A stretch of 64,000 nt of DNA from Thermodesulfomicrobium sp. WS. GTDB taxonomy: Bacteria; Desulfobacterota; Desulfovibrionia; Desulfovibrionales; Desulfomicrobiaceae. The notes beneath the pieces were generated by a model, which was given only the letters and a program-made list of their open reading frames with translations, was not told the origin of the DNA and searched no databases. Shown one piece after another: positions 1 to 64,000 of the stretch; the stretch's first letter is position 1; every line of letters begins with the position of its first letter. The stretch covers positions 1,302,001 to 1,366,000 of the forward strand of contig NZ_AP027130.1 in the NCBI RefSeq assembly GCF_027925145.1. Reading direction: 5' to 3'. A program made the translations under genes and the position numbers.

Positions 1-441
1 ATCCCGGACGCGGTCTTGAAAAAGCCGGGACGGTTAAACGACGAGGAACTCAAGATCATGCGTTCCCACTGCGTGCTTGGCGCCAGCCTCTTTGCCGACG
101 GCTCCTGGGATATGGATGAGCTGGTGCGCGACGTGATCCTGCATCATCACCAGAAGTGGGATGGCACCGGCTACACCGGCTCGGAGGACCCGCCCCTGGC
201 AGGAGAGGCCATTCCGCTGGTGGCGCGCTTGGTGGCTGTTGCCGATGTGTACGACGCCTTGTGCTCCCGGCGGTGCTATAAAGAGGCCTGGAGTCCGGAA
301 GATGCGGTGGCGACCATCCGTAAAGACGCCGGTACCCACTTCGATCCGGAGGTCGTTTCCTGCTTCGAGGAAATCTTCGAGACCATCGAGGCCATCCGCG
401 CCCGCTACCCCGATGAGGCGAGCGAGCAGCACGCATCGTAA
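1..441 (+). CDS. HD-GYP domain phosphodiesterase, C-terminal fragment
   Basis: The reading frame is open from the first base of the window, so the N-terminus lies upstream and only about 146 residues are visible. The visible part carries the second half of an HD-GYP domain: a KPGRL segment near the left edge and HHHQKWDGTGY about 50 residues later, the hallmark of the GYP variant of the HD fold. Such domains hydrolyse cyclic di-GMP with bound metal ions. Many family members have an N-terminal receiver or GAF domain, but this cannot be checked here. It is followed by a gene-poor stretch and the oppositely oriented tRNA-Sec. Confidence 0.85.
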   Translation: MPDAVLKKPGRLNDEELKIMRSHCVLGASLFADGSWDMDELVRDVILHHHQKWDGTGYTGSEDPPLAGEAIPLVARLVAVADVYDALCSRRCYKEAWSPEDAVATIRKDAGTHFDPEVVSCFEEIFETIEAIRARYPDEASEQHAS

Positions 442-641
442 TCGGGGGACCTTGGGAAATGGACGTATCCTGGCCGTAGGCCTTGCGCCCATGCCCCAAA
501 GAGCCCCCTTTGCGTTTTCCGGCAAGGGGATGCGCGTGCCTCCGCGGGGTGTGCGCTGCACCAAGCCGGAGGTGCGGGGCTGTGCCGGAGATCCATGCGC
601 GCTCATGAAAGACGCGCAGGCCGCTGCCATGCCCAAAAAGA

Positions 642-736
642 TGGCGGAAGTGCATAGGAGTCGAACCTACCGAAGACCTCGTCAGCCTTCCACCGGTTTT
701 GAAGACCGGGCCGCCCACCGGGACGAACGCACTTCC
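642..736 (-). tRNA. selC: tRNA-Sec (anticodon UCA)
   Basis: Read on the minus strand, the 95 bases begin GGAAGTGC and end GCACTTCC-G-CCA, giving the 8-bp acceptor stem typical of selenocysteine tRNA. The anticodon loop is CTTCAAA with anticodon TCA, flanked by CCGGT/ACCGG, and the T loop reads GGTTCGACTCC. A long variable arm lies between the anticodon and T arms, and CCA is encoded. The length equals that of classical bacterial selC. It shows that the organism inserts selenocysteine at UGA. No selA, selB or selD and no obvious selenoprotein lies in this window. Confidence 0.95.
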
Positions 737-773
737 GCGTGCGGCCGGCACTACCGATGCCATCGGGGGAAAT

Positions 774-839
774 CAAGGGGCGCCAACGTGGTTTTTGCCC
801 CTTGTCTTTCTTGGGGGCGCACATAAAGATAGCCCCTTG
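774..839 (+). promoter_or_regulatory. Alternative-hairpin leader upstream of ftsH
   Basis: One left arm CAAGGGGC (774-781) can pair with either of two identical right arms GCCCCTTG (797-804 and 832-839). The first hairpin has a 15-base loop and is followed by a T-rich tail (TCTTTCTT). The two pairings exclude each other, as in attenuators, but it is not known whether this region is transcribed with ftsH. A weak sigma70-like promoter (TTGATG, 17 bases, TGTGAT) lies between it and ftsH, so the hairpin could instead be a terminator or belong to a longer leader. Confidence 0.35.
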
Positions 840-895
840 GTGGTCCTTGATGCCTTTTTCGAATGTGGTTGTGATTTTTTGCAAGGAGCAGCAGT

Positions 896-2740
<1,845 letters not shown>

Positions 2741-3586
2741 GTGACTGCATCCGTATGGGTCCTCAGGGGCGGCTGGCGCTTGCCCGCCCGGCCCTTTGCC
2801 GTGGTGGGGATCGTCAACGTCACCCCGGATTCCTTTTATGACGGCGGCAGGCATTGGGGTACCGAGGCTGCGGTATCCCATGGGCTGACCTTGGCTGGCC
2901 AGGGCGCGGCCATGCTCGATGTGGGCGGGGAGAGTACCCGTCCGTTTGCCGACCCCGTACCTGTGCACGAGGAGCTTTCCCGGGTGGTGCCCGTGGTGCG
3001 CGCTCTGGCGGCAGCTGCGCCGGCAATCCCCGTGGCCGTGGACACGGTGAAGGCGGAAGTGGCCCGGCAGGCATTGGAAGCCGGGGCCGTGGCCATCAAC
3101 GATGTCTCGGCCATGGGCATGGATCCGGCGCTGGCGGATGTCCTTGCCCAGTATCAGCCCGGATACGTGCTCATGCATGCCCAAGGCACACCGCAAACCA
3201 TGCAGGTGGCCCCGCACTACGAGGATGTGGTGGAGGAGGTATTGCGCTTCTTCGAGGCGAAGTTGGCGGTGCTTACCCGTTTTCTCCCCGAGGACCGTAT
3301 CGTCCTCGATCCGGGCATCGGTTTTGGCAAGACTCTGGAGCACAACCTGGCCCTGCTGCGCGCGGTGGACCGTTTCGCCGCCTTGGGCCGGCCCCTATAC
3401 ATCGGTATTTCGCACAAGTCCTTGTGGAAGGGGCTCCTTGGTCGGGAGGTGGGCGAGCGCCTGCCCGCCACCATCGCCGCCACCGCAGTGCTCGGGTTGC
3501 GGGGCATTGCCTTCCACCGCGTCCATGACGTGGGGCCGTGCCGCGACGCCCTCATGGTGGCCGCCGCTTTGGGAGGCGATCGGTGA
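2741..3586 (+). CDS. folP: Dihydropteroate synthase
   Basis: This enzyme condenses 6-hydroxymethyl-7,8-dihydropterin pyrophosphate with p-aminobenzoate in folate synthesis. The 281 residues form the expected TIM-barrel sequence: GIVNVTPDSFYDGG near residue 25, MLDVGGESTRP near 60, the INDVSAM strand, and DPGIGFGKTLEHN near 190 for pterin binding. The GTG start directly follows the ftsH stop codon with no gap, implying coupled translation. It overlaps the next gene by 4 bases (GTGA). The ftsH-folP pair is common in many bacteria; here it leads into the c-di-AMP module. Confidence 0.95.
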   Translation: MTASVWVLRGGWRLPARPFAVVGIVNVTPDSFYDGGRHWGTEAAVSHGLTLAGQGAAMLDVGGESTRPFADPVPVHEELSRVVPVVRALAAAAPAIPVAVDTVKAEVARQALEAGAVAINDVSAMGMDPALADVLAQYQPGYVLMHAQGTPQTMQVAPHYEDVVEEVLRFFEAKLAVLTRFLPEDRIVLDPGIGFGKTLEHNLALLRAVDRFAALGRPLYIGISHKSLWKGLLGREVGERLPATIAATAVLGLRGIAFHRVHDVGPCRDALMVAAALGGDR

Positions 3587-4344
3587 CCAGCTGGAGCTTT
3601 GCCATTGGCAATCTGCAGGTCACCTGGCGGGATATCCTGGATATCCTCATCGTTGGGTACATCTTTTTCCGCCTGATCCTCATGATCAAGGGGACCCGGG
3701 CCGTGAGCGTGGTCTACGGCCTTGTCCTCGTGGTGGCCTTGTATTTCGCCGCCGGCAAGCTGGGGCTCTATACGCTGCATTGGCTGCTGGGTAACTTTCT
3801 CGGTTCGCTTTTTTTGGTGGTCATCATCTTGTTTCGCCGGGATATCCGCAAGGCCTTGGCCGTCATGGGGGCGACCACCATTTTTCGGCGCGAGGCCATG
3901 GAAGAGAGCTGCATGGACGAGCTCATCCTGGCCTTGGTGGCCATGGCGAAAAAGCGCATCGGTGCCTTGGTCATCCTGGAGCGCAACATTCCGCTGGGGG
4001 ATGTGGTGTCCGGAGGGGTGGAGATCGGCGGGCGACTGAGCCGGGACTTGCTCCTGACCATTTTTCATCCGGACACGCCGCTGCATGACGGCGCGGTGCT
4101 GGTGCGGGGAGGTCGCATCGAAATGGCGGCCTGCATTCTTCCCTTGGCCACTGGTCTCAAGCACGAGGCCACGCTGGGCACGCGGCATCGGGCGGCCATT
4201 GGGGTCACGGAAGAGACCGATGCCGTGGCTTTGGTGGTCTCGGAAGAGCGCGGGACCATTTCTTTGGCGGTGGGCGGGCGGATTACCAGTAGTCTCAACG
4301 AGGTACGCTTGAAAAAGGTCCTCTCGGCGGCGATGCGGCGATGA
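3583..4344 (+). CDS. cdaA: Diadenylate cyclase CdaA (c-di-AMP synthase)
   Basis: CdaA joins two ATP into cyclic di-AMP. The 253-residue protein has about three N-terminal membrane helices (residues 18-85) followed by a DAC domain with the catalytic DGA motif (LHDGAV, 169-171) and RHR (GTRHRAA, 201-203). The GTG start at 3583 overlaps the folP stop as GTGA and has GGGAGG just upstream; a longer frame with start at 3538 would overlap folP by nearly 50 bases and lacks a better ribosome site. Downstream are ybbR and glmM, the same three-gene order known from Firmicutes, where YbbR/CdaR and GlmM modulate the cyclase. The domain assignment is firm; activity is inferred. Confidence 0.95.
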   Translation: MTSWSFAIGNLQVTWRDILDILIVGYIFFRLILMIKGTRAVSVVYGLVLVVALYFAAGKLGLYTLHWLLGNFLGSLFLVVIILFRRDIRKALAVMGATTIFRREAMEESCMDELILALVAMAKKRIGALVILERNIPLGDVVSGGVEIGGRLSRDLLLTIFHPDTPLHDGAVLVRGGRIEMAACILPLATGLKHEATLGTRHRAAIGVTEETDAVALVVSEERGTISLAVGGRITSSLNEVRLKKVLSAAMRR

Positions 4345-5246
4345 TGCGCGATTGGATATACCGCTTTTTGGCCTTGGTGATGGCCATTTTTTGCTGGTAC
4401 TTGGTCTCGGGCCAGGAAAAGGTGGAGACCTGGCTCGATGTGGCTGTGGAGTTCGTCAACCTGCCGCCGCGCATGGAGGTGCTCTCTGGGTTCCCTTCCA
4501 AGGTGCAGGCCCGGGTGCGGGGCACGAGCAACCAGGTGCGCGCCTTGGGAGATGCCCGGCTTGCCTACAAGATCGATCTCTCCACGGTGCGGCCTGGGAA
4601 AAACATCGTGCCGCTTTTGCCGGAAAACATGCCGCTCACCTCTGCGGTGGAGATCGTGGAGTTCAACCCTTCGCGTCTGGAGTTTGAGGCCGATGTGCAG
4701 GAACATAAAGAAGTCCCGGTGCGCCTTGATTGGAGCGGCGAGCCTGGACCGGATATGCGGGTGGTCAACGCCACGGTGGATCCGGAGAAGGTGATCGTGA
4801 CCGGCCTGGCGAGCGCCTTGAAAAACCTGAAGGCCGTGCGCACCGAGGCGGTCACCGTGGACCCTGGGGACGGGCGTCTGGTATCGGGCCGGGTGCGTTT
4901 GGTGCTGCCTGCGGGGGTTCGGGCCGAAGTGGGGTCCGTGGCCTACACCTTGCAGTTTGCCCCCATCAGTCAGGAAGTATGGATCAAGTTTTCCGTGGAA
5001 CCCGTGCCCCAAAACTATGCCTTTACGATAGATCCGCGAACCGTCCGGGCCCGTTTGGAGGTGCCGGTGGCGCTGTTGCGGGATAAGGAGTGGCGTGACA
5101 AGCTTCATCTGCGTGTGGACCCGGGTGCAGGGCTCGCTGTCGGCGAGCACGCGGTGACGCCGGTGTTGGACGCCCCGGAAGACGTGCGCGTCCTGGAGCT
5201 GCGGCCCGAGACCGTGAAAGTCATCGTCAAAGAGGAGAATCCATGA
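4341..5246 (+). CDS. ybbR: YbbR-domain protein, CdaA regulator-like
   Basis: The 301-residue protein has a short cytoplasmic N-terminus, one membrane anchor (about residues 5-22, [15 protein letters not shown]) and repeated YbbR-type beta domains on the far side of the membrane. In Firmicutes the equivalent CdaR/YbbR binds CdaA and adjusts c-di-AMP output. The start overlaps the cdaA stop (ATGA), and a second ATG one codon later is equally possible. The end overlaps glmM by 4 bases. Function here rests on domain type and on its place between cdaA and glmM. Confidence 0.88.
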
Positions 5247-6601
5247 CCCAACGACTTTTTGGCACCGACGGCATCCGTGGTCGGGTCAATGAGTATCCCA
5301 TGCAGCCGGAATTGGTGGTGCGATTGGGCCTGGCTGCGGGCGAGTATTTTCGCAATGGCAAAAAGCGCCACCGCGTGGTCATCGGCAAGGATACCCGGCT
5401 TTCGGGGTATGTGTTCGAGACAGCGCTGACTTCGGGCCTGTGCGCCGCAGGGATGGATGTCTATCTCGTGGGACCGCTGCCGACCCCGGCCATCAGCTTT
5501 TTGACCCGCAACATGCGTGCGGACCTCGGCATAGTGATCTCGGCATCGCACAACCCCTACCAGGATAATGGCATCAAGTTTTTCGACAAAGACGGCTTCA
5601 AACTCCCTGACGAGGTGGAAGACGTTTTGTCCGCCATGGTCCTCGACCGGCATCATGCCTGGAAGACCCCTGCCCATGACGAGGTGGGCCGGGCGCGGAA
5701 GATCGAGGACAGTCCCGGCCGCTACATCGTGCACCTCAAAAACTCCTTGCCTGCCGGCATGACCTTGGATGGCCTGCGCATTGTGCTCGACTGCGCCAAC
5801 GGTGCGGCCTACCGGGTGGCACCATTGGTGCTGGAAGAGCTCGGCGCCACGGTGATCCCCTTGGGCGTGGAGCCCAACGGCGTCAATATCAACCAGGGCT
5901 GCGGCTCCCTGCACCCGGAACACATGGTGCAGGCGGTGCGCGCGCACAAGGCGGATTTGGGCTTGGCCCTGGACGGCGACGCCGACCGGCTCATCGTGGT
6001 GGACGAGCAGGGAGTGGTGCTCGACGGCGATCAGATCTTGGCCATCTGTGCCGACGAGATGCTGCGCCTTGGGGAACTTGCGGGCAATACCGTGGTGGCC
6101 ACGGTCATGAGCAATATGGCCTTGGAGGTGTTTCTCCAAGGATTGGGGGCGCAGCTCATACGCACCCAGGTGGGCGACCGCTACGTGGTAGAGGCCATGC
6201 GCCGTGGCGGGTTTGTGCTCGGCGGCGAGCAGTCCGGGCACATCATCTTTTTGCGCCACGCCACCACCGGCGATGGGCTGCTGGCCGCGTTGCAGCTGGT
6301 GCGCATCATGGTGGCCCGGGAGCGCCCGCTTTCGGAGATGGCCCGCCTGCTTGCGCCGTTTCCTCAGAAATTGGTGAACGTGCCGGTGGCGCGAAAACTC
6401 CCGTTTCCGGAGGTCCCCCAGGTGGTGGCGGCGATGACTGCGGCCGAGGAGGCGTTGCGCGGCCGCGGCCGCGTGCTTTTGCGCTACTCCGGGACCGAGC
6501 CGCTGCTGCGGGTGATGGTGGAGGCCGATGATCCGGCTGTGGTGGAGCATTGGTGTCAGGAGCTCTGCGCGGCAGTGGACGCCGGTCTTGGGGAGCGGTA
6601 A
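5243..6601 (+). CDS. glmM: Phosphoglucosamine mutase
   Basis: GlmM interconverts glucosamine-6-phosphate and glucosamine-1-phosphate, the step before UDP-GlcNAc. The 452 residues contain the phosphoserine loop [13 protein letters not shown] with the active serine at about 102, the metal loop DGDADR near 245, the sugar loop GGEQSGHI near 330 and the phosphate-binding [12 protein letters not shown] near the C-terminus. Length is typical. It is translationally coupled to ybbR by an ATGA overlap. Glucosamine supply and c-di-AMP synthesis are therefore in one transcript. Confidence 0.97.
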
Positions 6602-6668
6602 TGGCGATTCCGAGGAAACCGGCGTGTGCGTGCGCCACGACCGATGTTGTTATGCTAAGGAGCGATCC

Positions 6669-7541
6669 ATGCAAGTGCGCAAGGTAGTCATTCCCGTGGC
6701 GGGGTGGGGGACCCGGTCCCTGCCGGCGACCAAGAATCTTCCCAAGGAAATTTTGCCGGTATTTCGCAAACCTGCCATTCAATACATCGTCGAGGAGGCC
6801 ATTGCCTCGGGCCTCTCGGATGTGGTGTTCGTCAACCAGCAGAACAAACGTATCATCGAGGACCACTTCGACCACAACCTCTCTTTGGAGCAGTACCTGG
6901 AGCGCACCGGCAAGACCGCGCTCCTGGAAGAGGTACGGCGGGTGGCGGAGATGGCCAACGTCATCGTGGTGCGCCAAAAAGAGCAGCGCGGGTTGGGGCA
7001 TGCGGTGGCCTGTGCCCGGGAGGTCATCAAAGACGAGCCCTTTGCCGTCATGGTGGGCGATGACCTCATGTTCCATCGCGACCCAGGCATCCATCAACTC
7101 CTCGATGTCTTCCACAACGAGCACATGCCTGTGGTGGGGGTCATGGAGGTGCCGCGGGACAAGGTCTCCCGGTACGGTATCATCGATGCCGAGGAATACG
7201 CCCCGGGCCTGTACCGCATCCGCGGGGTACTCGAAAAACCTTCTGCCGATACCGCGCCTTCGCGTCTGGCCATCGTGGGGCGTTACGTGCTGACGCCCGA
7301 GGTGTTTTCCCACCTGGAGGCCGCAAGCCCGGATGCCAGCGGTGAGATCCAGCTCACCGACGCCCTGGCGGGGTTGGCGCGCCAGAACCGCCTGTTGGCG
7401 GTGAAACTCTACGGCCAGCGCTTCGATATCGGCGATTGGGTGGATTACCTGGCGGCCAATATCTACTTCGCCCTTCAGGACGACGAACTCCACGACGACC
7501 TCTCCGCCCGGCTGCGGGACTTTCTGCCGCCGGTGCGCTAA
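6669..7541 (+). CDS. galU: UTP-glucose-1-phosphate uridylyltransferase
   Basis: GalU makes UDP-glucose from UTP and glucose-1-phosphate. The 290 residues begin MQVRKVVIPVAGWGTRSLPA, carrying the nucleotide-binding signature, followed by KEILPVFRKPAIQYIVEEA and the later GVLEKPS and GRYVLTPEVF segments. The ATG at 6669 is chosen because AAGGAG lies 6 bases upstream and the conserved N-terminus starts there; upstream extension of the frame runs back into glmM. It lies 67 bases after glmM and may share its transcript. Confidence 0.95.
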   Translation: MQVRKVVIPVAGWGTRSLPATKNLPKEILPVFRKPAIQYIVEEAIASGLSDVVFVNQQNKRIIEDHFDHNLSLEQYLERTGKTALLEEVRRVAEMANVIVVRQKEQRGLGHAVACAREVIKDEPFAVMVGDDLMFHRDPGIHQLLDVFHNEHMPVVGVMEVPRDKVSRYGIIDAEEYAPGLYRIRGVLEKPSADTAPSRLAIVGRYVLTPEVFSHLEAASPDASGEIQLTDALAGLARQNRLLAVKLYGQRFDIGDWVDYLAANIYFALQDDELHDDLSARLRDFLPPVR

Positions 7542-7574
7542 GCTCCGGGGCGGGTCTTTCCGCCCCTTCCATCG

Positions 7575-9875
7575 ATGTCCTCTTGTGCCGTATGTTCCGT
7601 TGATGTGCTGGCGGCACCGTACGCCCGCTACACCTACGCATTGCCGCCGTATTTTCCCGGGCATCTCTGGCAGCGGGGAATGCGGGTGCTCATCCCTTTG
7701 GGCCGGCGCTTGGTGGTGGGGGTGCTTGCGGCCTTGGAGGCAGAAACGCCCCCTGGGGCGCTGCGTTCGGTGCTTCTTCCCTTGGACCGGGAGCCTTTGC
7801 TGGACGCCGCCTACCTGCAGATGGTGGAGGCCTTGGCCGTGCGCCAGATCCAGACTCCAGGCGAGGTGCTTGCACGGCTCCTTCCCGCGCCGTTGCGTCA
7901 GGTGCCGCGGTTGCGTTGGGATGGCGCTGCTTTTGCCCCGCAGCGTCTCTTGGATGCCGAGACGGCCACCCGGGCGGCCCTTGCCTTGGCTGCAGGGAGG
8001 CTGGTCGTGGACGTCCCGGTGCAGGCGGCAAAGCTCGTGGTGGAGCTGGTAAGCCCGCCCCCATGGCCCATCCGCCCCCGGGCCGAGCGGCAGCGGGCCG
8101 TTCTGCGGTATTTGGATCTCCATGGGCCGTGTACTCGGGAACGTCTGCGGCAGGCATTGGGGCCGGAATGCGTGGCCGCGCTGCCCACCTTGGTGGAGCG
8201 GGGCCTGGTGCGGCTGCTCCAAGAGGACGTTTTGCAGCAGCTGCCGAGTGCGGTAAGGGAGCCGGTGACACTCAATGAGGAGCAGCGACGCGCAGTGGCG
8301 GAGCTTGGCGCGCTTTTGCGCCGTCCTGCGGCGGCCACGGCGCTGCTCTTTGGAGTCACGGGCAGCGGCAAGACCGCGGTCTACCTGCGTTTGGTGGAGC
8401 AGACGCTCGCGGAGGGCGGCCAGGCCATGGTCCTGGCGCCGGAAGTGGCCCTGGCCTTGAAGCTCGCCGGCGAGGTGCAGGCCGTTTTTCCCCATGCACC
8501 CGTGCTGGTATATCACGGATATTTGTCCCCAGCGCAGCGGGCGCGTCTTTTTGTGGAGGCGCGCTCCCTTACCGGACCGGCGGTGGTGGTGGGTACGCGT
8601 TCGGCCTTGTTTTTGCCCGTGCGCCCCCGGCTCATCGTGCTCGATGAAGAGCACGACGCCTCCTTCAAGCAGGACGAGGGCCTGGGGTACCAGGCCAAGG
8701 AAGTGGCCCATGCGCGCATTGCCGCCACCGATGGCCTTTTGCTCTTGGGCTCCGCCACACCGGATATCAAAGTCTACCACGCGGCCCAGGAAGGGCGGAT
8801 CCACCTGGTGCGGCTTTCCCAGCGCGCCAACGCCCAGCCGGTACCCCGGGTGGACTTGGTGGACATGCGGCCCCATGGGGACGCCGTCTTCGCCCCGCAG
8901 GTGCGCGCTGCCGTGGATGCGGCCCTCGAGCGGGGCGAGCAGGTGGTCATCCTCCACAACCGCCGGGGATATGCGCCCATTCTCGTGTGCCGCGGGTGCG
9001 CGGAGCCGGTGCGCTGCCCGCAATGCCGCATCTCGCTCACCTGGCACAAGTCCCGGGAGATTTTGCTCTGCCACTACTGCGGGTTTCACCTGGAGTTTCC
9101 GCTCTTGTGTCCCACGTGCCGGGGCGGGGACTTCGATCCCTTAGGTGAAGGCACGGAGCGGCTGGAAGAATGGCTGCGCCGCGAACTTCCTCCGGAAGTG
9201 GCGGTGGCGCGTCTGGACCGGGACACCGGCCGCCGGCCCGAGCGCATTCAGGAGACCTTGGAAGCGTTCTCCCAGGGGAAAACCCAGGTGCTGGTGGGGA
9301 CCCAGATGCTCTGCAAAGGCCACCACTTCCCGGGCGTCTCGCTGGTCGTGGTGGTGGACGGGGATTTGGGGCTCAATGTGCCGGATTTTCGCGCCGTGGA
9401 GCGTTCATTCCAGATGCTGGTGCAGGTGGCTGGCCGCGCAGGCCGCGGGGAAGTGCCGGGACAGGTCTTTGTGCAGACCCGCAATCCCGAGCATCCGTGC
9501 TGGGGCTTCGTGGCCCATGCGGACTTCGAGGGCATGTGCCGCTCCGAGTTGGCCATGCGCCGGGCCATGGGGTACCCGCCTTTCGTGAAGCTGGCCTTGG
9601 TGCGTCTGTCCATCCCTGCCGAGGGCGGGGACGTGGCCCTGGTGGGGAGGGTGGGCGCGGTCTTGCGCGAGGAGGCCCGGCGCCATCAGGTGACCGTCCT
9701 GGGCCCGGCCCCGGCACCCTTGGCCATGCTGCGCGGCAGAAAACGTTTCCATTGCCTGCTCAAGGGCGACGACTGGCCGCGGTTGCGTGCCGTATGCCAG
9801 GCGGGTATGGCGCAGGCGCGCCGAGAAAAGCACATCCGCATGTCCGTGGATTTCGACCCCGTGGACATGCTTTAA
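7575..9875 (+). CDS. priA: Primosomal replication restart helicase PriA
   Basis: PriA recognises abandoned forks and reloads the replicative helicase. The 766 residues have an N-terminal 3'-end-binding domain, a helicase core with Walker A GVTGSGKTAVYLR near residue 257 and the DEEH box near 357, a zinc-binding insertion with four Cys pairs around 475-520 (CRGCAEPVRCPQC, LLCHYCG, LCPTCRG) and the second helicase lobe ending GRAGRGEVPGQV. Length is normal. It starts 33 bases after galU and ends 12 bases before asnS. Confidence 0.96.
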   Translation: MSSCAVCSVDVLAAPYARYTYALPPYFPGHLWQRGMRVLIPLGRRLVVGVLAALEAETPPGALRSVLLPLDREPLLDAAYLQMVEALAVRQIQTPGEVLARLLPAPLRQVPRLRWDGAAFAPQRLLDAETATRAALALAAGRLVVDVPVQAAKLVVELVSPPPWPIRPRAERQRAVLRYLDLHGPCTRERLRQALGPECVAALPTLVERGLVRLLQEDVLQQLPSAVREPVTLNEEQRRAVAELGALLRRPAAATALLFGVTGSGKTAVYLRLVEQTLAEGGQAMVLAPEVALALKLAGEVQAVFPHAPVLVYHGYLSPAQRARLFVEARSLTGPAVVVGTRSALFLPVRPRLIVLDEEHDASFKQDEGLGYQAKEVAHARIAATDGLLLLGSATPDIKVYHAAQEGRIHLVRLSQRANAQPVPRVDLVDMRPHGDAVFAPQVRAAVDAALERGEQVVILHNRRGYAPILVCRGCAEPVRCPQCRISLTWHKSREILLCHYCGFHLEFPLLCPTCRGGDFDPLGEGTERLEEWLRRELPPEVAVARLDRDTGRRPERIQETLEAFSQGKTQVLVGTQMLCKGHHFPGVSLVVVVDGDLGLNVPDFRAVERSFQMLVQVAGRAGRGEVPGQVFVQTRNPEHPCWGFVAHADFEGMCRSELAMRRAMGYPPFVKLALVRLSIPAEGGDVALVGRVGAVLREEARRHQVTVLGPAPAPLAMLRGRKRFHCLLKGDDWPRLRAVCQAGMAQARREKHIRMSVDFDPVDML

Positions 9876-9887
9876 AAGGAGTCTACC

Positions 9888-11270
9888 ATGCAACGAACGG
9901 TGATCGTGGATGTGGTGCATGCGGATGCGCCGATGGAAGCAGTAACGGTCATGGGGTGGGTCCGCACCAAGCGGGAGAGTAAAGACTTTGCCTTTCTGGA
10001 AATCAATGACGGATCCTGTCTGAAGAACTTGCAGGTGGTGGTGGACGCAGGGACACCAGGATGGGAAGATCTGCCCAGGATCCTCACCGGCGCCTCTATC
10101 CAGGTGCGCGGCGCCGTGGTCCCGTCCCCTGGCAAAGGGCAGCGCTGGGAAGTGCGCGCCCAGGAAGTCGCCGTCATCGGCGAAGCCGGCCCCGAATATC
10201 CATTGCAGAAAAAGCGTCACACGGACGAATTTTTGCGCACCATTGCCCATCTTCGCCCGCGTACCAACAAATACGGCGCCCTGTATCGCATCCGCGCCCG
10301 TCTTGCCCATGCGGTGCATCAGTATTTCCATGACCATGGCTTCTATTTGGTGCACGCACCCATCATCACCGGCTCGGACTGCGAGGGCGCGGGCGAGATG
10401 TTCCAGGTGACCACCTTGCCCCTGGAGGCCGTGCCCCTGGAAAAGGGGGCGGTGCGCTATGAGGACGACTTCTTTGGCCGTCCTGCATCGCTCACCGTAT
10501 CCGGACAGCTTGCCGCCGAGAACCTGGCCTGCGCCTTGGGGCGGGTCTATACCTTTGGCCCCACCTTCCGGGCGGAAAATTCCAACACCCCCAAGCACGC
10601 GGCCGAGTTCTGGATGATCGAGCCGGAGATGGCCTTTGCCACCCTTGCCGATGACATGGATCTGGCCGAGGATTTGGTGCGCAGCATGGTGCAGTATGCG
10701 CTTGCCCACTGCGCCGAGGATCTCGCCCTGTTCGCCCAATTCGTGGAGCCGACCTTGATGGCCACCCTGGAAAACGTGGCCACCAAACCCTTCGTGCGCA
10801 TGCCGTACGCCGAGGCCATGGAGGTCCTGGGCCGCAGCGGCAAGGAGTTCCAGTTCCCGGTGGGCTTTGGCCACGACTTGCAGACCGAGCACGAACGCTA
10901 TTTGACGGAAGAGTACTGTAAAGCCCCGGTCATCGTCTACGACTACCCCAAGGAAATCAAAGCATTCTATATGCGCATGAATGACGATGGGCGCACCGTT
11001 GCCGCCATGGACCTTTTGGTACCGCGTATCGGCGAGCTCGTTGGCGGCAGTGCCCGTGAAGAACGCCTCGATATGCTTTCCCGTCGCATGGAAGAGCTGG
11101 GTATGCCGCAAGAAGAATATTGGTGGTACTTGGATCTCCGGCGTTTTGGTACCGTGCCGCACGCAGGATTCGGCATGGGCTTCGAGCGCCTGCTCATGCT
11201 CATTACCGGCGTGAGCAATATCCGCGACGTCATTCCGTTCCCGCGGACCCCGAAGCATTTGGAGTTTTAG
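9888..11270 (+). CDS. asnS: Asparaginyl-tRNA synthetase
   Basis: This class IIb aminoacyl-tRNA synthetase has an N-terminal OB-fold for anticodon binding (residues 1-110) and a catalytic core with motif 2 (FRAENSNTPKHAAEFW) and motif 3 (GFGMGFERLLMLITG). It has 460 residues, as expected. AAAAGGAG stands 6 bases before the ATG. Asn rather than Asp specificity is inferred from overall resemblance to AsnS, including the ENSNTPKH motif 2. Its presence suggests direct Asn-tRNA charging. Confidence 0.95.
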   Translation: MQRTVIVDVVHADAPMEAVTVMGWVRTKRESKDFAFLEINDGSCLKNLQVVVDAGTPGWEDLPRILTGASIQVRGAVVPSPGKGQRWEVRAQEVAVIGEAGPEYPLQKKRHTDEFLRTIAHLRPRTNKYGALYRIRARLAHAVHQYFHDHGFYLVHAPIITGSDCEGAGEMFQVTTLPLEAVPLEKGAVRYEDDFFGRPASLTVSGQLAAENLACALGRVYTFGPTFRAENSNTPKHAAEFWMIEPEMAFATLADDMDLAEDLVRSMVQYALAHCAEDLALFAQFVEPTLMATLENVATKPFVRMPYAEAMEVLGRSGKEFQFPVGFGHDLQTEHERYLTEEYCKAPVIVYDYPKEIKAFYMRMNDDGRTVAAMDLLVPRIGELVGGSAREERLDMLSRRMEELGMPQEEYWWYLDLRRFGTVPHAGFGMGFERLLMLITGVSNIRDVIPFPRTPKHLEF

Positions 11271-11290
11271 CTGCCGCAGTCATGCCCGTT

Positions 11291-11317
11291 GGGGCCGCCT
11301 TCTGGGATGGCGGCCCC
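11291..11317 (+). other. Perfect 9-bp stem-loop after asnS
   Basis: GGGGCCGCC (11291-11299) and GGCGGCCCC (11309-11317) form a perfect 9-bp GC hairpin with a 9-base loop. No T-run follows, so it is not a textbook intrinsic terminator. A second hairpin (GGGTTGC, TTC, GCGACCC at 11369-11385) lies between it and the terminator at 11397. Confidence 0.55.
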
Positions 11318-11396
11318 TATGCCGCCGTGTTCGCCACTCTGAAATAACGTTCGCAAATTCCAAGCGCGGGGTTGCTTCGCGACCCTTGACCTCTGG

Positions 11397-11430
11397 CGCC
11401 GCCGGGCATACGCGGCGGCGTTTTCTTTTT
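11397..11430 (+). terminator. Intrinsic terminator just upstream of the APC permease
   Basis: CGCCGCC (11397-11403) pairs with GGCGGCG (11414-11420) and is followed by TTTTCTTTTT. It could end the asnS transcript. Because the permease start codon is only 20 bases further on, there is little room for a separate promoter after it. Read-through or attenuation is therefore possible. Confidence 0.75.
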
Positions 11431-11450
11431 GGGCATCCATGGGAGTATGT

Positions 11451-12812
11451 ATGGAACCAACACTGCAGAAGAAGTTTGGCTTGGGTACCGCCATTGCCAT
11501 GGTCGTGGGCATTGTCATTGGCAGTGGTGTCTTTTTCAAGGCGGAAAAGATTCTCGTGGCCACGGGCGGGGACTTGCTCTTGGGGATTTACGCCTGGCTT
11601 TTGGGCGGAATGATCATGATTTCCTGCGCCGCCACCTTCGCGGTCATGGCCACCAAGTATGAACGGGTCAACGGCATCGTGGATTATGCCGAGGCGGCGC
11701 TCGGGAAAACCTACGGATATTATGTGGGGCTGTTTATGGCGCTCATCTACTACCCCACGTTGACCTCAGTTCTGGCCTGGGTATCCGCACGCTATACAGC
11801 GGTACTTTTCGGTTGGGACATCACCGGCGGTGCGTGTATGACGCTTTCCGCCATGTATTTGGTAGGAAGCTACGCCCTCAATGCCTTGAGCCCTGTGCTT
11901 GCCGGACGTTTTCAGGTGTCCACCACCATCATCAAACTGATTCCTCTAGCGCTCATGGCCGTGGTGGGGACCATGTATGGCCTCAACACCGGCATGCTCG
12001 CCTTCAACTTCGAGAACGTCGTCCACGAAGTGGATTTTTGGCATGGCCTGTTTGTGGCGGTGGTGGCCACGTCTTTTGCCTATGAAGGCTGGATCATTGC
12101 CACGAGCATCAATGCGGAGCTCAAAAACGCCAAGCGCAATCTCCCCATTGCCCTGATGTTGGGCACGTTCATCGTGATGTTGGTCTACATTTTGTATTAT
12201 GTGGGGCTGGCGGGCACTATTGCCAGCGAAACCTTGATGGCCGGGGCGCAGGAAGGCGTGCGCACGGCGTTTTCCGTCATCTTCTCGCAGCGCGCCGGTA
12301 CCGTGCTGTTGGTGTTTATCATCATCTCCTGTCTGGGGACCCTGAACGGATTGATGCTCGGGTGCACCCGCGGCGTGTATTCCGTGGCCGTGCGCAGCAG
12401 CAGCACAGTGACGCCGATGTTCCGGCAGATCGATCCCGTCACCAACATGCCGGTCAATTCTGCGGTATTTGGGCTGCTGCTTTGCGGGATATGGTTGGTG
12501 TTCTTCTACGGCGCCAACTTGACCACACCGTGGTTCGGATTCTTCTGTTTCGATTCTTCGGAGCTTCCCATCGTCACGCTGTACGCCATGTACATCCCCA
12601 TTTTTTTGATGTTCATGCGCAACGAGACGACGCTTTCTTGGGGCAAACGTTTCGTCATGCCGGTACTGGCTATCGTGGGCAGCGTCTTTATGATCTATGC
12701 TGCCTATTTTTCCCACGGCAGCGCCGTGTTGGCGTATCTGATCGTCTTTGCGGGGATGCTGGCGTTGGGGCGGATGCTGCTTGGCCCTTCTGGAGAGCTG
12801 GAAGCGGCTTGA
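11451..12812 (+). CDS. APC-family amino acid/polyamine permease
   Basis: The 453-residue protein is almost wholly hydrophobic with about 12 predicted membrane spans. Its first helix carries the glycine-rich VGIVIGSGVFF typical of the amino acid-polyamine-organocation superfamily, where the backbone binds substrate carboxylate and amine groups. The substrate cannot be read from sequence. ATG at 11451 is preferred over the in-frame ATG at 11439 because GGGAG lies 5 bases before it. A strong terminator follows the gene, so it is probably monocistronic. Confidence 0.85.
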   Translation: MEPTLQKKFGLGTAIAMVVGIVIGSGVFFKAEKILVATGGDLLLGIYAWLLGGMIMISCAATFAVMATKYERVNGIVDYAEAALGKTYGYYVGLFMALIYYPTLTSVLAWVSARYTAVLFGWDITGGACMTLSAMYLVGSYALNALSPVLAGRFQVSTTIIKLIPLALMAVVGTMYGLNTGMLAFNFENVVHEVDFWHGLFVAVVATSFAYEGWIIATSINAELKNAKRNLPIALMLGTFIVMLVYILYYVGLAGTIASETLMAGAQEGVRTAFSVIFSQRAGTVLLVFIIISCLGTLNGLMLGCTRGVYSVAVRSSSTVTPMFRQIDPVTNMPVNSAVFGLLLCGIWLVFFYGANLTTPWFGFFCFDSSELPIVTLYAMYIPIFLMFMRNETTLSWGKRFVMPVLAIVGSVFMIYAAYFSHGSAVLAYLIVFAGMLALGRMLLGPSGELEAA

Positions 12813-12841
12813 GCGGCGTTCGTGGTGCGTGAAGATCGGCT

Positions 12842-12880
12842 CCGTGGCCCGGAACTTCCGGGCCACGGGGTTTATTTTTT
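12842..12880 (+). terminator. Intrinsic terminator of the APC permease
   Basis: CCGTGGCCCGG and CCGGGCCACGG form an 11-bp perfect stem (12842-12868) followed by TTTATTTTTT. The T-run overlaps the last codons of the convergent hydrolase gene. On the minus strand no T-run follows, so it acts for the permease. Confidence 0.9.
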
Positions 12881-13576
12881 GGTTTCGCGATCAGGGATGG
12901 CGGTGGGCTCACCTACCGGGAGTTCCCAGAGGGCGTCTTCCAGGCCGAGCTTACCAAGCTCCGAGCGAAAGCGTTGGGTGTTGTGTTCCAGCACCGGGAA
13001 GGAGCCCCAATGCATGGGGCACACGCGTTTGGGCCGCAGCATCAGGGTGGCCAGGGCGGCCTGGGCGGGATCCATGGTGAAGACCCCACCGATGGGAAGC
13101 AAGGCCACATCGATGGTATAGAGTTTGCCCCACAAGGCCATGCTGGAAAAGATCGCGGTGTCGCCGGCGTGGTACACGGTGGTGCCGTCTTCGAGCTCGA
13201 TGATGAATCCCACCGGGTGGCCGACGCTGCAGGAATGAAATGCCTGGGTCATGGTGATGCGGATGCCGTCGTATTCCACGGTGCCGCCCATGTTGAAGCC
13301 GATGCCGTTGAGCACCTGCTCTTGGGGGACCCCTTGCTGCACAAGACTCCCCGCCAATTCCACGATGGCCCCGAGCTTTGCCCCGGTGTGGCGGCAGAGC
13401 TCCACGGCTTGTCCCACGTGGTCTGCGTGATCGTGGGTGACCAGCACAAGGTCCGGCCGTACTTCCAGAGAGGTCTTGGGGGCGGATGGATTTTCCAGCC
13501 AGGGGTCGATGGCGATGGTATGCTTGGGCGTGGTGATGACAAAGGCCGCGTGGCCGAGCCAGGTGATGTGGTTCAT
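12872..13576 (-). CDS. UPF0173-type metal-dependent hydrolase (metallo-beta-lactamase fold)
   Basis: The 234-residue protein begins MNHITWLGHAAFVI and contains VTHDHADH at about 46-53, the metal-binding HxHxDH of the metallo-beta-lactamase superfamily, plus later His residues (HAGDTA, MHWGSF). It matches the UPF0173/YtkL-like group, whose substrates are mostly undefined. Its ATG overlaps the stop of the macro-domain gene (ATGA), so the two are probably co-translated. Confidence 0.9.
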   Translation of the reverse strand: MNHITWLGHAAFVITTPKHTIAIDPWLENPSAPKTSLEVRPDLVLVTHDHADHVGQAVELCRHTGAKLGAIVELAGSLVQQGVPQEQVLNGIGFNMGGTVEYDGIRITMTQAFHSCSVGHPVGFIIELEDGTTVYHAGDTAIFSSMALWGKLYTIDVALLPIGGVFTMDPAQAALATLMLRPKRVCPMHWGSFPVLEHNTQRFRSELGKLGLEDALWELPVGEPTAIPDRETKK

Positions 13577-14052
13577 GGCTGCTCCTTGATGGTGGTGTCG
13601 TGGCGGAAGATCACGAGGGTGTGGTCTTCACCTGCCAGTTCCCGGTCGATGATGGCGGCGATGCGTTCCCAATCGCCGCCGCCGAAGCCGGCGCCGATCT
13701 TCGGGTATCCAATGCGTTTGCCCGAGAAGCGTTTTTTGATCTGCCGAAAAGCGCTGGCCACGGCGTCGTAGTCCACAAGGGGACCGTCGCCGTACCAATG
13801 GTATTGGGTATAGGCGTTGACGATGGTCAGTTCTCCATGGCGGGTGTGCACTGTAGCCGTGGAAATGGAGCCGAGCTTTTTGCGGTCTCCGCTGATGGTG
13901 CGGCTGTCAGCGAGATAGGCCTCAGGGAACGTGTCGCGGATGGCCTTGGCGATGCCTGCTTCCATCATGCACATGCAATTGCAGCCGTGGACGATGACGT
14001 CAAAGGCCCCTTGCAGGGCCAAGGCGATGAGGTCTCCGAAGACGATCTGCAT
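13573..14052 (-). CDS. Macro-domain protein (ADP-ribose-binding fold)
   Basis: The 159 residues look like a stand-alone macro domain: MQIVFGDLIALALQG at the N-terminus, VIVHGCNCMCMMEAGIAKAI in the ligand-loop region, then YPKIGAGFGGGDW. Macro domains bind ADP-ribose or related nucleotides and some remove ADP-ribose from proteins or nucleic acids. The ATG at 14052 is preferred to one 7 codons upstream because AGGGAGG lies just before it. It overlaps the downstream hydrolase by 4 bases and follows a histidine kinase gene by 78 bases. Substrate unknown. Confidence 0.75.
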   Translation of the reverse strand: MQIVFGDLIALALQGAFDVIVHGCNCMCMMEAGIAKAIRDTFPEAYLADSRTISGDRKKLGSISTATVHTRHGELTIVNAYTQYHWYGDGPLVDYDAVASAFRQIKKRFSGKRIGYPKIGAGFGGGDWERIAAIIDRELAGEDHTLVIFRHDTTIKEQP

Positions 14053-14130
14053 GGCCGCCCTCCCTTGGGTCATGTTTTTTGCGTCCCTTATGCCAAACGG
14101 AGCGGCTCCACAAGGCCAAAGCCGAAGAAA

Positions 14131-15294
14131 TCATCCTTGGGTATCCAGGCGTTCCGGGCCGGCCAAGGGATGGCGCAGCGGCAGGCGCACGGTGAAGGTG
14201 GTGCCTTCCGTGGGTGTGGAGGTGAAGTGCACGCTGCCAGCCAGGTAGTTTTCCACGAAAAGGCGTATGCCATAGGTGCCGAAGCCGCGGCCGGTGCCTT
14301 TGGTGGAATGGCCGCGCTGAAAGATGCGGGCTTGCACCTCGGCGGGGATGACTCCAGGATTGTGGACCGCGATGCGGGCGAACGCCCCTTCTGGAGCGAC
14401 GGTGATGGTGACGGTTGTCCCTTCGCTGCTGGCCTCCAAGGCGTTTTTGAGCAGGTTTTCCACGATGCGGGTGATGAGCTGCGGGTCCGAGACCATGGGC
14501 AGGGCTGCTGGGGCCTGGATGGCGAGGTGTTTGTCTTTCGCCAGGGGATGGGGACGGTGGATGGCCACCAGTTGCCGACACAAGGCCGCCAGATCCACGG
14601 GATCGAGAGCAACGGAAAACGTGCCGCGCTCTGCAGCGTGCAGGGTCTTGTAGGCCTGGATTTCCCGCACCATGCTCCAGGCGCGCTCCAGGACCATGGA
14701 GAGAAATTCGTCCATTTCTCCGGTGTGCTGCTCGGTGAGCAGGGTGAGCGCGCCCACCAAGGCGTTCATGCCGTTGAGCAGGTCGTGGAAAAAGACCCGC
14801 TCGAGGACTTGATGCTCGGTGGCCTCGTTGGTGGGCAGCAGGGAGAAGAGGGCAAAGGAGGTAAAGCCCACGTGAAAGGGGGCCACGGTGACTTGCGCGT
14901 TGATGGCCTGGATGCGCCCTTCGGCGCGGCGGAGAAAGGCCGTCGTGATGTGCGCAGGCGTGCCTTGGTGCAAGGCCTGGGCCAGGGCCTGGGCCGCGCC
15001 ACATTGGCGGCAGGCTTCGGTGGTGCCGCAGCCTAAGGGGCCGGCGGAATGGACACAGGCCAGGAATTCTCCTGGGCGTTTGCCCACGATGGCGTCTTCG
15101 GCGTTGGCAGCGCCAAAAGCGAGAAAGCTTGGGCTCGCCCGGAGAATTTGCCGGGTGTGGGTGACGATGGCCCACGGTGTTTCGAGGAGATAGAGGAGCC
15201 GGAGGTCCCGGTAGCGCGGCAGGATCTCCCGCCACAAAAGCAGGAGATCCGGCCGCATGCGCTCTGCTGGAAGGAAGTGGGTCCGTGGGCGCAT
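14131..15294 (-). CDS. Sensor histidine kinase with Cys-rich PAS-like domain
   Basis: The 387-residue soluble protein has a PAS-like input region (about 40-155) and a transmitter. The phospho-acceptor is probably His170 (VFFHDLLNGMNAL), followed by the N box NLLKNALEAS near 290 and glycine boxes ending GRGFGTYGIRLF. The input region has Cys80, Cys89, Cys95 and Cys98 (ACVHS, GCGTTEACRQCG), a spacing that could bind metal or an iron-sulfur cluster or act as a thiol switch. No membrane segment and no adjacent response regulator are seen. It begins 9 bases after the gcvPB stop; the ribosome site is weak, so the exact start is uncertain. Confidence 0.85.
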   Translation of the reverse strand: MRPRTHFLPAERMRPDLLLLWREILPRYRDLRLLYLLETPWAIVTHTRQILRASPSFLAFGAANAEDAIVGKRPGEFLACVHSAGPLGCGTTEACRQCGAAQALAQALHQGTPAHITTAFLRRAEGRIQAINAQVTVAPFHVGFTSFALFSLLPTNEATEHQVLERVFFHDLLNGMNALVGALTLLTEQHTGEMDEFLSMVLERAWSMVREIQAYKTLHAAERGTFSVALDPVDLAALCRQLVAIHRPHPLAKDKHLAIQAPAALPMVSDPQLITRIVENLLKNALEASSEGTTVTITVAPEGAFARIAVHNPGVIPAEVQARIFQRGHSTKGTGRGFGTYGIRLFVENYLAGSVHFTSTPTEGTTFTVRLPLRHPLAGPERLDTQG

Positions 15295-15303
15295 GGGAAT
15301 CGG

Positions 15304-16791
15304 TTACGCGGATTCGGGGCAGATAGGGTCGTGCGCCGCCAGACCCGCATCGTCGGTGAGTTCCATGGCCCGGGCGGCCCGCACCTCATCAAGACGCGTG
15401 ATGGGAAGCCGCGTGGGCGCCGCGTGGAGGGCGTCCGGGTTTTCCCGGGCTTGGCGCAGGATGTCCACCAGGTCGTCCACGAAGCGGTCCAGGGTTTCCT
15501 TGCTCTCGGTCTCGGTGGGCTCGATCATGAGGCATTCTTTGACGATGAGCGGGAAGTAGATGGTAGGCGCGTAGTGGCCGCGGTCGAGCAGCGCCTTGGC
15601 GATGTCCAGGGCTCGCACCCCACAGGAGGCGGCCAGCTCCGCCGCCGAGGCCACGAATTCGTGCATACAGGTGCGGTCATAAGGAATTTCCAGGTGCCCC
15701 CGCAACCGGGCGCGGAGATAGTTGGCCGCCAGCACCGCATTTTCCGATACCCGAACGATTCCCTCGCGGCCCAGACGCAGCATGTAGGCGTAGGCTTTGA
15801 GGATGACCCCGAAGTTGCCGTAGAAGGGCGCGATGTAGCCAATGGATTTGGGGTAGTCGTAGTTGAGGGAGTATTGGCCGTCGTCGAGCTTCACCACCCG
15901 CGAGATGGGCAGATACGGCTCGAGACGCTGGCTGACCCCCACCGGGCCGGCCCCCGGACCGCCGCCGCCGTGGGGAGTGGCGAAGGTCTTGTGGAGGTTC
16001 ACGTGCACCACGTCGAAACCGGCATCGCCCACCCGCATCTTGCCCATGATGGCGTTGAGGTTGGCGCCGTCGTAGTAGAGGAGGCCATCCACGCTGTGGA
16101 CGAGCTCCACGATGCGCGGCAAATTGCGCTCGAAAAGCCCCAGGGTATTGGGGCAGGTCATCATGAGCCCCGCCACTTCGTCGTCCAGGACCTTCTCCAG
16201 CTCCGCAGGGTCGATGATGCCGTCATGGGAAGGGATGGACACCACCTGATAGCCGGCAATGGCCGCGGAAGCGGGGTTGGTGCCGTGGGCCGAGTCCGGG
16301 ACGATGATCTTGGTCTTGGTGTTGCCTTTGTCGCGGTGGTAGGCGGCCATGAGCATGACGCCGGTGAGTTCCCCGTGGGCCCCGGCCAGGGGCTGCAGGG
16401 TGAAGGCGTGCATGCCGGTGATGGCGCAGAGGAAGCGTTCCGTCTCGTAGAGGACCTCCAGCGCCCCCTGGGTGAGGTGCCCGGCCCCGCGCAGCTGCGG
16501 CACCAGGGGATGCAAGGAGGTAAACCCCGGATGACTGGCGGCCACTTCGGTGAACTTGGGGTTGTACTTCATGGTGCACGACCCCAAGGGGTAGAAATTG
16601 CCATCCACACTGAAATTCAGCCGGGAGAGCTCCGTGAAATGGCGGACCGTGTCCAGTTCCGAGAGTTCCGGCAGCGCTGGGGCGCTGTCGCGCAGCAGGG
16701 AAGGATCCAGCAGGGCCGCAGGCTCGGTCTTGGGAGCCGGCGGCCAGACCCCAGTGCGGCCGGGACGGGATTTGGCGAAAACGGTCTTCAC
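15304..16791 (-). CDS. gcvPB: Glycine dehydrogenase (decarboxylating) subunit 2
   Basis: This is one half of the two-subunit glycine cleavage P-protein, which decarboxylates glycine with PLP and passes the aminomethyl group to the lipoyl arm of GcvH. The 495 residues include SCTMKYNPKF, the DSAHGTNPASAA loop and the PLP lysine at about 268 in NLHKTFATPHGGGGPG. The GTG at 16791 overlaps the gcvPA stop as GTGA and follows GGAGGT, so the longer open frame upstream is not used. Confidence 0.95.
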   Translation of the reverse strand: MKTVFAKSRPGRTGVWPPAPKTEPAALLDPSLLRDSAPALPELSELDTVRHFTELSRLNFSVDGNFYPLGSCTMKYNPKFTEVAASHPGFTSLHPLVPQLRGAGHLTQGALEVLYETERFLCAITGMHAFTLQPLAGAHGELTGVMLMAAYHRDKGNTKTKIIVPDSAHGTNPASAAIAGYQVVSIPSHDGIIDPAELEKVLDDEVAGLMMTCPNTLGLFERNLPRIVELVHSVDGLLYYDGANLNAIMGKMRVGDAGFDVVHVNLHKTFATPHGGGGPGAGPVGVSQRLEPYLPISRVVKLDDGQYSLNYDYPKSIGYIAPFYGNFGVILKAYAYMLRLGREGIVRVSENAVLAANYLRARLRGHLEIPYDRTCMHEFVASAAELAASCGVRALDIAKALLDRGHYAPTIYFPLIVKECLMIEPTETESKETLDRFVDDLVDILRQARENPDALHAAPTRLPITRLDEVRAARAMELTDDAGLAAHDPICPESA

Positions 16792-18119
16792 AAGGCACCT
16801 CCGATGTATTCGGCCAGGATACCGATGTCCTGACGCGAAGTCTTTTCCGTACACGCCACCAGCAGATGGTTCTCCAGGCCCGGGTAGTAGCGGCCCAGGG
16901 GAAATCCCGGAACGATGTTCTTGGCGAGGAGGGTATCGATGATGGCGTAGGCCCGCACCGGCAGCTCGACGGTGAATTCGTTGCCAAAGGGACCTTGGTT
17001 GTAGATGCGCACTCCAGGCAGGGCCTCCAGGCGCCGGGATGCGTAATGGGCGCGCTCCATGGAGATTTGGGCGGTACGCCGCAGCCCTTCCGGCCCCAGA
17101 AGGCAGACGTAGATCAGGGCGCGCAGGGCGCACAGGGCCTGGTTGGAACAGATGTTGGAGGTGGCCTTGTCGCGGCGGATGTGCTGCTCGCGCGCTTGCA
17201 AGGTGAGCACGAACCCGCTCTTGCCGTTGGCATCCACCGTGCGGCCCACCACCCGGCCGGGCATCTGGCGCACCAATGCCTTGCGGCAGGTCATGATCCC
17301 CAAATACGGCCCGCCGAAGGAAAGCGGCAGCCCCAGGCTCTGACCCTCGGCCACGGCCACGTCCGCCCCCATGGCCCCGGGGGTGCGCAGCACGCTTTGG
17401 AGAATGGGATAGACGGAGAGTATGGACACCGCGCCGTGCTTGCGGGCAGTGGCGCAGAGGTCGGTATAGTCGTGGACGGTGCCGAAGAAGTTGGGGTTTT
17501 GGACGATGACCGCGGCGGTGGCGTCGTTGATGGCTGCGCTCAGGGCCCCCAAGTCCGCCACCCCTTCCTGCTGCGGGATCGTGACGAGCTCCAGATGCAG
17601 GTTGGTGGTGTAGCTTTTGAGCATCACCCGGTAGATGGGGTTGACGCACTCGGAGATGACGATGCGGGTGCGCTTGGTGTGGCGCACGGCCATCATGATG
17701 GCCTCGTAGAGGGCGGTGCCGCCGTCGTAGAGGGAGGCATTGGCCACTTCCATGTCCATGAGCCGGGCCATGGCGGTCTGGTATTCGAAGATGGCCTGGA
17801 GGATGCCCTGGGATGCCTCGGCCTGGTAGGGGGTGTAGGCGGTGACGAACTCGCTCCTGCCCGCCAGGGCGTCCACTGCCGCTGGGATGGCGTGATCGTA
17901 GAAACCTGCTCCCAAGAAGGAGATCAGGTCGGTGCTGTTTTTAGCCGCCAGCTGGGCCAGGTGGCGCAGGACATGGTCTTCACTTTTTCCTGCGGGCAAA
18001 TCCAGTTCCGGGGACCGCAGGGACGCGGGGATATCGGCGAAGAGCGCTTCGATGGAAGCGGCGCCGATAGCCGCCAGCATGGCCTGCTGATCTTCCGGCG
18101 TGTGCGCAATGTATGGCAT
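16788..18119 (-). CDS. gcvPA: Glycine dehydrogenase (decarboxylating) subunit 1
   Basis: This is the other half of the split P-protein, 443 residues, beginning MPYIAHTPEDQQAMLAAIG and containing FLGAGFYDHAIPAAV and TAYTPYQAEASQG, both typical of subunit 1. It pairs with GcvPB to form the active enzyme. It starts 12 bases after gcvH, with AGGAGG inside the perfect 12-base palindrome GAGGCGCGCCTC (18120-18131). It overlaps gcvPB by 4 bases. Confidence 0.96.
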   Translation of the reverse strand: MPYIAHTPEDQQAMLAAIGAASIEALFADIPASLRSPELDLPAGKSEDHVLRHLAQLAAKNSTDLISFLGAGFYDHAIPAAVDALAGRSEFVTAYTPYQAEASQGILQAIFEYQTAMARLMDMEVANASLYDGGTALYEAIMMAVRHTKRTRIVISECVNPIYRVMLKSYTTNLHLELVTIPQQEGVADLGALSAAINDATAAVIVQNPNFFGTVHDYTDLCATARKHGAVSILSVYPILQSVLRTPGAMGADVAVAEGQSLGLPLSFGGPYLGIMTCRKALVRQMPGRVVGRTVDANGKSGFVLTLQAREQHIRRDKATSNICSNQALCALRALIYVCLLGPEGLRRTAQISMERAHYASRRLEALPGVRIYNQGPFGNEFTVELPVRAYAIIDTLLAKNIVPGFPLGRYYPGLENHLLVACTEKTSRQDIGILAEYIGGAL

Positions 18120-18131
18120 GAGGCGCGCCTC

Positions 18132-18512
18132 CTAATGGGCTTGGGCAGCGATGTGCTCCGCGTAGGCGCTGGCGGACAGGAGATCCTGAGGCGGTTGGGT
18201 AAGACGCACCCGGAAAAGCCAGCCTTCGCCGTAGGGGTCGCGATTGACGAGCTCTGGGGCGCTTTCCAGGGCGGCGTTGACGGCCACGACTTCGCCGGCC
18301 ACGGGGCAGTAGATTTCACTGGCCGCCTTGACGGATTCCACGGTGCCGGCTTCGCCTCCCGGGGTAAGGCGTGCGCCCACGGCCGGGGTTTCCACGAAGG
18401 TCAGGTCGCCGAGCTGCTCTTGGGCAAAATGGGTGATGCCGATGATGGCCTCGTCACCGTCCAGACGGACCCATTCGTGGGAGGAACTGTAGAGGAGGTC
18501 TTGGGGAATCAT
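18132..18512 (-). CDS. gcvH: Glycine cleavage system H protein
   Basis: GcvH carries the lipoyl arm that shuttles intermediates between the P, T and L proteins. The 126 residues show [17 protein letters not shown] and the lipoyl lysine at about 62 in [12 protein letters not shown]. The ATG at 18512 follows AAGGAG by 6 bases; a longer frame reaches further upstream but crosses the promoter. It is the first gene of gcvH-gcvPA-gcvPB. No gcvT is next to it, so the T-protein must be encoded elsewhere. Confidence 0.96.
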
Positions 18513-18559
18513 GCAACACTCCTTAAGAAGGAAGATGGTTTTTGCCTTGAACTTGGCCG

Positions 18560-18588
18560 AGTATAGCGGTAACTCCCGCAAAGGGCAA
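18560..18588 (-). promoter_or_regulatory. Sigma70-type promoter of the gcv operon
   Basis: On the minus strand TTGCCC (18583-18588) and TATACT (18560-18565) are separated by exactly 17 bases, about 48 bases before the gcvH start codon. The leader would be around 40 bases, too short for a glycine riboswitch. Confidence 0.7.
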
Positions 18589-18622
18589 TGTGCCAATAAC
18601 CGAAAGGAAATAGGGAAAGAGC

Positions 18623-19165
18623 ATGCGAGCAAAACTGCTGGGGATTGGATTGGGGATGGCGGTGGTGCTGTGGAGTGCGGCTTGGGCGCAAGGTCCGTTG
18701 ACGTCAAGCCAGGTGGAGCGCTTCGTGCGATCCTACGAGGAACTCAAGCCGGTCTTCGATGCCATGGAAGGAGAAGGCAGCCCGGAGGAAGAGAGCCCGG
18801 CGGCATTGGCGGCGCAGTGGGGCAAAGCGGTGATGCGCGACGCCAAGGCGCAGGCCGTGCTCGCCAAAAACGGCCTGGACGCCGCGTCCTGGGCGGACCT
18901 CGCCTCGCGGGTGATGAGCACTTACATGGTGCTCAAGATGAGCGAGGGCGGGGATTCTCCGCTTGTCCAGCTTCGGCAAAGCCTGGCGGAATTGGAAAAG
19001 GACACGTCGATCCCGGCATCCATGAAGCCGGAGATGGTCGCCAATCTTCGCCAGAGCATCGCCCAGTACGAGACCATGGAAAAGAACGTCTCCGACCAAG
19101 ACAAGGCTGCGGTGCGGCCGTTGCTTCCTCGTTTGGATGCCGTCTTGGAGTGGACGGATCAGTAG
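18623..19165 (+). CDS. Secreted protein of unknown function
   Basis: The 180-residue product starts with a clear Sec signal peptide ([17 protein letters not shown], cleavage likely after AWA). The mature part of about 157 residues is helical and charged, with no Cys and no motif I recognise. Most likely periplasmic. The ATG has GAAAGAG just upstream. It diverges from gcvH with about 110 bases between them, and its 3' end overlaps the convergent rlmH by 7 bases. The frame is supported by the signal peptide and composition; the function is unknown. Confidence 0.75.
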
Positions 19166-19617
19166 TGGTAGGCCACCCCTGCCAAAATGGTGCTTGCCCG
19201 GTAGAGTTGCTCCAGAAGCACCACCAGGGCCAGCTCGTGCGGCAGGGTCATGGGGCCAAGGCTCACCTGGTCCCAGGCAGCGTCAAGCAGCTGCGGCGTC
19301 AGGCCGAAAGGTCCGCCCACGGCAAAGCACGGGACAAGGCCTTTGTCCCAGAGTCCGCCCAAAAGGCGGGCGAATTCCGCCGAGGTGCGCGCTGGCCCGG
19401 CATCGTGCAGGACAAGGAGCCGGTGGCGGGGCGTGATTTGGCTCAGGATACGGCGTGCTTCTTCTTCGCGGCAGCGGTCCCGCGGGCCGCGTCCCGGGGA
19501 AAGGGCGGTGAGGGTGAGGCGCAGGCGGGAGCGCAGACAGCGTTGGTAGTGATCTACCGCCTGCTGCCAGAAGGGTTTTTTGACCGAGCCAATGGTGAGG
19601 ACCGTGACGGGATGCAT
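19159..19617 (-). CDS. rlmH: 23S rRNA pseudouridine1915 N3-methyltransferase RlmH
   Basis: RlmH methylates pseudouridine 1915 of 23S rRNA on assembled ribosomes using S-adenosylmethionine. The 152 residues carry the SPOUT-fold signature at the C-terminus: FAVGGPFGL, then MTLPHELALVVLLEQLYRA and the terminal AYHY. Length matches the family. Its gene runs toward the secreted-protein gene and starts 52 bases from the divergent PilZ gene. Confidence 0.93.
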   Translation of the reverse strand: MHPVTVLTIGSVKKPFWQQAVDHYQRCLRSRLRLTLTALSPGRGPRDRCREEEARRILSQITPRHRLLVLHDAGPARTSAEFARLLGGLWDKGLVPCFAVGGPFGLTPQLLDAAWDQVSLGPMTLPHELALVVLLEQLYRASTILAGVAYHY

Positions 19618-19669
19618 GGTTCGGTGCTAGGCGGGAGGGCGGTCCATTGGCAAGGCTTGAGGAGGAGGT

Positions 19670-20104
19670 ATGCACGAGCAGGATGTGGTGGAATCCTTGG
19701 TGAGGGTGGACGGAACCGAAGGCGACGAGCTGCTTTTTTGGGCTGAAGAGGAGCCGGTGGATGCCGTGCGCAGCACCTACCGCGTCCCTCTCGATGCGCA
19801 GGAGGCATGGCTGCGGTTGGGCGAGCAGTCCTGGCCGGTGCTCGATATTTCTCGCTGGGGGCTCGGGATTGCTCTCGAGGATGGGGCTCTCTTGGAGCCG
19901 GGCATGGTGCTCGAAGGGGCGCGGCTTGAAGTGGATGGGCGCACCCTGGCTGTGGATGTGGAGGTGGTGCACGTATCCGCGGACGTTGGGGAGCATTTGC
20001 GCTGCGGTCTTGCCGTGGTCCGGGCGGCCGAGGAGTTCGGGTCCTTTGTGGAGGAGTTCGTCACTCGGCGCAAGGCCCGGATCGTGGGGGAGGCGCACGC
20101 ATGA
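19670..20104 (+). CDS. PilZ-domain protein, probable c-di-GMP receptor
   Basis: The 144-residue protein carries the two PilZ signatures: RSTYR (RxxxR, near residue 34) and DISRWG (DxSxxG, near 59), which together bind cyclic di-GMP. The rest is a single beta-barrel domain with a short helical tail. A strong site GGAGGAGG precedes the ATG closely. It is the first gene of a run in which the next two genes each overlap the previous one by 4 bases (ATGA), so its output probably concerns the RHH and ParA-like partners. Confidence 0.85.
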   Translation: MHEQDVVESLVRVDGTEGDELLFWAEEEPVDAVRSTYRVPLDAQEAWLRLGEQSWPVLDISRWGLGIALEDGALLEPGMVLEGARLEVDGRTLAVDVEVVHVSADVGEHLRCGLAVVRAAEEFGSFVEEFVTRRKARIVGEAHA

Positions 20105-20466
20105 ATGCCGTCCGTCGAGATGTCCTGGGAGAGCTTTTCTCTGGAGAGGCGCATGAGACGGTGCAGGGTTTGGAAGAACTCAATGCCCTGATCCAGCAAT
20201 GCGCTGCCCCCCAGAAAGCGTCCATCGTAGCGCCGAAAAAGCGGTCTCAAAGCCGCTGCCGCGTCCGCAAGGCGACGCATTACCTGCGTCCAGAGGTGTA
20301 CGACCGGCTGGAGGCCGCAAGCCAGCGGTTGCGCGACGAGCTCGCCCCGGATGTGCGCGTTTCCAAATCGCGCCTCGTCAATCTGGCTTTGGCGCAGCTT
20401 TTGGAAGAAATCCGGCGCAAGGACGATCCGCGCGCCGTGGCCCGTCTTTTGGAGGAAAAATCATGA
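20101..20466 (+). CDS. Small ribbon-helix-helix-like protein partnered with ParA
   Basis: This 121-residue protein is not a family I can name exactly. The basic C-terminal half (from about residue 58) reads THYLRPEVYDRLEAA followed by VSKSRLVNLALAQLLEEI, which resembles a ribbon-helix-helix DNA-binding fold. The N-terminal half is acidic and helical, with a basic linker around residues 45-57. It overlaps the PilZ gene and the ParA-like gene by 4 bases each, so it is a candidate ParB-like adaptor for that ATPase. Confidence 0.7.
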   Translation: MNAVRRDVLGELFSGEAHETVQGLEELNALIQQCAAPQKASIVAPKKRSQSRCRVRKATHYLRPEVYDRLEAASQRLRDELAPDVRVSKSRLVNLALAQLLEEIRRKDDPRAVARLLEEKS

Positions 20467-21395
20467 CAACCGAACCCCTGCGCGTGGTGTGTCCGCGGTG
20501 TGGCAAGGAACACCGGGTGGATGTGTCCAAGATTCCTGCTGGCGCCACCAAGGCCCAATGCCGTGCCTGCGGCCATCGGTTTGCGCTTGCCGACAGTGCG
20601 CGGCCGTCGGATGCCCCCAAGGGACCGGGTCCGCGGCGTATCGGTGTGTGTTTGAGCAAAGGCGGAGTGGGCAAGACCACCACGGCCGTACACCTGGCCG
20701 CAGGACTTGCCTTGGCAGGCAATCGGGTCCTTTTGGTGGATACGGACACCCAGGGGCAGGATGCCTATTCGTTGGGGGTCAAGCCCAAGGCTGGGCTCAC
20801 GGAGCTCGTGACCGGAGAGCTTTCGGCGGACGAGGCGGTGGTCAAGGCGCGGGAGAATCTGTGGCTCCTTGCGGGCGGCCGCTCTCTGGCTGGGGTGAAG
20901 CGCCTCATCGACCGCAAGGATTTTGGTGGTGAGCTCACGTTGGCGGAGGCCCTGGAGCCGGTGGAGACGAGCTACGACTACGTGGTGGTAGATACCTCTC
21001 CGGGATGGGACCCCTTGACGGTCAATGTGCTCTTTTATGTCTATGAAGTGCTCACCCCGGTGAGCCTGGAAGTCATGACCCTGCAGGGCTTGGTGGAATT
21101 CTTGAAGAGCATGAGCGCTATCCAGAAGTACCGCAGCGAAGTGGCGCTCAAGTATATCCTACCCACGTTCTACGATAAGCGCGTCAAGAATCCCGATGTG
21201 ATCCTCAAGCGTTTGCAAGAGCTCTACGGCGACCTTGTGTGCGAGCCCGTCCGGTACAACGTGCGCCTTTCGGAGTGTCCGGCGTATGGCAAGACCGTGT
21301 ACGAATACGCGCCGGGTTCCCATGGGGCGCAGGACTACCGGGCCTTGGTGCGCAAGGTGACCGGCAATCCCAAGCTGTTTACCATGGGCGGGTGA
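20463..21395 (+). CDS. ParA/MinD-type ATPase with N-terminal zinc ribbon
   Basis: The 310 residues begin with a zinc ribbon of the MJ0042 type (CPRCGKEH then CRACGHRF, residues 10-37), followed by a ParA core with the deviant Walker A KGGVGKTTT near 65, the DTDTQGQD switch near 93 and the VVVDTSPGWD box near 175. Such ATPases position DNA, chemosensory arrays, pili or other cargo. A zinc ribbon fused to ParA is unusual and suggests a specific partner. The ATG at 20463 overlaps the previous stop and follows GGAGG. It overlaps the next glycosyltransferase gene by 4 bases. Confidence 0.88.
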   Translation: MTTEPLRVVCPRCGKEHRVDVSKIPAGATKAQCRACGHRFALADSARPSDAPKGPGPRRIGVCLSKGGVGKTTTAVHLAAGLALAGNRVLLVDTDTQGQDAYSLGVKPKAGLTELVTGELSADEAVVKARENLWLLAGGRSLAGVKRLIDRKDFGGELTLAEALEPVETSYDYVVVDTSPGWDPLTVNVLFYVYEVLTPVSLEVMTLQGLVEFLKSMSAIQKYRSEVALKYILPTFYDKRVKNPDVILKRLQELYGDLVCEPVRYNVRLSECPAYGKTVYEYAPGSHGAQDYRALVRKVTGNPKLFTMGG

Positions 21396-22600
21396 GGGTG
21401 GCGCAGCCCTCGGTGGTCTTCCAGCTCGCCCGGTTCGGCGATATCCTGCAAACCGGGCGCTTGATGGCGAGCCTGCCGCCGGGAGCGGTGCTCGTGGTGG
21501 ATCGTGACTTGGCAGAGCTCGCCCGCCTTGCGTACCCTCAAGCCCAGGTGCTGGAGCTGCCGGTGCACGGCAAACGCCCCGGAGCATGGTCGTTGGTGCG
21601 CCGTGCGGTGGCCACGATGCAGTCTCTCGATCCTGCTGAAGTTTATCTACTCAATTATTCTGGACTTTCTGCGGCCTTGGCCGCGGCCTTTGCTGCGGAG
21701 CGCCTGCGCGGTTACGGCGGTGTGGGGGGGAGTCTGCGCGTGCCCCCATGGTTTTCGCTCCTCATTCGCTGGTCCCAGGAGCGCCGAAGCGCTGGCCTCA
21801 ATCTGGTGGACGCCTGGGGGCTTCTTGCCCGGGAGCCGGCCGCGCCCGCTACGGTCCATCCTCCGGCGCAGCCGCGGGGGCGCACGCTGGGGGTGGTGCT
21901 TGCCGGGCAGCATCCACGGCGCTCGCTGCCGGCCTCGGTACTCGCCGCCTGGATCGGCGCGGCCCTGAGCCGCCTTGGCGGGGCGGACGTGGTGCTGCTC
22001 GGCGCTCCGGGCCAGGAGCGTTTGGCGGCGGAACTCATGGCCGCGCTGCCTGCGGCCCTTGGCCGCTCCACCCGCAACCTCGTGGGGCAGACCGGTTGGC
22101 GGCAGTTGTGGGCGACTGTGGCAGAATGCGGCCTGGTGCTTTCACCGGACACGGGTGTGGCCCATATGGCGGCCCGGTTGGGGGTGCCGGTCTTGGGGGC
22201 GTATTTGGCCTCGGCGTGGGTGCATGAGACCGGCCCCTACGGGGAAGGACACGTGGTGCTGCAATCGGTGCTTCCCTGTGCACCGTGCCTGGAGACCGCG
22301 GCCTGTCCCACGCCGGGGGCGTGCCTGGCGCCGCTTGCACAGCGGGAGACGATCCGCTGGATTGCCCGGGGCGAGGGGGCGCTGCCTGCGGGTGTCGTGG
22401 CCCTGCAAAGCGGCATGGATGCCTTGGGCGTGTGCTACCAGCCGGTGGCTGGAGAAGACCCCACTGCGGCCGGACGTCAGGCATTTCGCGCCCAGGTGGC
22501 GGCCGTATGGGGCCTGGGGGCGCCTGGATCAGGAGGCCATGCGTGGATGACGGAAAAAGACTGGATGCTGCCTGGGGTGGTGGGAGGTCTGTATGACTGA
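21392..22600 (+). CDS. Glycosyltransferase family 9 (heptosyltransferase-like)
   Basis: The 402-residue protein begins VFQLARFGDILQTGRLMASL, the GT9 N-terminal signature, and contains LVGQTGWRQLWATVAECGLV followed by SPDTGVAHMAARLGVPVLG, the nucleotide-sugar binding region of ADP-heptose-type transferases. A Cys cluster (CAPCLETAACPTPGAC) follows, also common in this family. The GTG at 21392 overlaps the ParA stop as GTGA; a second GTG two codons later is possible. The acceptor is unknown; lipopolysaccharide core or flagellin glycan are both possible. Confidence 0.85.
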   Translation: MRVAQPSVVFQLARFGDILQTGRLMASLPPGAVLVVDRDLAELARLAYPQAQVLELPVHGKRPGAWSLVRRAVATMQSLDPAEVYLLNYSGLSAALAAAFAAERLRGYGGVGGSLRVPPWFSLLIRWSQERRSAGLNLVDAWGLLAREPAAPATVHPPAQPRGRTLGVVLAGQHPRRSLPASVLAAWIGAALSRLGGADVVLLGAPGQERLAAELMAALPAALGRSTRNLVGQTGWRQLWATVAECGLVLSPDTGVAHMAARLGVPVLGAYLASAWVHETGPYGEGHVVLQSVLPCAPCLETAACPTPGACLAPLAQRETIRWIARGEGALPAGVVALQSGMDALGVCYQPVAGEDPTAAGRQAFRAQVAAVWGLGAPGSGGHAWMTEKDWMLPGVVGGLYD

Positions 22601-23864
22601 TTGGGGGGTGCGCCGGATCCTGGTGGTGCTGCCGCTTTACGGCGGCTCGCTTCCCGTGGGCCGCGCTGTGGCCCGGGCCTTGGCGGGGCTGGGGCACGTG
22701 GTGGAGACCTTTGAGGCGCCGCTTTTCTATCCCACTTTTCAAAATCTGCGGGCGCTGCGTGTGGGCCCGGAGGCGGTGGACGCCCTGGAGAACGGATTTT
22801 TGCAGCTCGTCTCCCAGGCGGTGCTTGCCCAGGTGGAGCGCTTTTCGCCGGACCTGGTGCTGGCCATGGCGCAGGCACCGCTTTCCCGGCAGGCCTTGCG
22901 GCGCCTTGCCCGAGACGGGGTCCCGACGGCCATGTGGTTCGTGGAGGACTATGCCGTCTTTACCTATTGGCAGGCCTTTGCCCCGCTCTATGACTTTTTT
23001 TTCACCATCCAGAAGGAGCCGTTTCTGGAACGGCTGGCCGAAGTCGGCCAGAAGCGGGCCTCCTATCTCCCCTTGGCCGCGGATCCCGAAATCCATCGGC
23101 CAGTGCCACTCACCCCGGTGGAGCGGCGTACCTACGGCAGTGATGTCTCCTTCGTCGGCGCGGGGTATCCCAACCGGCGGCTGGCCTTTCGGGCCTTTGC
23201 GGACATGGATTTTCGCATTTGGGGCAGCGACTGGGACGGTGAGGAGATCCTGGCCCCGTACGTGCAGCGCGGTGGAGCGCGCATCGAGACCGAAGAGGCG
23301 GTGAAGATCTTCTGCGCTACCCGCGTCAATCTCAACCTGCACTCCAGCGTGCGGCCTGCGGTGACCGTGGGGGATGGCGATTTCGTCAATCCGCGCACCT
23401 TTGAGATCGCCGCCTGTGGGGCCTTTCAGGTGGTGGACCGACGAGCGCTCTTGGCCGAGCTTTTTGCCGATCAGGAGCTGGCGGTGGTGGACCATCTGGA
23501 TGCCATGGTGGAGGCAACCCGGTATTTTCTCGCCCACGAAGAGGAGCGCACCGCCATGGCGGCGCGGGCCAGGGCGCGCGTGCTTGCCGAACACACCTAC
23601 CCACAGCGCATGGAAACGCTCCTTGCTGTGGTGGGCGCGGCCTTGGGGTGGCGCAAGGCGGAGGCACACCCTTCCTTTGTGGAGCCGGATTTGGCGGCCG
23701 AGGTGACTGCCCTTGCCAGAAACCTAGGTTTGCGGGATGATGCCTCTTTCGAGGACGTGGTGGCCGCGGTTCGGGCCCGCGAGGGGACCCTCTCGGCCGT
23801 GGAGACCGCGGTGCTTTTTTTGGATGAATGGCGCAAACAGTATCGCCGCAAGGGCGCGGCGTAA
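22593..23864 (+). CDS. CgeB-like glycosyltransferase
   Basis: The 423-residue protein resembles the CgeB/DUF3880 group of GT-B glycosyltransferases: ILVVLPLYGGSLPVGRAVAR at the N-terminus, AMWFVEDYAVFTYWQAF, then FVGAGYPNRRLAF and the nucleotide-sugar region NPRTFEIAACGAFQVVDRR. The last 60 residues are helical and basic. It overlaps the GT9 gene by 8 bases, so the two transferases probably act in one pathway. Donor and acceptor are unknown. Confidence 0.82.
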   Translation: MTDWGVRRILVVLPLYGGSLPVGRAVARALAGLGHVVETFEAPLFYPTFQNLRALRVGPEAVDALENGFLQLVSQAVLAQVERFSPDLVLAMAQAPLSRQALRRLARDGVPTAMWFVEDYAVFTYWQAFAPLYDFFFTIQKEPFLERLAEVGQKRASYLPLAADPEIHRPVPLTPVERRTYGSDVSFVGAGYPNRRLAFRAFADMDFRIWGSDWDGEEILAPYVQRGGARIETEEAVKIFCATRVNLNLHSSVRPAVTVGDGDFVNPRTFEIAACGAFQVVDRRALLAELFADQELAVVDHLDAMVEATRYFLAHEEERTAMAARARARVLAEHTYPQRMETLLAVVGAALGWRKAEAHPSFVEPDLAAEVTALARNLGLRDDASFEDVVAAVRAREGTLSAVETAVLFLDEWRKQYRRKGAA

Positions 23865-23873
23865 GGAGCATGT

Positions 23874-24527
23874 ATGCGCAAACCTTGGTGTGGCCTTGCC
23901 CCGGAAGGGATGCCGTTTCTTTTTCTCGCCACCCTTGCCACCATGGTCTTTGCCCTGGCGGAGTGGGTGGTCCTCAGCCTCGTGGGATTGGGAGTGGTGG
24001 CCTTTATCCTCAATTTTTTTCGCGATCCGGAACGGGTGGTGCCCCAGGAAAAGGGCGTCGTCGTGGCGCCGGCCGATGGCCGGGTGGTGCGCGTGGCCCC
24101 CATGCCGGACCCGGTGCACGGCACGCCGCGTATGGCGGTGTGCATTTTCATGAACGTCTTCAACGTGCATGTGAACCGGACGCCGGTGGCAGGCGTGGTG
24201 CGGCAGATGCGCTACATTCCGGGAAAGTTCTTCAATGCCTCCCTGGATAAGGCCTCCACGGACAACGAGCGCTGCATCATGGATTTGGAAGCTGAGGATG
24301 GCAGCCGCTTTACGGTCGTCCAGATCGCAGGCCTCATCGCCCGGCGCATCGTCGATTGGGTGCGGCCTGGGGACGCACTGCCGCGCGGGGTGCGGTTCGG
24401 CATGATCCGCTTTGGATCCAGGGTTGACCTTTACCTGCCGCTGGATTATGAGCCCAGCATCCAGGAGGGAGAGCGCACCGTGGCCGGCCAAACGGTGGTT
24501 GCCCGCAAGCGCGAACCCCTGGCATGA
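23874..24527 (+). CDS. psd: Phosphatidylserine decarboxylase
   Basis: Psd converts phosphatidylserine to phosphatidylethanolamine. The 217 residues are of the short type: a hydrophobic N-terminal pair of helices (15-50), FFRDPERVVP, then FMNVFNVHVNRTP, and the self-cleavage site RFGSRVDLYLP, where Ser182 becomes the pyruvoyl group. The ATG lies 9 bases after the CgeB-like gene. pssA, which supplies its substrate, begins 13 bases after it. Confidence 0.95.
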   Translation: MRKPWCGLAPEGMPFLFLATLATMVFALAEWVVLSLVGLGVVAFILNFFRDPERVVPQEKGVVVAPADGRVVRVAPMPDPVHGTPRMAVCIFMNVFNVHVNRTPVAGVVRQMRYIPGKFFNASLDKASTDNERCIMDLEAEDGSRFTVVQIAGLIARRIVDWVRPGDALPRGVRFGMIRFGSRVDLYLPLDYEPSIQEGERTVAGQTVVARKREPLA

Positions 24528-24540
24528 GTACGATTTTTTT

Positions 24541-25299
24541 ATGGAACATCCCAAGCCCAAGCACCGCGGTTACTATCTGTTGCCCAACATGATGACCATG
24601 GCGAGCCTGTTTGTGGGTTTCGTGGGCATGCTGTGGTCCTTGGAAGGGCGTTTCGAGATGGCTGCGGTGGCTATTTTGGGCAGCTGTCTTTTCGATGGGC
24701 TGGACGGCAAGCTGGCCCGGCTGACCAATTCCGCCTCGGACTTTGGCGTCCAGTTGGATTCCTTGGCCGATCTGGTGGCCTTCGGCGTGGCCCCGGCCCT
24801 TTTGGTGTATCAGTGGCATCTGCATGCCTTTGAGCGTCTGGGCATGATGGCGGCGTTTTTGATCATTGCCTGCGGCGCCCTGCGTCTAGCCCGGTTCAAC
24901 ATCCAGACCGGCAAGATCAGCAAAAAGTTCTTCATTGGCCTGCCCATTCCCGCTGCCGCCTGCATCCTGGCCGCCTTCGTGCTCTTTGCCCATCACTTGG
25001 GCTTTGCGGCTACGTCGCTGGCCGCCCAGGTCCTCTTGGCCCTGTCCTTTGTGGTTTCCTTGCTCATGGTGAGCGCCGTCCGCTATTTTTCCTTCAAGGA
25101 GATGGACGGTCTGCGCACCCATCGCTTCAGCGCCACGGTGACCGCGCTCTTCCTGTTCGTGCTGATCGCTTCCGAGCCCAAGCTGCTGCTTTTTGTGTGT
25201 GGTTTGGGCTACCTGCTGTCCGGTCTCATCTATTCCTTTGTGCTGCTGCCCCTCCGGCGGCACTCGCTACGGCTACGAGACGCTCAGCGACTCTCGTAA
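24541..25299 (+). CDS. pssA: CDP-diacylglycerol-serine O-phosphatidyltransferase
   Basis: PssA makes phosphatidylserine from CDP-diacylglycerol and serine. The 252-residue membrane protein contains the CDP-alcohol phosphatidyltransferase motif DG-AR-G-D-D at residues 52-77 (FDGLDGKLAR, FGVQLDSLAD) and about seven membrane helices. The ATG at 24541 has no clear ribosome site, so coupling to psd is likely. The stop codon lies at the edge of a small hairpin (ACGAGA 25275-25280 with TCTCGT 25292-25297). Confidence 0.93.
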   Translation: MEHPKPKHRGYYLLPNMMTMASLFVGFVGMLWSLEGRFEMAAVAILGSCLFDGLDGKLARLTNSASDFGVQLDSLADLVAFGVAPALLVYQWHLHAFERLGMMAAFLIIACGALRLARFNIQTGKISKKFFIGLPIPAAACILAAFVLFAHHLGFAATSLAAQVLLALSFVVSLLMVSAVRYFSFKEMDGLRTHRFSATVTALFLFVLIASEPKLLLFVCGLGYLLSGLIYSFVLLPLRRHSLRLRDAQRLS

Positions 25300-25328
25300 C
25301 CACCCATCCTCTTTTCTCGTTTTCGGTT

Positions 25329-25380
25329 GCTGGAACCACCCCGGAAATGGCCCTGCCAGAGGCTTCCAGCTGTTTTTTTA
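25329..25380 (+). terminator. Terminator-like hairpin before leuA
   Basis: GCTGGAA (25329-25335) pairs with TTCCAGC (25364-25370) across a 28-base loop and is followed by TGTTTTTTTA. It ends 27 bases before the leuA start. It may end psd-pssA transcription or attenuate leuA. The long loop makes it weaker than the other terminators here. No leucine-rich leader peptide is evident. Confidence 0.5.
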
Positions 25381-25407
25381 TCCCCCATAACCTCAAAGGA
25401 GAAACGT

Positions 25408-26940
25408 ATGTCTCAGCGAGTGTACATCTTTGACACCACCTTGCGCGACGGGGAACAATCTCCAGGCGCCACCATGAACCGCGAGGAGAAGATCCGCCTG
25501 GCCCGCCAGTTGGAGGCCTTGGGCGTGGACATCATCGAGGCGGGATTCCCGGCCGCAAGCCAAGGGGACTTCGAGGCCGTGCGCGATATCGCCCGTACGG
25601 TGCGCGGTTGCCAGATCGCAGGTCTGTGCCGGGCGATTCCCACAGACATCGACCGGGCCTGGGAGGCCGTGCGGGAAGGGGAACACGGCCGCATCCACAC
25701 CTTCCTCGCCACCTCGGACATTCACATGCAGTACAAGTTGCGCAAAACCCGGGAGCAGGTGCTGGAGATGGTGGACGCCGCGGTGCGCTATGCTGCCTCC
25801 AAGACCTCCAATGTGGAGTTTTCCGCCGAGGACGCCTCCCGCTCGGACCCGGATTTTCTGGTCCAGGTCTTTACCCGCGCCATCGATGCCGGCGCCACCA
25901 CCATCAATGTGCCCGACACCGTGGGCTACATCCAGCCGCAGGAGTTTGCCGACCTCATCGGCTACCTCTTGGAGCATATCCCCAACGCCCATAAGGCCGT
26001 GTTTTCCGTGCATTGCCATAACGACCTGGGCCTTGCCACGGCCAATACCCTGGCGGCCTTGCGCGCCGGCGCCCGGCAGGCGGAAGTGACTTTGGCGGGC
26101 ATCGGGGAGCGTGCCGGCAACGCCGCCCTGGAAGAAGTGGTCATGGCCATGGAAGTGCGCAAGGACTACTACGGTCTGGAAACCGGTATCGTGAAGGAGC
26201 AGATTTATCCCTCGACACGACTGCTTTCCCTCATTATTGGCCAGCCCATTCCGCCGTACAAATCGATTATCGGTTCTAATGCCTTTGCCCACGAATCCGG
26301 CATCCACCAGGATGGGGTGCTCAAGCACCGGCAGACGTATGAAATCATGACTCCGGAATCGGTGGGACGCGCTGCGGAGGACATGGTCTTGGGCAAGCAT
26401 TCGGGGCGGGCGGCCCTCAAGGCCCGTCTGGAGGGTTTGGGCTACGCCTTAAGCGAAGAGCAGGTCGATATCGTGTTTGCGGCTATGAAAAAATTGGCGG
26501 ATCGGAAGAAAGAGATCTTCATCGAAGACTTGGAAGCCGTGGTGCTTGATGAGATCTTCCGCATCCCTGACAAGTACCGGTTGGAATATTTGAGCGCCAT
26601 CAGCGGCAACATGGCCATCCCCAACGCGGTGGTGAAGATGTACGTGGATGGCGAGGAGCGCACGGTGTCCGATTTTGGCACAGGTCCTATTGATGCGGTG
26701 TTCCACACCATCAGCAAGACCGTGGGCCGGACCCCCAAGTTGCTGCGCTACGCCGTCAATGCCATCACCGGCGGCACGGACGCCCAGGGCGAGGTCACGG
26801 TGCGCATCGAGGAAAACGGCAAGTCCGCGGTGGGACGCGCTGCGGACGCCGATATCATCGTGGCCAGCGCCAAGGCGTATATCAATGCCTTGAACCGCCT
26901 GGCCAAACGTGAGGAGGAAACGGTATGGGCCAGAGTTTAG
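25408..26940 (+). CDS. leuA: 2-isopropylmalate synthase
   Basis: LeuA condenses acetyl-CoA with 2-oxoisovalerate in the first step of leucine synthesis. The 510 residues begin with the [12 protein letters not shown] active-site loop, contain [19 protein letters not shown] with the metal-binding His pair, and have a C-terminal allosteric domain. AAAGGAG stands 7 bases before the ATG at 25408; the open frame extends 27 codons further upstream through the hairpin, which is not likely to be coding. It overlaps leuC by 16 bases. Confidence 0.96.
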
Positions 26941-28190
26941 CCGAAAAGATACTGCAGCGGCACACCAACGATCCGGTGGAGGGGCCCGGGCAGATTGTCC
27001 GGTGTCGGGTGTCCTTGGCCTTGGCCAACGACATCACCGCGCCCTTGGCCATCAAATCGCTGCGCGCCATGGGGGTGTCTCGGGTCTTTGATCCCGAGCG
27101 GGTGGTCCTGGTGTGTGACCACTTCACCCCCAACAAGGATATCGACTCCGCCGAGCAGGTGAAGGTGGTGCGGGATTTTGCCCGCCAGTTCGGCATCGTC
27201 CACTACTACGAAGGCGGCGATGTGGGCGTGGAGCACGCCTTGCTTCCGGAACTGGGCCTGGTGGGGCCTGGCGATGTGGTGGTGGGTGCGGACTCCCACA
27301 CCTGCACCTACGGGGGCTTGGGTGCCTTTGCCACAGGTCTGGGGAGCACGGACGTGGCTGCGGCCATGGCCTTGGGCGAGACCTGGTTCAAGGTACCGGA
27401 GACCATCCGCGTGGACCTGGTGGGGACGGTGGCGCCGTACGTGAGCGCCAAGGATTTCATCCTCGAGGTCATCGGCCGCATCGGCGTGGCTGGGGCCCTG
27501 TACAAGGCGCTGGAATTCGGCGGTCCGGTGGTGGACGCCATGAGCGTGGAAGGCCGCATGACCATGGCCAACATGGCCATCGAGGCCGGGGGCAAGGCCG
27601 GGCTCTTTGCCGCGGATGCCACGACCCTGGCCTACACCGCTGCCCATGGCCGCACCCAGGACGCCCCCATCGTTCCAGACGCGGACGCAGCGTATGCGCA
27701 GCGCCTGCGCGTGGACGTCACGGGCATGAGCCCGCGGGTGGCCTGTCCGCACCTGCCGGAAAACGTCAAACCCGTGGAAGAGGTTTCCGGCATCCCAGTG
27801 GACCAGGTGGTCATCGGTTCGTGCACCAATGGCCGCATCGAGGATTTGCGCGTGGCTGCGGCGGTGCTGCGCGGCCGCAAGGTGGCGCGCGGCGTGCGTC
27901 TTATTGTGCTGCCTGCCTCGCCCAAGGCCTACCGTTTGGCCTTGAACGAAGGTCTTTTGGAGGTGTTTTTGGACGCTGGCGCCGTGGTGGGGCCGCCCAC
28001 CTGCGGTCCGTGTCTGGGCGGGCACATGGGGATCCTGGCCGGCGGCGAGCGCTGCTTGGCCACCACCAACCGCAATTTCCGTGGCCGCATGGGGAGCCTC
28101 GAATCCGAAGTCTATTTGGCCAGCCCTGCAGTGGCTGCGGCCACTGCCGTGGCAGGCACCATCATCCATCCGGCCCAGGTGGCTGGGTAA
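26925..28190 (+). CDS. leuC: 3-isopropylmalate dehydratase large subunit
   Basis: LeuC carries the [4Fe-4S] cluster that isomerises 2- to 3-isopropylmalate. The 421 residues match the bacterial/archaeal homoaconitase-like class, with [32 protein letters not shown] and the cluster Cys pair in [15 protein letters not shown]. The ATG lies within the end of leuA behind GAGGAAACG. leuD follows 11 bases later. Confidence 0.95.
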
Positions 28191-28201
28191 GGAGCATATC
28201 G

Positions 28202-28702
28202 ATGCGTTTTGAAGGAAAAGCCCATGTGGTGGGTGATCATATCGATACGGATGCCATCATCCCGGCGCGGTTTCTCGTGACCGCAGACCCTGGAGAACTC
28301 GGGAAAAACTGCATGGAAGGCCTGACTCCAGGCTGGGTGCGGCGGGTGTCCCCCGGCGACGTCCTGGTGGCAGGGGAGAACTTTGGCTGTGGCTCTTCCC
28401 GGGAGCACGCGCCCCTGGCCATCCTTGGGGCGGGCATCCCGGTGGTGTTGGCCAAGAGTTTTGCCCGCATCTTTTATCGCAACGGCTTCAACATGGGGCT
28501 GGTGCTCTTGGAGATGGGCGACGCCATCGACCGCTTGGGCGATGGGAATGCGCTGGTGGTGGATGTCGCCCAGGGCGTGGTGGAAAACCGCACCACGGGC
28601 GAGACCTTTCAGGTGCGTCCGGTGCCAGGGTTCATGATGGAGATGCTTGAGGCCGGCGGCCTCGTCCAGTACGTGCGCCGGCGCCTGGGAGGTGCAGCAT
28701 GA
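28202..28702 (+). CDS. leuD: 3-isopropylmalate dehydratase small subunit
   Basis: The 166-residue small subunit supplies the swivel domain of the dehydratase. It has [14 protein letters not shown] near residue 13 and [17 protein letters not shown] near 58, both diagnostic. AAGGAG precedes the ATG at 28202; a longer open frame upstream lies inside leuC. It overlaps leuB by 4 bases (ATGA). Confidence 0.95.
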
Positions 28703-29772
28703 AGATCTCGGTGTGCGTGCTCCCTGGTGACGGCATCGGCCCGGAAATCACCGCCCAGGCGGAGCGGGTCCTTGCGGCGGTGGCTGAGCGTTTCGGCCAC
28801 GCCGTGGAGATTCGGCGTGCGCTCATTGGCGGGGCGGCCATCGACGCCGTCGGTGTTCCGCTCCCTGAAGACACCGTGGCCGCGTGCCAGGCGAGTTCCG
28901 CCGTGTTGCTCGGTGCCGTGGGTGGGCCCAAGTGGGACGACTTGGAGCCTGCCCTGCGTCCGGAAAAGGGGCTTTTGGGGATCCGCAAGGCCCTGGGGCT
29001 CTTTGCCAATCTACGCCCCGCGGTGCTCTATTCCGAGCTTGCTGCATCTTCCCTGTTGCGTGCCGACATCGCCGCTCAGGGTGTGGATGTCTTGGTGGTG
29101 CGCGAGCTCACTGGTGGCCTTTACTTTGGCGAGCCCAGGGGCGAAGCAGTGGTGGACGGCGAACGTGCGGCGTTCAATACCATGATCTACCGCGAGTCGG
29201 AGATTGAGCGCATCCTGCGCGTGGCCTTTGAGGCTGCCCGTAGACGCCGTCGTCAGGTGTGCTCCGTGGACAAGGCCAATGTCCTCGAGGTCTCGCGCCT
29301 GTGGCGGGAGGTGGCGGCGCGGGTGTCCCAAGACTATCCGGACGTGGAGTTGACGCACATGTACGTGGATAATGCCGCCATGCAGCTCGTGCGCGCCCCT
29401 CATGCCTTTGACGTCGTGGTTACGGAGAACCTTTTTGGGGATATCCTCTCCGACGAGGCCGCGGCCATCACGGGAAGTCTCGGCATGCTGCCTTCAGCCT
29501 CCCTGGGTGCATCCGGCCCTGGCCTTTTCGAGCCCATTCATGGCTCTGCACCGGATATTGCAGGCCAGGACGTGGCCAATCCTTTGGCGACCATCTTGTC
29601 CGTGGCCATGCTGCTGCGCCATGGGCTTGGCCTGGAGGCCGAAGCCCAGGCCGTGGAGCAGGCAGTGCGCACGGTACTTGGGCGTGGGCTGCGCACTCGA
29701 GATATCGCCACCCACGGCGCCACTGTGGTGGGGTGCGCGCAGATGGGCGAGGCGGTACTCGCCGCCCTGTAG
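28699..29772 (+). CDS. leuB: 3-isopropylmalate dehydrogenase
   Basis: LeuB oxidises and decarboxylates 3-isopropylmalate with NAD+. The 357 residues begin [20 protein letters not shown] and contain the substrate region [13 protein letters not shown], the metal-binding [19 protein letters not shown] and [12 protein letters not shown]. Length is normal. It closes the leuACDB set. Confidence 0.96.
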
Positions 29773-29803
29773 CCTTGCCGAGTAGGGCGGATTGTGGAAG
29801 GAT

Positions 29804-29825
29804 TCTCCCGACTATGTACGGGAGG
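29804..29825 (+). promoter_or_regulatory. Hairpin sequestering a ribosome-binding site
   Basis: CTCCCG (29805-29810) pairs with CGGGAG (29819-29824), extended by a T-G pair, with an 8-base loop. The right arm contains the GGGAGG ribosome site of the next gene, so folding would hide it. No regulator is known; the 6-7 bp stem may be fortuitous. Confidence 0.4.
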
Positions 29826-29830
29826 CGAGT

Positions 29831-30556
29831 ATGGATGCACAACTAGAGCGCCTGGGCCTTGCCCCGCATGTTACGGACGCGGACCTTGCCCAGGCGTATG
29901 AAGACACTCCGGCCCCGGAAAAAGGGGTGATCAAGAATGCCGTAGCAATGGCCCACGCCCTGACCCGGGGCTGGGCCATGACCAGCGAGCGCGCCGTGCA
30001 TTTGGGAAGCGCGGCGCTCAAGGAAAGCGCCCGGCCTGCGGCCTTTGCCGTGTTCCTCTATCACTCGGGGTGTTTTCCGTTGTCCGCTTTGGCTTCGGCC
30101 ATCACCTTGGCCCTTGTGGCCCGCGTTCCCCAGGTGGCGGTGGTGGCTCCGGCGCCTTGGGACCGGGCGTTGCTTTTTGCCTGTGATTTCCTTTCCGTGC
30201 CATGGGTGTACTCCACCGATGTCGATGTTTCCGCCCTGGTGGCGGCCTTGGGTGTGGCCGGGGATGGGGTGGTGGTGGACCTAGGTTTGGGGGGCTTTCC
30301 CACGCCCCTTGCCTTTACTCCGGAAGACTACGGGGTGGTGGATACTCTTGGCCCTTCGCCCCAGGCCGAGGCGTACGCCCGCATCCTGGGGAGCCTGCGG
30401 CGTACCGACCCCAGTCAGCGGTCCCGCTGGTACCTGGCCTATAGCGAAGAAGAGGTGTGCGCCCGCTTTGTGCTGCCACCACGGCTCCTTGGCGGCTGGC
30501 CATGGGATCGGCTCGGGCCTGAGGATTTCTTGGTACGCACCACGATCTTTTCGTGA
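29831..30556 (+). CDS. Conserved-looking protein of unknown function
   Basis: The 241-residue soluble protein is not one I recognise. Its centre (about residues 60-150) alternates hydrophobic strands and helices (ALASAITLALVARVPQVAVV, then ALLFACDFLSVPWVYSTDVD) in a way faintly like a Rossmann-type domain or histidinol-dehydrogenase fold, but no catalytic motif is visible. ATG at 29831 is chosen because GGGAGG lies 6 bases before it. It follows leuB by 58 bases and overlaps the reading frame leading into the EF-G paralogue. Leucine-pathway linkage is inference only. Confidence 0.7.
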   Translation: MDAQLERLGLAPHVTDADLAQAYEDTPAPEKGVIKNAVAMAHALTRGWAMTSERAVHLGSAALKESARPAAFAVFLYHSGCFPLSALASAITLALVARVPQVAVVAPAPWDRALLFACDFLSVPWVYSTDVDVSALVAALGVAGDGVVVDLGLGGFPTPLAFTPEDYGVVDTLGPSPQAEAYARILGSLRRTDPSQRSRWYLAYSEEEVCARFVLPPRLLGGWPWDRLGPEDFLVRTTIFS

Positions 30557-30564
30557 GGAAAGCC

Positions 30565-32550
30565 ATGGCTGCCCCCAAAGAATCCCGCATCGTTGGCATC
30601 GTGGCCCATATCGACGCCGGCAAGACCACCCTTACGGAGCGCATCCTCTATTACACCCGCAAGATCCATCGCATGGGAGAAGTCCATGACGGCAACGCCA
30701 CCATGGACTATCTGGAAGAAGAGCAGAAGCGCGGTATCACCATCACTGCAGCGAGCACCACGGTTACGTGGCAGGACTGCCGCATCCACATCATCGATAC
30801 CCCGGGCCATGTGGACTTCAATGTGGAGGTGGAGCGCTCGCTGCGGGTGTGTGACGGCGCGGTGGTGGTGTTCTGTGGCGTGGCCGGGGTGGAGCCTCAG
30901 AGCGAGACCGTGTGGCGCCAGGCCGAGAAATACCATCTTCCCAAGGTGGTGTTCATCAACAAGATGGACCGTCCCGGTGCGGACTATGGCCGCGTGCTTG
31001 CCGAGATCACCGAGCGCTTTGGCGTGGTGCCGGTGCCGGTGACCGTGCCGGACCCCGGGGAGGCGCACGCCGTGCTCGATGTCTGGGCCGGGACCCGTTT
31101 GCTTTTCGATGTGGCAAGTCTTGGCCAGGAAGTTGCCGTGGCCCCTGTGGATTTTTCGGAGCTTTCGGCGTGGCGGCGGGTGGCCGTGGAGCGCCTGGCC
31201 GAGGTGGATGACACCATCTTGGAGCGTTATTTGGCCGACGAGCCGGTGGAGACGGAGGCGGCGCACGCTGCCTTGGCCCGGGCAACGCGTGCCTGCCGAG
31301 CGGTGCCGGTGTTTGCTGGAAGCGCCCTCAAAAATTACGGCGTGCAGCCGCTTTTGGACGGGGTGCGCCGCTATTTGCCTGGGCCCATGGAATCGGCGGG
31401 GCACGCTGAGGTGTGTCAGCGCCTTGAAGAAGCGGGCATTTCTCCAGAGGTGACCGTGGCCTACGCTTTCAAGGTGCAGTTCGATGGGGCGCACAAGCGG
31501 GTGTTTTTGCGAGTGTATAGCGGCGCGCTGGGAGAAAATGCCACGCTCTTCAATACCCGCACCGGCCGATTCGAAAAGGCCCACAAGGTGTACACTGCCC
31601 ATGCCCATCACCTGGAGCCCACATCGCTGGCCCAGGCCGGAGACATCGTCCTGGCTACGGGCCTTCGGGATGCGGTCACCGGCGACACCCTGCTTGGCGA
31701 GCGGGGGAGCCTGCGGCTCGAAAACATCGATCTCCACGAGCCGGTGATCTCCCAGGCCATTGTCCCGGCCAGCGCCAGCGATACCGACCGGCTGCGCCAG
31801 CTCCTCGAACGCTACGCCGTGGAAGACCCGACGCTGCGGGTCACCACGGACCCGGACACGGAGCAATTGGTGCTCTCGGGCCTTGGCGAGCTCCACCTGG
31901 AGATCACCTTGGAGCGCTTGCGGCGCGAAAGCCGACTGCAGTTTCGCGCGGGAAACCCCCAGGTCATCTTTCAGGAGACCGTGGCCCAGCAGGCTCAGGC
32001 CCAGGCGCAGGTGGCGCGGCTCCTGGGAGACACCCTGCACCGCGCCCAGGTGGCGGTGGCCGTTGCCCCCCGGCCTCGAGGCACGGGCAACCTGGTGCGC
32101 TGCGAAGCGGACTGTATGCATCAGGCCGTGGCGGTGCAGGCCGTGGAAGACGCCCTCCATGGCGGGGTGCAGGGCTATGCCGTGACTGATACCGAGGCCG
32201 TAATCCTGGCGGTGGCCCCGGTGGATGGCGGCATTACGGAGTTGGGCGTGCGCATGGCTGCCATGGAGGCCATGGAGCGCGCCATGACCGAGGCCGGCAG
32301 CGTGCTTTTGGAGCCCATCATGCGCGTGGTGGTGACCGCGCCGGCGGAGTTTGTGGGCGATATGGTGAGTCTTTTGGGGGCAAAGGGCGCGCGCATTGAG
32401 TCCATGGATGGTGATGCGCTCCAGACCGTGATCCACGCCTTGGCCCCCTTACGCACGCTGTTCGGCTTTTCCACGGAGTTGCGCTCCGCCACGCGGGGCA
32501 AGGCCTTTTTCACCATGACCTTTGCGCGCTACGATACTGCGGCGGCCTAA
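30565..32550 (+). CDS. Elongation factor G paralogue
   Basis: The 661-residue GTPase has AHIDAGKTTLTERIL, RGITITAA, the DTPGHVDF switch and the NKMD guanine-recognition motif, followed by EF-G domains II to V (GLGELHLEITLERL, EPIMRVVVTAPAEFVGD). It is somewhat shorter than canonical EF-G and is not beside rpsL, rpsG or tuf, so it is probably a second EF-G type with a role in recycling, stress or protection rather than the housekeeping factor. ATG at 30565 follows GAGGAAA; the frame also offers an in-frame GTG 4 codons upstream. Confidence 0.88.
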   Translation: MAAPKESRIVGIVAHIDAGKTTLTERILYYTRKIHRMGEVHDGNATMDYLEEEQKRGITITAASTTVTWQDCRIHIIDTPGHVDFNVEVERSLRVCDGAVVVFCGVAGVEPQSETVWRQAEKYHLPKVVFINKMDRPGADYGRVLAEITERFGVVPVPVTVPDPGEAHAVLDVWAGTRLLFDVASLGQEVAVAPVDFSELSAWRRVAVERLAEVDDTILERYLADEPVETEAAHAALARATRACRAVPVFAGSALKNYGVQPLLDGVRRYLPGPMESAGHAEVCQRLEEAGISPEVTVAYAFKVQFDGAHKRVFLRVYSGALGENATLFNTRTGRFEKAHKVYTAHAHHLEPTSLAQAGDIVLATGLRDAVTGDTLLGERGSLRLENIDLHEPVISQAIVPASASDTDRLRQLLERYAVEDPTLRVTTDPDTEQLVLSGLGELHLEITLERLRRESRLQFRAGNPQVIFQETVAQQAQAQAQVARLLGDTLHRAQVAVAVAPRPRGTGNLVRCEADCMHQAVAVQAVEDALHGGVQGYAVTDTEAVILAVAPVDGGITELGVRMAAMEAMERAMTEAGSVLLEPIMRVVVTAPAEFVGDMVSLLGAKGARIESMDGDALQTVIHALAPLRTLFGFSTELRSATRGKAFFTMTFARYDTAAA

Positions 32551-32573
32551 GGTCCATTGCAAGGAGAAGATCT

Positions 32574-33122
32574 ATGGAAGAATCGTACACGGAAATTGCC
32601 TCGCGTTTGCGCGGCTTGCGCGAGGCGTTGGAGTTGAGTGTCGAGGACGTAGCCGCTCGCCTGGAAGTGGATCCCGACGCCGTGCGCCGCTATGAGTCCG
32701 GGACCTGTGAAATCCCGGCAGGATACTTGGTGGCAGTGGCCAAACACTTGGGGGTGGATCTTACGGTGCTCGTCTCCGGCGCTGAGGCTCACCTGCACCG
32801 GGTAAGTCTGGTGCGCCGCGGCAAAGGCATGAGCGTGGAGCGGCGCAAGGACTATGACTACAAAAGCCTGGCGTACCGCTTCGTGGGCCGCAAAATGGAG
32901 CCCTTTTTGGTGACCGTCCCGGCCAAGGAGAAGGACCAGCTCACCTTCAACGAGCACCCAGGGCAGGAATTCATCTACATGCTTTCCGGCACGCTGGAGA
33001 TCACCATCGGCGATCAGGAGTACGTGCTCGAACCAGGGGACAGTCTCTATTTCACTTCCCGCACCCCCCATGCCCTGCGCGGCATCGGCGGTCCGGCGGA
33101 ATTCCTCGATGTGGCCATCTAA
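32574..33122 (+). CDS. XRE-family HTH and cupin-domain regulator
   Basis: The 182 residues join an XRE helix-turn-helix (about 8-63, LSVEDVAARLEVDPDAVRRYE) to a C-terminal cupin barrel (about 110-180, FNEHPGQEFIYMLSGTLEIT, EPGDSLYFTSRTPHALRG). Such proteins sense small ligands and often control a neighbouring metabolic gene. A good AAGGAG stands before the ATG. The acyl-CoA synthetase gene follows 25 bases later and is the likely partner or target. Confidence 0.9.
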   Translation: MEESYTEIASRLRGLREALELSVEDVAARLEVDPDAVRRYESGTCEIPAGYLVAVAKHLGVDLTVLVSGAEAHLHRVSLVRRGKGMSVERRKDYDYKSLAYRFVGRKMEPFLVTVPAKEKDQLTFNEHPGQEFIYMLSGTLEITIGDQEYVLEPGDSLYFTSRTPHALRGIGGPAEFLDVAI

Positions 33123-33147
33123 CGTATTTTCTTTTGTGGAGACTGCC

Positions 33148-34788
33148 ATGAGCTCGATGCATCCTTCGTCGTATGAAGAACTGGTGCGCACCTGGCGTGT
33201 GGAGGTGCCGCCGCGCTACAATTTCGCCTTTGATTTCGTGGACACTGTCGCCGCCACGGATCCGCAGCGTCTGGCTATGATCCATGTGGATGACGCTGGC
33301 GTGCGACGGGAATACACCATGGGCTATTTTGCTGAACAGTCCAGCCGCATGGCCAATGCCTTGGCAGGCATGGGCATTGGCCGTGGGGATACGGTGATGA
33401 TCATCGTCCACCGCCGGGTGGAGTTTTGGATCCTCATGCTCGCCCTGCACAAGCTGGGGGCCTTGGGCGTGCCCTCGCCGGCGCTGCTGACGGCAAACGA
33501 TATCATCTATCGCGTCCAGACCGCAGCAATCAAAGGCATCGTGGCCGACGCTTCGGTGCAGGCCACGGTGGAGGCGGCTATGCCGCAGTGTCCTACCTTG
33601 TCGGTGTTCGTGCTGACCGGCGCCGAGGCTGCGCCTTCTCCCTGGAAGCGCTGGGAAGACGTGATCGCCGCGGCTTCCGCCCAGTACCTCCGGCCGGCCG
33701 ATGCCCCGGGGGGCGACGACCCGGCCACGGTGTTCTTTTCTTCCGGCACCACCGGGTACCCGAAAATGGTGCTCCACACCTTTACCTACCCCTTGGGGCA
33801 CATGGTGACCGGCAAGCTGTGGCATGATCTGCGGCCTGGAGACGTGCATCTCACCGTGGCGGACACGGGCTGGGCCAAATCGGTGTGGGGCAAGTTTTAT
33901 GGCCAGTGGTTGGCCGGGGCCACGGTCTTCGTGTGGGACTACCGGGGAAAGTTCGACCCCTCGCGCCTGCTTTCGGTCATGGCCAAGCACCGGGTGACCA
34001 CCTTCTGCGCCCCGCCCACCATCTACCGCTTCTTGGTGCGTGAGAACCTTTCCCGCTACGACCTCTCTGCCTTGCGGCATTGCACGACCGCAGGTGAGCT
34101 CCTCAACGACAGCGTGTTCCTCGAGTGGAAGGAAAAGCTGGGGCTCCCCATTTTCGAGGGCTACGGCCAGACCGAGACCACCCTGCAGATCGCCACCTTC
34201 CCCTGCATGGAGCCCAAGCCCGGTTCCATCGGCAAGCCTGCGCCGGGATGGGATATCGTGCTCCTCGACGAGACCGGGGAAGTGTGTCCTCCGGGCGTGG
34301 AAGGCGAGATTTGCGTGCGTCTTTCCCCTCGACCGGTAGGGCTTTTTCGAGAATACTGGAAGGCCGAAGACAAGACCGCCAATGTCATGGAAGGCGGGGT
34401 GTACCATACGGGCGACAAGGCCTGGGTGGATGAAGACGGCTACTTCTGGTTTTTGGGCCGGGTGGACGATCTCATCAAGAGCTCGGGCTACCGCATCGGG
34501 CCCTTTGAGGTGGAAAGCGCCCTGGTGTCCCATCCGGCAGTGGTGGAGGCCGCGGTCACCGGTGTGCCGGATCCGGATCGGGGGCAGGCGGTGAAGGCCT
34601 CGGTGGTCCTTGCCCCGGGATACACCCCTTCGCCGGAGCTTACCCGTGAGCTGCAAAACCACGTCAAGAAGGTCACTGCCCCGTACAAGTATCCTCGCAT
34701 CGTCGAATACGTGACGGAACTGCCCAAGACCATCAGCGGCAAGATCAAGCGCGCGGAGATCCGGGCGCGCGACGCGAAAAACTCCTAG
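33148..34788 (+). CDS. AMP-forming acyl-CoA synthetase (medium-chain type)
   Basis: The 546-residue enzyme activates a carboxylic acid as acyl-AMP and transfers it to CoA. It shows the P-loop-like FFSSGTTGYPKMVLH near residue 200, FEGYGQTETTLQIATFP near 340, YHTGDKAWVDEDGYFWFLGR near 420 and the C-terminal catalytic lysine region PKTISGKIKRAEIR. Overall it resembles medium-chain or aromatic acyl-CoA synthetases; the substrate is not determined. ATG at 33148 follows GTGGAG; the open frame upstream lies inside the cupin gene. Confidence 0.9.
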   Translation: MSSMHPSSYEELVRTWRVEVPPRYNFAFDFVDTVAATDPQRLAMIHVDDAGVRREYTMGYFAEQSSRMANALAGMGIGRGDTVMIIVHRRVEFWILMLALHKLGALGVPSPALLTANDIIYRVQTAAIKGIVADASVQATVEAAMPQCPTLSVFVLTGAEAAPSPWKRWEDVIAAASAQYLRPADAPGGDDPATVFFSSGTTGYPKMVLHTFTYPLGHMVTGKLWHDLRPGDVHLTVADTGWAKSVWGKFYGQWLAGATVFVWDYRGKFDPSRLLSVMAKHRVTTFCAPPTIYRFLVRENLSRYDLSALRHCTTAGELLNDSVFLEWKEKLGLPIFEGYGQTETTLQIATFPCMEPKPGSIGKPAPGWDIVLLDETGEVCPPGVEGEICVRLSPRPVGLFREYWKAEDKTANVMEGGVYHTGDKAWVDEDGYFWFLGRVDDLIKSSGYRIGPFEVESALVSHPAVVEAAVTGVPDPDRGQAVKASVVLAPGYTPSPELTRELQNHVKKVTAPYKYPRIVEYVTELPKTISGKIKRAEIRARDAKNS

Positions 34789-34794
34789 CCATTG

Positions 34795-34827
34795 GCCTTC
34801 CCCTGCCGGAGCGGGGGAAGGCTTTTT
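34795..34827 (+). terminator. Intrinsic terminator after the acyl-CoA synthetase
   Basis: GCCTTCCCC (34795-34803) pairs with GGGGAAGGC (34814-34822) and is followed by TTTTT. It begins 6 bases after the stop codon. Part of it is duplicated 73 bases downstream, at the sbcD start. Confidence 0.9.
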
Positions 34828-34911
34828 CTATGGCCCTGGACACCGAGCTGCTGGCTGCTGAGGGCATCGCGTCGGCTGCCGGAGCGGGAGAAGGTTTTTT
34901 CTATGGCCCTG
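34803..34911 (+). repeat. 36-bp direct repeat spanning a terminator arm and the sbcD start
   Basis: Bases 34803-34838 and 34876-34911 match at 34 of 36 positions, with a 73-base offset. Each copy runs from CTGCCGGAGCGGG through a T-run to CTATGGCCCTG. The first copy holds the right arm and T-run of the terminator; the second supplies the GGAGAAGG ribosome site and the ATG of sbcD. Confidence 0.9.
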
Positions 34912-36102
34912 CGCATTCTCCATACTTCGGATTGGCACTTAGGGCACCGGCTCTATGGCCGCCGCCGCGATGCCGAGCACGAGGCCGTGCTGCGCTGGCT
35001 CCTTGCCATGGTGCGCGCGCACGCAGTGGACGTGCTCATGGTGTGCGGGGACGTCTTCGATACCGGCGCCCCCAGCGCTGCGGCCCAGGAGCAGTACTAC
35101 GGATTTCTCCAGGAACTGCGGCAAACAGGCTGCCGCCATGCGGTGATCCTCGCAGGCAACCACGACTCGCCGTCTTTTTTGGCCGCACCCAAGGGCCTTT
35201 TGCGTGCCTTGGGGGTGCATGTGATCACCGCGCCGCAGCCGCTGGTTTTGATGGATCCTTACGGTCGGCCGGAGTTGGCGGTGGCAGCGGTGCCCCATTT
35301 GCGGGAGCGCGATGTGCGCACGGCCATGCCCGGGGCGTGTTTGGAGGACAAGGCCGCTGCCTGGGTGCGTGGAGTGGCGGCGGTATACGCCGAGGTCATG
35401 CGCTCGGTCCGGTCCATGGCCCCCCAGACCCCGGCCGTGGCCTTGGGCCACCTGTTCGTGGCAGGCAGCCAGGTGGCCGACGGCCAAGGCATGCGTTTTG
35501 CCGTGGGAGGCGTGGACCGGGTACCGGTGGAGGTCTTTCCTGCCTGCACCTATGTGGCCTTGGGGCATGTGCACGGCGCTCAAGAGGTGGCGGGCCGTGC
35601 CCACGTGCGCTATAGCGGCGCCCCGCTTGCCTTGGGTTTTGCCGACGCCGGCAAGGCCAAGTCCGCCACCTTGGTGACGGTGGAAGGCGAGGGCAGGATG
35701 ACGTGCGAGCTCTTGGCCGCGCCTGCGCCGCAGTCCATGGTGCGTCTGTGCGGCCCGTTGGCGCAGGTGGAGGCGGATTTGCGGCGTTTAGTGGAGGTCG
35801 GCGGGAGTGTGTGGGTGGAGGTTGAGGTCACAAGTCCAGAGCCTGCCGATACCGTGCGCCGCCGCATCGAGGCGGCGGTTTCTGGAAGCGCGGTGGACGT
35901 CTTGTGCGTGCGGGTCCCCCGGTCGCCCTCCTTGGCCTTGGGCGCTGCCGGGGAGCGTTTGGAGGAGCTTTCGCCCGAGGAGGTCTTCCGCCGCCTTTTG
36001 GACGCCCATGCGGTGGAGGAGGGCCTGCGTCCGCAGCTGACCGCGGCCTTTGCCGAGCTCATGGATACCGTGCTCCAGTGCGGGGACCAGCATGCGCCTT
36101 GA
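34903..36102 (+). CDS. sbcD: Exonuclease subunit SbcD
   Basis: SbcD is the Mn-dependent nuclease of the SbcCD (Mre11-Rad50 type) complex that opens hairpins and protein-blocked ends. The 399 residues begin MALRILHTSDWHLGHRLYG and show the phosphoesterase motifs CGDVFDTGAP, LAGNHDSPSF and GHVHGAQ. ATG at 34903 is fixed by the conserved N-terminus. It overlaps sbcC by 11 bases. Confidence 0.95.
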   Translation: MALRILHTSDWHLGHRLYGRRRDAEHEAVLRWLLAMVRAHAVDVLMVCGDVFDTGAPSAAAQEQYYGFLQELRQTGCRHAVILAGNHDSPSFLAAPKGLLRALGVHVITAPQPLVLMDPYGRPELAVAAVPHLRERDVRTAMPGACLEDKAAAWVRGVAAVYAEVMRSVRSMAPQTPAVALGHLFVAGSQVADGQGMRFAVGGVDRVPVEVFPACTYVALGHVHGAQEVAGRAHVRYSGAPLALGFADAGKAKSATLVTVEGEGRMTCELLAAPAPQSMVRLCGPLAQVEADLRRLVEVGGSVWVEVEVTSPEPADTVRRRIEAAVSGSAVDVLCVRVPRSPSLALGAAGERLEELSPEEVFRRLLDAHAVEEGLRPQLTAAFAELMDTVLQCGDQHAP

Positions 36103-38923
36103 ATCGTTAGTTCTCCAAAATATCAATTCCCTTGCCGGTACGTGGGTCGTGGACTGGAGGCGTCCTGAAGTGGCGGGCGAGGGAGTGCTGCTCATTTCCG
36201 GCCCCACAGGTGCAGGCAAGACCACCGTGCTCGATGCCCTGACCCTGGCCCTCTATGGCCGCACCCCGCGCATGGGTCGGGTGACGGAGGCGAACAACGA
36301 GGTCATGACCCGGGGCGAGGCCGAGATGCGCGCGGAGCTTGCCTTCGCCACCGCCAAGGGACGCTATCAGGCGAGTTTTACCCAGCGCCGGGCGCGGGGA
36401 AAAGCCCAGGGTCGCCTGCAGGCGCCGCGCCACGAGTTGGTGGACCTGGACTCTGGCGCGGTCTTGGCCGAAGGGCTGCGGGAAACCGAGCGGGCGGTGA
36501 CTGAGGTCCTGGGTCTGGGCTTTGAGCAATTCACCCGGGCCGTGCTCCTTGCCCAGAATGGCTTTGCCGCCTTTTTGCTCGCCGCGGCCGATGAGCGGGC
36601 GCCGCTTCTGGAGCGCATCACCGGCACCGAGATCTACTCCCAGCTGTCCATCGCCGCTCATGAGCGGGCCAAGGAAGAACGCGCCCGGCTGGACGCCTTG
36701 ACGGAGCGCTTGGCCGCCTTGGAGCTCCTGCCTGCTCAGGAGTTGTCAGAGGCGACCCAGCGCCTTGCCGCATTGGAGCGTCAGGCGCAGGCCACCGCGG
36801 AACATCTTGAAGCGCTGCGCGCCCTGCAGGCCCGTTGGCGCGACTTCCAGGCATTGCAGGAGGAAGCCGCCTCCCTCAAGGAGGCAGAAGCCCAGGTACT
36901 GCAGCAATTGCGGGCCCTGGAAGACGACCGGCGGACTGCGGCCGTGGCCCGGCGGGCCGAAGAGGCGGCGCGGGATGTGGCGGAGGTGGAGCGTTTGGAA
37001 AAGGAGACGCGCGAGGCCGAAGCCGCCTGCCAGCGTTTGGCCCAGGAAGTGCAGACGCTGGTCGTCGAGTCCCGCACCCTGGGGGCTTCTGTGGAGGCGG
37101 CCTGCACCGAAGCGGCCACAGCGCGCAGCGCTTGGGAGACCATGCGTCCGCGCCTGGCCGAGGCCCGGCGTTGGGACGCTGAAATCGCTGCGGCGCTGGC
37201 AACCCAACGCCAGGCGCAGAATCTCGTGAACCGGGAAAAGGCCCGCGTGGATGCCGAAACCCAGCGCGTGGCACGGTGCCAGCGGGAGCAGGCGGCCTTG
37301 GAAGCGCGGCTTCAGACCTTGGGCGTTCTTCGCAAGAACGAGACGGACGTGGATCTGGGCGCTGTGGTGCAGGCCGCGCTGACAGCGGGGGCAGCCGAGG
37401 AAGAGGCAGTGGCGCGGGAGCTTGCCGCTGCCCAGGAAGAACTGCAGCGAAGTCAGGAGGAGTTGGCCTTGGTCAAGGAAATGGAATCCTTGGAGGCCAA
37501 GCGGCGGCAACTGCGTCCTGGTTCTCCCTGTCCGCTGTGCGGAAGCCTCGATCACCCCTTTGCCCATGGGACGCCGCTTGTGCAGCCCGTCGCCGAGGCC
37601 GTGGTCCGGCATAAGGAGCATTGCCGCCAGTGCGCCCACAAGCTGGAGGCGCTGCGCGCCAGGCGCCAGGCCTTGGGAGAGACTTGGGCGGCCATGGCCC
37701 ACCATGCCGCCGCGCTCCAAGCCGCGGTGCAGGCCGAAGCGGCCGCGCGCCGCGCCCTTGCCGAGGCGCAGGCCGCCCTTGCCCAGGCCACGCAAGCGAT
37801 GGAGCGCTGCCGAGAGCAGCGGCGTATTGTCTTGCCGGATTCGGATGTGGAGGCAGTGGAAACCCGGTTGCGTACGCAGGCAGAGCAGGCCGCTGCCCGG
37901 CAAGAGGCATTGCAGCGGCAATACGCGGCGTACACTGCGCGTCTGGCCGCGGCTCAAGCCCGCAAGGAAGAATGGGAGCGCCGCGCCCAAGAGCTTTCCC
38001 GGGCGGTGGCGTCGTCTTCGCATCGCCTCAATGCGCGCTTGCAGGAGCTGGGGTTTGCAAGCCTTGGGGTGTGGCGCTCTTCCCGGCGGGACGCCGCCTG
38101 GGTGGCCCAGGTGGAGGCCGCGGCCAAAGATGCCGAGGCGCGGCTTGCTGCTCTCCAGCTTGGCCAGCAGCGACTAGCCCTGCGGCAGCAGGAGGCGCGG
38201 GCACGCCTGCAGGATGCGCCGCCGCGCGCCGAGGTGGATGCTGCTGTGGCGGCCACCGAAGCAAAGTTCCAAGAAATTCAGGAAGAACGTGGGGCGGTGG
38301 CGGCCCGCGTGGCCGAGGCCCGGCGCCGTGAAGAACAGGCACGCCAACTGCGTGCGGCCCAGGCGGCGCAGGCGGCTACTGCTGCCACGTGGGAGCGTTT
38401 GCGCGAGCTCATGGGGTCGGCGGATGGGAAAAAGCTGCGTAACTTTGCCCAGGGGCTTACCCTGGACCTGCTCCTCTCCGTGGCCAATGCCCGTTTGGCG
38501 GCCATGAGCGACCGCTACCAGTTGGTGCGCGACGGCCTTGGATTGGACATCGCGGTCATCGATGGGTATCGCGCCGGAGAGCGCCGCTCGGTGCGCAACC
38601 TCTCCGGCGGAGAGACCTTCGTGGTGAGTCTGGCTTTGGCCCTCGCCTTGTCCTCGCTGGTGAGTGGCGGCGGAGAATTGGGATGCCTCTTTGTGGACGA
38701 GGGCTTTGGCACCTTGGACGAGGAGAGCCTGGAATTGGTCCTGGACAGCCTCTTTGCATTGGGCGAGGAAAATCGCCTGGTGGGAATCATCTCGCACGTA
38801 CCTGCCTTGCGCGAGCGGCTCGTGTGCCAGATCGCCGTGCGTCCGGTGATCCCTGGCCGCAGCAGCCTTTGGGTGCACACGCCCCAGGGCTGGGAGTCAT
38901 TGGCTGCCGGAAACGGGGGGTAA
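36092..38923 (+). CDS. sbcC: Exonuclease subunit SbcC (Rad50-like ATPase)
   Basis: The 943-residue SMC-like ATPase starts MRLESLVLQNINSLAG, has Walker A GPTGAGKTT near residue 38, two very long Ala/Glu/Gln-rich coiled coils, the zinc hook GSPCPLCGS near residue 477, the signature NLSGGETFVVSLALALALSS and Walker B LGCLFVDEGFGTLDE. Length is normal for SbcC. ATG at 36092 lies inside the end of sbcD; the coupled order sbcD-sbcC is standard. Confidence 0.95.
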   Translation: MRLESLVLQNINSLAGTWVVDWRRPEVAGEGVLLISGPTGAGKTTVLDALTLALYGRTPRMGRVTEANNEVMTRGEAEMRAELAFATAKGRYQASFTQRRARGKAQGRLQAPRHELVDLDSGAVLAEGLRETERAVTEVLGLGFEQFTRAVLLAQNGFAAFLLAAADERAPLLERITGTEIYSQLSIAAHERAKEERARLDALTERLAALELLPAQELSEATQRLAALERQAQATAEHLEALRALQARWRDFQALQEEAASLKEAEAQVLQQLRALEDDRRTAAVARRAEEAARDVAEVERLEKETREAEAACQRLAQEVQTLVVESRTLGASVEAACTEAATARSAWETMRPRLAEARRWDAEIAAALATQRQAQNLVNREKARVDAETQRVARCQREQAALEARLQTLGVLRKNETDVDLGAVVQAALTAGAAEEEAVARELAAAQEELQRSQEELALVKEMESLEAKRRQLRPGSPCPLCGSLDHPFAHGTPLVQPVAEAVVRHKEHCRQCAHKLEALRARRQALGETWAAMAHHAAALQAAVQAEAAARRALAEAQAALAQATQAMERCREQRRIVLPDSDVEAVETRLRTQAEQAAARQEALQRQYAAYTARLAAAQARKEEWERRAQELSRAVASSSHRLNARLQELGFASLGVWRSSRRDAAWVAQVEAAAKDAEARLAALQLGQQRLALRQQEARARLQDAPPRAEVDAAVAATEAKFQEIQEERGAVAARVAEARRREEQARQLRAAQAAQAATAATWERLRELMGSADGKKLRNFAQGLTLDLLLSVANARLAAMSDRYQLVRDGLGLDIAVIDGYRAGERRSVRNLSGGETFVVSLALALALSSLVSGGGELGCLFVDEGFGTLDEESLELVLDSLFALGEENRLVGIISHVPALRERLVCQIAVRPVIPGRSSLWVHTPQGWESLAAGNGG

Positions 38924-38925
38924 CG

Positions 38926-39231
38926 ATGCGACTGGGCAAAACGAGCCTGGTGTTGGGTGTGGGCATCCTATGGTGTGGAAGCACGCTTTGGGGCGCATCT
39001 GCGTCCATGGATATGGAAGCGCGGGTGCGCTCGCAATGTTTCCATTGCCATGGGGGCGAGAAGCTCTGCCAGGCCACGGACGATCCAAATTGGTGGCAAC
39101 GCGCCGTAGATCGTATGGTGCAGTACCAAGACGGCCTGCTGCAGCCAGAAGAAGTCCCGTCCATGGCTGCGTGGCTGGCCGATGCATCGAACCGCAAGCA
39201 TTGGTGCGCAAAAAATACTCAAGGAGAATGA
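38926..39231 (+). CDS. Small periplasmic monoheme c-type cytochrome-like protein
   Basis: The 101-residue product has a signal peptide (MRLGKTSLVLGVGILWCG, cleavage near residue 27) and one heme-attachment motif CFHCH with a following HGGEKLC. The mature chain of about 75 residues is Trp- and Met-rich (WWQRAVDRMVQYQDG) and has another Cys near the end. One of the Met residues could be the second heme ligand. It follows sbcC by only 2 bases and precedes the DUF4079-like membrane protein by 3, so the latter is the likely redox partner. The family is not assigned. Confidence 0.78.
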   Translation: MRLGKTSLVLGVGILWCGSTLWGASASMDMEARVRSQCFHCHGGEKLCQATDDPNWWQRAVDRMVQYQDGLLQPEEVPSMAAWLADASNRKHWCAKNTQGE

Positions 39232-39234
39232 TCC

Positions 39235-39672
39235 ATGCCAAAAGTGGTGTTTTGGGTCCATCCAATACTGCAGTTGCTCGCAACGGCCATGGCGGCCTAT
39301 GCCCTGTATTTGGCCTGGCCTCGGGTACTGCGCAACCATTTTGGAAAGCGTACTTCTTTTGCCTGGACGGAGCATGTCAAGTGGGGCAAATACGCCCATA
39401 TCTTATGGATGCTCGGCTTGGTGGGCGGGACGGCATTGGTGGCCCGCCATTGGGGAGGAAGCGGCGCCACCGGAGACCACTACTGGATTGCCCAGCTCAT
39501 CATGCCGTGTATTGCTGGCGGATACATCACAGGCACTATCATGGATCGTGACAAAAAGCCGCGGAAGTATATGCCGCTTGTGCATGCTGTATTCAATATT
39601 CTTGCACTCATTATAGCCATTGTGCAGATTTTTACCGGTATTGGAGTGATACGGGAATTTTTGCTTCCGTGA
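39235..39672 (+). CDS. DUF4079-like membrane protein, possible b-type cytochrome
   Basis: The 145-residue protein has four predicted membrane helices (about 8-28, 52-70, 83-103, 115-138). His residues lie in or near several of them (VHPILQLL, YAHILWML, HYWIAQL, PLVHAVF), a spacing suited to heme b ligands. It resembles DUF4079 proteins. AAGGAG precedes the ATG. Together with the c-type protein upstream it could form a small electron-transfer unit between the quinone pool and the periplasm, but this is inferred. Confidence 0.72.
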   Translation: MPKVVFWVHPILQLLATAMAAYALYLAWPRVLRNHFGKRTSFAWTEHVKWGKYAHILWMLGLVGGTALVARHWGGSGATGDHYWIAQLIMPCIAGGYITGTIMDRDKKPRKYMPLVHAVFNILALIIAIVQIFTGIGVIREFLLP

Positions 39673-39711
39673 CTCTTCTGATATTTCCTGGAGTATTTTG
39701 GAGAGGCATGA

Positions 39712-39744
39712 CAAAAGCCGCCTTCGTGGGCGGCTTTTGCGGTC
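39712..39744. terminator. Bidirectional intrinsic terminator
   Basis: CAAAAGCCGCC (39712-39722) pairs with GGCGGCTTTTG (39729-39739). The stem has T-runs in both directions, and on the plus strand is followed by CGGTCTTTT. It separates the DUF4079-like gene from the convergent acyl-CoA synthetase gene. Confidence 0.9.
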
Positions 39745-39765
39745 TTTTCTCATCATCGTTTTGGG

Positions 39766-41655
39766 TTATTGCAAGATGCGGTCGATGAGCTCGCGGTACT
39801 TGCGTTCGATGATGTGGCGCTTTTTCTTGAGGGTATTGGTGAGTTCTTCGCCGATGGTGAATTCCCGGTCCAGCAAGTGGATGCTCTGGATCTTCTCGTA
39901 GGGCTTGAAGCCGTTTTTGGGCGTGAGCCGGGCATTGAGCTCCGCACGGATACGCTCAAGAACACGGCGGTCCAGGAGATGCTCGGCCCCTTCCTGAAGC
40001 TCTTCTTTGGCGTGCTGGAAGCGTTCGCGTACGAATTCTTGAAGTTTTTCCCAGTCTGGGACGATGAGGGCCCCAAGTCCTTTTTTGTCTTGGCCCACGA
40101 GCACGGCGTCCTGTACAAAAGGAAAGACCGAAATGGCGGCTTCGATGTTGGTGGGGTCCACGTTCTCCCCGCTGGCGAGCACGATGATCTCTTTGGCCCT
40201 GCCGGTGAGGACGAGCTCGCCGGTGAGCGTCATGCGGCCGAGATCCCCGGTGCGGAAGAATCCGTCCGCAGTGAAGGCCGCCGCTGTGGCGTCGTCGTTT
40301 TTGTAATAGCCGTGAAAGACTTGTGGCCCGCGGAGCTGGACTTCCCCTTCCTGACCTCGGGGCACTTCCTGGTCGTGCTCGTCGGCCACGCGCAGCTGGG
40401 TCTCTGGAAAGGGCGGGCCAAGGGTTCGGAATACCGGGCAGTTGAAGCCCCGGCCGGCGATTCCCGGGGAGCACTCGGTCATGCCGTAGGCATTGATGAT
40501 GCGAATGCCGATGGCGTCCAGCCATTCCTCCAAATAGGCGGGAAGACTGCCGCCGCCGCTGATGGCGGCCTTGAGCCGCCCCCCGAAGCGCTGGCGTAGG
40601 GCGTGGAATTTTTGGTGCGCCAGCGCCGCCACCGGGAAGAGCGCAAGGGCTTGGGCTGCGGCCAGTGTTTTCTGGAGTGCGCGGCGGGGCCACGGCACCG
40701 GGGCGAAGACCGGCAGCTCGCCGCGCACCGTGCGCACCGCCCGGCGCCACGTGGTGCTCGCGGCGACGAGTGCGGTAAAGATGCGCGCCTTGGTCGGGCT
40801 TTCCTTGGCGATGGCGGCATTGACCTTCTTGTAGAGTGACTCCCAAATGCGGGGCACGGTGGCCACCAACGTGGGGCGATAGGTGATCAGGTCTGCGGCG
40901 AAGGTGCGGATGGAGGAGTAGACGAGACACGAGCCGCGCGACAGGGCGATGTACTCGGCGGTGCGCTCGAACACATGCCAGGTGGGCAGGATGGAGACCC
41001 AGACGTCGCTCGCCTCAAGGCGAATGAGATCGGGCAGATTGCGAACGTTGTGGAGCACGTTGCCGTGGGTGAGGGGGACTCCTTTGGGCACGCCGGTGGT
41101 TCCTGAAGTGTAGATGATGGTGAATACTTGGTCGGCGTGGCGCGAGGCGATGCGGTCGTGGAACCATGCCTGATCGCTGGGAGTGATCTGCCGGTCTCCG
41201 AGGATGTGCGTGTAGGAGAGCACGGGTGCTCGTCGGTGGGAGGCATTCCCGGTCATGACGAAAATTTTCTTGAGACGCAGCTTCTGGAAAAGGGATTCGT
41301 AGTGTTCTGCCAGGGCGTCGGTTTCCACGATGGCGAAGCGCGCTTCGCTGTGCGAGATGATATATTCGACCTCGGGTTCTGGGGTGTCGGTCCCGCGAGG
41401 GATGCTGATGGCGCCAAGCACTTGCAGGGCGAGATCCGTGACGATCCAAGCATAGCGGTTGTCGGAGAGGAAAAAGACTTTTTCTCCCACATGGATGCCG
41501 TGCTCATGGAAGGCTTTGGCCAAAATGAGCACATCTTCCGCGAGCTTTTCGTAGCGGACGCGGATTTCTTGGCCGTCTGCGCGGTAGATGCAGGCAGTCC
41601 GGCCAGCGTGACGGGTGCAGGCGTCGAGCAGCAGGGTCTGGGGCAGTGATGCCAT
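39766..41655 (-). CDS. Long-chain fatty acid-CoA ligase
   Basis: The 629-residue AMP-forming enzyme has the long-chain ACS layout: IIYTSGTTGVPKGVPLTHGN near residue 185, NAYGMTECSPGIAGRGFN near 400, FFRTGDLGRMTLTGELVLTG near 460 and a C-terminal lysine region. It belongs to the membrane-associated FadD/FAA group. ATG at 41655 is preferred to the in-frame TTG at 41667 because GAGG precedes it. On the minus strand a weak promoter (TTGTCA, 17 bases, TAACAG) lies just upstream. The gene is divergent from tRNA-Leu. Confidence 0.92.
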   Translation of the reverse strand: MASLPQTLLLDACTRHAGRTACIYRADGQEIRVRYEKLAEDVLILAKAFHEHGIHVGEKVFFLSDNRYAWIVTDLALQVLGAISIPRGTDTPEPEVEYIISHSEARFAIVETDALAEHYESLFQKLRLKKIFVMTGNASHRRAPVLSYTHILGDRQITPSDQAWFHDRIASRHADQVFTIIYTSGTTGVPKGVPLTHGNVLHNVRNLPDLIRLEASDVWVSILPTWHVFERTAEYIALSRGSCLVYSSIRTFAADLITYRPTLVATVPRIWESLYKKVNAAIAKESPTKARIFTALVAASTTWRRAVRTVRGELPVFAPVPWPRRALQKTLAAAQALALFPVAALAHQKFHALRQRFGGRLKAAISGGGSLPAYLEEWLDAIGIRIINAYGMTECSPGIAGRGFNCPVFRTLGPPFPETQLRVADEHDQEVPRGQEGEVQLRGPQVFHGYYKNDDATAAAFTADGFFRTGDLGRMTLTGELVLTGRAKEIIVLASGENVDPTNIEAAISVFPFVQDAVLVGQDKKGLGALIVPDWEKLQEFVRERFQHAKEELQEGAEHLLDRRVLERIRAELNARLTPKNGFKPYEKIQSIHLLDREFTIGEELTNTLKKKRHIIERKYRELIDRILQ

Positions 41656-41754
41656 AGAATGCCTCAATGAAAAAAGTGAAAAACCCTGTTATCCTATGGC
41701 GGGATTCTTGACAATGGCGGGGGATCAAGGGGCTCTCGGCAAATTTCGGGCCAT

Positions 41755-41783
41755 TTGACACCCGCCGGTGCCGTCACTAAAAG
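41755..41783 (+). promoter_or_regulatory. Promoter of tRNA-Leu
   Basis: TTGACA (41755-41760) and TAAAAG (41778-41783) are separated by 17 bases and end 18 bases before the tRNA. The -35 is perfect and the -10 matches 4 of 6. Confidence 0.6.
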
Positions 41784-41801
41784 CGAGCCTTTGCCAGAAA
41801 G

Positions 41802-41884
41802 GCGAGAGTGGCGAAACTGGTAGACGCACTAGACTTAGGATCTAGCGGGCAACCGTGGGGGTTCGAGTCCCCCCTCTCGCACCA
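41802..41884 (+). tRNA. tRNA-Leu (anticodon UAG)
   Basis: The sequence starts GCGAGAG and ends CTCTCGC-A-CCA, forming the acceptor stem with encoded CCA. The anticodon stem CTAGA/TCTAG encloses CTTAGGA with anticodon TAG, and the variable region is long, as in leucine tRNAs. The T loop reads GGTTCGAGTCC. It lies 30 bases before tig. Confidence 0.96.
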
Positions 41885-41913
41885 CGGCCAAATCTCAAGG
41901 AGGATCAGGATTC

Positions 41914-43215
41914 ATGGAATACACGCTGGAAGAGCTCTCCCCGATCAAACGTAAAGTCCATGTGAAGGTGGATGCCGAAGAAGTCGATGCCGCTATTTCC
42001 GCCACAGTTGCTTTGTATCGTGGCGGAATAGATATCAAGGGTTTCCGCAAGGGTAAGGTCCCGTCCTCCATTGTGGAGGCCAAATACAAGAAGCAAATTT
42101 ACGGGGAAGCCACCACGGACCTGATCAACTACCATATCAATGAGATCATGAATGAGCTCAACTTGGCGCCGCTGTCGCGTATCGACGTGGACGCCAAAGA
42201 GATGGAGCGCGGCACCCCTTTTGCTTATTCGTTCACCTTTGAAGTGGCTCCTCCCATTGAGCTTCCGGAGTACAAGGGTCTGGAGGTGGAAGAGGAAGAG
42301 GTGGTGGCCGATGAGACGGCCATCCATCAGGTCATTGATCGCCTGCGGGACCGCATGGGCCAGATGGTGATCGTCAAGGAAGATCGGCAGCCCACGGATG
42401 GCGAGGTGGTGGTCATTGACTTCCAGGCCTTCCAGGACGGCGAAAAGCTGGAAGGCGTTGGCGCCAGCAAGTTCGAAATGCCGTTGGGCACGGGCGGGGC
42501 GCTGCCGCAGTTTGAAGAACTGGTGCGCTCGCTCACCCCTGGGTCGAGTACCGAGGGCGAAGTGACCTTCCCGGAAGACTTTTTGAATGAAGACCTGGCG
42601 GGCAAGACCGTGACCATGCGGGTGGAGCTCCACGCCATCAAGCGCAAGGAGTTGCCGCCACTTGACGACGATTTTGCTGCGCAGTTGGGCTATGAGTCGG
42701 TGGACGATCTGCGCTCGAGCATCGAGAAGGCCTACTTGGAGACCCGCAAGGACTTGGTGCGTGGCGACGCCCAGAAGCGGCTGCTTGATCGCATCAAATC
42801 CCAGGTGGATTTCCAGCTGCCCGAGAGCCTGGTAGAAGAGGACCTCGATTCGCGTCTGGCGGACTTGCGCCGCAAGCTGGAGGCGCAGGGCAAATCTTTT
42901 GCCTCCTTGGGCAAGACCCCGGAAGAGCTGCGGGCAGAACTGCGCCCAGCAGCCGAAGACGCGGTGAAGTCGTCTCTGGTGCTTCTCGCCATCGCCCAGG
43001 CCGAGGCATTGACGGTGGAACCTGCAGAAGTGGACGTGGTGCTCCAGAAGATGGCCATCGCCACGGGTCAGGATTTCCATGCCCTCAAAGATTACTACGA
43101 GCAGCACAACCTGATGATCCCGCTCAAGGATCGCGTGCTCGCGGACAAGGCCATGGATTTGGTGTATCAGCACGCGGTCATCACCAAGGTGCCGCCCAAG
43201 AATGCGGCAGAATAA
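41914..43215 (+). CDS. tig: Trigger factor
   Basis: Trigger factor binds ribosomes and nascent chains and has prolyl isomerase activity. The 433 residues show the ribosome-docking loop GFRKGKVP near 44-51, a central FKBP-like domain (about 150-240) and a helical C-terminal domain. It is followed by clpP and clpX, the common order tig-clpP-clpX-lon. AAGGAGG stands upstream of the ATG. A strong terminator separates it from clpP. Confidence 0.96.
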   Translation: MEYTLEELSPIKRKVHVKVDAEEVDAAISATVALYRGGIDIKGFRKGKVPSSIVEAKYKKQIYGEATTDLINYHINEIMNELNLAPLSRIDVDAKEMERGTPFAYSFTFEVAPPIELPEYKGLEVEEEEVVADETAIHQVIDRLRDRMGQMVIVKEDRQPTDGEVVVIDFQAFQDGEKLEGVGASKFEMPLGTGGALPQFEELVRSLTPGSSTEGEVTFPEDFLNEDLAGKTVTMRVELHAIKRKELPPLDDDFAAQLGYESVDDLRSSIEKAYLETRKDLVRGDAQKRLLDRIKSQVDFQLPESLVEEDLDSRLADLRRKLEAQGKSFASLGKTPEELRAELRPAAEDAVKSSLVLLAIAQAEALTVEPAEVDVVLQKMAIATGQDFHALKDYYEQHNLMIPLKDRVLADKAMDLVYQHAVITKVPPKNAAE

Positions 43216-43238
43216 TCGCGGACCAAGGGTCATCCTGG

Positions 43239-43275
43239 GGCTGGAGGCGCCGGGCTGGCCCTTCAGCCTTTTTTT
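43239..43275 (+). terminator. Intrinsic terminator after tig
   Basis: GGCTGGAGG (43239-43247) and CCTTCAGCC (43260-43268) form nine pairs including one G-T, followed by seven T. Transcription of tig and the clpP cluster is therefore at least partly separate. Confidence 0.88.
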
Positions 43276-43285
43276 ATGCCCGCTA

Positions 43286-43313
43286 TTGACACCCCTTTGG
43301 GCTTGGCTATCTT
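43286..43313 (+). promoter_or_regulatory. Promoter of clpP
   Basis: TTGACA (43286-43291) and TATCTT (43308-43313) are separated by 16 bases, 36 bases before the clpP start. It looks like sigma70; no sigma32 consensus is seen. Confidence 0.6.
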
Positions 43314-43348
43314 TCTCATAAGCGTCTTCAGCACGGCAAGGAGTACCT

Positions 43349-43951
43349 ATGGTCCATAGCTCCGTTTTTGTTATTGAAAATACGAGCCGCGGCGAACGGA
43401 TGTACGATATCTATTCGCGCCTGCTCAAAGATCGCATCATCCTTTTGGGAACCCCCATTGATGATCATGTGGCCAATCTTGTGTGCGCCCAACTGCTCTT
43501 TTTGGAGTCGGAGCAGCCAGATAAGCAGATCAATCTCTACATCAATTCTCCTGGTGGATCGGTGACCGCAGGCCTCGCCATCTATGACACCATGCAGTAT
43601 ATCTCTGCGCCCGTGGCCACGCTCTGCATCGGCCAGGCGGCAAGCATGGCGGCGGTGCTGCTTGCCGCAGGTGCCCCGGGGATGCGCTATTGCTTGCCCA
43701 ATGCTCGGGTGCTCATCCACCAGCCCATGGGCGGGTTTCAAGGCCAGGCAACGGATATTGATATCCAGGCCCGGGAGATCATCCGGCTCCGCGCCCGCTT
43801 GAACGCCATTTTGGCCCAGCATACGGGGCAAAATGTGGAGCGGGTGGAGCAGGATACCGAGCGCGATTATTTCATGACCGCAGAAGAGGCCAAAGCTTAC
43901 GGGGTAGTGGATCAGGTGCTCACCTCACGCAAGCAGACGCCCAAAGAGTGA
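43349..43951 (+). CDS. clpP: ATP-dependent Clp protease proteolytic subunit
   Basis: ClpP is the serine protease core used by ClpX. The 200 residues include the oxyanion strand [14 protein letters not shown], catalytic Ser in [14 protein letters not shown] near 100, His in IHQPMGG near 125, and the Asp in the DTERDYFM region. AAGGAG precedes the ATG. The clpX gene begins 13 bases after its stop. Confidence 0.97.
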
Positions 43952-43964
43952 GGAGAAAGGATTC

Positions 43965-45206
43965 GTGACGACGAAGAAGATTCGTACCTTTAGTTGTACG
44001 TTCTGTGGAAAGACACAAGACGAAGTGGAACGTCTGATCGCAGGACCCAATGTCTTTATTTGCAACGAGTGCATTCGGGCATGTGATGACCTTTTGCGCA
44101 AGGAAGTACAGCAAGATCGGATGAAAAATGAGGATATTCCCATTCCTCAGGACATCAAAAAAGCATTGGATGAATATATCATTGGACAGGATGAATCAAA
44201 AAAGATTCTTTCTGTTGCTGTTTACAACCATTATAAGCGTATTCGATATCGTTCATCCAAGAACGACGTGGAGCTTGATAAGAGCAATATTTTGCTCATT
44301 GGCCCCACAGGCTCAGGCAAGACGCTCATGGCTCGGACGTTGGCGCGCATCCTCAAGGTGCCCTTTGCCATTGCGGATGCAACCACGTTGACGGAAGCGG
44401 GTTACGTGGGCGAAGATGTGGAAAATATCTTGGTGCAATTACTGCATAACGCCGACTATGACCTGGAAGCCGCGTCCAAAGGGATCATTTATATCGACGA
44501 GATCGACAAGATCAGCCGGAAGTCCGATGGCCCTTCCATTACGCGTGACGTCTCCGGTGAGGGCGTCCAGCAGGCACTGCTCAAGATCATCGAAGGCACG
44601 GTTGCCAGCATCCCGCCCAAAGGCGGCCGCAAACACCCGCAGCAAGAATATATCCGCATGGACACCTCCAATATTCTTTTCATCGTTGGCGGTGCCTTTA
44701 TTGGTCTTGAAGATGTGGTGCGCCGGCGTGTGCAAGGCTCGGGCATGGGATTTGGTGTGAACTTGGGAAGCAAGAAAGAGGAGTCCCTTGCTGAGATTTT
44801 GCGGCAGGTGCACCCATCGGATCTGATCCATTTTGGGCTCATCCCAGAATTCGTTGGACGTATTTCGGTTTTTACGACGCTTTCGGAGCTTGGAGAGGAA
44901 GATCTCATCCGAGTTTTGCAGGAGCCTAAAAACGCTATCGTCAAACAGTACAAAAAGATGTTTGAAATGGAAGGCGTTGCTTTGGAATTTACCGACAACG
45001 CATTACGGGCGGTTGCCGCTAAGGCAATCAAGCTCCAGACTGGAGCGCGTGGGCTGCGCTCGATTTTGGAGTCCATCATGCTGGATATCATGTATCGTTT
45101 GCCTTCCATCCGTGATCAGATAGCGAAGTGCATCATCAACCGTGCTGTCATCGAGGACGGTGCGGAGCCCATTTTCGTATCTCGAGAACATGCCCGTTCG
45201 GCATAA
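43965..45206 (+). CDS. clpX: ATP-dependent Clp protease ATPase subunit ClpX
   Basis: ClpX unfolds substrates and feeds them to ClpP. The 413 residues begin with a zinc-binding domain (Cys11, Cys14, Cys33, Cys36), then Walker A GPTGSGKT near 110, the pore loop [18 protein letters not shown] and the AAA+ C-domain. The start is GTG at 43965, after AGGAGAAAGG. Base use in the first part is visibly more AT-rich than its neighbours, but the gene is intact. Confidence 0.97.
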
Positions 45207-45221
45207 TGCCGAGGAGGATTC

Positions 45222-47660
45222 ATGGTGGAGAACCGTGGTTTAGGCGCTGCTTCTTCCATGACTGTACCGCTGATGCCCTTGCGGGAAGTGGTCATGTTCC
45301 CCAAGTCCATCGTGCCGCTGTTTGTGGGGCGGGATGTCTCCATTCGTGCGGTGGAACTCGCCTTGCGCCGTCACGACAAGCATCTTTTCTTGGTAGCGCA
45401 GCGGGATCCGGCCGAGGAGCAGCCGCAGCCCGAAGACCTCTTCACGGTGGGCACGGTGTCCAAGGTCCTGCAAATGCTGCGCTTGCCGGATGGGACCATC
45501 AAGGTGCTTTTTGAAGGCGTTTTCCGGGCCGCTTGGGACCCTACCCAGCGCCTTGCCATGGAAGACGGCGCGCCTTTGGCTACGGTGTGGGAAGTCGAGG
45601 ATACGCCGTGCTCGCCCTTGGAGGCCGAGGCCATGGTGCGGGCCGTGCACGAAGCCATGGAGGAGTATGCCCAAGCCAACCGCAAGCTTCCCAAAGAGGC
45701 CCAGCTTGCCATTGCCAGCATCCATCAGCCGGGGCGGTTGGCGGATGCCATTGCCCCGCATTTGCGGGTGGATTTTGCCCGCAAGCAGGCGGTGCTGGAG
45801 ATGCGCAGTCCCATCCAGCGCTTGGAGCGGGTCTACGAATTGATCGAAGAAGAGATCCAGATCCAGAACCTGGAGCGCAAGATCAAGACCCGCGTCAAGA
45901 AGCAGATGGAAGAAAACCAGCGGGAGTACTACCTCGGCGAGCAGCTCAAGGCCATCCAAAAGGAAATGGGCCGGGAGGATGATCCCCGCGCCGAGCTGGA
46001 CGAACTCGAAGAACGCCTGCGTGCCAAAGACATGCCCGAGGCGGCGCGGGAAAAGGGCTTGGCGGAGCTCAAGAAGCTGCGTCAGATGCCGCCCTCGGCG
46101 GCAGAATATATCGTGCTGCGCAATTATGTGGACTGGATTTTGGATTTGCCGTGGAACGCACGGCGGGAAGTGCGGGTAGACTTGGCGGAGGCGCGGCGTG
46201 TCTTGGATGCCGACCACTATGGCCTGGAAAAGCCCAAGGAGCGCATCCTGGAGTATTTGGCGGTGCAGTCCTTGGTGGAGCGCCTGCGCGGCCCTATTTT
46301 GTGCTTGGTGGGTCCCCCTGGGGTAGGCAAGACCTCGCTTGCCAAGTCCATCGCCAAGGCCACGGGGCGGGAATTTGTGCGGCTTTCCTTAGGCGGAGTG
46401 CGTGACGAGGCGGAGATCCGTGGGCATCGCCGCACCTACGTGGGCGCGCTTCCGGGAAAGATTATTCAGTCCTTGAAGAAGGTGCAATCGGGTAACCCGG
46501 TGTTCTGTTTGGATGAAGTGGATAAGATGAGCATGGACTTTCGCGGGGACCCGTCGGCCGCTTTGTTGGAAGTGCTTGATCCCGAGCAGAATGCCACGTT
46601 CAACGACCATTACTTGGATTTGGACTACGATCTCTCTTCCGTCTTTTTTATTACCACTGCCAACTCCATGCAGGGTATCCCCTTGCCTCTGCAAGACCGT
46701 ATGGAGATCATCTCCATTGCTGGATACCTGGAGACGGAAAAAGAGCGTATCGCCATGGATTATCTTCTGCCCAAGCAGCGAAGCCAGCACGGACTGCAGG
46801 AGACCAACGTGATCTTGGGCGAAGACGCGGTGCGGGAGATCATCCGTCACTATACCCGCGAGGCTGGGGTGCGCAACTTGGAGCGCGAGATTGCGGCCAT
46901 CTGCCGGAAGGTAGCGCGGCGGGTGGTGGAGGAAGGCAACCGCGAGCTCTGCGTGCAGGTGGGGCCCAAGGAAGTGGGCGAGCTTCTGGGCGTGCCCAAG
47001 GTGCGTCACGAGCGGCGCGAGGACCGTTCCTTGGTGGGAGTGGCCAATGGGCTCGCCTGGACGCAAGTGGGCGGGGAGCTTTTGTTGGTGGAAGTGGCCC
47101 TCATGCCCGGGACAGGCAAGATCGTCATCACCGGCAAGCTGGGGGATGTGATGCAGGAGTCCGCCAAGGCCGCGCTCAGCTATATCCGTTCGCGCGGGGA
47201 GCTTTTGGGCCTGCGTCGGGATTTTTATCAGGAAATCGACATCCACGTGCACGTGCCGGAAGGTGCCACGCCCAAGGACGGGCCGTCGGCAGGCATTACC
47301 TTGGCCACGTGTTTGGCTTCAGCCCTGCTGGATATCCCGGTGCGCCATGACGTGGCCATGACGGGCGAGATCACCTTGCGGGGGCGGGTGCTGCCCATCG
47401 GTGGCGTGCGCGAAAAGCTCCTTGCCGCACATCGGGCACTCATGCGCACCGTGCTCTTGCCGCGGGAAAATGCTCGGGACCTGGAGGAAGTGCCACGCCA
47501 AATCCGCGAGGAGCTGGAGATTGTGCTCGTGGAAAGCATGGACGAAGTGCTCTGCCACGCCCTTGACGGCGCTCCGGCCACGTTGCTTTCCAGACCGGAA
47601 GATTTCGTTCCTTTGTGCCGGGGGCTGCACCGGGTGGCAGACCGGCCAGGAGCGCAATAA
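45222..47660 (+). CDS. lon: Lon protease (ATP-dependent)
   Basis: Lon degrades damaged proteins and regulators. The 812 residues have the N-terminal substrate domain ([20 protein letters not shown] onward), a coiled linker, Walker [14 protein letters not shown] near 366, LDEVDKM, and the protease domain with catalytic Ser in [14 protein letters not shown] and Lys in [11 protein letters not shown]. Length is normal. AGGAGG stands before the ATG. Confidence 0.97.
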
Positions 47661-47697
47661 AACAATCCGTTGATGGGAAACCGTTCAGGAGGACTGT

Positions 47698-48213
47698 ATG
47701 GAAAAGCGTACCGGTGTCGTGACCTTTCATGGGAAGCCGTTGACCCTCATTGGCCCAGAGCTGCGGGTCGGGGACAAGGCCCCGGACTTTCGGGCCGTGG
47801 ATAACGATCTCAAGCCGACGACGCTCGCTGATTTCGCGGGCAAAGTCGTTGTCCTGTCGGCAGTACCGTCTCTGGATACGCCGGTGTGCGACATGGAAAC
47901 CCGGCGCTTCAACATGGAAGCCCAGAAGCTGGGCGACGGGGTGCAGATCCTCACCGTGAGCATGGATCTGCCTTTTGCCCAGAAACGGTGGTGCGGTCAG
48001 GCAGGGGTGCAGAACGTGCGCACCCTGTCGGACTATCAGGAGGCTTCTTTTGGCTCGGCCTATGGCGTGCTGATCGACGGGCTGCGTCTTTTGGCGCGGG
48101 CAGTGTTTGTGGTGGATCAAGAAGGCGTGATCCGCTTTGTGCACATTGTGCCGGAGCTTACGCATGAACCAGACTACGGCGCGGTGCTGGATGCGGTTCG
48201 TGCATTGTTGTAG
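47698..48213 (+). CDS. tpx: Thiol peroxidase
   Basis: Tpx reduces peroxides through a peroxidatic Cys64 (PSLDTPVCD) and resolving Cys99 (KRWCG), the atypical 2-Cys arrangement. The 171 residues match the family length. AGGAGG precedes the ATG. Placed between lon and ferritin, it fits oxidative-stress defence in an anaerobe. Confidence 0.94.
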
Positions 48214-48237
48214 CTATTCACAGTGAGGAGTCAATCT

Positions 48238-48744
48238 ATGCTTTCCGCAAAAATACAAAAGGCACTCAATGAGCAGATCAATGCCGAGCTGTATTCGAGC
48301 TATCTCTACTTGGCCATGGCAGCCTATCTTCATGAAGCCAATCTTCCGGGGTTTGCCCATTGGATGAACATTCAAGCCCAGGAAGAGCTCTTTCATGCCA
48401 TGAAGTTCTATAACTATGTGGTGGAGCGCGGTGGTCGGGTAGAATTGGAGGCCATTGCCAAGCCGCCGGTATCTTGGGATGGGCCTTTGGACGTGCTTTT
48501 GGCCACGCAGAAGCACGAAGCCATGGTGACCGCACGCATCAACGACCTCATGGATCTGGTCATTGCAGAAAAGGACCATGCCTCGGTGAGCTTCCTGCAG
48601 TGGTTTGTGGACGAGCAGGTGGAAGAGGAAGACAGCGTGCAGACCTTGGTGCAACGCCTCAAGCTTATTGGCTCCGACGGCGGCGCTTTGTATCTCATGG
48701 ACCGCGACCTCGCCACCCGGGTCTTTACTCCTCCGGCGCAGTAA
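48238..48744 (+). CDS. Ferritin
   Basis: The 168-residue non-heme ferritin has a four-helix bundle with the diiron ferroxidase ligands Glu17 (NAELYSSY), Glu49/Glu50 (AQEELFHA) and His53, followed by a later Glu. It stores iron and quenches Fenton chemistry. ATG at 48238 follows GAGGAG; a start 5 codons upstream lacks support. Confidence 0.93.
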   Translation: MLSAKIQKALNEQINAELYSSYLYLAMAAYLHEANLPGFAHWMNIQAQEELFHAMKFYNYVVERGGRVELEAIAKPPVSWDGPLDVLLATQKHEAMVTARINDLMDLVIAEKDHASVSFLQWFVDEQVEEEDSVQTLVQRLKLIGSDGGALYLMDRDLATRVFTPPAQ

Positions 48745-48766
48745 CTTTGTGATTCTTGTTGATGAC

Positions 48767-48797
48767 GAAAGGGGCGGACGCAACCGCTCCTTTCTTT
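48767..48797 (+). terminator. Intrinsic terminator after ferritin
   Basis: GAAAGGGGCG (48767-48776) and CGCTCCTTTC (48785-48794) form a 10-bp stem with one G-T pair, followed by TTT. Only a short T-run follows. Confidence 0.7.
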
Positions 48798-48821
48798 GTG
48801 TCGCAAGGAGTATTGTCCGGC

Positions 48822-49322
48822 ATGGGCCTTGGTGAGCGAATCCGTCGATCTCTTCGCTATTATTATCTGCGTATCGTGCGCATCAAAGCCCCGGCAGAGT
48901 CCATCGCCCTGGGTGTTGCCGTGGGAGTATTTTGTTCCGCCATTCCGGTGGGGCAGATGCCTGTGGCTGTGACGCTTGCGTTCTTGCTGCGCTGCAGCAA
49001 GGTGGCTGCGGCGTTGGGGACGTGGGTCACCAATCCGCTCAATTTCCCCATCGTGTTTCCGATTTTTTTCTTCGTCGGCAAAACGGTGCTGCCCGTGGAT
49101 GTGCCCGCGGTATCGTGGGAGCAGATGATGGCATTGAGCACCGTGGACATGTTTCGTGTAGGTTGGGATTGGTTTCTGGTCACGGCATTGGGTGGCTTTT
49201 GCATCACCCTGCCTGGGGCAATCGTCGTATACCACGTGGTGCTGCGTCTGGTGCGGGCCTACCACACCATGCGTGCAGCACGCATGGCAGAGCGCCGCAG
49301 GAGAAAGCTTCATCATGGATAG
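48822..49322 (+). CDS. DUF2062 inner-membrane protein
   Basis: The 166-residue protein has a basic N-terminus, then ESIALGVAVGVFCSAIPVGQ, TWVTNPLNFPIVFPIFFFVG and a last membrane segment near 125-145, matching DUF2062. The role is unknown. ATG at 48822 is the first plausible start with AAGGAG (48805-48810) upstream, although the spacing of 11 is long. It overlaps rsmA by 8 bases. Confidence 0.8.
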   Translation: MGLGERIRRSLRYYYLRIVRIKAPAESIALGVAVGVFCSAIPVGQMPVAVTLAFLLRCSKVAAALGTWVTNPLNFPIVFPIFFFVGKTVLPVDVPAVSWEQMMALSTVDMFRVGWDWFLVTALGGFCITLPGAIVVYHVVLRLVRAYHTMRAARMAERRRRKLHHG

Positions 49323-50112
49323 CTGGGGGCATCCCAAAAGAAGCTTAGGGCAGAATTTCCTCTGCGATGCTGGGGTAGTACGCTGTATTGCCGATGCCAT
49401 TGGCGCTACGTACGGGAATACTGTGGTGGAGATCGGCCCTGGACGTGGGGCATTGACCCGGGAATTGGCTGTCCGGGGCGCGCGGGTATTGGCGGTGGAG
49501 AAGGACCGCGAGCTGGCTTGGCGTCTGCATGCCGACCTGCCAGACATCGGCATGGTGTACGCGGATGCCTTGCGGCTGGCATGGGAAGGGGTGTCGCGGC
49601 TGCCGGGGGTGCGGGTGGTTGGCAACCTGCCGTACAATATTGCTTCGCCGCTCATGTGGGAACTTGTGGCCCGCGTGCGGGGATGGGAGCGGATGGTCTT
49701 TTTGGTGCAAAAAGAAGTGGGGGAGCGTCTCGTGGCCGACCCGCGTACTCCCCACTACGGCGCTCTGGGGGTTTGGGTGCAAAGTTGGTGTCAGCCGGAG
49801 CTGGTACGCATCGTCCCCCCGCATGTGTTTCGTCCCCGTCCCAAGGTAGACTCCGCCATCGTGCGGTTTTGGCCTCGGGATGATATCCCGCGGGCCGCGG
49901 CGAGTTTGGCCCGTCTTCTTCACGTGACGTTTCAAAAGCGGCGCAAGCAGCTGGGGACGATTTTACGGCCGTGGTGGGGGCAAGAACTGGATGCGTGGTG
50001 CGCACAGCACGGGGTGGAGCGGACGGCGCGGCCAGAAGAGCTTTCTCCTGGGCAGTTTGTAAGTCTGGCGGAAATCATGCTTTCGCTGTGGAATACAGGA
50101 AAATCTGCTTGA
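49315..50112 (+). CDS. rsmA: 16S rRNA dimethyladenosine transferase
   Basis: RsmA (KsgA) dimethylates two adjacent adenosines near the 3' end of 16S rRNA. The 265 residues begin with KRSLGQNFLCDAGVVRCIAD, then the SAM loop VVEIGPGRGALTREL and the catalytic NLPYNIASPL. ATG at 49315 follows CAGGAG and is fixed by the conserved N-terminus. Confidence 0.95.
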   Translation: MDSWGHPKRSLGQNFLCDAGVVRCIADAIGATYGNTVVEIGPGRGALTRELAVRGARVLAVEKDRELAWRLHADLPDIGMVYADALRLAWEGVSRLPGVRVVGNLPYNIASPLMWELVARVRGWERMVFLVQKEVGERLVADPRTPHYGALGVWVQSWCQPELVRIVPPHVFRPRPKVDSAIVRFWPRDDIPRAAASLARLLHVTFQKRRKQLGTILRPWWGQELDAWCAQHGVERTARPEELSPGQFVSLAEIMLSLWNTGKSA

Positions 50113-50173
50113 CTTCGACCTTGAATTTCGGTTTGCCTGCGGCCTGGGAAGCGGCATTATGGCTTGCTTTCTG

Positions 50174-50222
50174 AAAATTTCTGTCGCTTTCGCACTAGCT
50201 CAGTGCGCTACTTGGAAATTTT
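50174..50222 (+). promoter_or_regulatory. Nested hairpin in the hup leader
   Basis: Outer arms AAAATTTC (50174-50181) and GAAATTTT (50215-50222) enclose an inner stem CGCACT (50191-50196) and AGTGCG (50202-50207) with loop AGCTC. It stands 55 bases before the hup start. It could be an RNA element or an operator; no T-run of terminator type follows. Confidence 0.5.
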
Positions 50223-50277
50223 GACGAGGAAGGGTCCTTGCCCGTCTGTGTGGTGTAACCGCAAAGGAGGAAGACTG

Positions 50278-50550
50278 ATGACAAAGGCTGAATTGATCGC
50301 CAAGATGGCGGAAAAGGCTGAACTCAGCAAAGCGCAGGCCGAGCGCGCCCTGAAGGGCTTTTTGGAGGCAACTCAGGAGACGCTGGCTGCCGAAGGCAAG
50401 CTCACGCTGACGGGCTTTGGCACTTTTGCTGTGGAAGAGCGTCAGGCGCGTACGGGGCGCAATCCCCGCACGGGCGAGGAAATTCAGATTCCTGCCTGCA
50501 AGGTGGTCAAATTCCGTCCGGGCAAGGAACTCAAAGACGCCATTCAGTAA
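50278..50550 (+). CDS. hup: HU-family DNA-binding protein
   Basis: HU bends and compacts DNA. The 90 residues begin MTKAELIAKMAEKAELSKAQ and have the beta-arm ARTGRNPRTGEEIQIPACKV and the C-terminal PGKELKDAI typical of the family. AAAGGAGG lies 7 bases upstream of the ATG; the frame extends upstream through the leader but the start is clear. It is followed by a 55-residue membrane protein gene. Confidence 0.95.
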   Translation: MTKAELIAKMAEKAELSKAQAERALKGFLEATQETLAAEGKLTLTGFGTFAVEERQARTGRNPRTGEEIQIPACKVVKFRPGKELKDAIQ

Positions 50551-50562
50551 GGAGCAAAGGTC

Positions 50563-50730
50563 ATGCTGCACGGAGAGACCGTACACAGCCCCCTGCCTCA
50601 GGATCTGCCCTGGTGGATGCCGGACCACGCGGTATTTTTTGGTGTTTTGTATGCAGTACTGCTGATTATCGGCTCGGGCCTCGGGGTGGTGTTTCTGAAG
50701 TCCATCGCCGAGACCCTGAAGGAAAAATAG
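50563..50730 (+). CDS. 55-residue single-span membrane protein
   Basis: A short frame begins ATG at 50563 behind AAGGAG (50549-50554), which overlaps the hup stop. It encodes 55 residues: a hydrophilic start with PLPQDLPWWMPDHAVFF, a membrane helix (VLYAVLLIIGSGLGVVFL, about residues 28-45) and a short basic tail ending SIAETLKEK. It lies 12 bases after hup and ends 24 bases before a strong terminator, which supports a true gene in the hup transcript. The family is unknown to me. Confidence 0.75.
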   Translation: MLHGETVHSPLPQDLPWWMPDHAVFFGVLYAVLLIIGSGLGVVFLKSIAETLKEK

Positions 50731-50754
50731 CCATATCGGCGACGAGACCGGAGA

Positions 50755-50782
50755 GAGGGTGCCTGGGGCGCCCTCTTTTTTT
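50755..50782 (+). terminator. Intrinsic terminator after the small membrane protein
   Basis: GAGGGTGCC (50755-50763) and GGCGCCCTC (50767-50775) form nine pairs (one T-G) with a 3-base loop, followed by seven T. It ends the hup transcript. Confidence 0.92.
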
Positions 50783-50862
50783 GCTTGCGCTGTACGCGAT
50801 GGTTGGATAATAGGCATCTTTCCGTTGACGGCGGAAAGGTTTGCGGTGGGGAGGTGATTGGT

Positions 50863-51063
50863 TTGCCTGGAGTTTTTGTTACGGACAATGATTCCTTCGA
50901 CTATGCCCTGCGGAAGTTCAAGAAGCAGGTAGAGAAGGCTGGGGTGCTTTCGGAGCTCAAAAAGCGCCAGCACTATGAAAAGCCCAGCATTGAGAAGAAG
51001 AAGAAAGAAGCGGCCGCCCGCAAACGTTTGCTCAAGAAACTGCGCAAAATGCAGGGGATGTAA
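50863..51063 (+). CDS. rpsU: 30S ribosomal protein S21
   Basis: The 66-residue basic protein matches S21: [20 protein letters not shown] then [18 protein letters not shown]. The start is TTG at 50863, supported by a near-perfect anti-SD match GGAGGTGAT 4 bases upstream; no ATG or GTG fits as well. A GATAAT (50806-50811) could be its -10, but no good -35 was found. The yqeY gene starts on the last base of its stop (TAATG). Confidence 0.93.
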
Positions 51064-51509
51064 TGGGCCTTTTCCAACAGATTGAAAAGGACTTCGTTGC
51101 CGCGTTCAAGGCCAAAAGGTCGGAAGAGGTGGCTGTCTTGAGAATGCTCAAGGCAGCCATCAAAAATAAGGAAGTGGACGTGCGCCGCTCCCTTTCCGAT
51201 GCGGAGATCCTGGAGGTCGTGGCCAAACAGGTCAAGCAGCGTCAGGAATCCATCGAGCAATTTCGGGCAGCAGGGCGCACCGATCTGGCGGACGCGGAAG
51301 AACGTGAGCTTCACATCCTTCAGGCCTATTTGCCCCAACCCTTGACGGAAGCAGAGTTGGCGGCCGTGGTGGAGGAGACGATCCAGGCCACAGGTGCAAC
51401 CGGTATGAAGGACATGGGGCGGGTCATGCAGGCGATCCTCTCGGCGTATGCCGGCCGGGTGGATGGGAAGATCGCCAGCGCATTGGTGCGCGCTCGTCTC
51501 TCCGCATAA
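51063..51509 (+). CDS. yqeY: GatB/YqeY-domain protein
   Basis: The 148-residue protein belongs to the YqeY family, homologous to the tail of GatB: EVAVLRMLKAAIKNKEVDVR, QVKQRQESIEQFRAAGRTDL and the C-terminal GKIASALVRARLS. Its role is not settled; in many bacteria it lies beside rpsU. It overlaps rpsU by one base and leaves 5 bases before mutS2. Confidence 0.9.
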   Translation: MGLFQQIEKDFVAAFKAKRSEEVAVLRMLKAAIKNKEVDVRRSLSDAEILEVVAKQVKQRQESIEQFRAAGRTDLADAEERELHILQAYLPQPLTEAELAAVVEETIQATGATGMKDMGRVMQAILSAYAGRVDGKIASALVRARLSA

Positions 51510-51514
51510 TTCTC

Positions 51515-53815
51515 ATGGATCAGCGAACCTTAGAGTTGCTGGAGTTCCCGCGGGTACTCCAGCTCATTGCCGCTTTTGCCGTAAGCCAGTCCGGGGGTGC
51601 GGCCTGCTTGCGCCTTGCGCCTCAGGAAGGTCGCGGGCTTGTTGACGCCATGACGCTCGTGCGGGAAGCCTTGGAGGCGACCCAGCAGCACTCCCTTGCC
51701 TTGGAGCCGTTTCCGGAGTTGGAAGCAGTGTTTGCGGCATTGGAGGCGCCCCATGCGGTCCTTGACGGGGACGCGCTCCTCGCCGTGCTCGATGTGCTGT
51801 GCGCCGGGCAAGGGGTGAGTGCGGCGGTGGCCGAGATGGAGACCACGCACTATCCAGCGCTGCGTGCCTTGGCAGCGCACTTGGCCCTCCCTGCCAAGAC
51901 CTGGTCGGCGCTGCGGCGGTGTTTGGCTTCCGATGGCCGTGTGCGCGATGAAGCCTCGCCGGAGCTCTTTTCCGTGCGCCAGGAGATTCGGCGCATCCAG
52001 CAGCAGTGTACCCGCAAGGTCCAAGATACACTGCTTGATCCGAGCATCGCTTACGTCCTGCAAAACGAGTATCTGACTCTTTCTTCCGACCGCTATGTGC
52101 TTGCGGTCAAGACAAATTTCAAAGGGCAGATTCGCGGCATTGTGCACCACTACTCGCAGACCGGGGAAACCTGCTATATCGAACCGTTCTTCTTGGTGGA
52201 CCTCAATAATACCCTCCAGGAACTCTTCCAGGAAGAACGGCAACAGGTGCGGCAGGTGCTCGAGTTTTTGACCGGGCTCGTTCGCCAGGAGCACGATGCT
52301 CTGCGCCGGTTTTTCCAAGCATTGGTGCGGTGGGACGTCCTCTTGGCGCTGTGCGCCTTTGCCCGGCAGTATGATGCCCATTTGGTGCACGTGGAGCCGA
52401 ATGCGCCCCTGTGTTTGCGCCAAGCGCGGCACCCGCTTTTGGTCGCGCAGCACGGGAATAGAGTCGTTCCCGTGGATATCGAGCTGCGTCCGAACGAGCG
52501 GGTGCTCATCCTTTCTGGCGGCAATGCGGGGGGCAAGACCGTGGCCCTCAAGACCTTGGGACTTGCGGCCATCTTGGCGCATGCAGGCATTCCCGTGCCT
52601 GCAGCGGCGGGGAGTACTTTGCCATTGTGGGAGCGTGTCGTCGTGTCCATGGGCGATGAACAGTCCCTGGAACGCAGCCTGTCCACGTTTACCTCCCAGA
52701 TTCACGCCCTGGCCCTTGCATGGCCGCACATCGATACCCAGACTCTCGTGCTGCTGGATGAGTTTGGCATGGGCACGGACCCCAGTCAGGGGGCGGCCCT
52801 GGCCCAGGCCCTGGTGGATGAGCTCATGGAGCGGGGGGCGTGGGTGGGGGTGGCGACGCATTTCCCTGCGCTCAAGGCTTACGGGCTCTCGCGGCCCGGG
52901 GTTCGGGCGGCGTCGGTACTCTTTTGTCCGGAAACGGGGCGGCCGCTCTATCGCCTGGCATACGATCAGGTGGGCGCGAGCCGTGCCTTGGATGTGGCCC
53001 GGGAGCATGGCCTGCCGGAGGCGGTGCTGGCGCGTGCCCGGGACTATCTCTACCTTGATGCCGGCGATGTGGAGGAGATCTTTCAGCGTCTCAACGCCCT
53101 CGCGGCCCAGAAAGAGGCCGAGATTTCGGCATGGCGGCAGGAAGAGGCGCGTTTGCGGCAGGAGTTGGTCCGGGAGCGCGAGCGCCTTGCCAAGGAGCGG
53201 GAGCGTGTGGCCCGCGAGGTGCGCGCTCAGGCCCAAGAGATCGTACGCGCATGGCGGCAGGAGAAGCTCGGGCGCAAAGAAGCGTTGCGAAAGCTCGCTG
53301 CCTTGCGGGAAGCCGGTACGTCCCCCCAGGGTCCGACAGAGGCCTCTCGTGGCGTGGACTCCATTGCCCGGGGCCAAAAGCTGCTTTATGTGGCTTGGAA
53401 TCGCGTGGGTGAAGTGCAGGATGTGGACGCACGCAAAGGCCGCGTCCAACTGGCCGTGGACGGGGTCACGGTGTGGGTGCCTCTTGACCAGGTCGCTCTT
53501 GCAGACGCTGCGCCGAAGCCGTTGCCAAGCCCCGGCGGCGTCACGGTGCGCACTGCGCCGCGGCAAGGCTCTGCCTTGCGTCTTGATGTGCGGGGATTTC
53601 GGGCAGATGAGGCGGTGCTGGAGGTGGAGCGTTTTCTCGACCGCGCCCTGCTGGGCGGCTACGGCGAGGTGGATATTCTCCACGGCACGGGCACCGGGGC
53701 ATTGCGCCGCGCCATTCATGACCTCTTGCGCCGTAATCCTGCGGTGCGGACTTTTGCCGTGGCTCCGGCGGATCAAGGTGGCGAAGGCGTGACCACGGTG
53801 ACCTTGGGGGCCTGA
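51515..53815 (+). CDS. mutS2: Endonuclease MutS2
   Basis: MutS2 is a MutS-like ATPase without mismatch-recognition domains; it acts on branched DNA and, in some bacteria, on collided ribosomes. The 766 residues have the helical core, Walker A SGGNAGGKTVALK near 335, the LVLLDEFGMGTDPSQGAAL Walker B region, a coiled coil (about 520-590) and a C-terminal Smr domain (LDVRGFRADEAVLEVERFLD, ILHGTGTGALRRAI). Being next to rpsU is consistent with a translation-linked role. Confidence 0.94.
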   Translation: MDQRTLELLEFPRVLQLIAAFAVSQSGGAACLRLAPQEGRGLVDAMTLVREALEATQQHSLALEPFPELEAVFAALEAPHAVLDGDALLAVLDVLCAGQGVSAAVAEMETTHYPALRALAAHLALPAKTWSALRRCLASDGRVRDEASPELFSVRQEIRRIQQQCTRKVQDTLLDPSIAYVLQNEYLTLSSDRYVLAVKTNFKGQIRGIVHHYSQTGETCYIEPFFLVDLNNTLQELFQEERQQVRQVLEFLTGLVRQEHDALRRFFQALVRWDVLLALCAFARQYDAHLVHVEPNAPLCLRQARHPLLVAQHGNRVVPVDIELRPNERVLILSGGNAGGKTVALKTLGLAAILAHAGIPVPAAAGSTLPLWERVVVSMGDEQSLERSLSTFTSQIHALALAWPHIDTQTLVLLDEFGMGTDPSQGAALAQALVDELMERGAWVGVATHFPALKAYGLSRPGVRAASVLFCPETGRPLYRLAYDQVGASRALDVAREHGLPEAVLARARDYLYLDAGDVEEIFQRLNALAAQKEAEISAWRQEEARLRQELVRERERLAKERERVAREVRAQAQEIVRAWRQEKLGRKEALRKLAALREAGTSPQGPTEASRGVDSIARGQKLLYVAWNRVGEVQDVDARKGRVQLAVDGVTVWVPLDQVALADAAPKPLPSPGGVTVRTAPRQGSALRLDVRGFRADEAVLEVERFLDRALLGGYGEVDILHGTGTGALRRAIHDLLRRNPAVRTFAVAPADQGGEGVTTVTLGA

Positions 53816-53840
53816 TCGTTTCGGGTGGCCGGAGGGGGAA

Positions 53841-55541
53841 ATGGCCCGTTTGGATCCATCGGTGGTGGCCGAGATCAAGGCCCGGCTGCGCATTGAGGAC
53901 GTGGTGGGCCGGCATGTGCGCTTGCGCCGTGTGGGGCATCGTTTGGTCGGCCCGTGCCCGTTCCACCAGGAAACCAAACCTTCCTTCTCCGTCAACCCGG
54001 AGGAGGGGTTGTATTATTGTTTTGGCTGTCAGGCCGCAGGTGACGTCATTGAGTTCTACCGCGCCATCCATGGGGTGGATTTTTGGGATGCGGTGGTGGC
54101 CTTGGCGGAAGAGGCCGGGGTAGAGCTGCGCCTTGGGAAGGAAGGGGACAGGCCTGGATCATCGCGCAAGCGACTGATGGAGATGCAAGCCCTGGCCACC
54201 AAGGCCTTTCGGGAGGCCCTGACGGCGCCCTTGGGCAAGACGGCCCGCGACTATATCGCACGCCGGGGTATTGATGCCGCTGTGGTGGAGGCTTTTTCCC
54301 TGGGATTTGCTCCGGCGGCGTGGGACTTTTTGTGGCGCAAACTGCGGGCTGCGGGGTTTTCGGCTGAAGAAGCGGCCTTGGGGGGCTTGGTCACCCAAAA
54401 AGAGTCGGGAGGGGCCTATGATCGCTTCCGGGGGCGCATCATGTTTCCCATCTGGAACCTTTCGGGGCAGGTGATCGCTTTTGGCGGCCGCGCCCTTCAG
54501 GACGACGATGGCCCCAAGTATCTCAATTCACCAGAGACCCCGCTGTTTACCAAGGGAGACCACCTCTACGGCCTCTATCAGGCCCGGCGGGCAGCGAGCG
54601 CGCAAGGCCGGGTGCTGCTCACCGAAGGCTACGTGGACGTCCTGACGCTCTCCCAATTTGGGTTTCCTGCCAGCTGCGGGGTCTTGGGCACCGCGCTTAC
54701 GGCGGAGCAGGTGCACCGGCTGGCGGGTTTTGTTTCCCACGTGGACGTGGTCATGGACGGGGACGGGGCTGGCCGCAAGGCGGCGTTTCGCAGCGCCGAG
54801 ATGCTCCTCTCCCAGGGGCTTTCCTGTGCGGTGGTGGAGCTTCCAGAGGGCGAGGACGTGGATTCGTTTTTGCGGGCCTATGGGCGGGAGGCGCTGGAAG
54901 AGCTGCGCCGCCGCGCCGTGGATGGTGTGGAGTACTGCGTTGCCTGGGTGCGGGCGCACCACAACCCTGCCGAGATAGTGGCATGGGCGGTGAATTTTTT
55001 GCGGGCAATGAAACGGCTGGATCTTCAGGCCTATTTTTTGCCCCGCATCGCTGGCGCCCTTGGGCTCTCGGAGCAGGAGTTGCGTCGGGCTCTTGCCCCG
55101 GCGCAGGCCGCCATGCCTGCTGCGGCTTGGGAGAAGCAGCGGGGTGCTTCTGCCTCCCAGCGCGACCGCGAGCTTCTGGCCGTGGCCATCTGGTTTCCGC
55201 ACCGCCATGGGGAGCTGGATGCCTTGGGCATGGAATCGGCGCTCTCCACACCGCGGGGCAAAGATTTGTGGCGGAAAATCCGCGCCCAATCGGCGGACGC
55301 CGTGCTTCCCCTGCTCGATGCTGGGGAAAAGGCCTTTTATGTCCAAACGCAGATGCAGGCGCGCCAGGTGGACATCGAGGCCGCATGGGAGAGCGTGTGC
55401 GCCTGGTTGCGCCGCCATCATCAGCAAAAAGCCGTGGAGCAGATCCACCATGCCTTGGCCGTGGCCAAGCGTGACGGGGATCTGGCCGAAGAGTTGCGTT
55501 TACTTGCCGTGTTGAGTGCTTTGAAAACACAGGCGGTGTAA
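53841..55541 (+). CDS. dnaG: DNA primase
   Basis: DnaG makes RNA primers for replication. The 566 residues start with a zinc domain ([16 protein letters not shown], then [11 protein letters not shown], residues 36-65), followed by the TOPRIM core ([14 protein letters not shown] near 258, [12 protein letters not shown] near 300) and a helicase-binding C-terminus. It stands between mutS2 and rpoD, as in the classical macromolecular-synthesis operon. Confidence 0.96.
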
Positions 55542-55566
55542 TATCCTTCAGCAAAGGGGCGAACCC

Positions 55567-57327
55567 ATGAGCACCATCAAAGACGTGCAGCAAATTCAAG
55601 CGTTGATTGCCGAGGGGAAGAAGAAGGGATTTTTGACGTTTCAGGAGCTCAGCAAGGCATTGCCCGCGGATGTGAACTCCCCAGAGCAGCTTGATGAGAT
55701 AATCAGTATTTTTGGGCAGCTGGATATTGATGTCGTTGATGAAAAGCTTGCGGGCGTGGAGCTCGACGACGACCTCGACGATGAGGTCAAGATCGACAAG
55801 ATTGAGCTCGTGGAAGACGAGGAGTCTGCGGATTATCCTACCCGCAGCAGTGACCCGGTGCGTATGTATTTGCGGGAGATGGGCGCTGTTGGGCTGCTTG
55901 ACCGCGAAGGCGAAGTGTACATCGCCAAGAAAATTGAAGCTGGAGAGATGGAAGTCCTCTACGCATTGGTGGAAGTCCCCGTTGCTGTGGAAGAGTTCAT
56001 CCGTGTTGGAGAAGACCTCAAGAACGGAACCATAAAACTGAAAGATGTCGTCAAAACTATCGAAGAAGATGATCCTTCGGAAGAAGAGATGAACCAGCGC
56101 GAACGGGTCATCAAGCTACTCGACGAAGTAAAGAATATTTATAAGAAAAAACAAAATATTTATGAAAAGCTTGATGAATGTGCAACGCTTTCCAAGAGAG
56201 TCTATGGTGTTCAGAAGAAGATCATGGAATATAAGGAAAGCGTCGTGCAATGTTTGCGTGACATCAAGCTTGAAAAAACTTTGGTGGATCGTATTATTGA
56301 GACGGTCAATGATTATGTCCGTCAGATGAATAACTGCAAGCGGGATATTTCCGCATACATTCTTTCGCTGGGCAAATCCCAAGAGGAAATATTCTCGATA
56401 TTCCGTCAGCTGGAAGAGCGCACCATCAACCCCGTGGTGGCGGCGCAAGAGCTCAATATGACCGTTGAAGAACTCTTTTCCTTCAAAGAAATGGTCAACG
56501 GCAAGATCGAGATTTTGCAGAAACTTCGGGAAAACGCCATGCACGACGTCGATAGTCTCGAGGAGATCCTCTGGCGTATTCGTAAAGGCAATGCGGATGC
56601 TTTGGATGCCAAGCAGGAGCTCATTCGTGCAAACCTCCGTCTTGTAGTTTCCATTGCCAAAAAATATACCAATCGTGGTTTGCAATTTCTTGACCTCATT
56701 CAGGAAGGCAATATCGGTCTGATGAAGGCCGTGGATAAGTTTGAATATCAGCGGGGATACAAGTTTTCCACTTATGCCACCTGGTGGATCCGGCAGGCCA
56801 TTACCCGCGCCATTGCCGATCAGGCTCGTACCATTCGGATCCCAGTGCACATGATTGAAACCATCAACAAACTGGTGCGTACCTCCCGCTATTTGGTACA
56901 GGAGTTGGGACGGGATCCTTCTCCCGAAGAGATCGCTGAGCGCATGGACTATCCGGTGGAAAAGGTGAAAAAGGTCCTGAAGATTGCCAAGGAGCCTATT
57001 TCTTTGGAAACTCCCATCGGTGATGAGGAAGACTCTTCCTTGGGGGATTTCATCGAGGACAAAAAGGCCTTGGCCCCAGCGGACGAGGTGGTGAACACCA
57101 AATTGGCAGAGCAGATCAATTTGGTGCTTTCGGACCTGACGCCCCGCGAAGAACAGGTGCTGCGCAAACGCTTTGGCATTGGGGAAAAGAGCGATCACAC
57201 CTTGGAAGAGGTGGGCAAGCTCTTCAATGTGACGCGTGAGCGTATCCGCCAGATCGAGGCCAAGGCCTTGCGTAAACTCCGGCATCCGGTGCGCAGCCAG
57301 CTCTTGCGGACCTTTTATGAATCCTAA
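55567..57327 (+). CDS. rpoD: RNA polymerase sigma factor RpoD (sigma70)
   Basis: The 586 residues show region 1.1 ([20 protein letters not shown]), region 1.2 with [18 protein letters not shown], a long non-conserved region, region 2 ([40 protein letters not shown]), region 3 and region 4 ([37 protein letters not shown]). It is the housekeeping sigma factor. It overlaps the following nuclease gene by 11 bases. Confidence 0.97.
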
Positions 57328-57973
57328 GGCGTGGCGCTTTTCGGCCCTGTTGTGGTTGGGCGCATTCTTATGCTTGCTTGCCACCAGGGCATGGGCGGCC
57401 GACTGGGTGCAGGTGCGTGCGGCGGTGGACGGCGATACCCTGGTATTGGCCAGCGGGCAGACGGTGCGTCTTGCGGGCATTGACGCCCCGGAACTTGGTC
57501 ACGACGGCCAGCCTGCGCAGTATTATGCCGCCCAATCCCGAGCAGAGCTGCAGCGGTTGGTGGATGGACAAATGGTGCGGCTTCAGGTCTTGGGGCGGGA
57601 TCGCTATGGCCGAATGCTCGCAGTAGTTTTTGGTCGCGACGGAGCGATGCTCAACGAGCGTATGGTTGCCCTGGGCGCTGTCTTTGTCTTCCCGCATAAA
57701 GACGACGAGGCGTTGTTCGATCGGCTCCTTTCGGCACAGCGTCTGGCCATGGATCGGGAGCTTGGATTTTGGCCGCGGATTTTACGCCTTCCCGCAGCCA
57801 GCGAGCGTTACGTGGGGACGCGAAGTTCGCGGCGCTTTCACCGCCTCTCGTGTCCTTACGCTTCGCGCATCAGCGCGCGCAACCGGCAGTATTTCGCCTC
57901 GTTGCGCAGCGCTTTTGCCGCAGGCTATTCCCCCTGCCGAACGTGCACTCCTTGGCCGCACTCATCGAGGTAA
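57317..57973 (+). CDS. Secreted staphylococcal-type nuclease with C-terminal Cys/His motif
   Basis: The 218-residue protein has a signal peptide ([15 protein letters not shown], cleavage near residue 27), an SNase-fold nuclease domain ([42 protein letters not shown]) and a C-terminal extension of about 45 residues with [12 protein letters not shown], then SPCRTCTP, resembling a small metal-binding tail seen on some secreted nucleases. ATG at 57317 lies inside the end of rpoD; translation coupling is likely. DNA or RNA preference is not known. Confidence 0.85.
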
Positions 57974-57981
57974 AGGACACT

Positions 57982-58755
57982 ATGTCTACCATTTCCGTGC
58001 GTGCCCCACGCCTCAAATCCGTTCTTCGCGCCTTTGTGGCCGAGGCCGAGGCAAGCGCTCTGCGGGTGAGGGATGCCCGGCATCTGGTGGACCTCAAGCG
58101 CGACCACAGCCTGCGGGTCATGGCCTTGGCCTCGCGTCTCCTCGAGATCCATAAGGTGGAGCCGTACGAAATCGGGATAGTCGCGGCACTCCTCCATGAT
58201 GTGGGGCGGTTTTCTCAGTTTGAGCAGTATCGCACCTTCCGGGATGCAGTATCCATCGACCACGGCGCTGCAGGCGCTGCATTGCTTGCCGCATCTTCCC
58301 TGCTCGATGCCTTCAGCGCATCGGAACAAGACGCTATCCGCTGCATCGTTTCCTTACACAATCGGCGGGTGCTTCCGGTTCTCGATCCGCCTTGGGATTT
58401 GCTCCTCCATGCGGTGCGGGATGCCGACAAGCTGGATATTGTACGAGTTGTTTTGAGTGCCTTGGAAAAAGGAGAAGTGGATTCCACCGTGACCCTGGGC
58501 CTGCGGACAGAGCCTGGCGTTAGCCCTGGTGTTCTGCAGACACTTTGCCGTGGTGAAGCCCCGGACTATGGACAATTGGTCTTTGTGGACGATTTCAAGC
58601 TCTTTCTGGCGGCATGGTCTGCGTGTCTCTCTTTCCAGGAGAGTCGGCGCATTTTCGCTCGGCGTCGGTACTTGCAGCGCATTTGGACCCTGCTTCCCCA
58701 AACACCTCCCATTGCGGAGCTCTTTGAGCGTTTTGCCGACGTCTTGCGTTCGTGA
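57982..58755 (+). CDS. HD-domain phosphohydrolase-like protein
   Basis: The 257-residue soluble protein has an HD domain with His near residue 37 (RDHSLRV), the central ALLHDVGRFSQFEQY and a later HNRR, typical of HD hydrolases. It is not an HD-GYP protein. Substrate unknown; nucleotide or second-messenger hydrolysis is possible. It starts 8 bases after the nuclease and ends the operon. ATG at 57982 follows AAAGGA; the frame upstream overlaps the nuclease. Confidence 0.82.
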   Translation: MSTISVRAPRLKSVLRAFVAEAEASALRVRDARHLVDLKRDHSLRVMALASRLLEIHKVEPYEIGIVAALLHDVGRFSQFEQYRTFRDAVSIDHGAAGAALLAASSLLDAFSASEQDAIRCIVSLHNRRVLPVLDPPWDLLLHAVRDADKLDIVRVVLSALEKGEVDSTVTLGLRTEPGVSPGVLQTLCRGEAPDYGQLVFVDDFKLFLAAWSACLSFQESRRIFARRRYLQRIWTLLPQTPPIAELFERFADVLRS

Positions 58756-58800
58756 TTGTTCTCGTGCCGTTTGCGGCCGGGTTTTTCTCAAAATTTCCAG

Positions 58801-60036
58801 TTATACTTTAAGGTCAGTGGTTTCCAGCAGGATCTTGGCGAGTAATTCGTCAAGGATTTGAAGAATCTGTCCGTATATCCCCCCGTATCCTGGAAAAGGC
58901 CCAAAGAGACGCTGGCGCATGCTGGTGAGGGCGCCTCCGCCGTACTCGGGTGAGCTGGGGTTTTGGGTCATGCTTCGGCGTTCCTGCACGAGGTAGCGGG
59001 CGGTCTCCTCGCAGAGTTTTTGGCAGAGCTCCAGGCATCGGGGGCTTTGCGTTTGCCACCAGCGGCGGGTGGAGGGAGAGACGGATAGGCTGAGGGCGGT
59101 GCTGAGCATGGCGAGTAGCGTGGTGAGGTGCGATGCAGGCACTCCCCGCCGCCAGCCGAGAAGCCATGGGGTGCGCCAGTTCAGGAGAAAATGGCGCTCC
59201 CCGAGGGCGATGAGATGGAGCAAGGCGGCGTGCATGGCGCTGAGTGCCGTGTCTTCCCAAGCCGGAGAGATGTGGCGGATATCCCACATGGGAATAGGGG
59301 CGGCAGGCAGACCGAGGAGTGTGGCCAACAGGGCGTTGGCCTGGGGAGATGCCGGGGTCTCCAGGTGGGCGTAGCTCAAGATGGCGCTGCCTGCGCCGAA
59401 GGGAGCGCGAAGGATGCACGGGTCGCCCTCAAGCCAGCGCGGGTGAAGGTTAATGCCGTAGATGGCTTCCCAGGCGGCCAGCTCGTCGCTGGCGATGTCG
59501 GCGAGCGGTAAGTCCGCCACCCAAAAATCAGGTCCTGGCCGTTGGTAGGTGGCGAGGACGTGGATGGCAGCGTCGGTGAGGTCGAACTGGGAGGGCCACC
59601 ACACCGGGAGCAAGGCCGCGCTGGCAGGGTGCTGGGGGACGTGGAGCCGGCAATACACATGGCCGCTGCAATTGGGCAGACGCTTGGAAGCAGACTTACG
59701 GCGCAGCTCACAGAGCCCAAGCAAGGCAGTGGCGTCTGTACGATGCAGGGCAAGCCCAGCTCCACCGCAGAAGCCAAGATACGTGCCGCCTGTTTCCACA
59801 TAGCGCCGAAGAGCCTCTCGTCCGGCATCTCCAAGGGCTTGGGCCTTGCGTCCTGCCCACCCGCCGGGGACCACGAGCACGGATGGCCGCAGACGATCGA
59901 GGGCCCCGGCAGCCACGTCCGCAGCACGCAGCAGGTGCGGACGGGCTCCCAGGGCGCAGAGCCCGCGCCAGGCAAGGAGCCCCCAGAGATGGGATTCGTC
60001 CCAAAGCAGAGCGAATGTGGGGAGTGTTGTCGGCAT
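58801..60036 (-). CDS. BPL_N-like (GATase-fold) protein
   Basis: The 411-residue protein begins MPTTLPTFALLWDESHLWGL and has VVPGGWAGRKAQAL then TYLGFCGGAGLALH, the strand and nucleophile elbow of the class I glutamine-amidotransferase-like fold called BPL_N. The C-terminal 150 residues are helical. Members are often seen near biotin or cofactor genes; here it follows tmcA instead. The start codon overlaps the T-run of a terminator and has a poor ribosome site, so expression may depend on read-through. Function unknown. Confidence 0.75.
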   Translation of the reverse strand: MPTTLPTFALLWDESHLWGLLAWRGLCALGARPHLLRAADVAAGALDRLRPSVLVVPGGWAGRKAQALGDAGREALRRYVETGGTYLGFCGGAGLALHRTDATALLGLCELRRKSASKRLPNCSGHVYCRLHVPQHPASAALLPVWWPSQFDLTDAAIHVLATYQRPGPDFWVADLPLADIASDELAAWEAIYGINLHPRWLEGDPCILRAPFGAGSAILSYAHLETPASPQANALLATLLGLPAAPIPMWDIRHISPAWEDTALSAMHAALLHLIALGERHFLLNWRTPWLLGWRRGVPASHLTTLLAMLSTALSLSVSPSTRRWWQTQSPRCLELCQKLCEETARYLVQERRSMTQNPSSPEYGGGALTSMRQRLFGPFPGYGGIYGQILQILDELLAKILLETTDLKV

Positions 60037-60072
60037 ATAAAAGGCCCCCGCGGCGTTTGCCGTGAGGGCCTT
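60036..60072 (-). terminator. Intrinsic terminator of the tmc operon
   Basis: On the minus strand AAGGCCCTCACGGC and GCCGCGGGGGCCTT form a 14-position stem (one mismatch, one G-T) with loop AAAC (60041-60072), followed by TTTTAT. The T-run runs into the ATG of the next gene. Confidence 0.88.
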
Positions 60073-60121
60073 GAAGTACCCTGGGATGCTCGCTCCGGCA
60101 AGTTGTGGGAATTTCTTCGGT

Positions 60122-60508
60122 CTACCGCTGATGGCACTGGCCGCAGGCCACCGGTCCCTTGCCTTTGCTCTTGTGGCATCCCACGCAGGCACCGTGGTAG
60201 GCTGCCCGCAATCCAGGTTGCCGGCCTTGTCCTTTCAGGCTGTGGCAGTCGCTACACGCACGATCTTCCGAGCTTTCTCCGGCCACGAGCTTGCCGTTTT
60301 GATAGACATGGTGGCAGATGGCGCAGTCATCCAGCCCGGATTTTTCATTGTGGGTGTCATGGTCAAAGACCGCCACGGGGCGGCTCAAGGTGCCAAACGC
60401 GTTGGTCTTCAATACGGTGTCCGTGCTCCATGCCGGCATGGCGCACAAAGCCAAAACCATTGCCCCAAGCAGGGCCCCAAGCCAGAGAGCGTGGTGACGT
60501 CGGGTCAT
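60122..60508 (-). CDS. tmcA: Tetraheme cytochrome c3, TmcA type
   Basis: The 128-residue periplasmic protein has a signal peptide ([19 protein letters not shown]) and four CxxCH motifs (CAICHH, CSDCH, CVGCH, CGQCH), with further His residues for bis-His ligation (FDHDTHNE). It fits the type II cytochrome c3 that feeds electrons into the Tmc complex from periplasmic hydrogenases via type I c3. It is the last gene of the operon, 1 base after tmcB; GGAGG precedes its ATG. Redox partner assignment follows the family. Confidence 0.92.
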
Positions 60509-60509
60509 A

Positions 60510-61826
60510 TTATTGGGCCTCCGGTTTTTCCATGCATTCGTAGATGATTTCGCCCAAGAATTTGAGCTCCATGTCCAGTTCGTATTTGTGGATGATGTCA
60601 TCCAATCCGCCGTGGCAATTGTGGCAGGGCGCGATGCAGAGTTTGACACCGGTTGCCTTGAGCTGTTCCGCCTTGGCCCGGTTGCTCTCCACCCGGGCAT
60701 TTTTGAACGGCGGACCGCAATTGATGACTCCACCGCCCGCGGCACAGCACAGGTTATGCTCCCGGTTGGGGTGCATCTCCACGAAGTTCTTGCAGAAGGC
60801 GCGCACGACTTCCCGCGCCTTTTCGTGCAGACCGCGACCGCGTACCACGTTGCACGGGTCGTGGAAGGTCACCGGCTCTTCAATTTGCTTGGCAACCTTG
60901 ATACGGCCTGCATTGAGGAGATCCCAATAGAATTCTAGGGCATGGATGACCGGGATCGGCGGCATGCGCCAGCCGAGCACGCGGTTGCCCGTATCGTACA
61001 CCGAGCGGAAGGCGTGGCCGCATTCGCCCATGACGATTTTTTTCACCCGCAGCCGGGCAGCGGTTTCGAAATGGGCGCGTTTGAGTCGGGCCATGATCTC
61101 GCTGTCTCCCGTAAACATGGCCATATCCGAGTTGTCCCAGCCTGGGGTGGTAGGCATCGTCCAGTCGAGGCCGGCAACATTCATAATGGCTGCAGCCTGG
61201 TAGATGAGCTGGGTACGGAATTTGGGTTCCGGCCCGATGACTGAATACATGATCTCCGCGCCTTCTTTTTCCAAGGGGATGCGGGCGGTGGGGAACTCGT
61301 CCCGAAGCTCGTCTTCTTGCCAGTGCAGGGCGTCGATCCATTCGTCGTCTTTGACCCACATCTGGTTGAGCGTGGCGGAGTGGGAGTGTGCGGTGTCTTG
61401 AATATAGAGCGGAGTGAGCTCCAATTTGTGGACAATGCGTCGAACCAGTGTCATCATATAGGCTATATCAATTCCAAATGGACAATATTGGACGCATCTT
61501 CTGCATAAATTGCATTCTGTTTGCGCGATCTGTGTCGCTTGTTTCATGAATTCCACAGAAACTTTGCCTTTGTTTTTGAGCATCGGCCAGATGGTTTGTT
61601 TGACCTTGCCAACGGGGGAATAGCTCGGGTCCCTGTCACGGGAGAGGTAGAAATGGCAAGCCTCCGAGCACAATCCGCAATGGGCGCAGGTTTCTACATA
61701 GGCCATGAGGCGGGCACCGGTTTCATTGCCAAGTACGGCGTTGATGGTGCGCTCGATACGCTCTGGAGTAAGGGCCTCTGCACCGCGTTCGATGCCTTCG
61801 TCTTTGATCCATACGCGTTCAGACAT
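60510..61826 (-). CDS. tmcB: Iron-sulfur/CCG-domain subunit TmcB
   Basis: The 438 residues have two [4Fe-4S] motifs (Cys47/50/53/57 in [11 protein letters not shown], Cys105/108/111/115 in [12 protein letters not shown]) and a C-terminal half with two Cys-rich CCG-like segments ([32 protein letters not shown]). It resembles HdrD and the matching subunits of Qmo/Dsr-type complexes and acts on the cytoplasmic side, where it is thought to pass electrons onward. It begins 18 bases after tmcC. Confidence 0.93.
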
Positions 61827-61844
61827 GGAGAATCTCCTTATTGG

Positions 61845-62504
61845 TTACCAATCTTTGACGTGGCGCACCATGCCGAATTCCGATCCAATGTATCCCCGCG
61901 TAAAAGGTGCAAAGAGCATATGGGACAGGCGGGTGAAGGGGATGCTCGCGATGAGGAGTTCTGCGGAGAGGATGTGCAGGAGTGTCACGAGCAGGGGGTC
62001 CCCCCATTGATGGTAGGCGAGGATGCCGGTGAGGAACGGGGCGGCCACAAGCCCCAACAGGGCAAAGTCGGTCCAGTCGGTGACAAAGGCCACTTCTGGG
62101 CGCACTACCCGGCGCACTCCAAAAAATATGCAGGCGCCGAGGACCGCGAAGGCGAGCACGTCGGCAACGAGGCCGGGGAGAGTGGCCCAGCCGATGCCAA
62201 CTCCTTCTTCCAGCAGGATCACATGGGCGGAAAGGAAGGCAAGGATGAGGAAAAAGCCGATGTGGAACAGAAAGGCCACCCCGACGAAGATGGGATGCAA
62301 ACGCATGTTCGTGGTGTTCCATGGAATGCTCCAGTTGATGATGGAGCGAATCGCATATTTCAGTGAAATATACGAAAAGAGGACCTGTTCTTTTTCTTTA
62401 GCGAGTTTGATGAGATGCCAGATGCGGTAGATGGATCCAACAACGAACACCGTCCAGGCGATCCAGGCAAGTGGTCCAGAGACGAAGACGTAGATTCGTT
62501 CCAT
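61845..62504 (-). CDS. tmcC: Membrane cytochrome b-type subunit TmcC
   Basis: The 219-residue protein has about five membrane spans and resembles the NarI/DsrM family. His residues at HPIFVGVAFLFHIGF and HILSAELLIASI are candidate heme b ligands. It connects the periplasmic TmcA with the cytoplasmic TmcB across the membrane. ATG at 62504 follows AGGAGGGAGT; an upstream in-frame ATG is not needed. Confidence 0.9.
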   Translation of the reverse strand: MERIYVFVSGPLAWIAWTVFVVGSIYRIWHLIKLAKEKEQVLFSYISLKYAIRSIINWSIPWNTTNMRLHPIFVGVAFLFHIGFFLILAFLSAHVILLEEGVGIGWATLPGLVADVLAFAVLGACIFFGVRRVVRPEVAFVTDWTDFALLGLVAAPFLTGILAYHQWGDPLLVTLLHILSAELLIASIPFTRLSHMLFAPFTRGYIGSEFGMVRHVKDW

Positions 62505-62512
62505 ACTCCCTC

Positions 62513-63775
62513 CTAGCCGCATATTGTGGAAACGCGTTCCACGATACGGACGTATGTATTATTGATGATTCCACGAATCAGAACAAGACTTCCATCGTCA
62601 CTGAATATTGGGTCCCAACACTCCGAAAATTCTTTGGAGTATGGCTTTCCATCCACGACGATGGTGTATTTTTTGGAACGTTCTACTTTTGCCGCAACGT
62701 GCGCGCCTTCGGGAGAAAATACCGGCTTCCAGCACATGTCGTACATTTCTGGCCACGCTTGGTCATCGACCATGACGGTCCAGCGTTCGTTTTCTTTGCC
62801 CAGCGCGGCGATTCTGCGTCCATCGTGGCTTACGGTGAGATCGAAAACCATGTCTCCAAAAGTGGTGCGCCATGCCTGTCCGTCCATAGCCACGGTCCAG
62901 CGGCCGTATTCGGGACATACCAAGGCGATCAGATGATCTCCTTTGGGGGTGTAGCGTTGGTGCCAAACCTGGAAGAATTGTGGCTTCCAGATCACCTGGC
63001 CATCCACGGCCATGCCCCATTTTCCTCCCAAGCGCACCGGCGCAGCGATGGCGTTGGTCTTCGGGTGAAAGCAGGGTTCCCACACTTGGGAAAAGGTTTC
63101 GTTCCATGTGGAGCCGTTGCAGGCAATGGTGTAGTCGAAAAGATTGAGTCGTACTTGGGCGGCGACGTGGGTGCCACTGGGGCTGATAACCGGCGTCCAG
63201 ACGTTAACGAAATTGCGCTCCCAGGCTTCTCCATCCACGGCGACGGAAAAGACCCCTTGCTTGAATTTGAAGATCTCCGCCTGTCCGAGGGGTTCGGTCT
63301 GGACTGCAGCCGCCGTGTGCGCTCCGTCCGCGCTGAGCACGAAGTTATTGGCATTGGCAAAGAGGTTGGGCCAGATCTCTCCGTCTTTGATCATTCCATA
63401 CTGCATGGAGTCACTGACACAGCATGCGATGACGGATCCATCTTCCGAAAAGAGGGTGTTCCACACAAAGCCATAGCCTTCTTCCCACGCCTCTCCATCT
63501 ACGGCAAGTTTCCAATCACCGTCGTTGACCAGGGCGGTAAGCCGCCCGTCCGGACTATAGCGGAGGTACCATACGCGGTCGAACTGGTTTTCCCAGAGCG
63601 CATCATTCACTTGCACCGTGTACGTCTCGTCCGCTGTTCGCACCACGGCGGCCACCTGTTCTCCATCTGGGCTTGCGTGGCTCTCTTCACGCCATGCGAT
63701 CTCGTCATTGTTCGTGCCGAGATCCACAACGGTTTTCGAACCAACACTCCAATCCCACTGTGTTTTTGGTGCCAT
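62513..63775 (-). CDS. tmcD: Trp-rich repeat subunit TmcD
   Basis: The 420-residue soluble protein has no signal peptide. It contains repeated units built as WxxxF-xxVWxPxFSPdG-xxxAAxVR-x-WxxxVdGxxW (for example FVNVWTPVISPSGTHVAAQV and MYDMCWKPVFSPEGAHVAAK), about seven in all, suggesting a beta-propeller. It is the first gene of the operon. AGGAGAGGGGT precedes the ATG. TmcD is the described but functionally unknown member of the complex; the repeat count is by eye. Confidence 0.88.
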   Translation of the reverse strand: MAPKTQWDWSVGSKTVVDLGTNNDEIAWREESHASPDGEQVAAVVRTADETYTVQVNDALWENQFDRVWYLRYSPDGRLTALVNDGDWKLAVDGEAWEEGYGFVWNTLFSEDGSVIACCVSDSMQYGMIKDGEIWPNLFANANNFVLSADGAHTAAAVQTEPLGQAEIFKFKQGVFSVAVDGEAWERNFVNVWTPVISPSGTHVAAQVRLNLFDYTIACNGSTWNETFSQVWEPCFHPKTNAIAAPVRLGGKWGMAVDGQVIWKPQFFQVWHQRYTPKGDHLIALVCPEYGRWTVAMDGQAWRTTFGDMVFDLTVSHDGRRIAALGKENERWTVMVDDQAWPEMYDMCWKPVFSPEGAHVAAKVERSKKYTIVVDGKPYSKEFSECWDPIFSDDGSLVLIRGIINNTYVRIVERVSTICG

Positions 63776-63869
63776 ACCCCTCTCCTTGTGTTAAAAAACA
63801 CATCGTTGTGTGAAGCCGTGTTCCGATTTTCATCACGTTTAAGTCGGAAAATCGGAATGTTTTGAAGTG

Positions 63870-63898
63870 CGGATAGCGTACAATTTTGACCATGTAAA
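63870..63898 (-). promoter_or_regulatory. Candidate promoter of the tmc operon
   Basis: On the minus strand TTTACA (63893-63898) and TATCCG (63870-63875) are 17 bases apart, in an AT-rich region (63776-64000) with no gene. The -10 is poor. Small inverted repeats (TACTC/GAGTA near 63924-63942; ACACA/TGTGT near 63799-63812) also occur here and could be operators. Confidence 0.4.
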
Positions 63899-64000
63899 TA
63901 TCTTTTCAGAATCAGACTGCTTTACTCGATAAAAAAGAGTAGTGTTCTAGTCGTCTTTTAAAGAGTTTTATTCAGATTGTTTGTGTCGGTTTTTTTGTGC

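Follow-up and report, generated by a model that had tools for sequence, protein, structure and literature searches.

The genes of a PilZ-domain protein, a small ribbon-helix-helix (RHH)-like protein and a ParA-type ATPase with an N-terminal zinc ribbon (ZR-ParA) form a real, portable, plasmid-like module of sulfate-reducing bacteria. The trio is described here from a window of 64,000 nucleotides (Thermodesulfomicrobium sp. WS, contig NZ_AP027130.1, positions 1,302,001 to 1,366,000), to which all coordinates refer. A literature search found no description of a PilZ–RHH–ParA unit.

In the window, the genes of PilZ (19670-20104), RHH (20101-20466) and ParA (20463-21395) are followed by those of a heptosyltransferase-like GT9 protein (21392-22600; PF01075, E=7e-13) and a CgeB-like glycosyltransferase (22593-23864; PF13524, E=9e-39, with DUF3880), all on the plus strand. 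A previous sequence-only reading had pointed out a chain of overlaps between these five genes, and it is correct: read from the DNA, successive genes share 4, 4, 4 and 8 bases. The tetranucleotide ATGA is common to the end of PilZ and the start of RHH, and likewise to the end of RHH and the start of ParA. ParA and GT9 share GTGA provided that GT9 starts with the GTG at 21392, an alternative GTG being located at 21398, and the start of the CgeB-like gene at 22593 lies before the GT9 stop at 22600. Since the PilZ, RHH and ParA genes of Desulfomicrobium-type relatives do not overlap and are approximately 12-25 bases apart, short overlaps alone are unremarkable. It is the conserved content and order of these three genes that goes beyond chance. 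On the other side of the trio, the divergently oriented gene of the SPOUT methyltransferase RlmH (19159-19617, minus strand) is a neighbour in most members of the window's family, but not in the other families seen.

The distribution of the trio was determined in 150 genomes of the order, chosen by species and partly in draft state, where presence required an orthologue of the ZR-ParA above 320 bits and a match to the RHH profile with E<1e-14. ZR-ParA and RHH were found in an identical set of 30 genomes. A PilZ gene adjoins a ParA gene in 25 of them, and 24 of the 150 genomes carry the full trio with its gene order unchanged. Further families of the phylum have complete trios as well, and such trios were found in f69, f76, f82 and f96. 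In the class of G290, the ParA was found in 62 of 219 genomes, with PilZ and RHH upstream in 21 of the 30 best loci under a strict pattern. The trio thus extends over a number of families and two or more classes, which bears out the view that PilZ, RHH and ParA belong together. The genes flanking it vary between families, and therefore the trio itself is the unit. In G092, an RHH-ParA pair adjoins an EAL-CBS-GGDEF gene. A scan of the collection with generic ParA peptides yielded mostly unrelated ParAs, the loci L083 and L084 excepted.

The situation of the glycosyltransferases is different. The sequence-only reading had taken the five genes as one c-di-GMP-controlled unit of surface glycosylation or motility. 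The overlaps in the window and the identical five-gene order in G067 and G070 speak for such a unit, but at the loci looked at outside the window's genus neither GT9 nor CgeB lies beside the trio. Instead, GT9 and CgeB constitute a distinct conserved pair with a conserved context of its own, located 350–570 kb from the trio in two complete Desulfomicrobium-type genomes. CgeB was detected in 117 of the 150 genomes, most of them without the trio, and four f3 genomes carry the trio with no CgeB match. Synteny therefore rules out the glycosyltransferases as members of the trio; the adjacency is limited to one genus, and we regard a five-gene unit as very improbable. A PilZ protein with c-di-GMP motifs beside a ParA stands as a conserved arrangement; the proposed link to glycosylation or surface modification is not supported.

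The PilZ protein (144 aa) scores close to the PF07238 cut-off of 22.5 bits, with 22.2 bits for the protein itself against 22.6 bits in a separate scan. Its AlphaFold model is a PilZ beta-barrel, and the top structure matches are MotI and c-di-GMP-bound YcgR (E ~2e-5). Both arginines of the RxxxR c-di-GMP motif (R34-R38, RSTYR in the window, 19769-19783) are invariant among 21 aligned orthologues, as is the final glycine of the second motif (D/N)xSxxG (DISRWG, 19844-19861). The serine of this second motif is often glycine or alanine in the PilZ proteins of the class of G290. With its binding motif kept, the window's PilZ protein is a likely c-di-GMP sensor. The genus g21 retains RHH and ParA and has no PilZ gene, so that the c-di-GMP input is not indispensable.

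The middle gene encodes a protein of 121 aa whose RHH-like domain is C-terminal, as supported by pattern, structure model and hhalign. The core comprises an RKATHYL strand and two helices (20257-20415). By standard profiles the domain is weak: the match to Pfam RHH_3 (E=0.005) falls short of the cut-off, and a PDB search with the RHH profile returned only weak matches (TTHA0139, E=0.02; FimV, E=0.26) and no CdbA-like structure. The assignment is backed by the helix pattern of the predicted structure, for which the RHH domains of TraM are the best, non-significant Foldseek matches, and by hhalign, which relates the trio RHH to one Rhabdochlamydia plasmid partner (88%) and to the paDPRO partner (95%). 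We consider the protein, on these grounds, a small and likely DNA-binding one. L083 and L084 have middle proteins without a clear RHH domain, and hence DNA binding may not be universal.

A peptide of the form D-[IV]-[LM]-x-x-[LIVA]-[LFM] (DVLGELF in the window, 20119-20139) is located near the N-terminus of 30 of 32 ParA partners, compared with 0.1% of shuffles, and a lysine or arginine precedes it by at most five residues in 27 of the 32. The same peptide also starts partners that end differently, in an IstB ATPase domain or in a C-terminus of variant form. It is probably a tail that docks on, and may activate, ParA, and it offers a simple search handle for the partners of orphan ParA proteins.

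The ParA protein (310 aa) matches AAA_31 (E=1e-32) and, at its N-terminus, the MJ0042-type zinc ribbon PF13717 (E=8e-11). The four ribbon cysteines (Cys10/13/33/36; 20490-20570) are invariant in 13 aligned orthologues, and so is the deviant Walker A motif KGGVGKTT (20658-20681) across the aligned trio ParAs. In a phylogenetic tree, the trio ParA falls into a clade of ParAs from plasmids and mobile genetic elements, split from the Soj-type ParAs (support 100/99). Its closest plasmid relatives are those of Rhabdochlamydia (53% identity) and paDPRO (46%). Each of these two parA genes has a small gene downstream, and the plasmid relatives are likewise paired with a small RHH-like partner. Neither a PilZ gene nor a zinc ribbon was seen in these plasmid forms. 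Judged by tree and alignment, the ParA and RHH of the trio are akin to a plasmid-type ParA and its partner, and the ParA does not group with the chromosomal Soj. A separate Soj and ParB are encoded in G000 at 288-290 kb; its only ParB_N gene is the one at 289 kb, and none was found beside the trio ParA. A PADLOC search gave only generic ATPase similarity, and anti-phage defence was rejected as a function.

We hold it somewhat probable that the trio is a self-contained chromosomal positioning module, kin to the ParA/RHH partition pairs of plasmids and wired to c-di-GMP. ATP-bound ParA would spread over the nucleoid, and an RHH dimer would bind its own DNA sites via the RHH core. The N-terminal D-[IV]-[LM] peptide would then dock on ParA and stimulate ATP hydrolysis, so that the RHH-bound DNA or complex would be carried along the gradient of ParA in the manner of ParG and ParF; ParF is stimulated by the ParG tails (PMC7308502). 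The PilZ protein, switched by c-di-GMP, would permit or block positioning by touching RHH or the added zinc ribbon of ParA. In Myxococcus, two proteins, one RHH and one PilZ, affect nucleoid organisation under c-di-GMP (PMC7156744, PMC10313047). The downstream glycosyltransferases stand outside this mechanism. The sequences show the conserved trio and gene order, the intact motifs, the kinship with plasmid ParAs and partners, and the independence from the glycosyltransferases; that the peptide docks, that DNA is the cargo, that c-di-GMP gates the module and in which direction it switches are inferences. A centromere-like repeat array was not found beside the operon at three trio loci and in the Desulfomicrobium-type upstream region, nor was a conserved operator at the trio loci searched. 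The window lacks the palindrome-like block that Desulfomicrobium-type genomes carry upstream of PilZ and that could be a promoter.

The cargo could also be protein. ParA and the small protein would then place a c-di-GMP signalling or motility complex, contacted through PilZ, at the poles or mid-cell, with the RHH-like domain as an adaptor. ParA systems often move protein cargo such as carboxysomes and chemotaxis clusters (PMC10241942). Within a chemotaxis operon of the window's genome, another PilZ gene, unrelated to the first, overlaps a ParA gene, the trio of f82 has a weak CheC/CheX-like gene upstream, PilT- or pilin-like genes were seen by eye near two trios, and some middle proteins, as mentioned, show no clear RHH domain. 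However, no motility or pilus gene is constantly found beside the trio, and the RHH core is retained in nearly all trios and in the plasmid relatives, so that we rate protein cargo as unlikely, if worth keeping in mind. A domesticated or vestigial partition cassette, in which RHH mainly represses its own operon and nothing is positioned any more, would fit the plasmid kinship as well as the patchy distribution with its losses: the copies in G051 are decayed, and G073 has kept PilZ and lost RHH and ParA. We think this improbable, since the motifs of catalysis, zinc ribbon and peptide persist across two classes in a fixed gene order, and PilZ and zinc ribbon are additions to the plasmid forms.

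A role at the replication terminus, comparable to MatP but ParA-driven and acting by Xer/dif, is suggested by eight Desulfomicrobium-type genomes, in which a dif-like site is found at a distance of 3.8-4.0 kb from the trio; topoisomerase III separates the two, and about 2 kb further on there is a gene for a Xer-type recombinase. Elsewhere, the distances are 45 kb (G381), 46 kb (G338), 56 kb (G290) and 151 kb (G000). In G587 they reach 1.1 Mb, both sites being on one 2.80-Mb contig, and in G092 and g21 the trio is also far from dif. Fisher tests for proximity gave p=0.002 with four genomes and p=0.01 with seven, in a set that includes G000 and G024 of one family; the signal is carried by the Desulfomicrobium-type genomes. 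Genome-wide skew was sampled from fragments. Moreover, dif is an integration hot spot, which could place plasmid-derived genes in its vicinity. Terminus linkage as a general rule is ruled out by G587, g21 and G092 and stays a local observation; we rate a terminus system as quite improbable.

Taking the positioning module further, sulfate reducers of at least two classes may possess a second chromosomal ParA system beside ParABS, plasmid-type in descent and gated by c-di-GMP through a dedicated PilZ protein. The placement of the chromosome, or perhaps of its dif region in Desulfomicrobium, would then track the switch between motile and sessile life. We put this forward tentatively and with more doubt than belief. 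The trio would be an example of how second-messenger control can be imposed on a partition pair of plasmid type.

Among known systems, ParF/ParG-type (class Ib) pairs such as that of TP228 resemble the trio in combining a Walker-type ParA with a small partner that has an N-terminal tail and a C-terminal RHH domain, the latter a likely one in the trio. The trio differs in being chromosomal, in having the RHH gene ahead of ParA instead of parA first, and in that no repeat array was seen near its operon. The paDPRO and Rhabdochlamydia plasmid pairs comprise the closest ParAs and related partners; compared with them and with ParF/ParG, the trio adds the zinc ribbon on ParA and the PilZ gene in front. 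Chromosomal ParABS (Soj/Spo0J/parS) has the ParA ATPase in common with the trio, whose ParA belongs to another clade and has no ParB; G000 has both systems separately. McdAB and the ParA systems of chemotaxis share a ParA with an adjacent partner gene and intracellular positioning; their cargo is the carboxysome or the chemoreceptor array, respectively, and we know of no RHH partner or PilZ protein in either. C-di-GMP is known chiefly for the control of motility and biofilms, and the documented direct line to chromosome organisation that we found is CdbA/CdbS of Myxococcus; a conserved unit of PilZ receptor, RHH and ParA would make such a link testable in sulfate reducers. CdbA (RHH) and CdbS (PilZ) of Myxococcus xanthus combine an RHH DNA-binding protein with a PilZ receptor in chromosome organisation; according to the published account, nothing in the cdbS neighbourhood is predicted to serve chromosome organisation or segregation, and no dedicated ParA partner is described (PMC7156744, PMC10313047). 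CdbA itself binds c-di-GMP and measures 67 aa, whereas the RHH protein of the trio has 121 aa and a conserved N-terminal tail.

In the window, genes for a PilZ protein (19670-20104), a small ribbon-helix-helix-like (RHH) protein (20101-20466), a ParA-type ATPase with an N-terminal zinc ribbon (20463-21395), a GT9 glycosyltransferase (21392-22600) and a CgeB-like glycosyltransferase (22593-23864) follow one another on the forward strand. Read from the window DNA, they overlap by 4, 4, 4 and 8 bases, as the sequence-only reading had described. Its domain assignments for ParA, GT9 and CgeB are upheld by Pfam, as is that for PilZ, with a score right at the threshold. The zinc ribbon is of the MJ0042 type. 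The RHH assignment stands in part: the Pfam match is weak (RHH_3, E = 0.005), and it is complemented by hhalign kinship to plasmid ParA partners and by a structure model from 25 orthologues, in which a strand-like segment precedes two core helices as expected for RHH. TraM RHH domains were the top structural matches to this model, yet non-significant. Nearby, a 180-aa ORF (18623-19165) without Pfam match lies tail-to-tail with RlmH, with a 7-base overlap, and has a homologue (64%) in the congeneric genome G067.

The grouping of PilZ, RHH and ParA proved to be conserved: the full trio occurs in a single gene order in 24 of 150 genomes sampled from the Desulfovibrionales, one of them (G051) with a decayed copy. 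Orthologues of the zinc-ribbon ParA (>320 bits) occupy 31 loci in 30 of these genomes, and the RHH profile (E<1e-14) matches exactly the same 30, most of the matched sequences having also served to build the profile and several not. PilZ adjoins a ParA in 25 of the 30, with a further profile match in G073; the other five, all of genus g21, keep RHH without PilZ, and their ParA has a longer linker after the zinc ribbon. G092 holds two copies, PilZ being next to one ParA and RHH next to the other, and the latter copy is accompanied by an EAL-CBS-GGDEF protein. Outside the order, complete trios were found in at least four families (f69, f76, f82 and f96). In a second class, that of G290, ParA is present in 62 of 219 genomes, and PilZ and RHH both lie upstream of it in 21 of the best 30 loci (strict pattern). 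Two MAGs labelled Pseudomonadota (L083, L084) carry PilZ, a variant middle protein and the zinc-ribbon ParA. Downstream genes vary between families, as expected if the trio is a portable unit. Judged by these comparisons, the trio is real.

Several variants were also observed. At L291 of G073 (8120-11362), PilZ is kept with TopB only about 370 bases away, RHH and ParA being gone from between, which on gene content is a partial loss of the trio. An EAL-CBS-GGDEF protein is encoded immediately upstream of the RHH-ParA pair at L075 (8558-11014), and the RHH partner of G047 (L069, 7304-8263) is fused to an N-terminal GAF domain. A second zinc-ribbon ParA (L176, G401:C37) has an altered Walker A motif (NKVGMGKTS) and a long branch.

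The sequence-only reading had also joined the glycosyltransferases to the trio as a surface-modification or motility unit, and this linkage did not hold. The order RlmH (reverse strand), PilZ, RHH, ParA, GT9, CgeB is found in the window's genus (G000, G067, G070), where Psd, PssA and leu genes come after CgeB as far as the contig extends. Beyond this genus, whether in the same family or in others of the order, the surroundings of the trio contain neither GT9 nor CgeB; in Desulfomicrobium-type genomes, topoisomerase III and an HD-domain response regulator usually come after ParA. Two complete genomes of this type carry GT9-CgeB-Psd-PssA-LeuA-LeuC-LeuD as a separate block, whose distance from the trio, by match coordinates, is 568 kb in G024 and about 350 kb in G039. 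CgeB is present in 117 of the 150 genomes, the majority without the trio, and had no match in four trio-bearing f3 genomes (G008, G013, G023, G047). Since trio and glycosyltransferase genes stand apart in the other genomes compared, the proposed glycosylation link reflects, on comparative grounds, two conserved clusters that adjoin locally.

The PilZ protein is a predicted c-di-GMP receptor. In all 21 aligned proteins, RxxxR keeps both arginines and the second motif keeps its last glycine, and the predicted model resembles c-di-GMP-bound PilZ structures; in the class of G290, the serine of the second motif is often replaced by glycine or alanine. Elsewhere in G000 (L080, 7811-8979; C1, about 2325810-2326978), a chemotaxis operon (CheB, HEAT repeats, CheR, PilZ, ParA, CheW-like, CheY, CheA) includes a second PilZ gene, with which an unrelated ParA gene shares 4 bases.

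In a tree of 48 ParAs, in whose output long branches were flagged, the trio ParAs group with those of plasmids and mobile elements, apart from the Soj type (support 100/99). The nearest plasmid ParAs (53% and 46% identical) have no zinc ribbon, and each is followed by a small gene. Against the trio RHH, hhalign gave 95% probability for the partner on paDPRO, a 42,836-base plasmid of Pseudodesulfovibrio profundus, and 88% for one Rhabdochlamydia partner. The Soj and ParB of G000 itself, a complete chromosome of 2.36 Mb, sit away from the trio at 288-290 kb.

The partners begin with a common peptide, D-[IV]-[LM]-x-x-[LIVA]-[LFM], in 30 of 32 proteins, most of them mutually homologous and hence not independent, versus 0.1% of shuffled N-termini; Lys or Arg lies at most five residues before it in 27 of 32. 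A plasmid partner also carries this peptide, as do the variant middle proteins of L083 and L084 and IstB-type ATPases adjoining related ParAs of family f21. At L173-L175 of that family, a trio-like ParA without zinc ribbon is followed by an IstB-like ATPase starting with PDIMGEAL. A short N-terminal element that stays constant while the rest of the protein varies has the look of a ParA-docking and activating tail, and by analogy we infer this role; ParG tails dock on and activate ParF (PMC7308502).

The chromosomal position of the trio offers a lead towards dif and the terminus. By GC skew sampled from fragments, G000, G024 and G338 carry the trio close to the terminus. Eight Desulfomicrobium-type genomes have a dif-like site 3.8-4.0 kb from the trio, and topoisomerase III and a Xer-type gene lie close by. 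The spacing is 45-66 kb in G338, G381, G290, G627 and G629, and about 17 kb in G436 (one mismatch in the site), draft genomes revealing near pairs only. The distance is 151 kb in G000. In G587, however, where trio and dif share one 2.80-Mb contig, it reaches 1.1 Mb, and dif is likewise remote from the incomplete forms of G092, G078 and G094. Combined p values for proximity (0.002 and 0.01) are carried by Desulfomicrobium-type genomes and draw on genomes that are not independent of one another. At L056 (3228, G024), L296 (9854, G000) and other loci, the dif-like site is set amid conserved DHH, Xer-type recombinase, FolK and transaldolase genes, a neighbourhood that the trio and topoisomerase III adjoin in Desulfomicrobium-type genomes. 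Several of these share a conserved block, TTGATTTT-N4-AAAATCAA, between RlmH and PilZ (L056), a candidate promoter or operator.

Most likely, the trio is a plasmid-type ParA/RHH positioning pair that became resident on the chromosome and that PilZ would put under c-di-GMP. A literature search found no paper describing such a unit. The pair may operate in the manner of ParF/ParG; although the proposed mode of working is alike, the trio differs in gene order and chromosomal location, and no centromere array was found close by at the trio loci searched. For these reasons we do not class it as a ParF/ParG member. The nearest c-di-GMP precedent is CdbA/CdbS of Myxococcus, a system for which no dedicated ParA is described.
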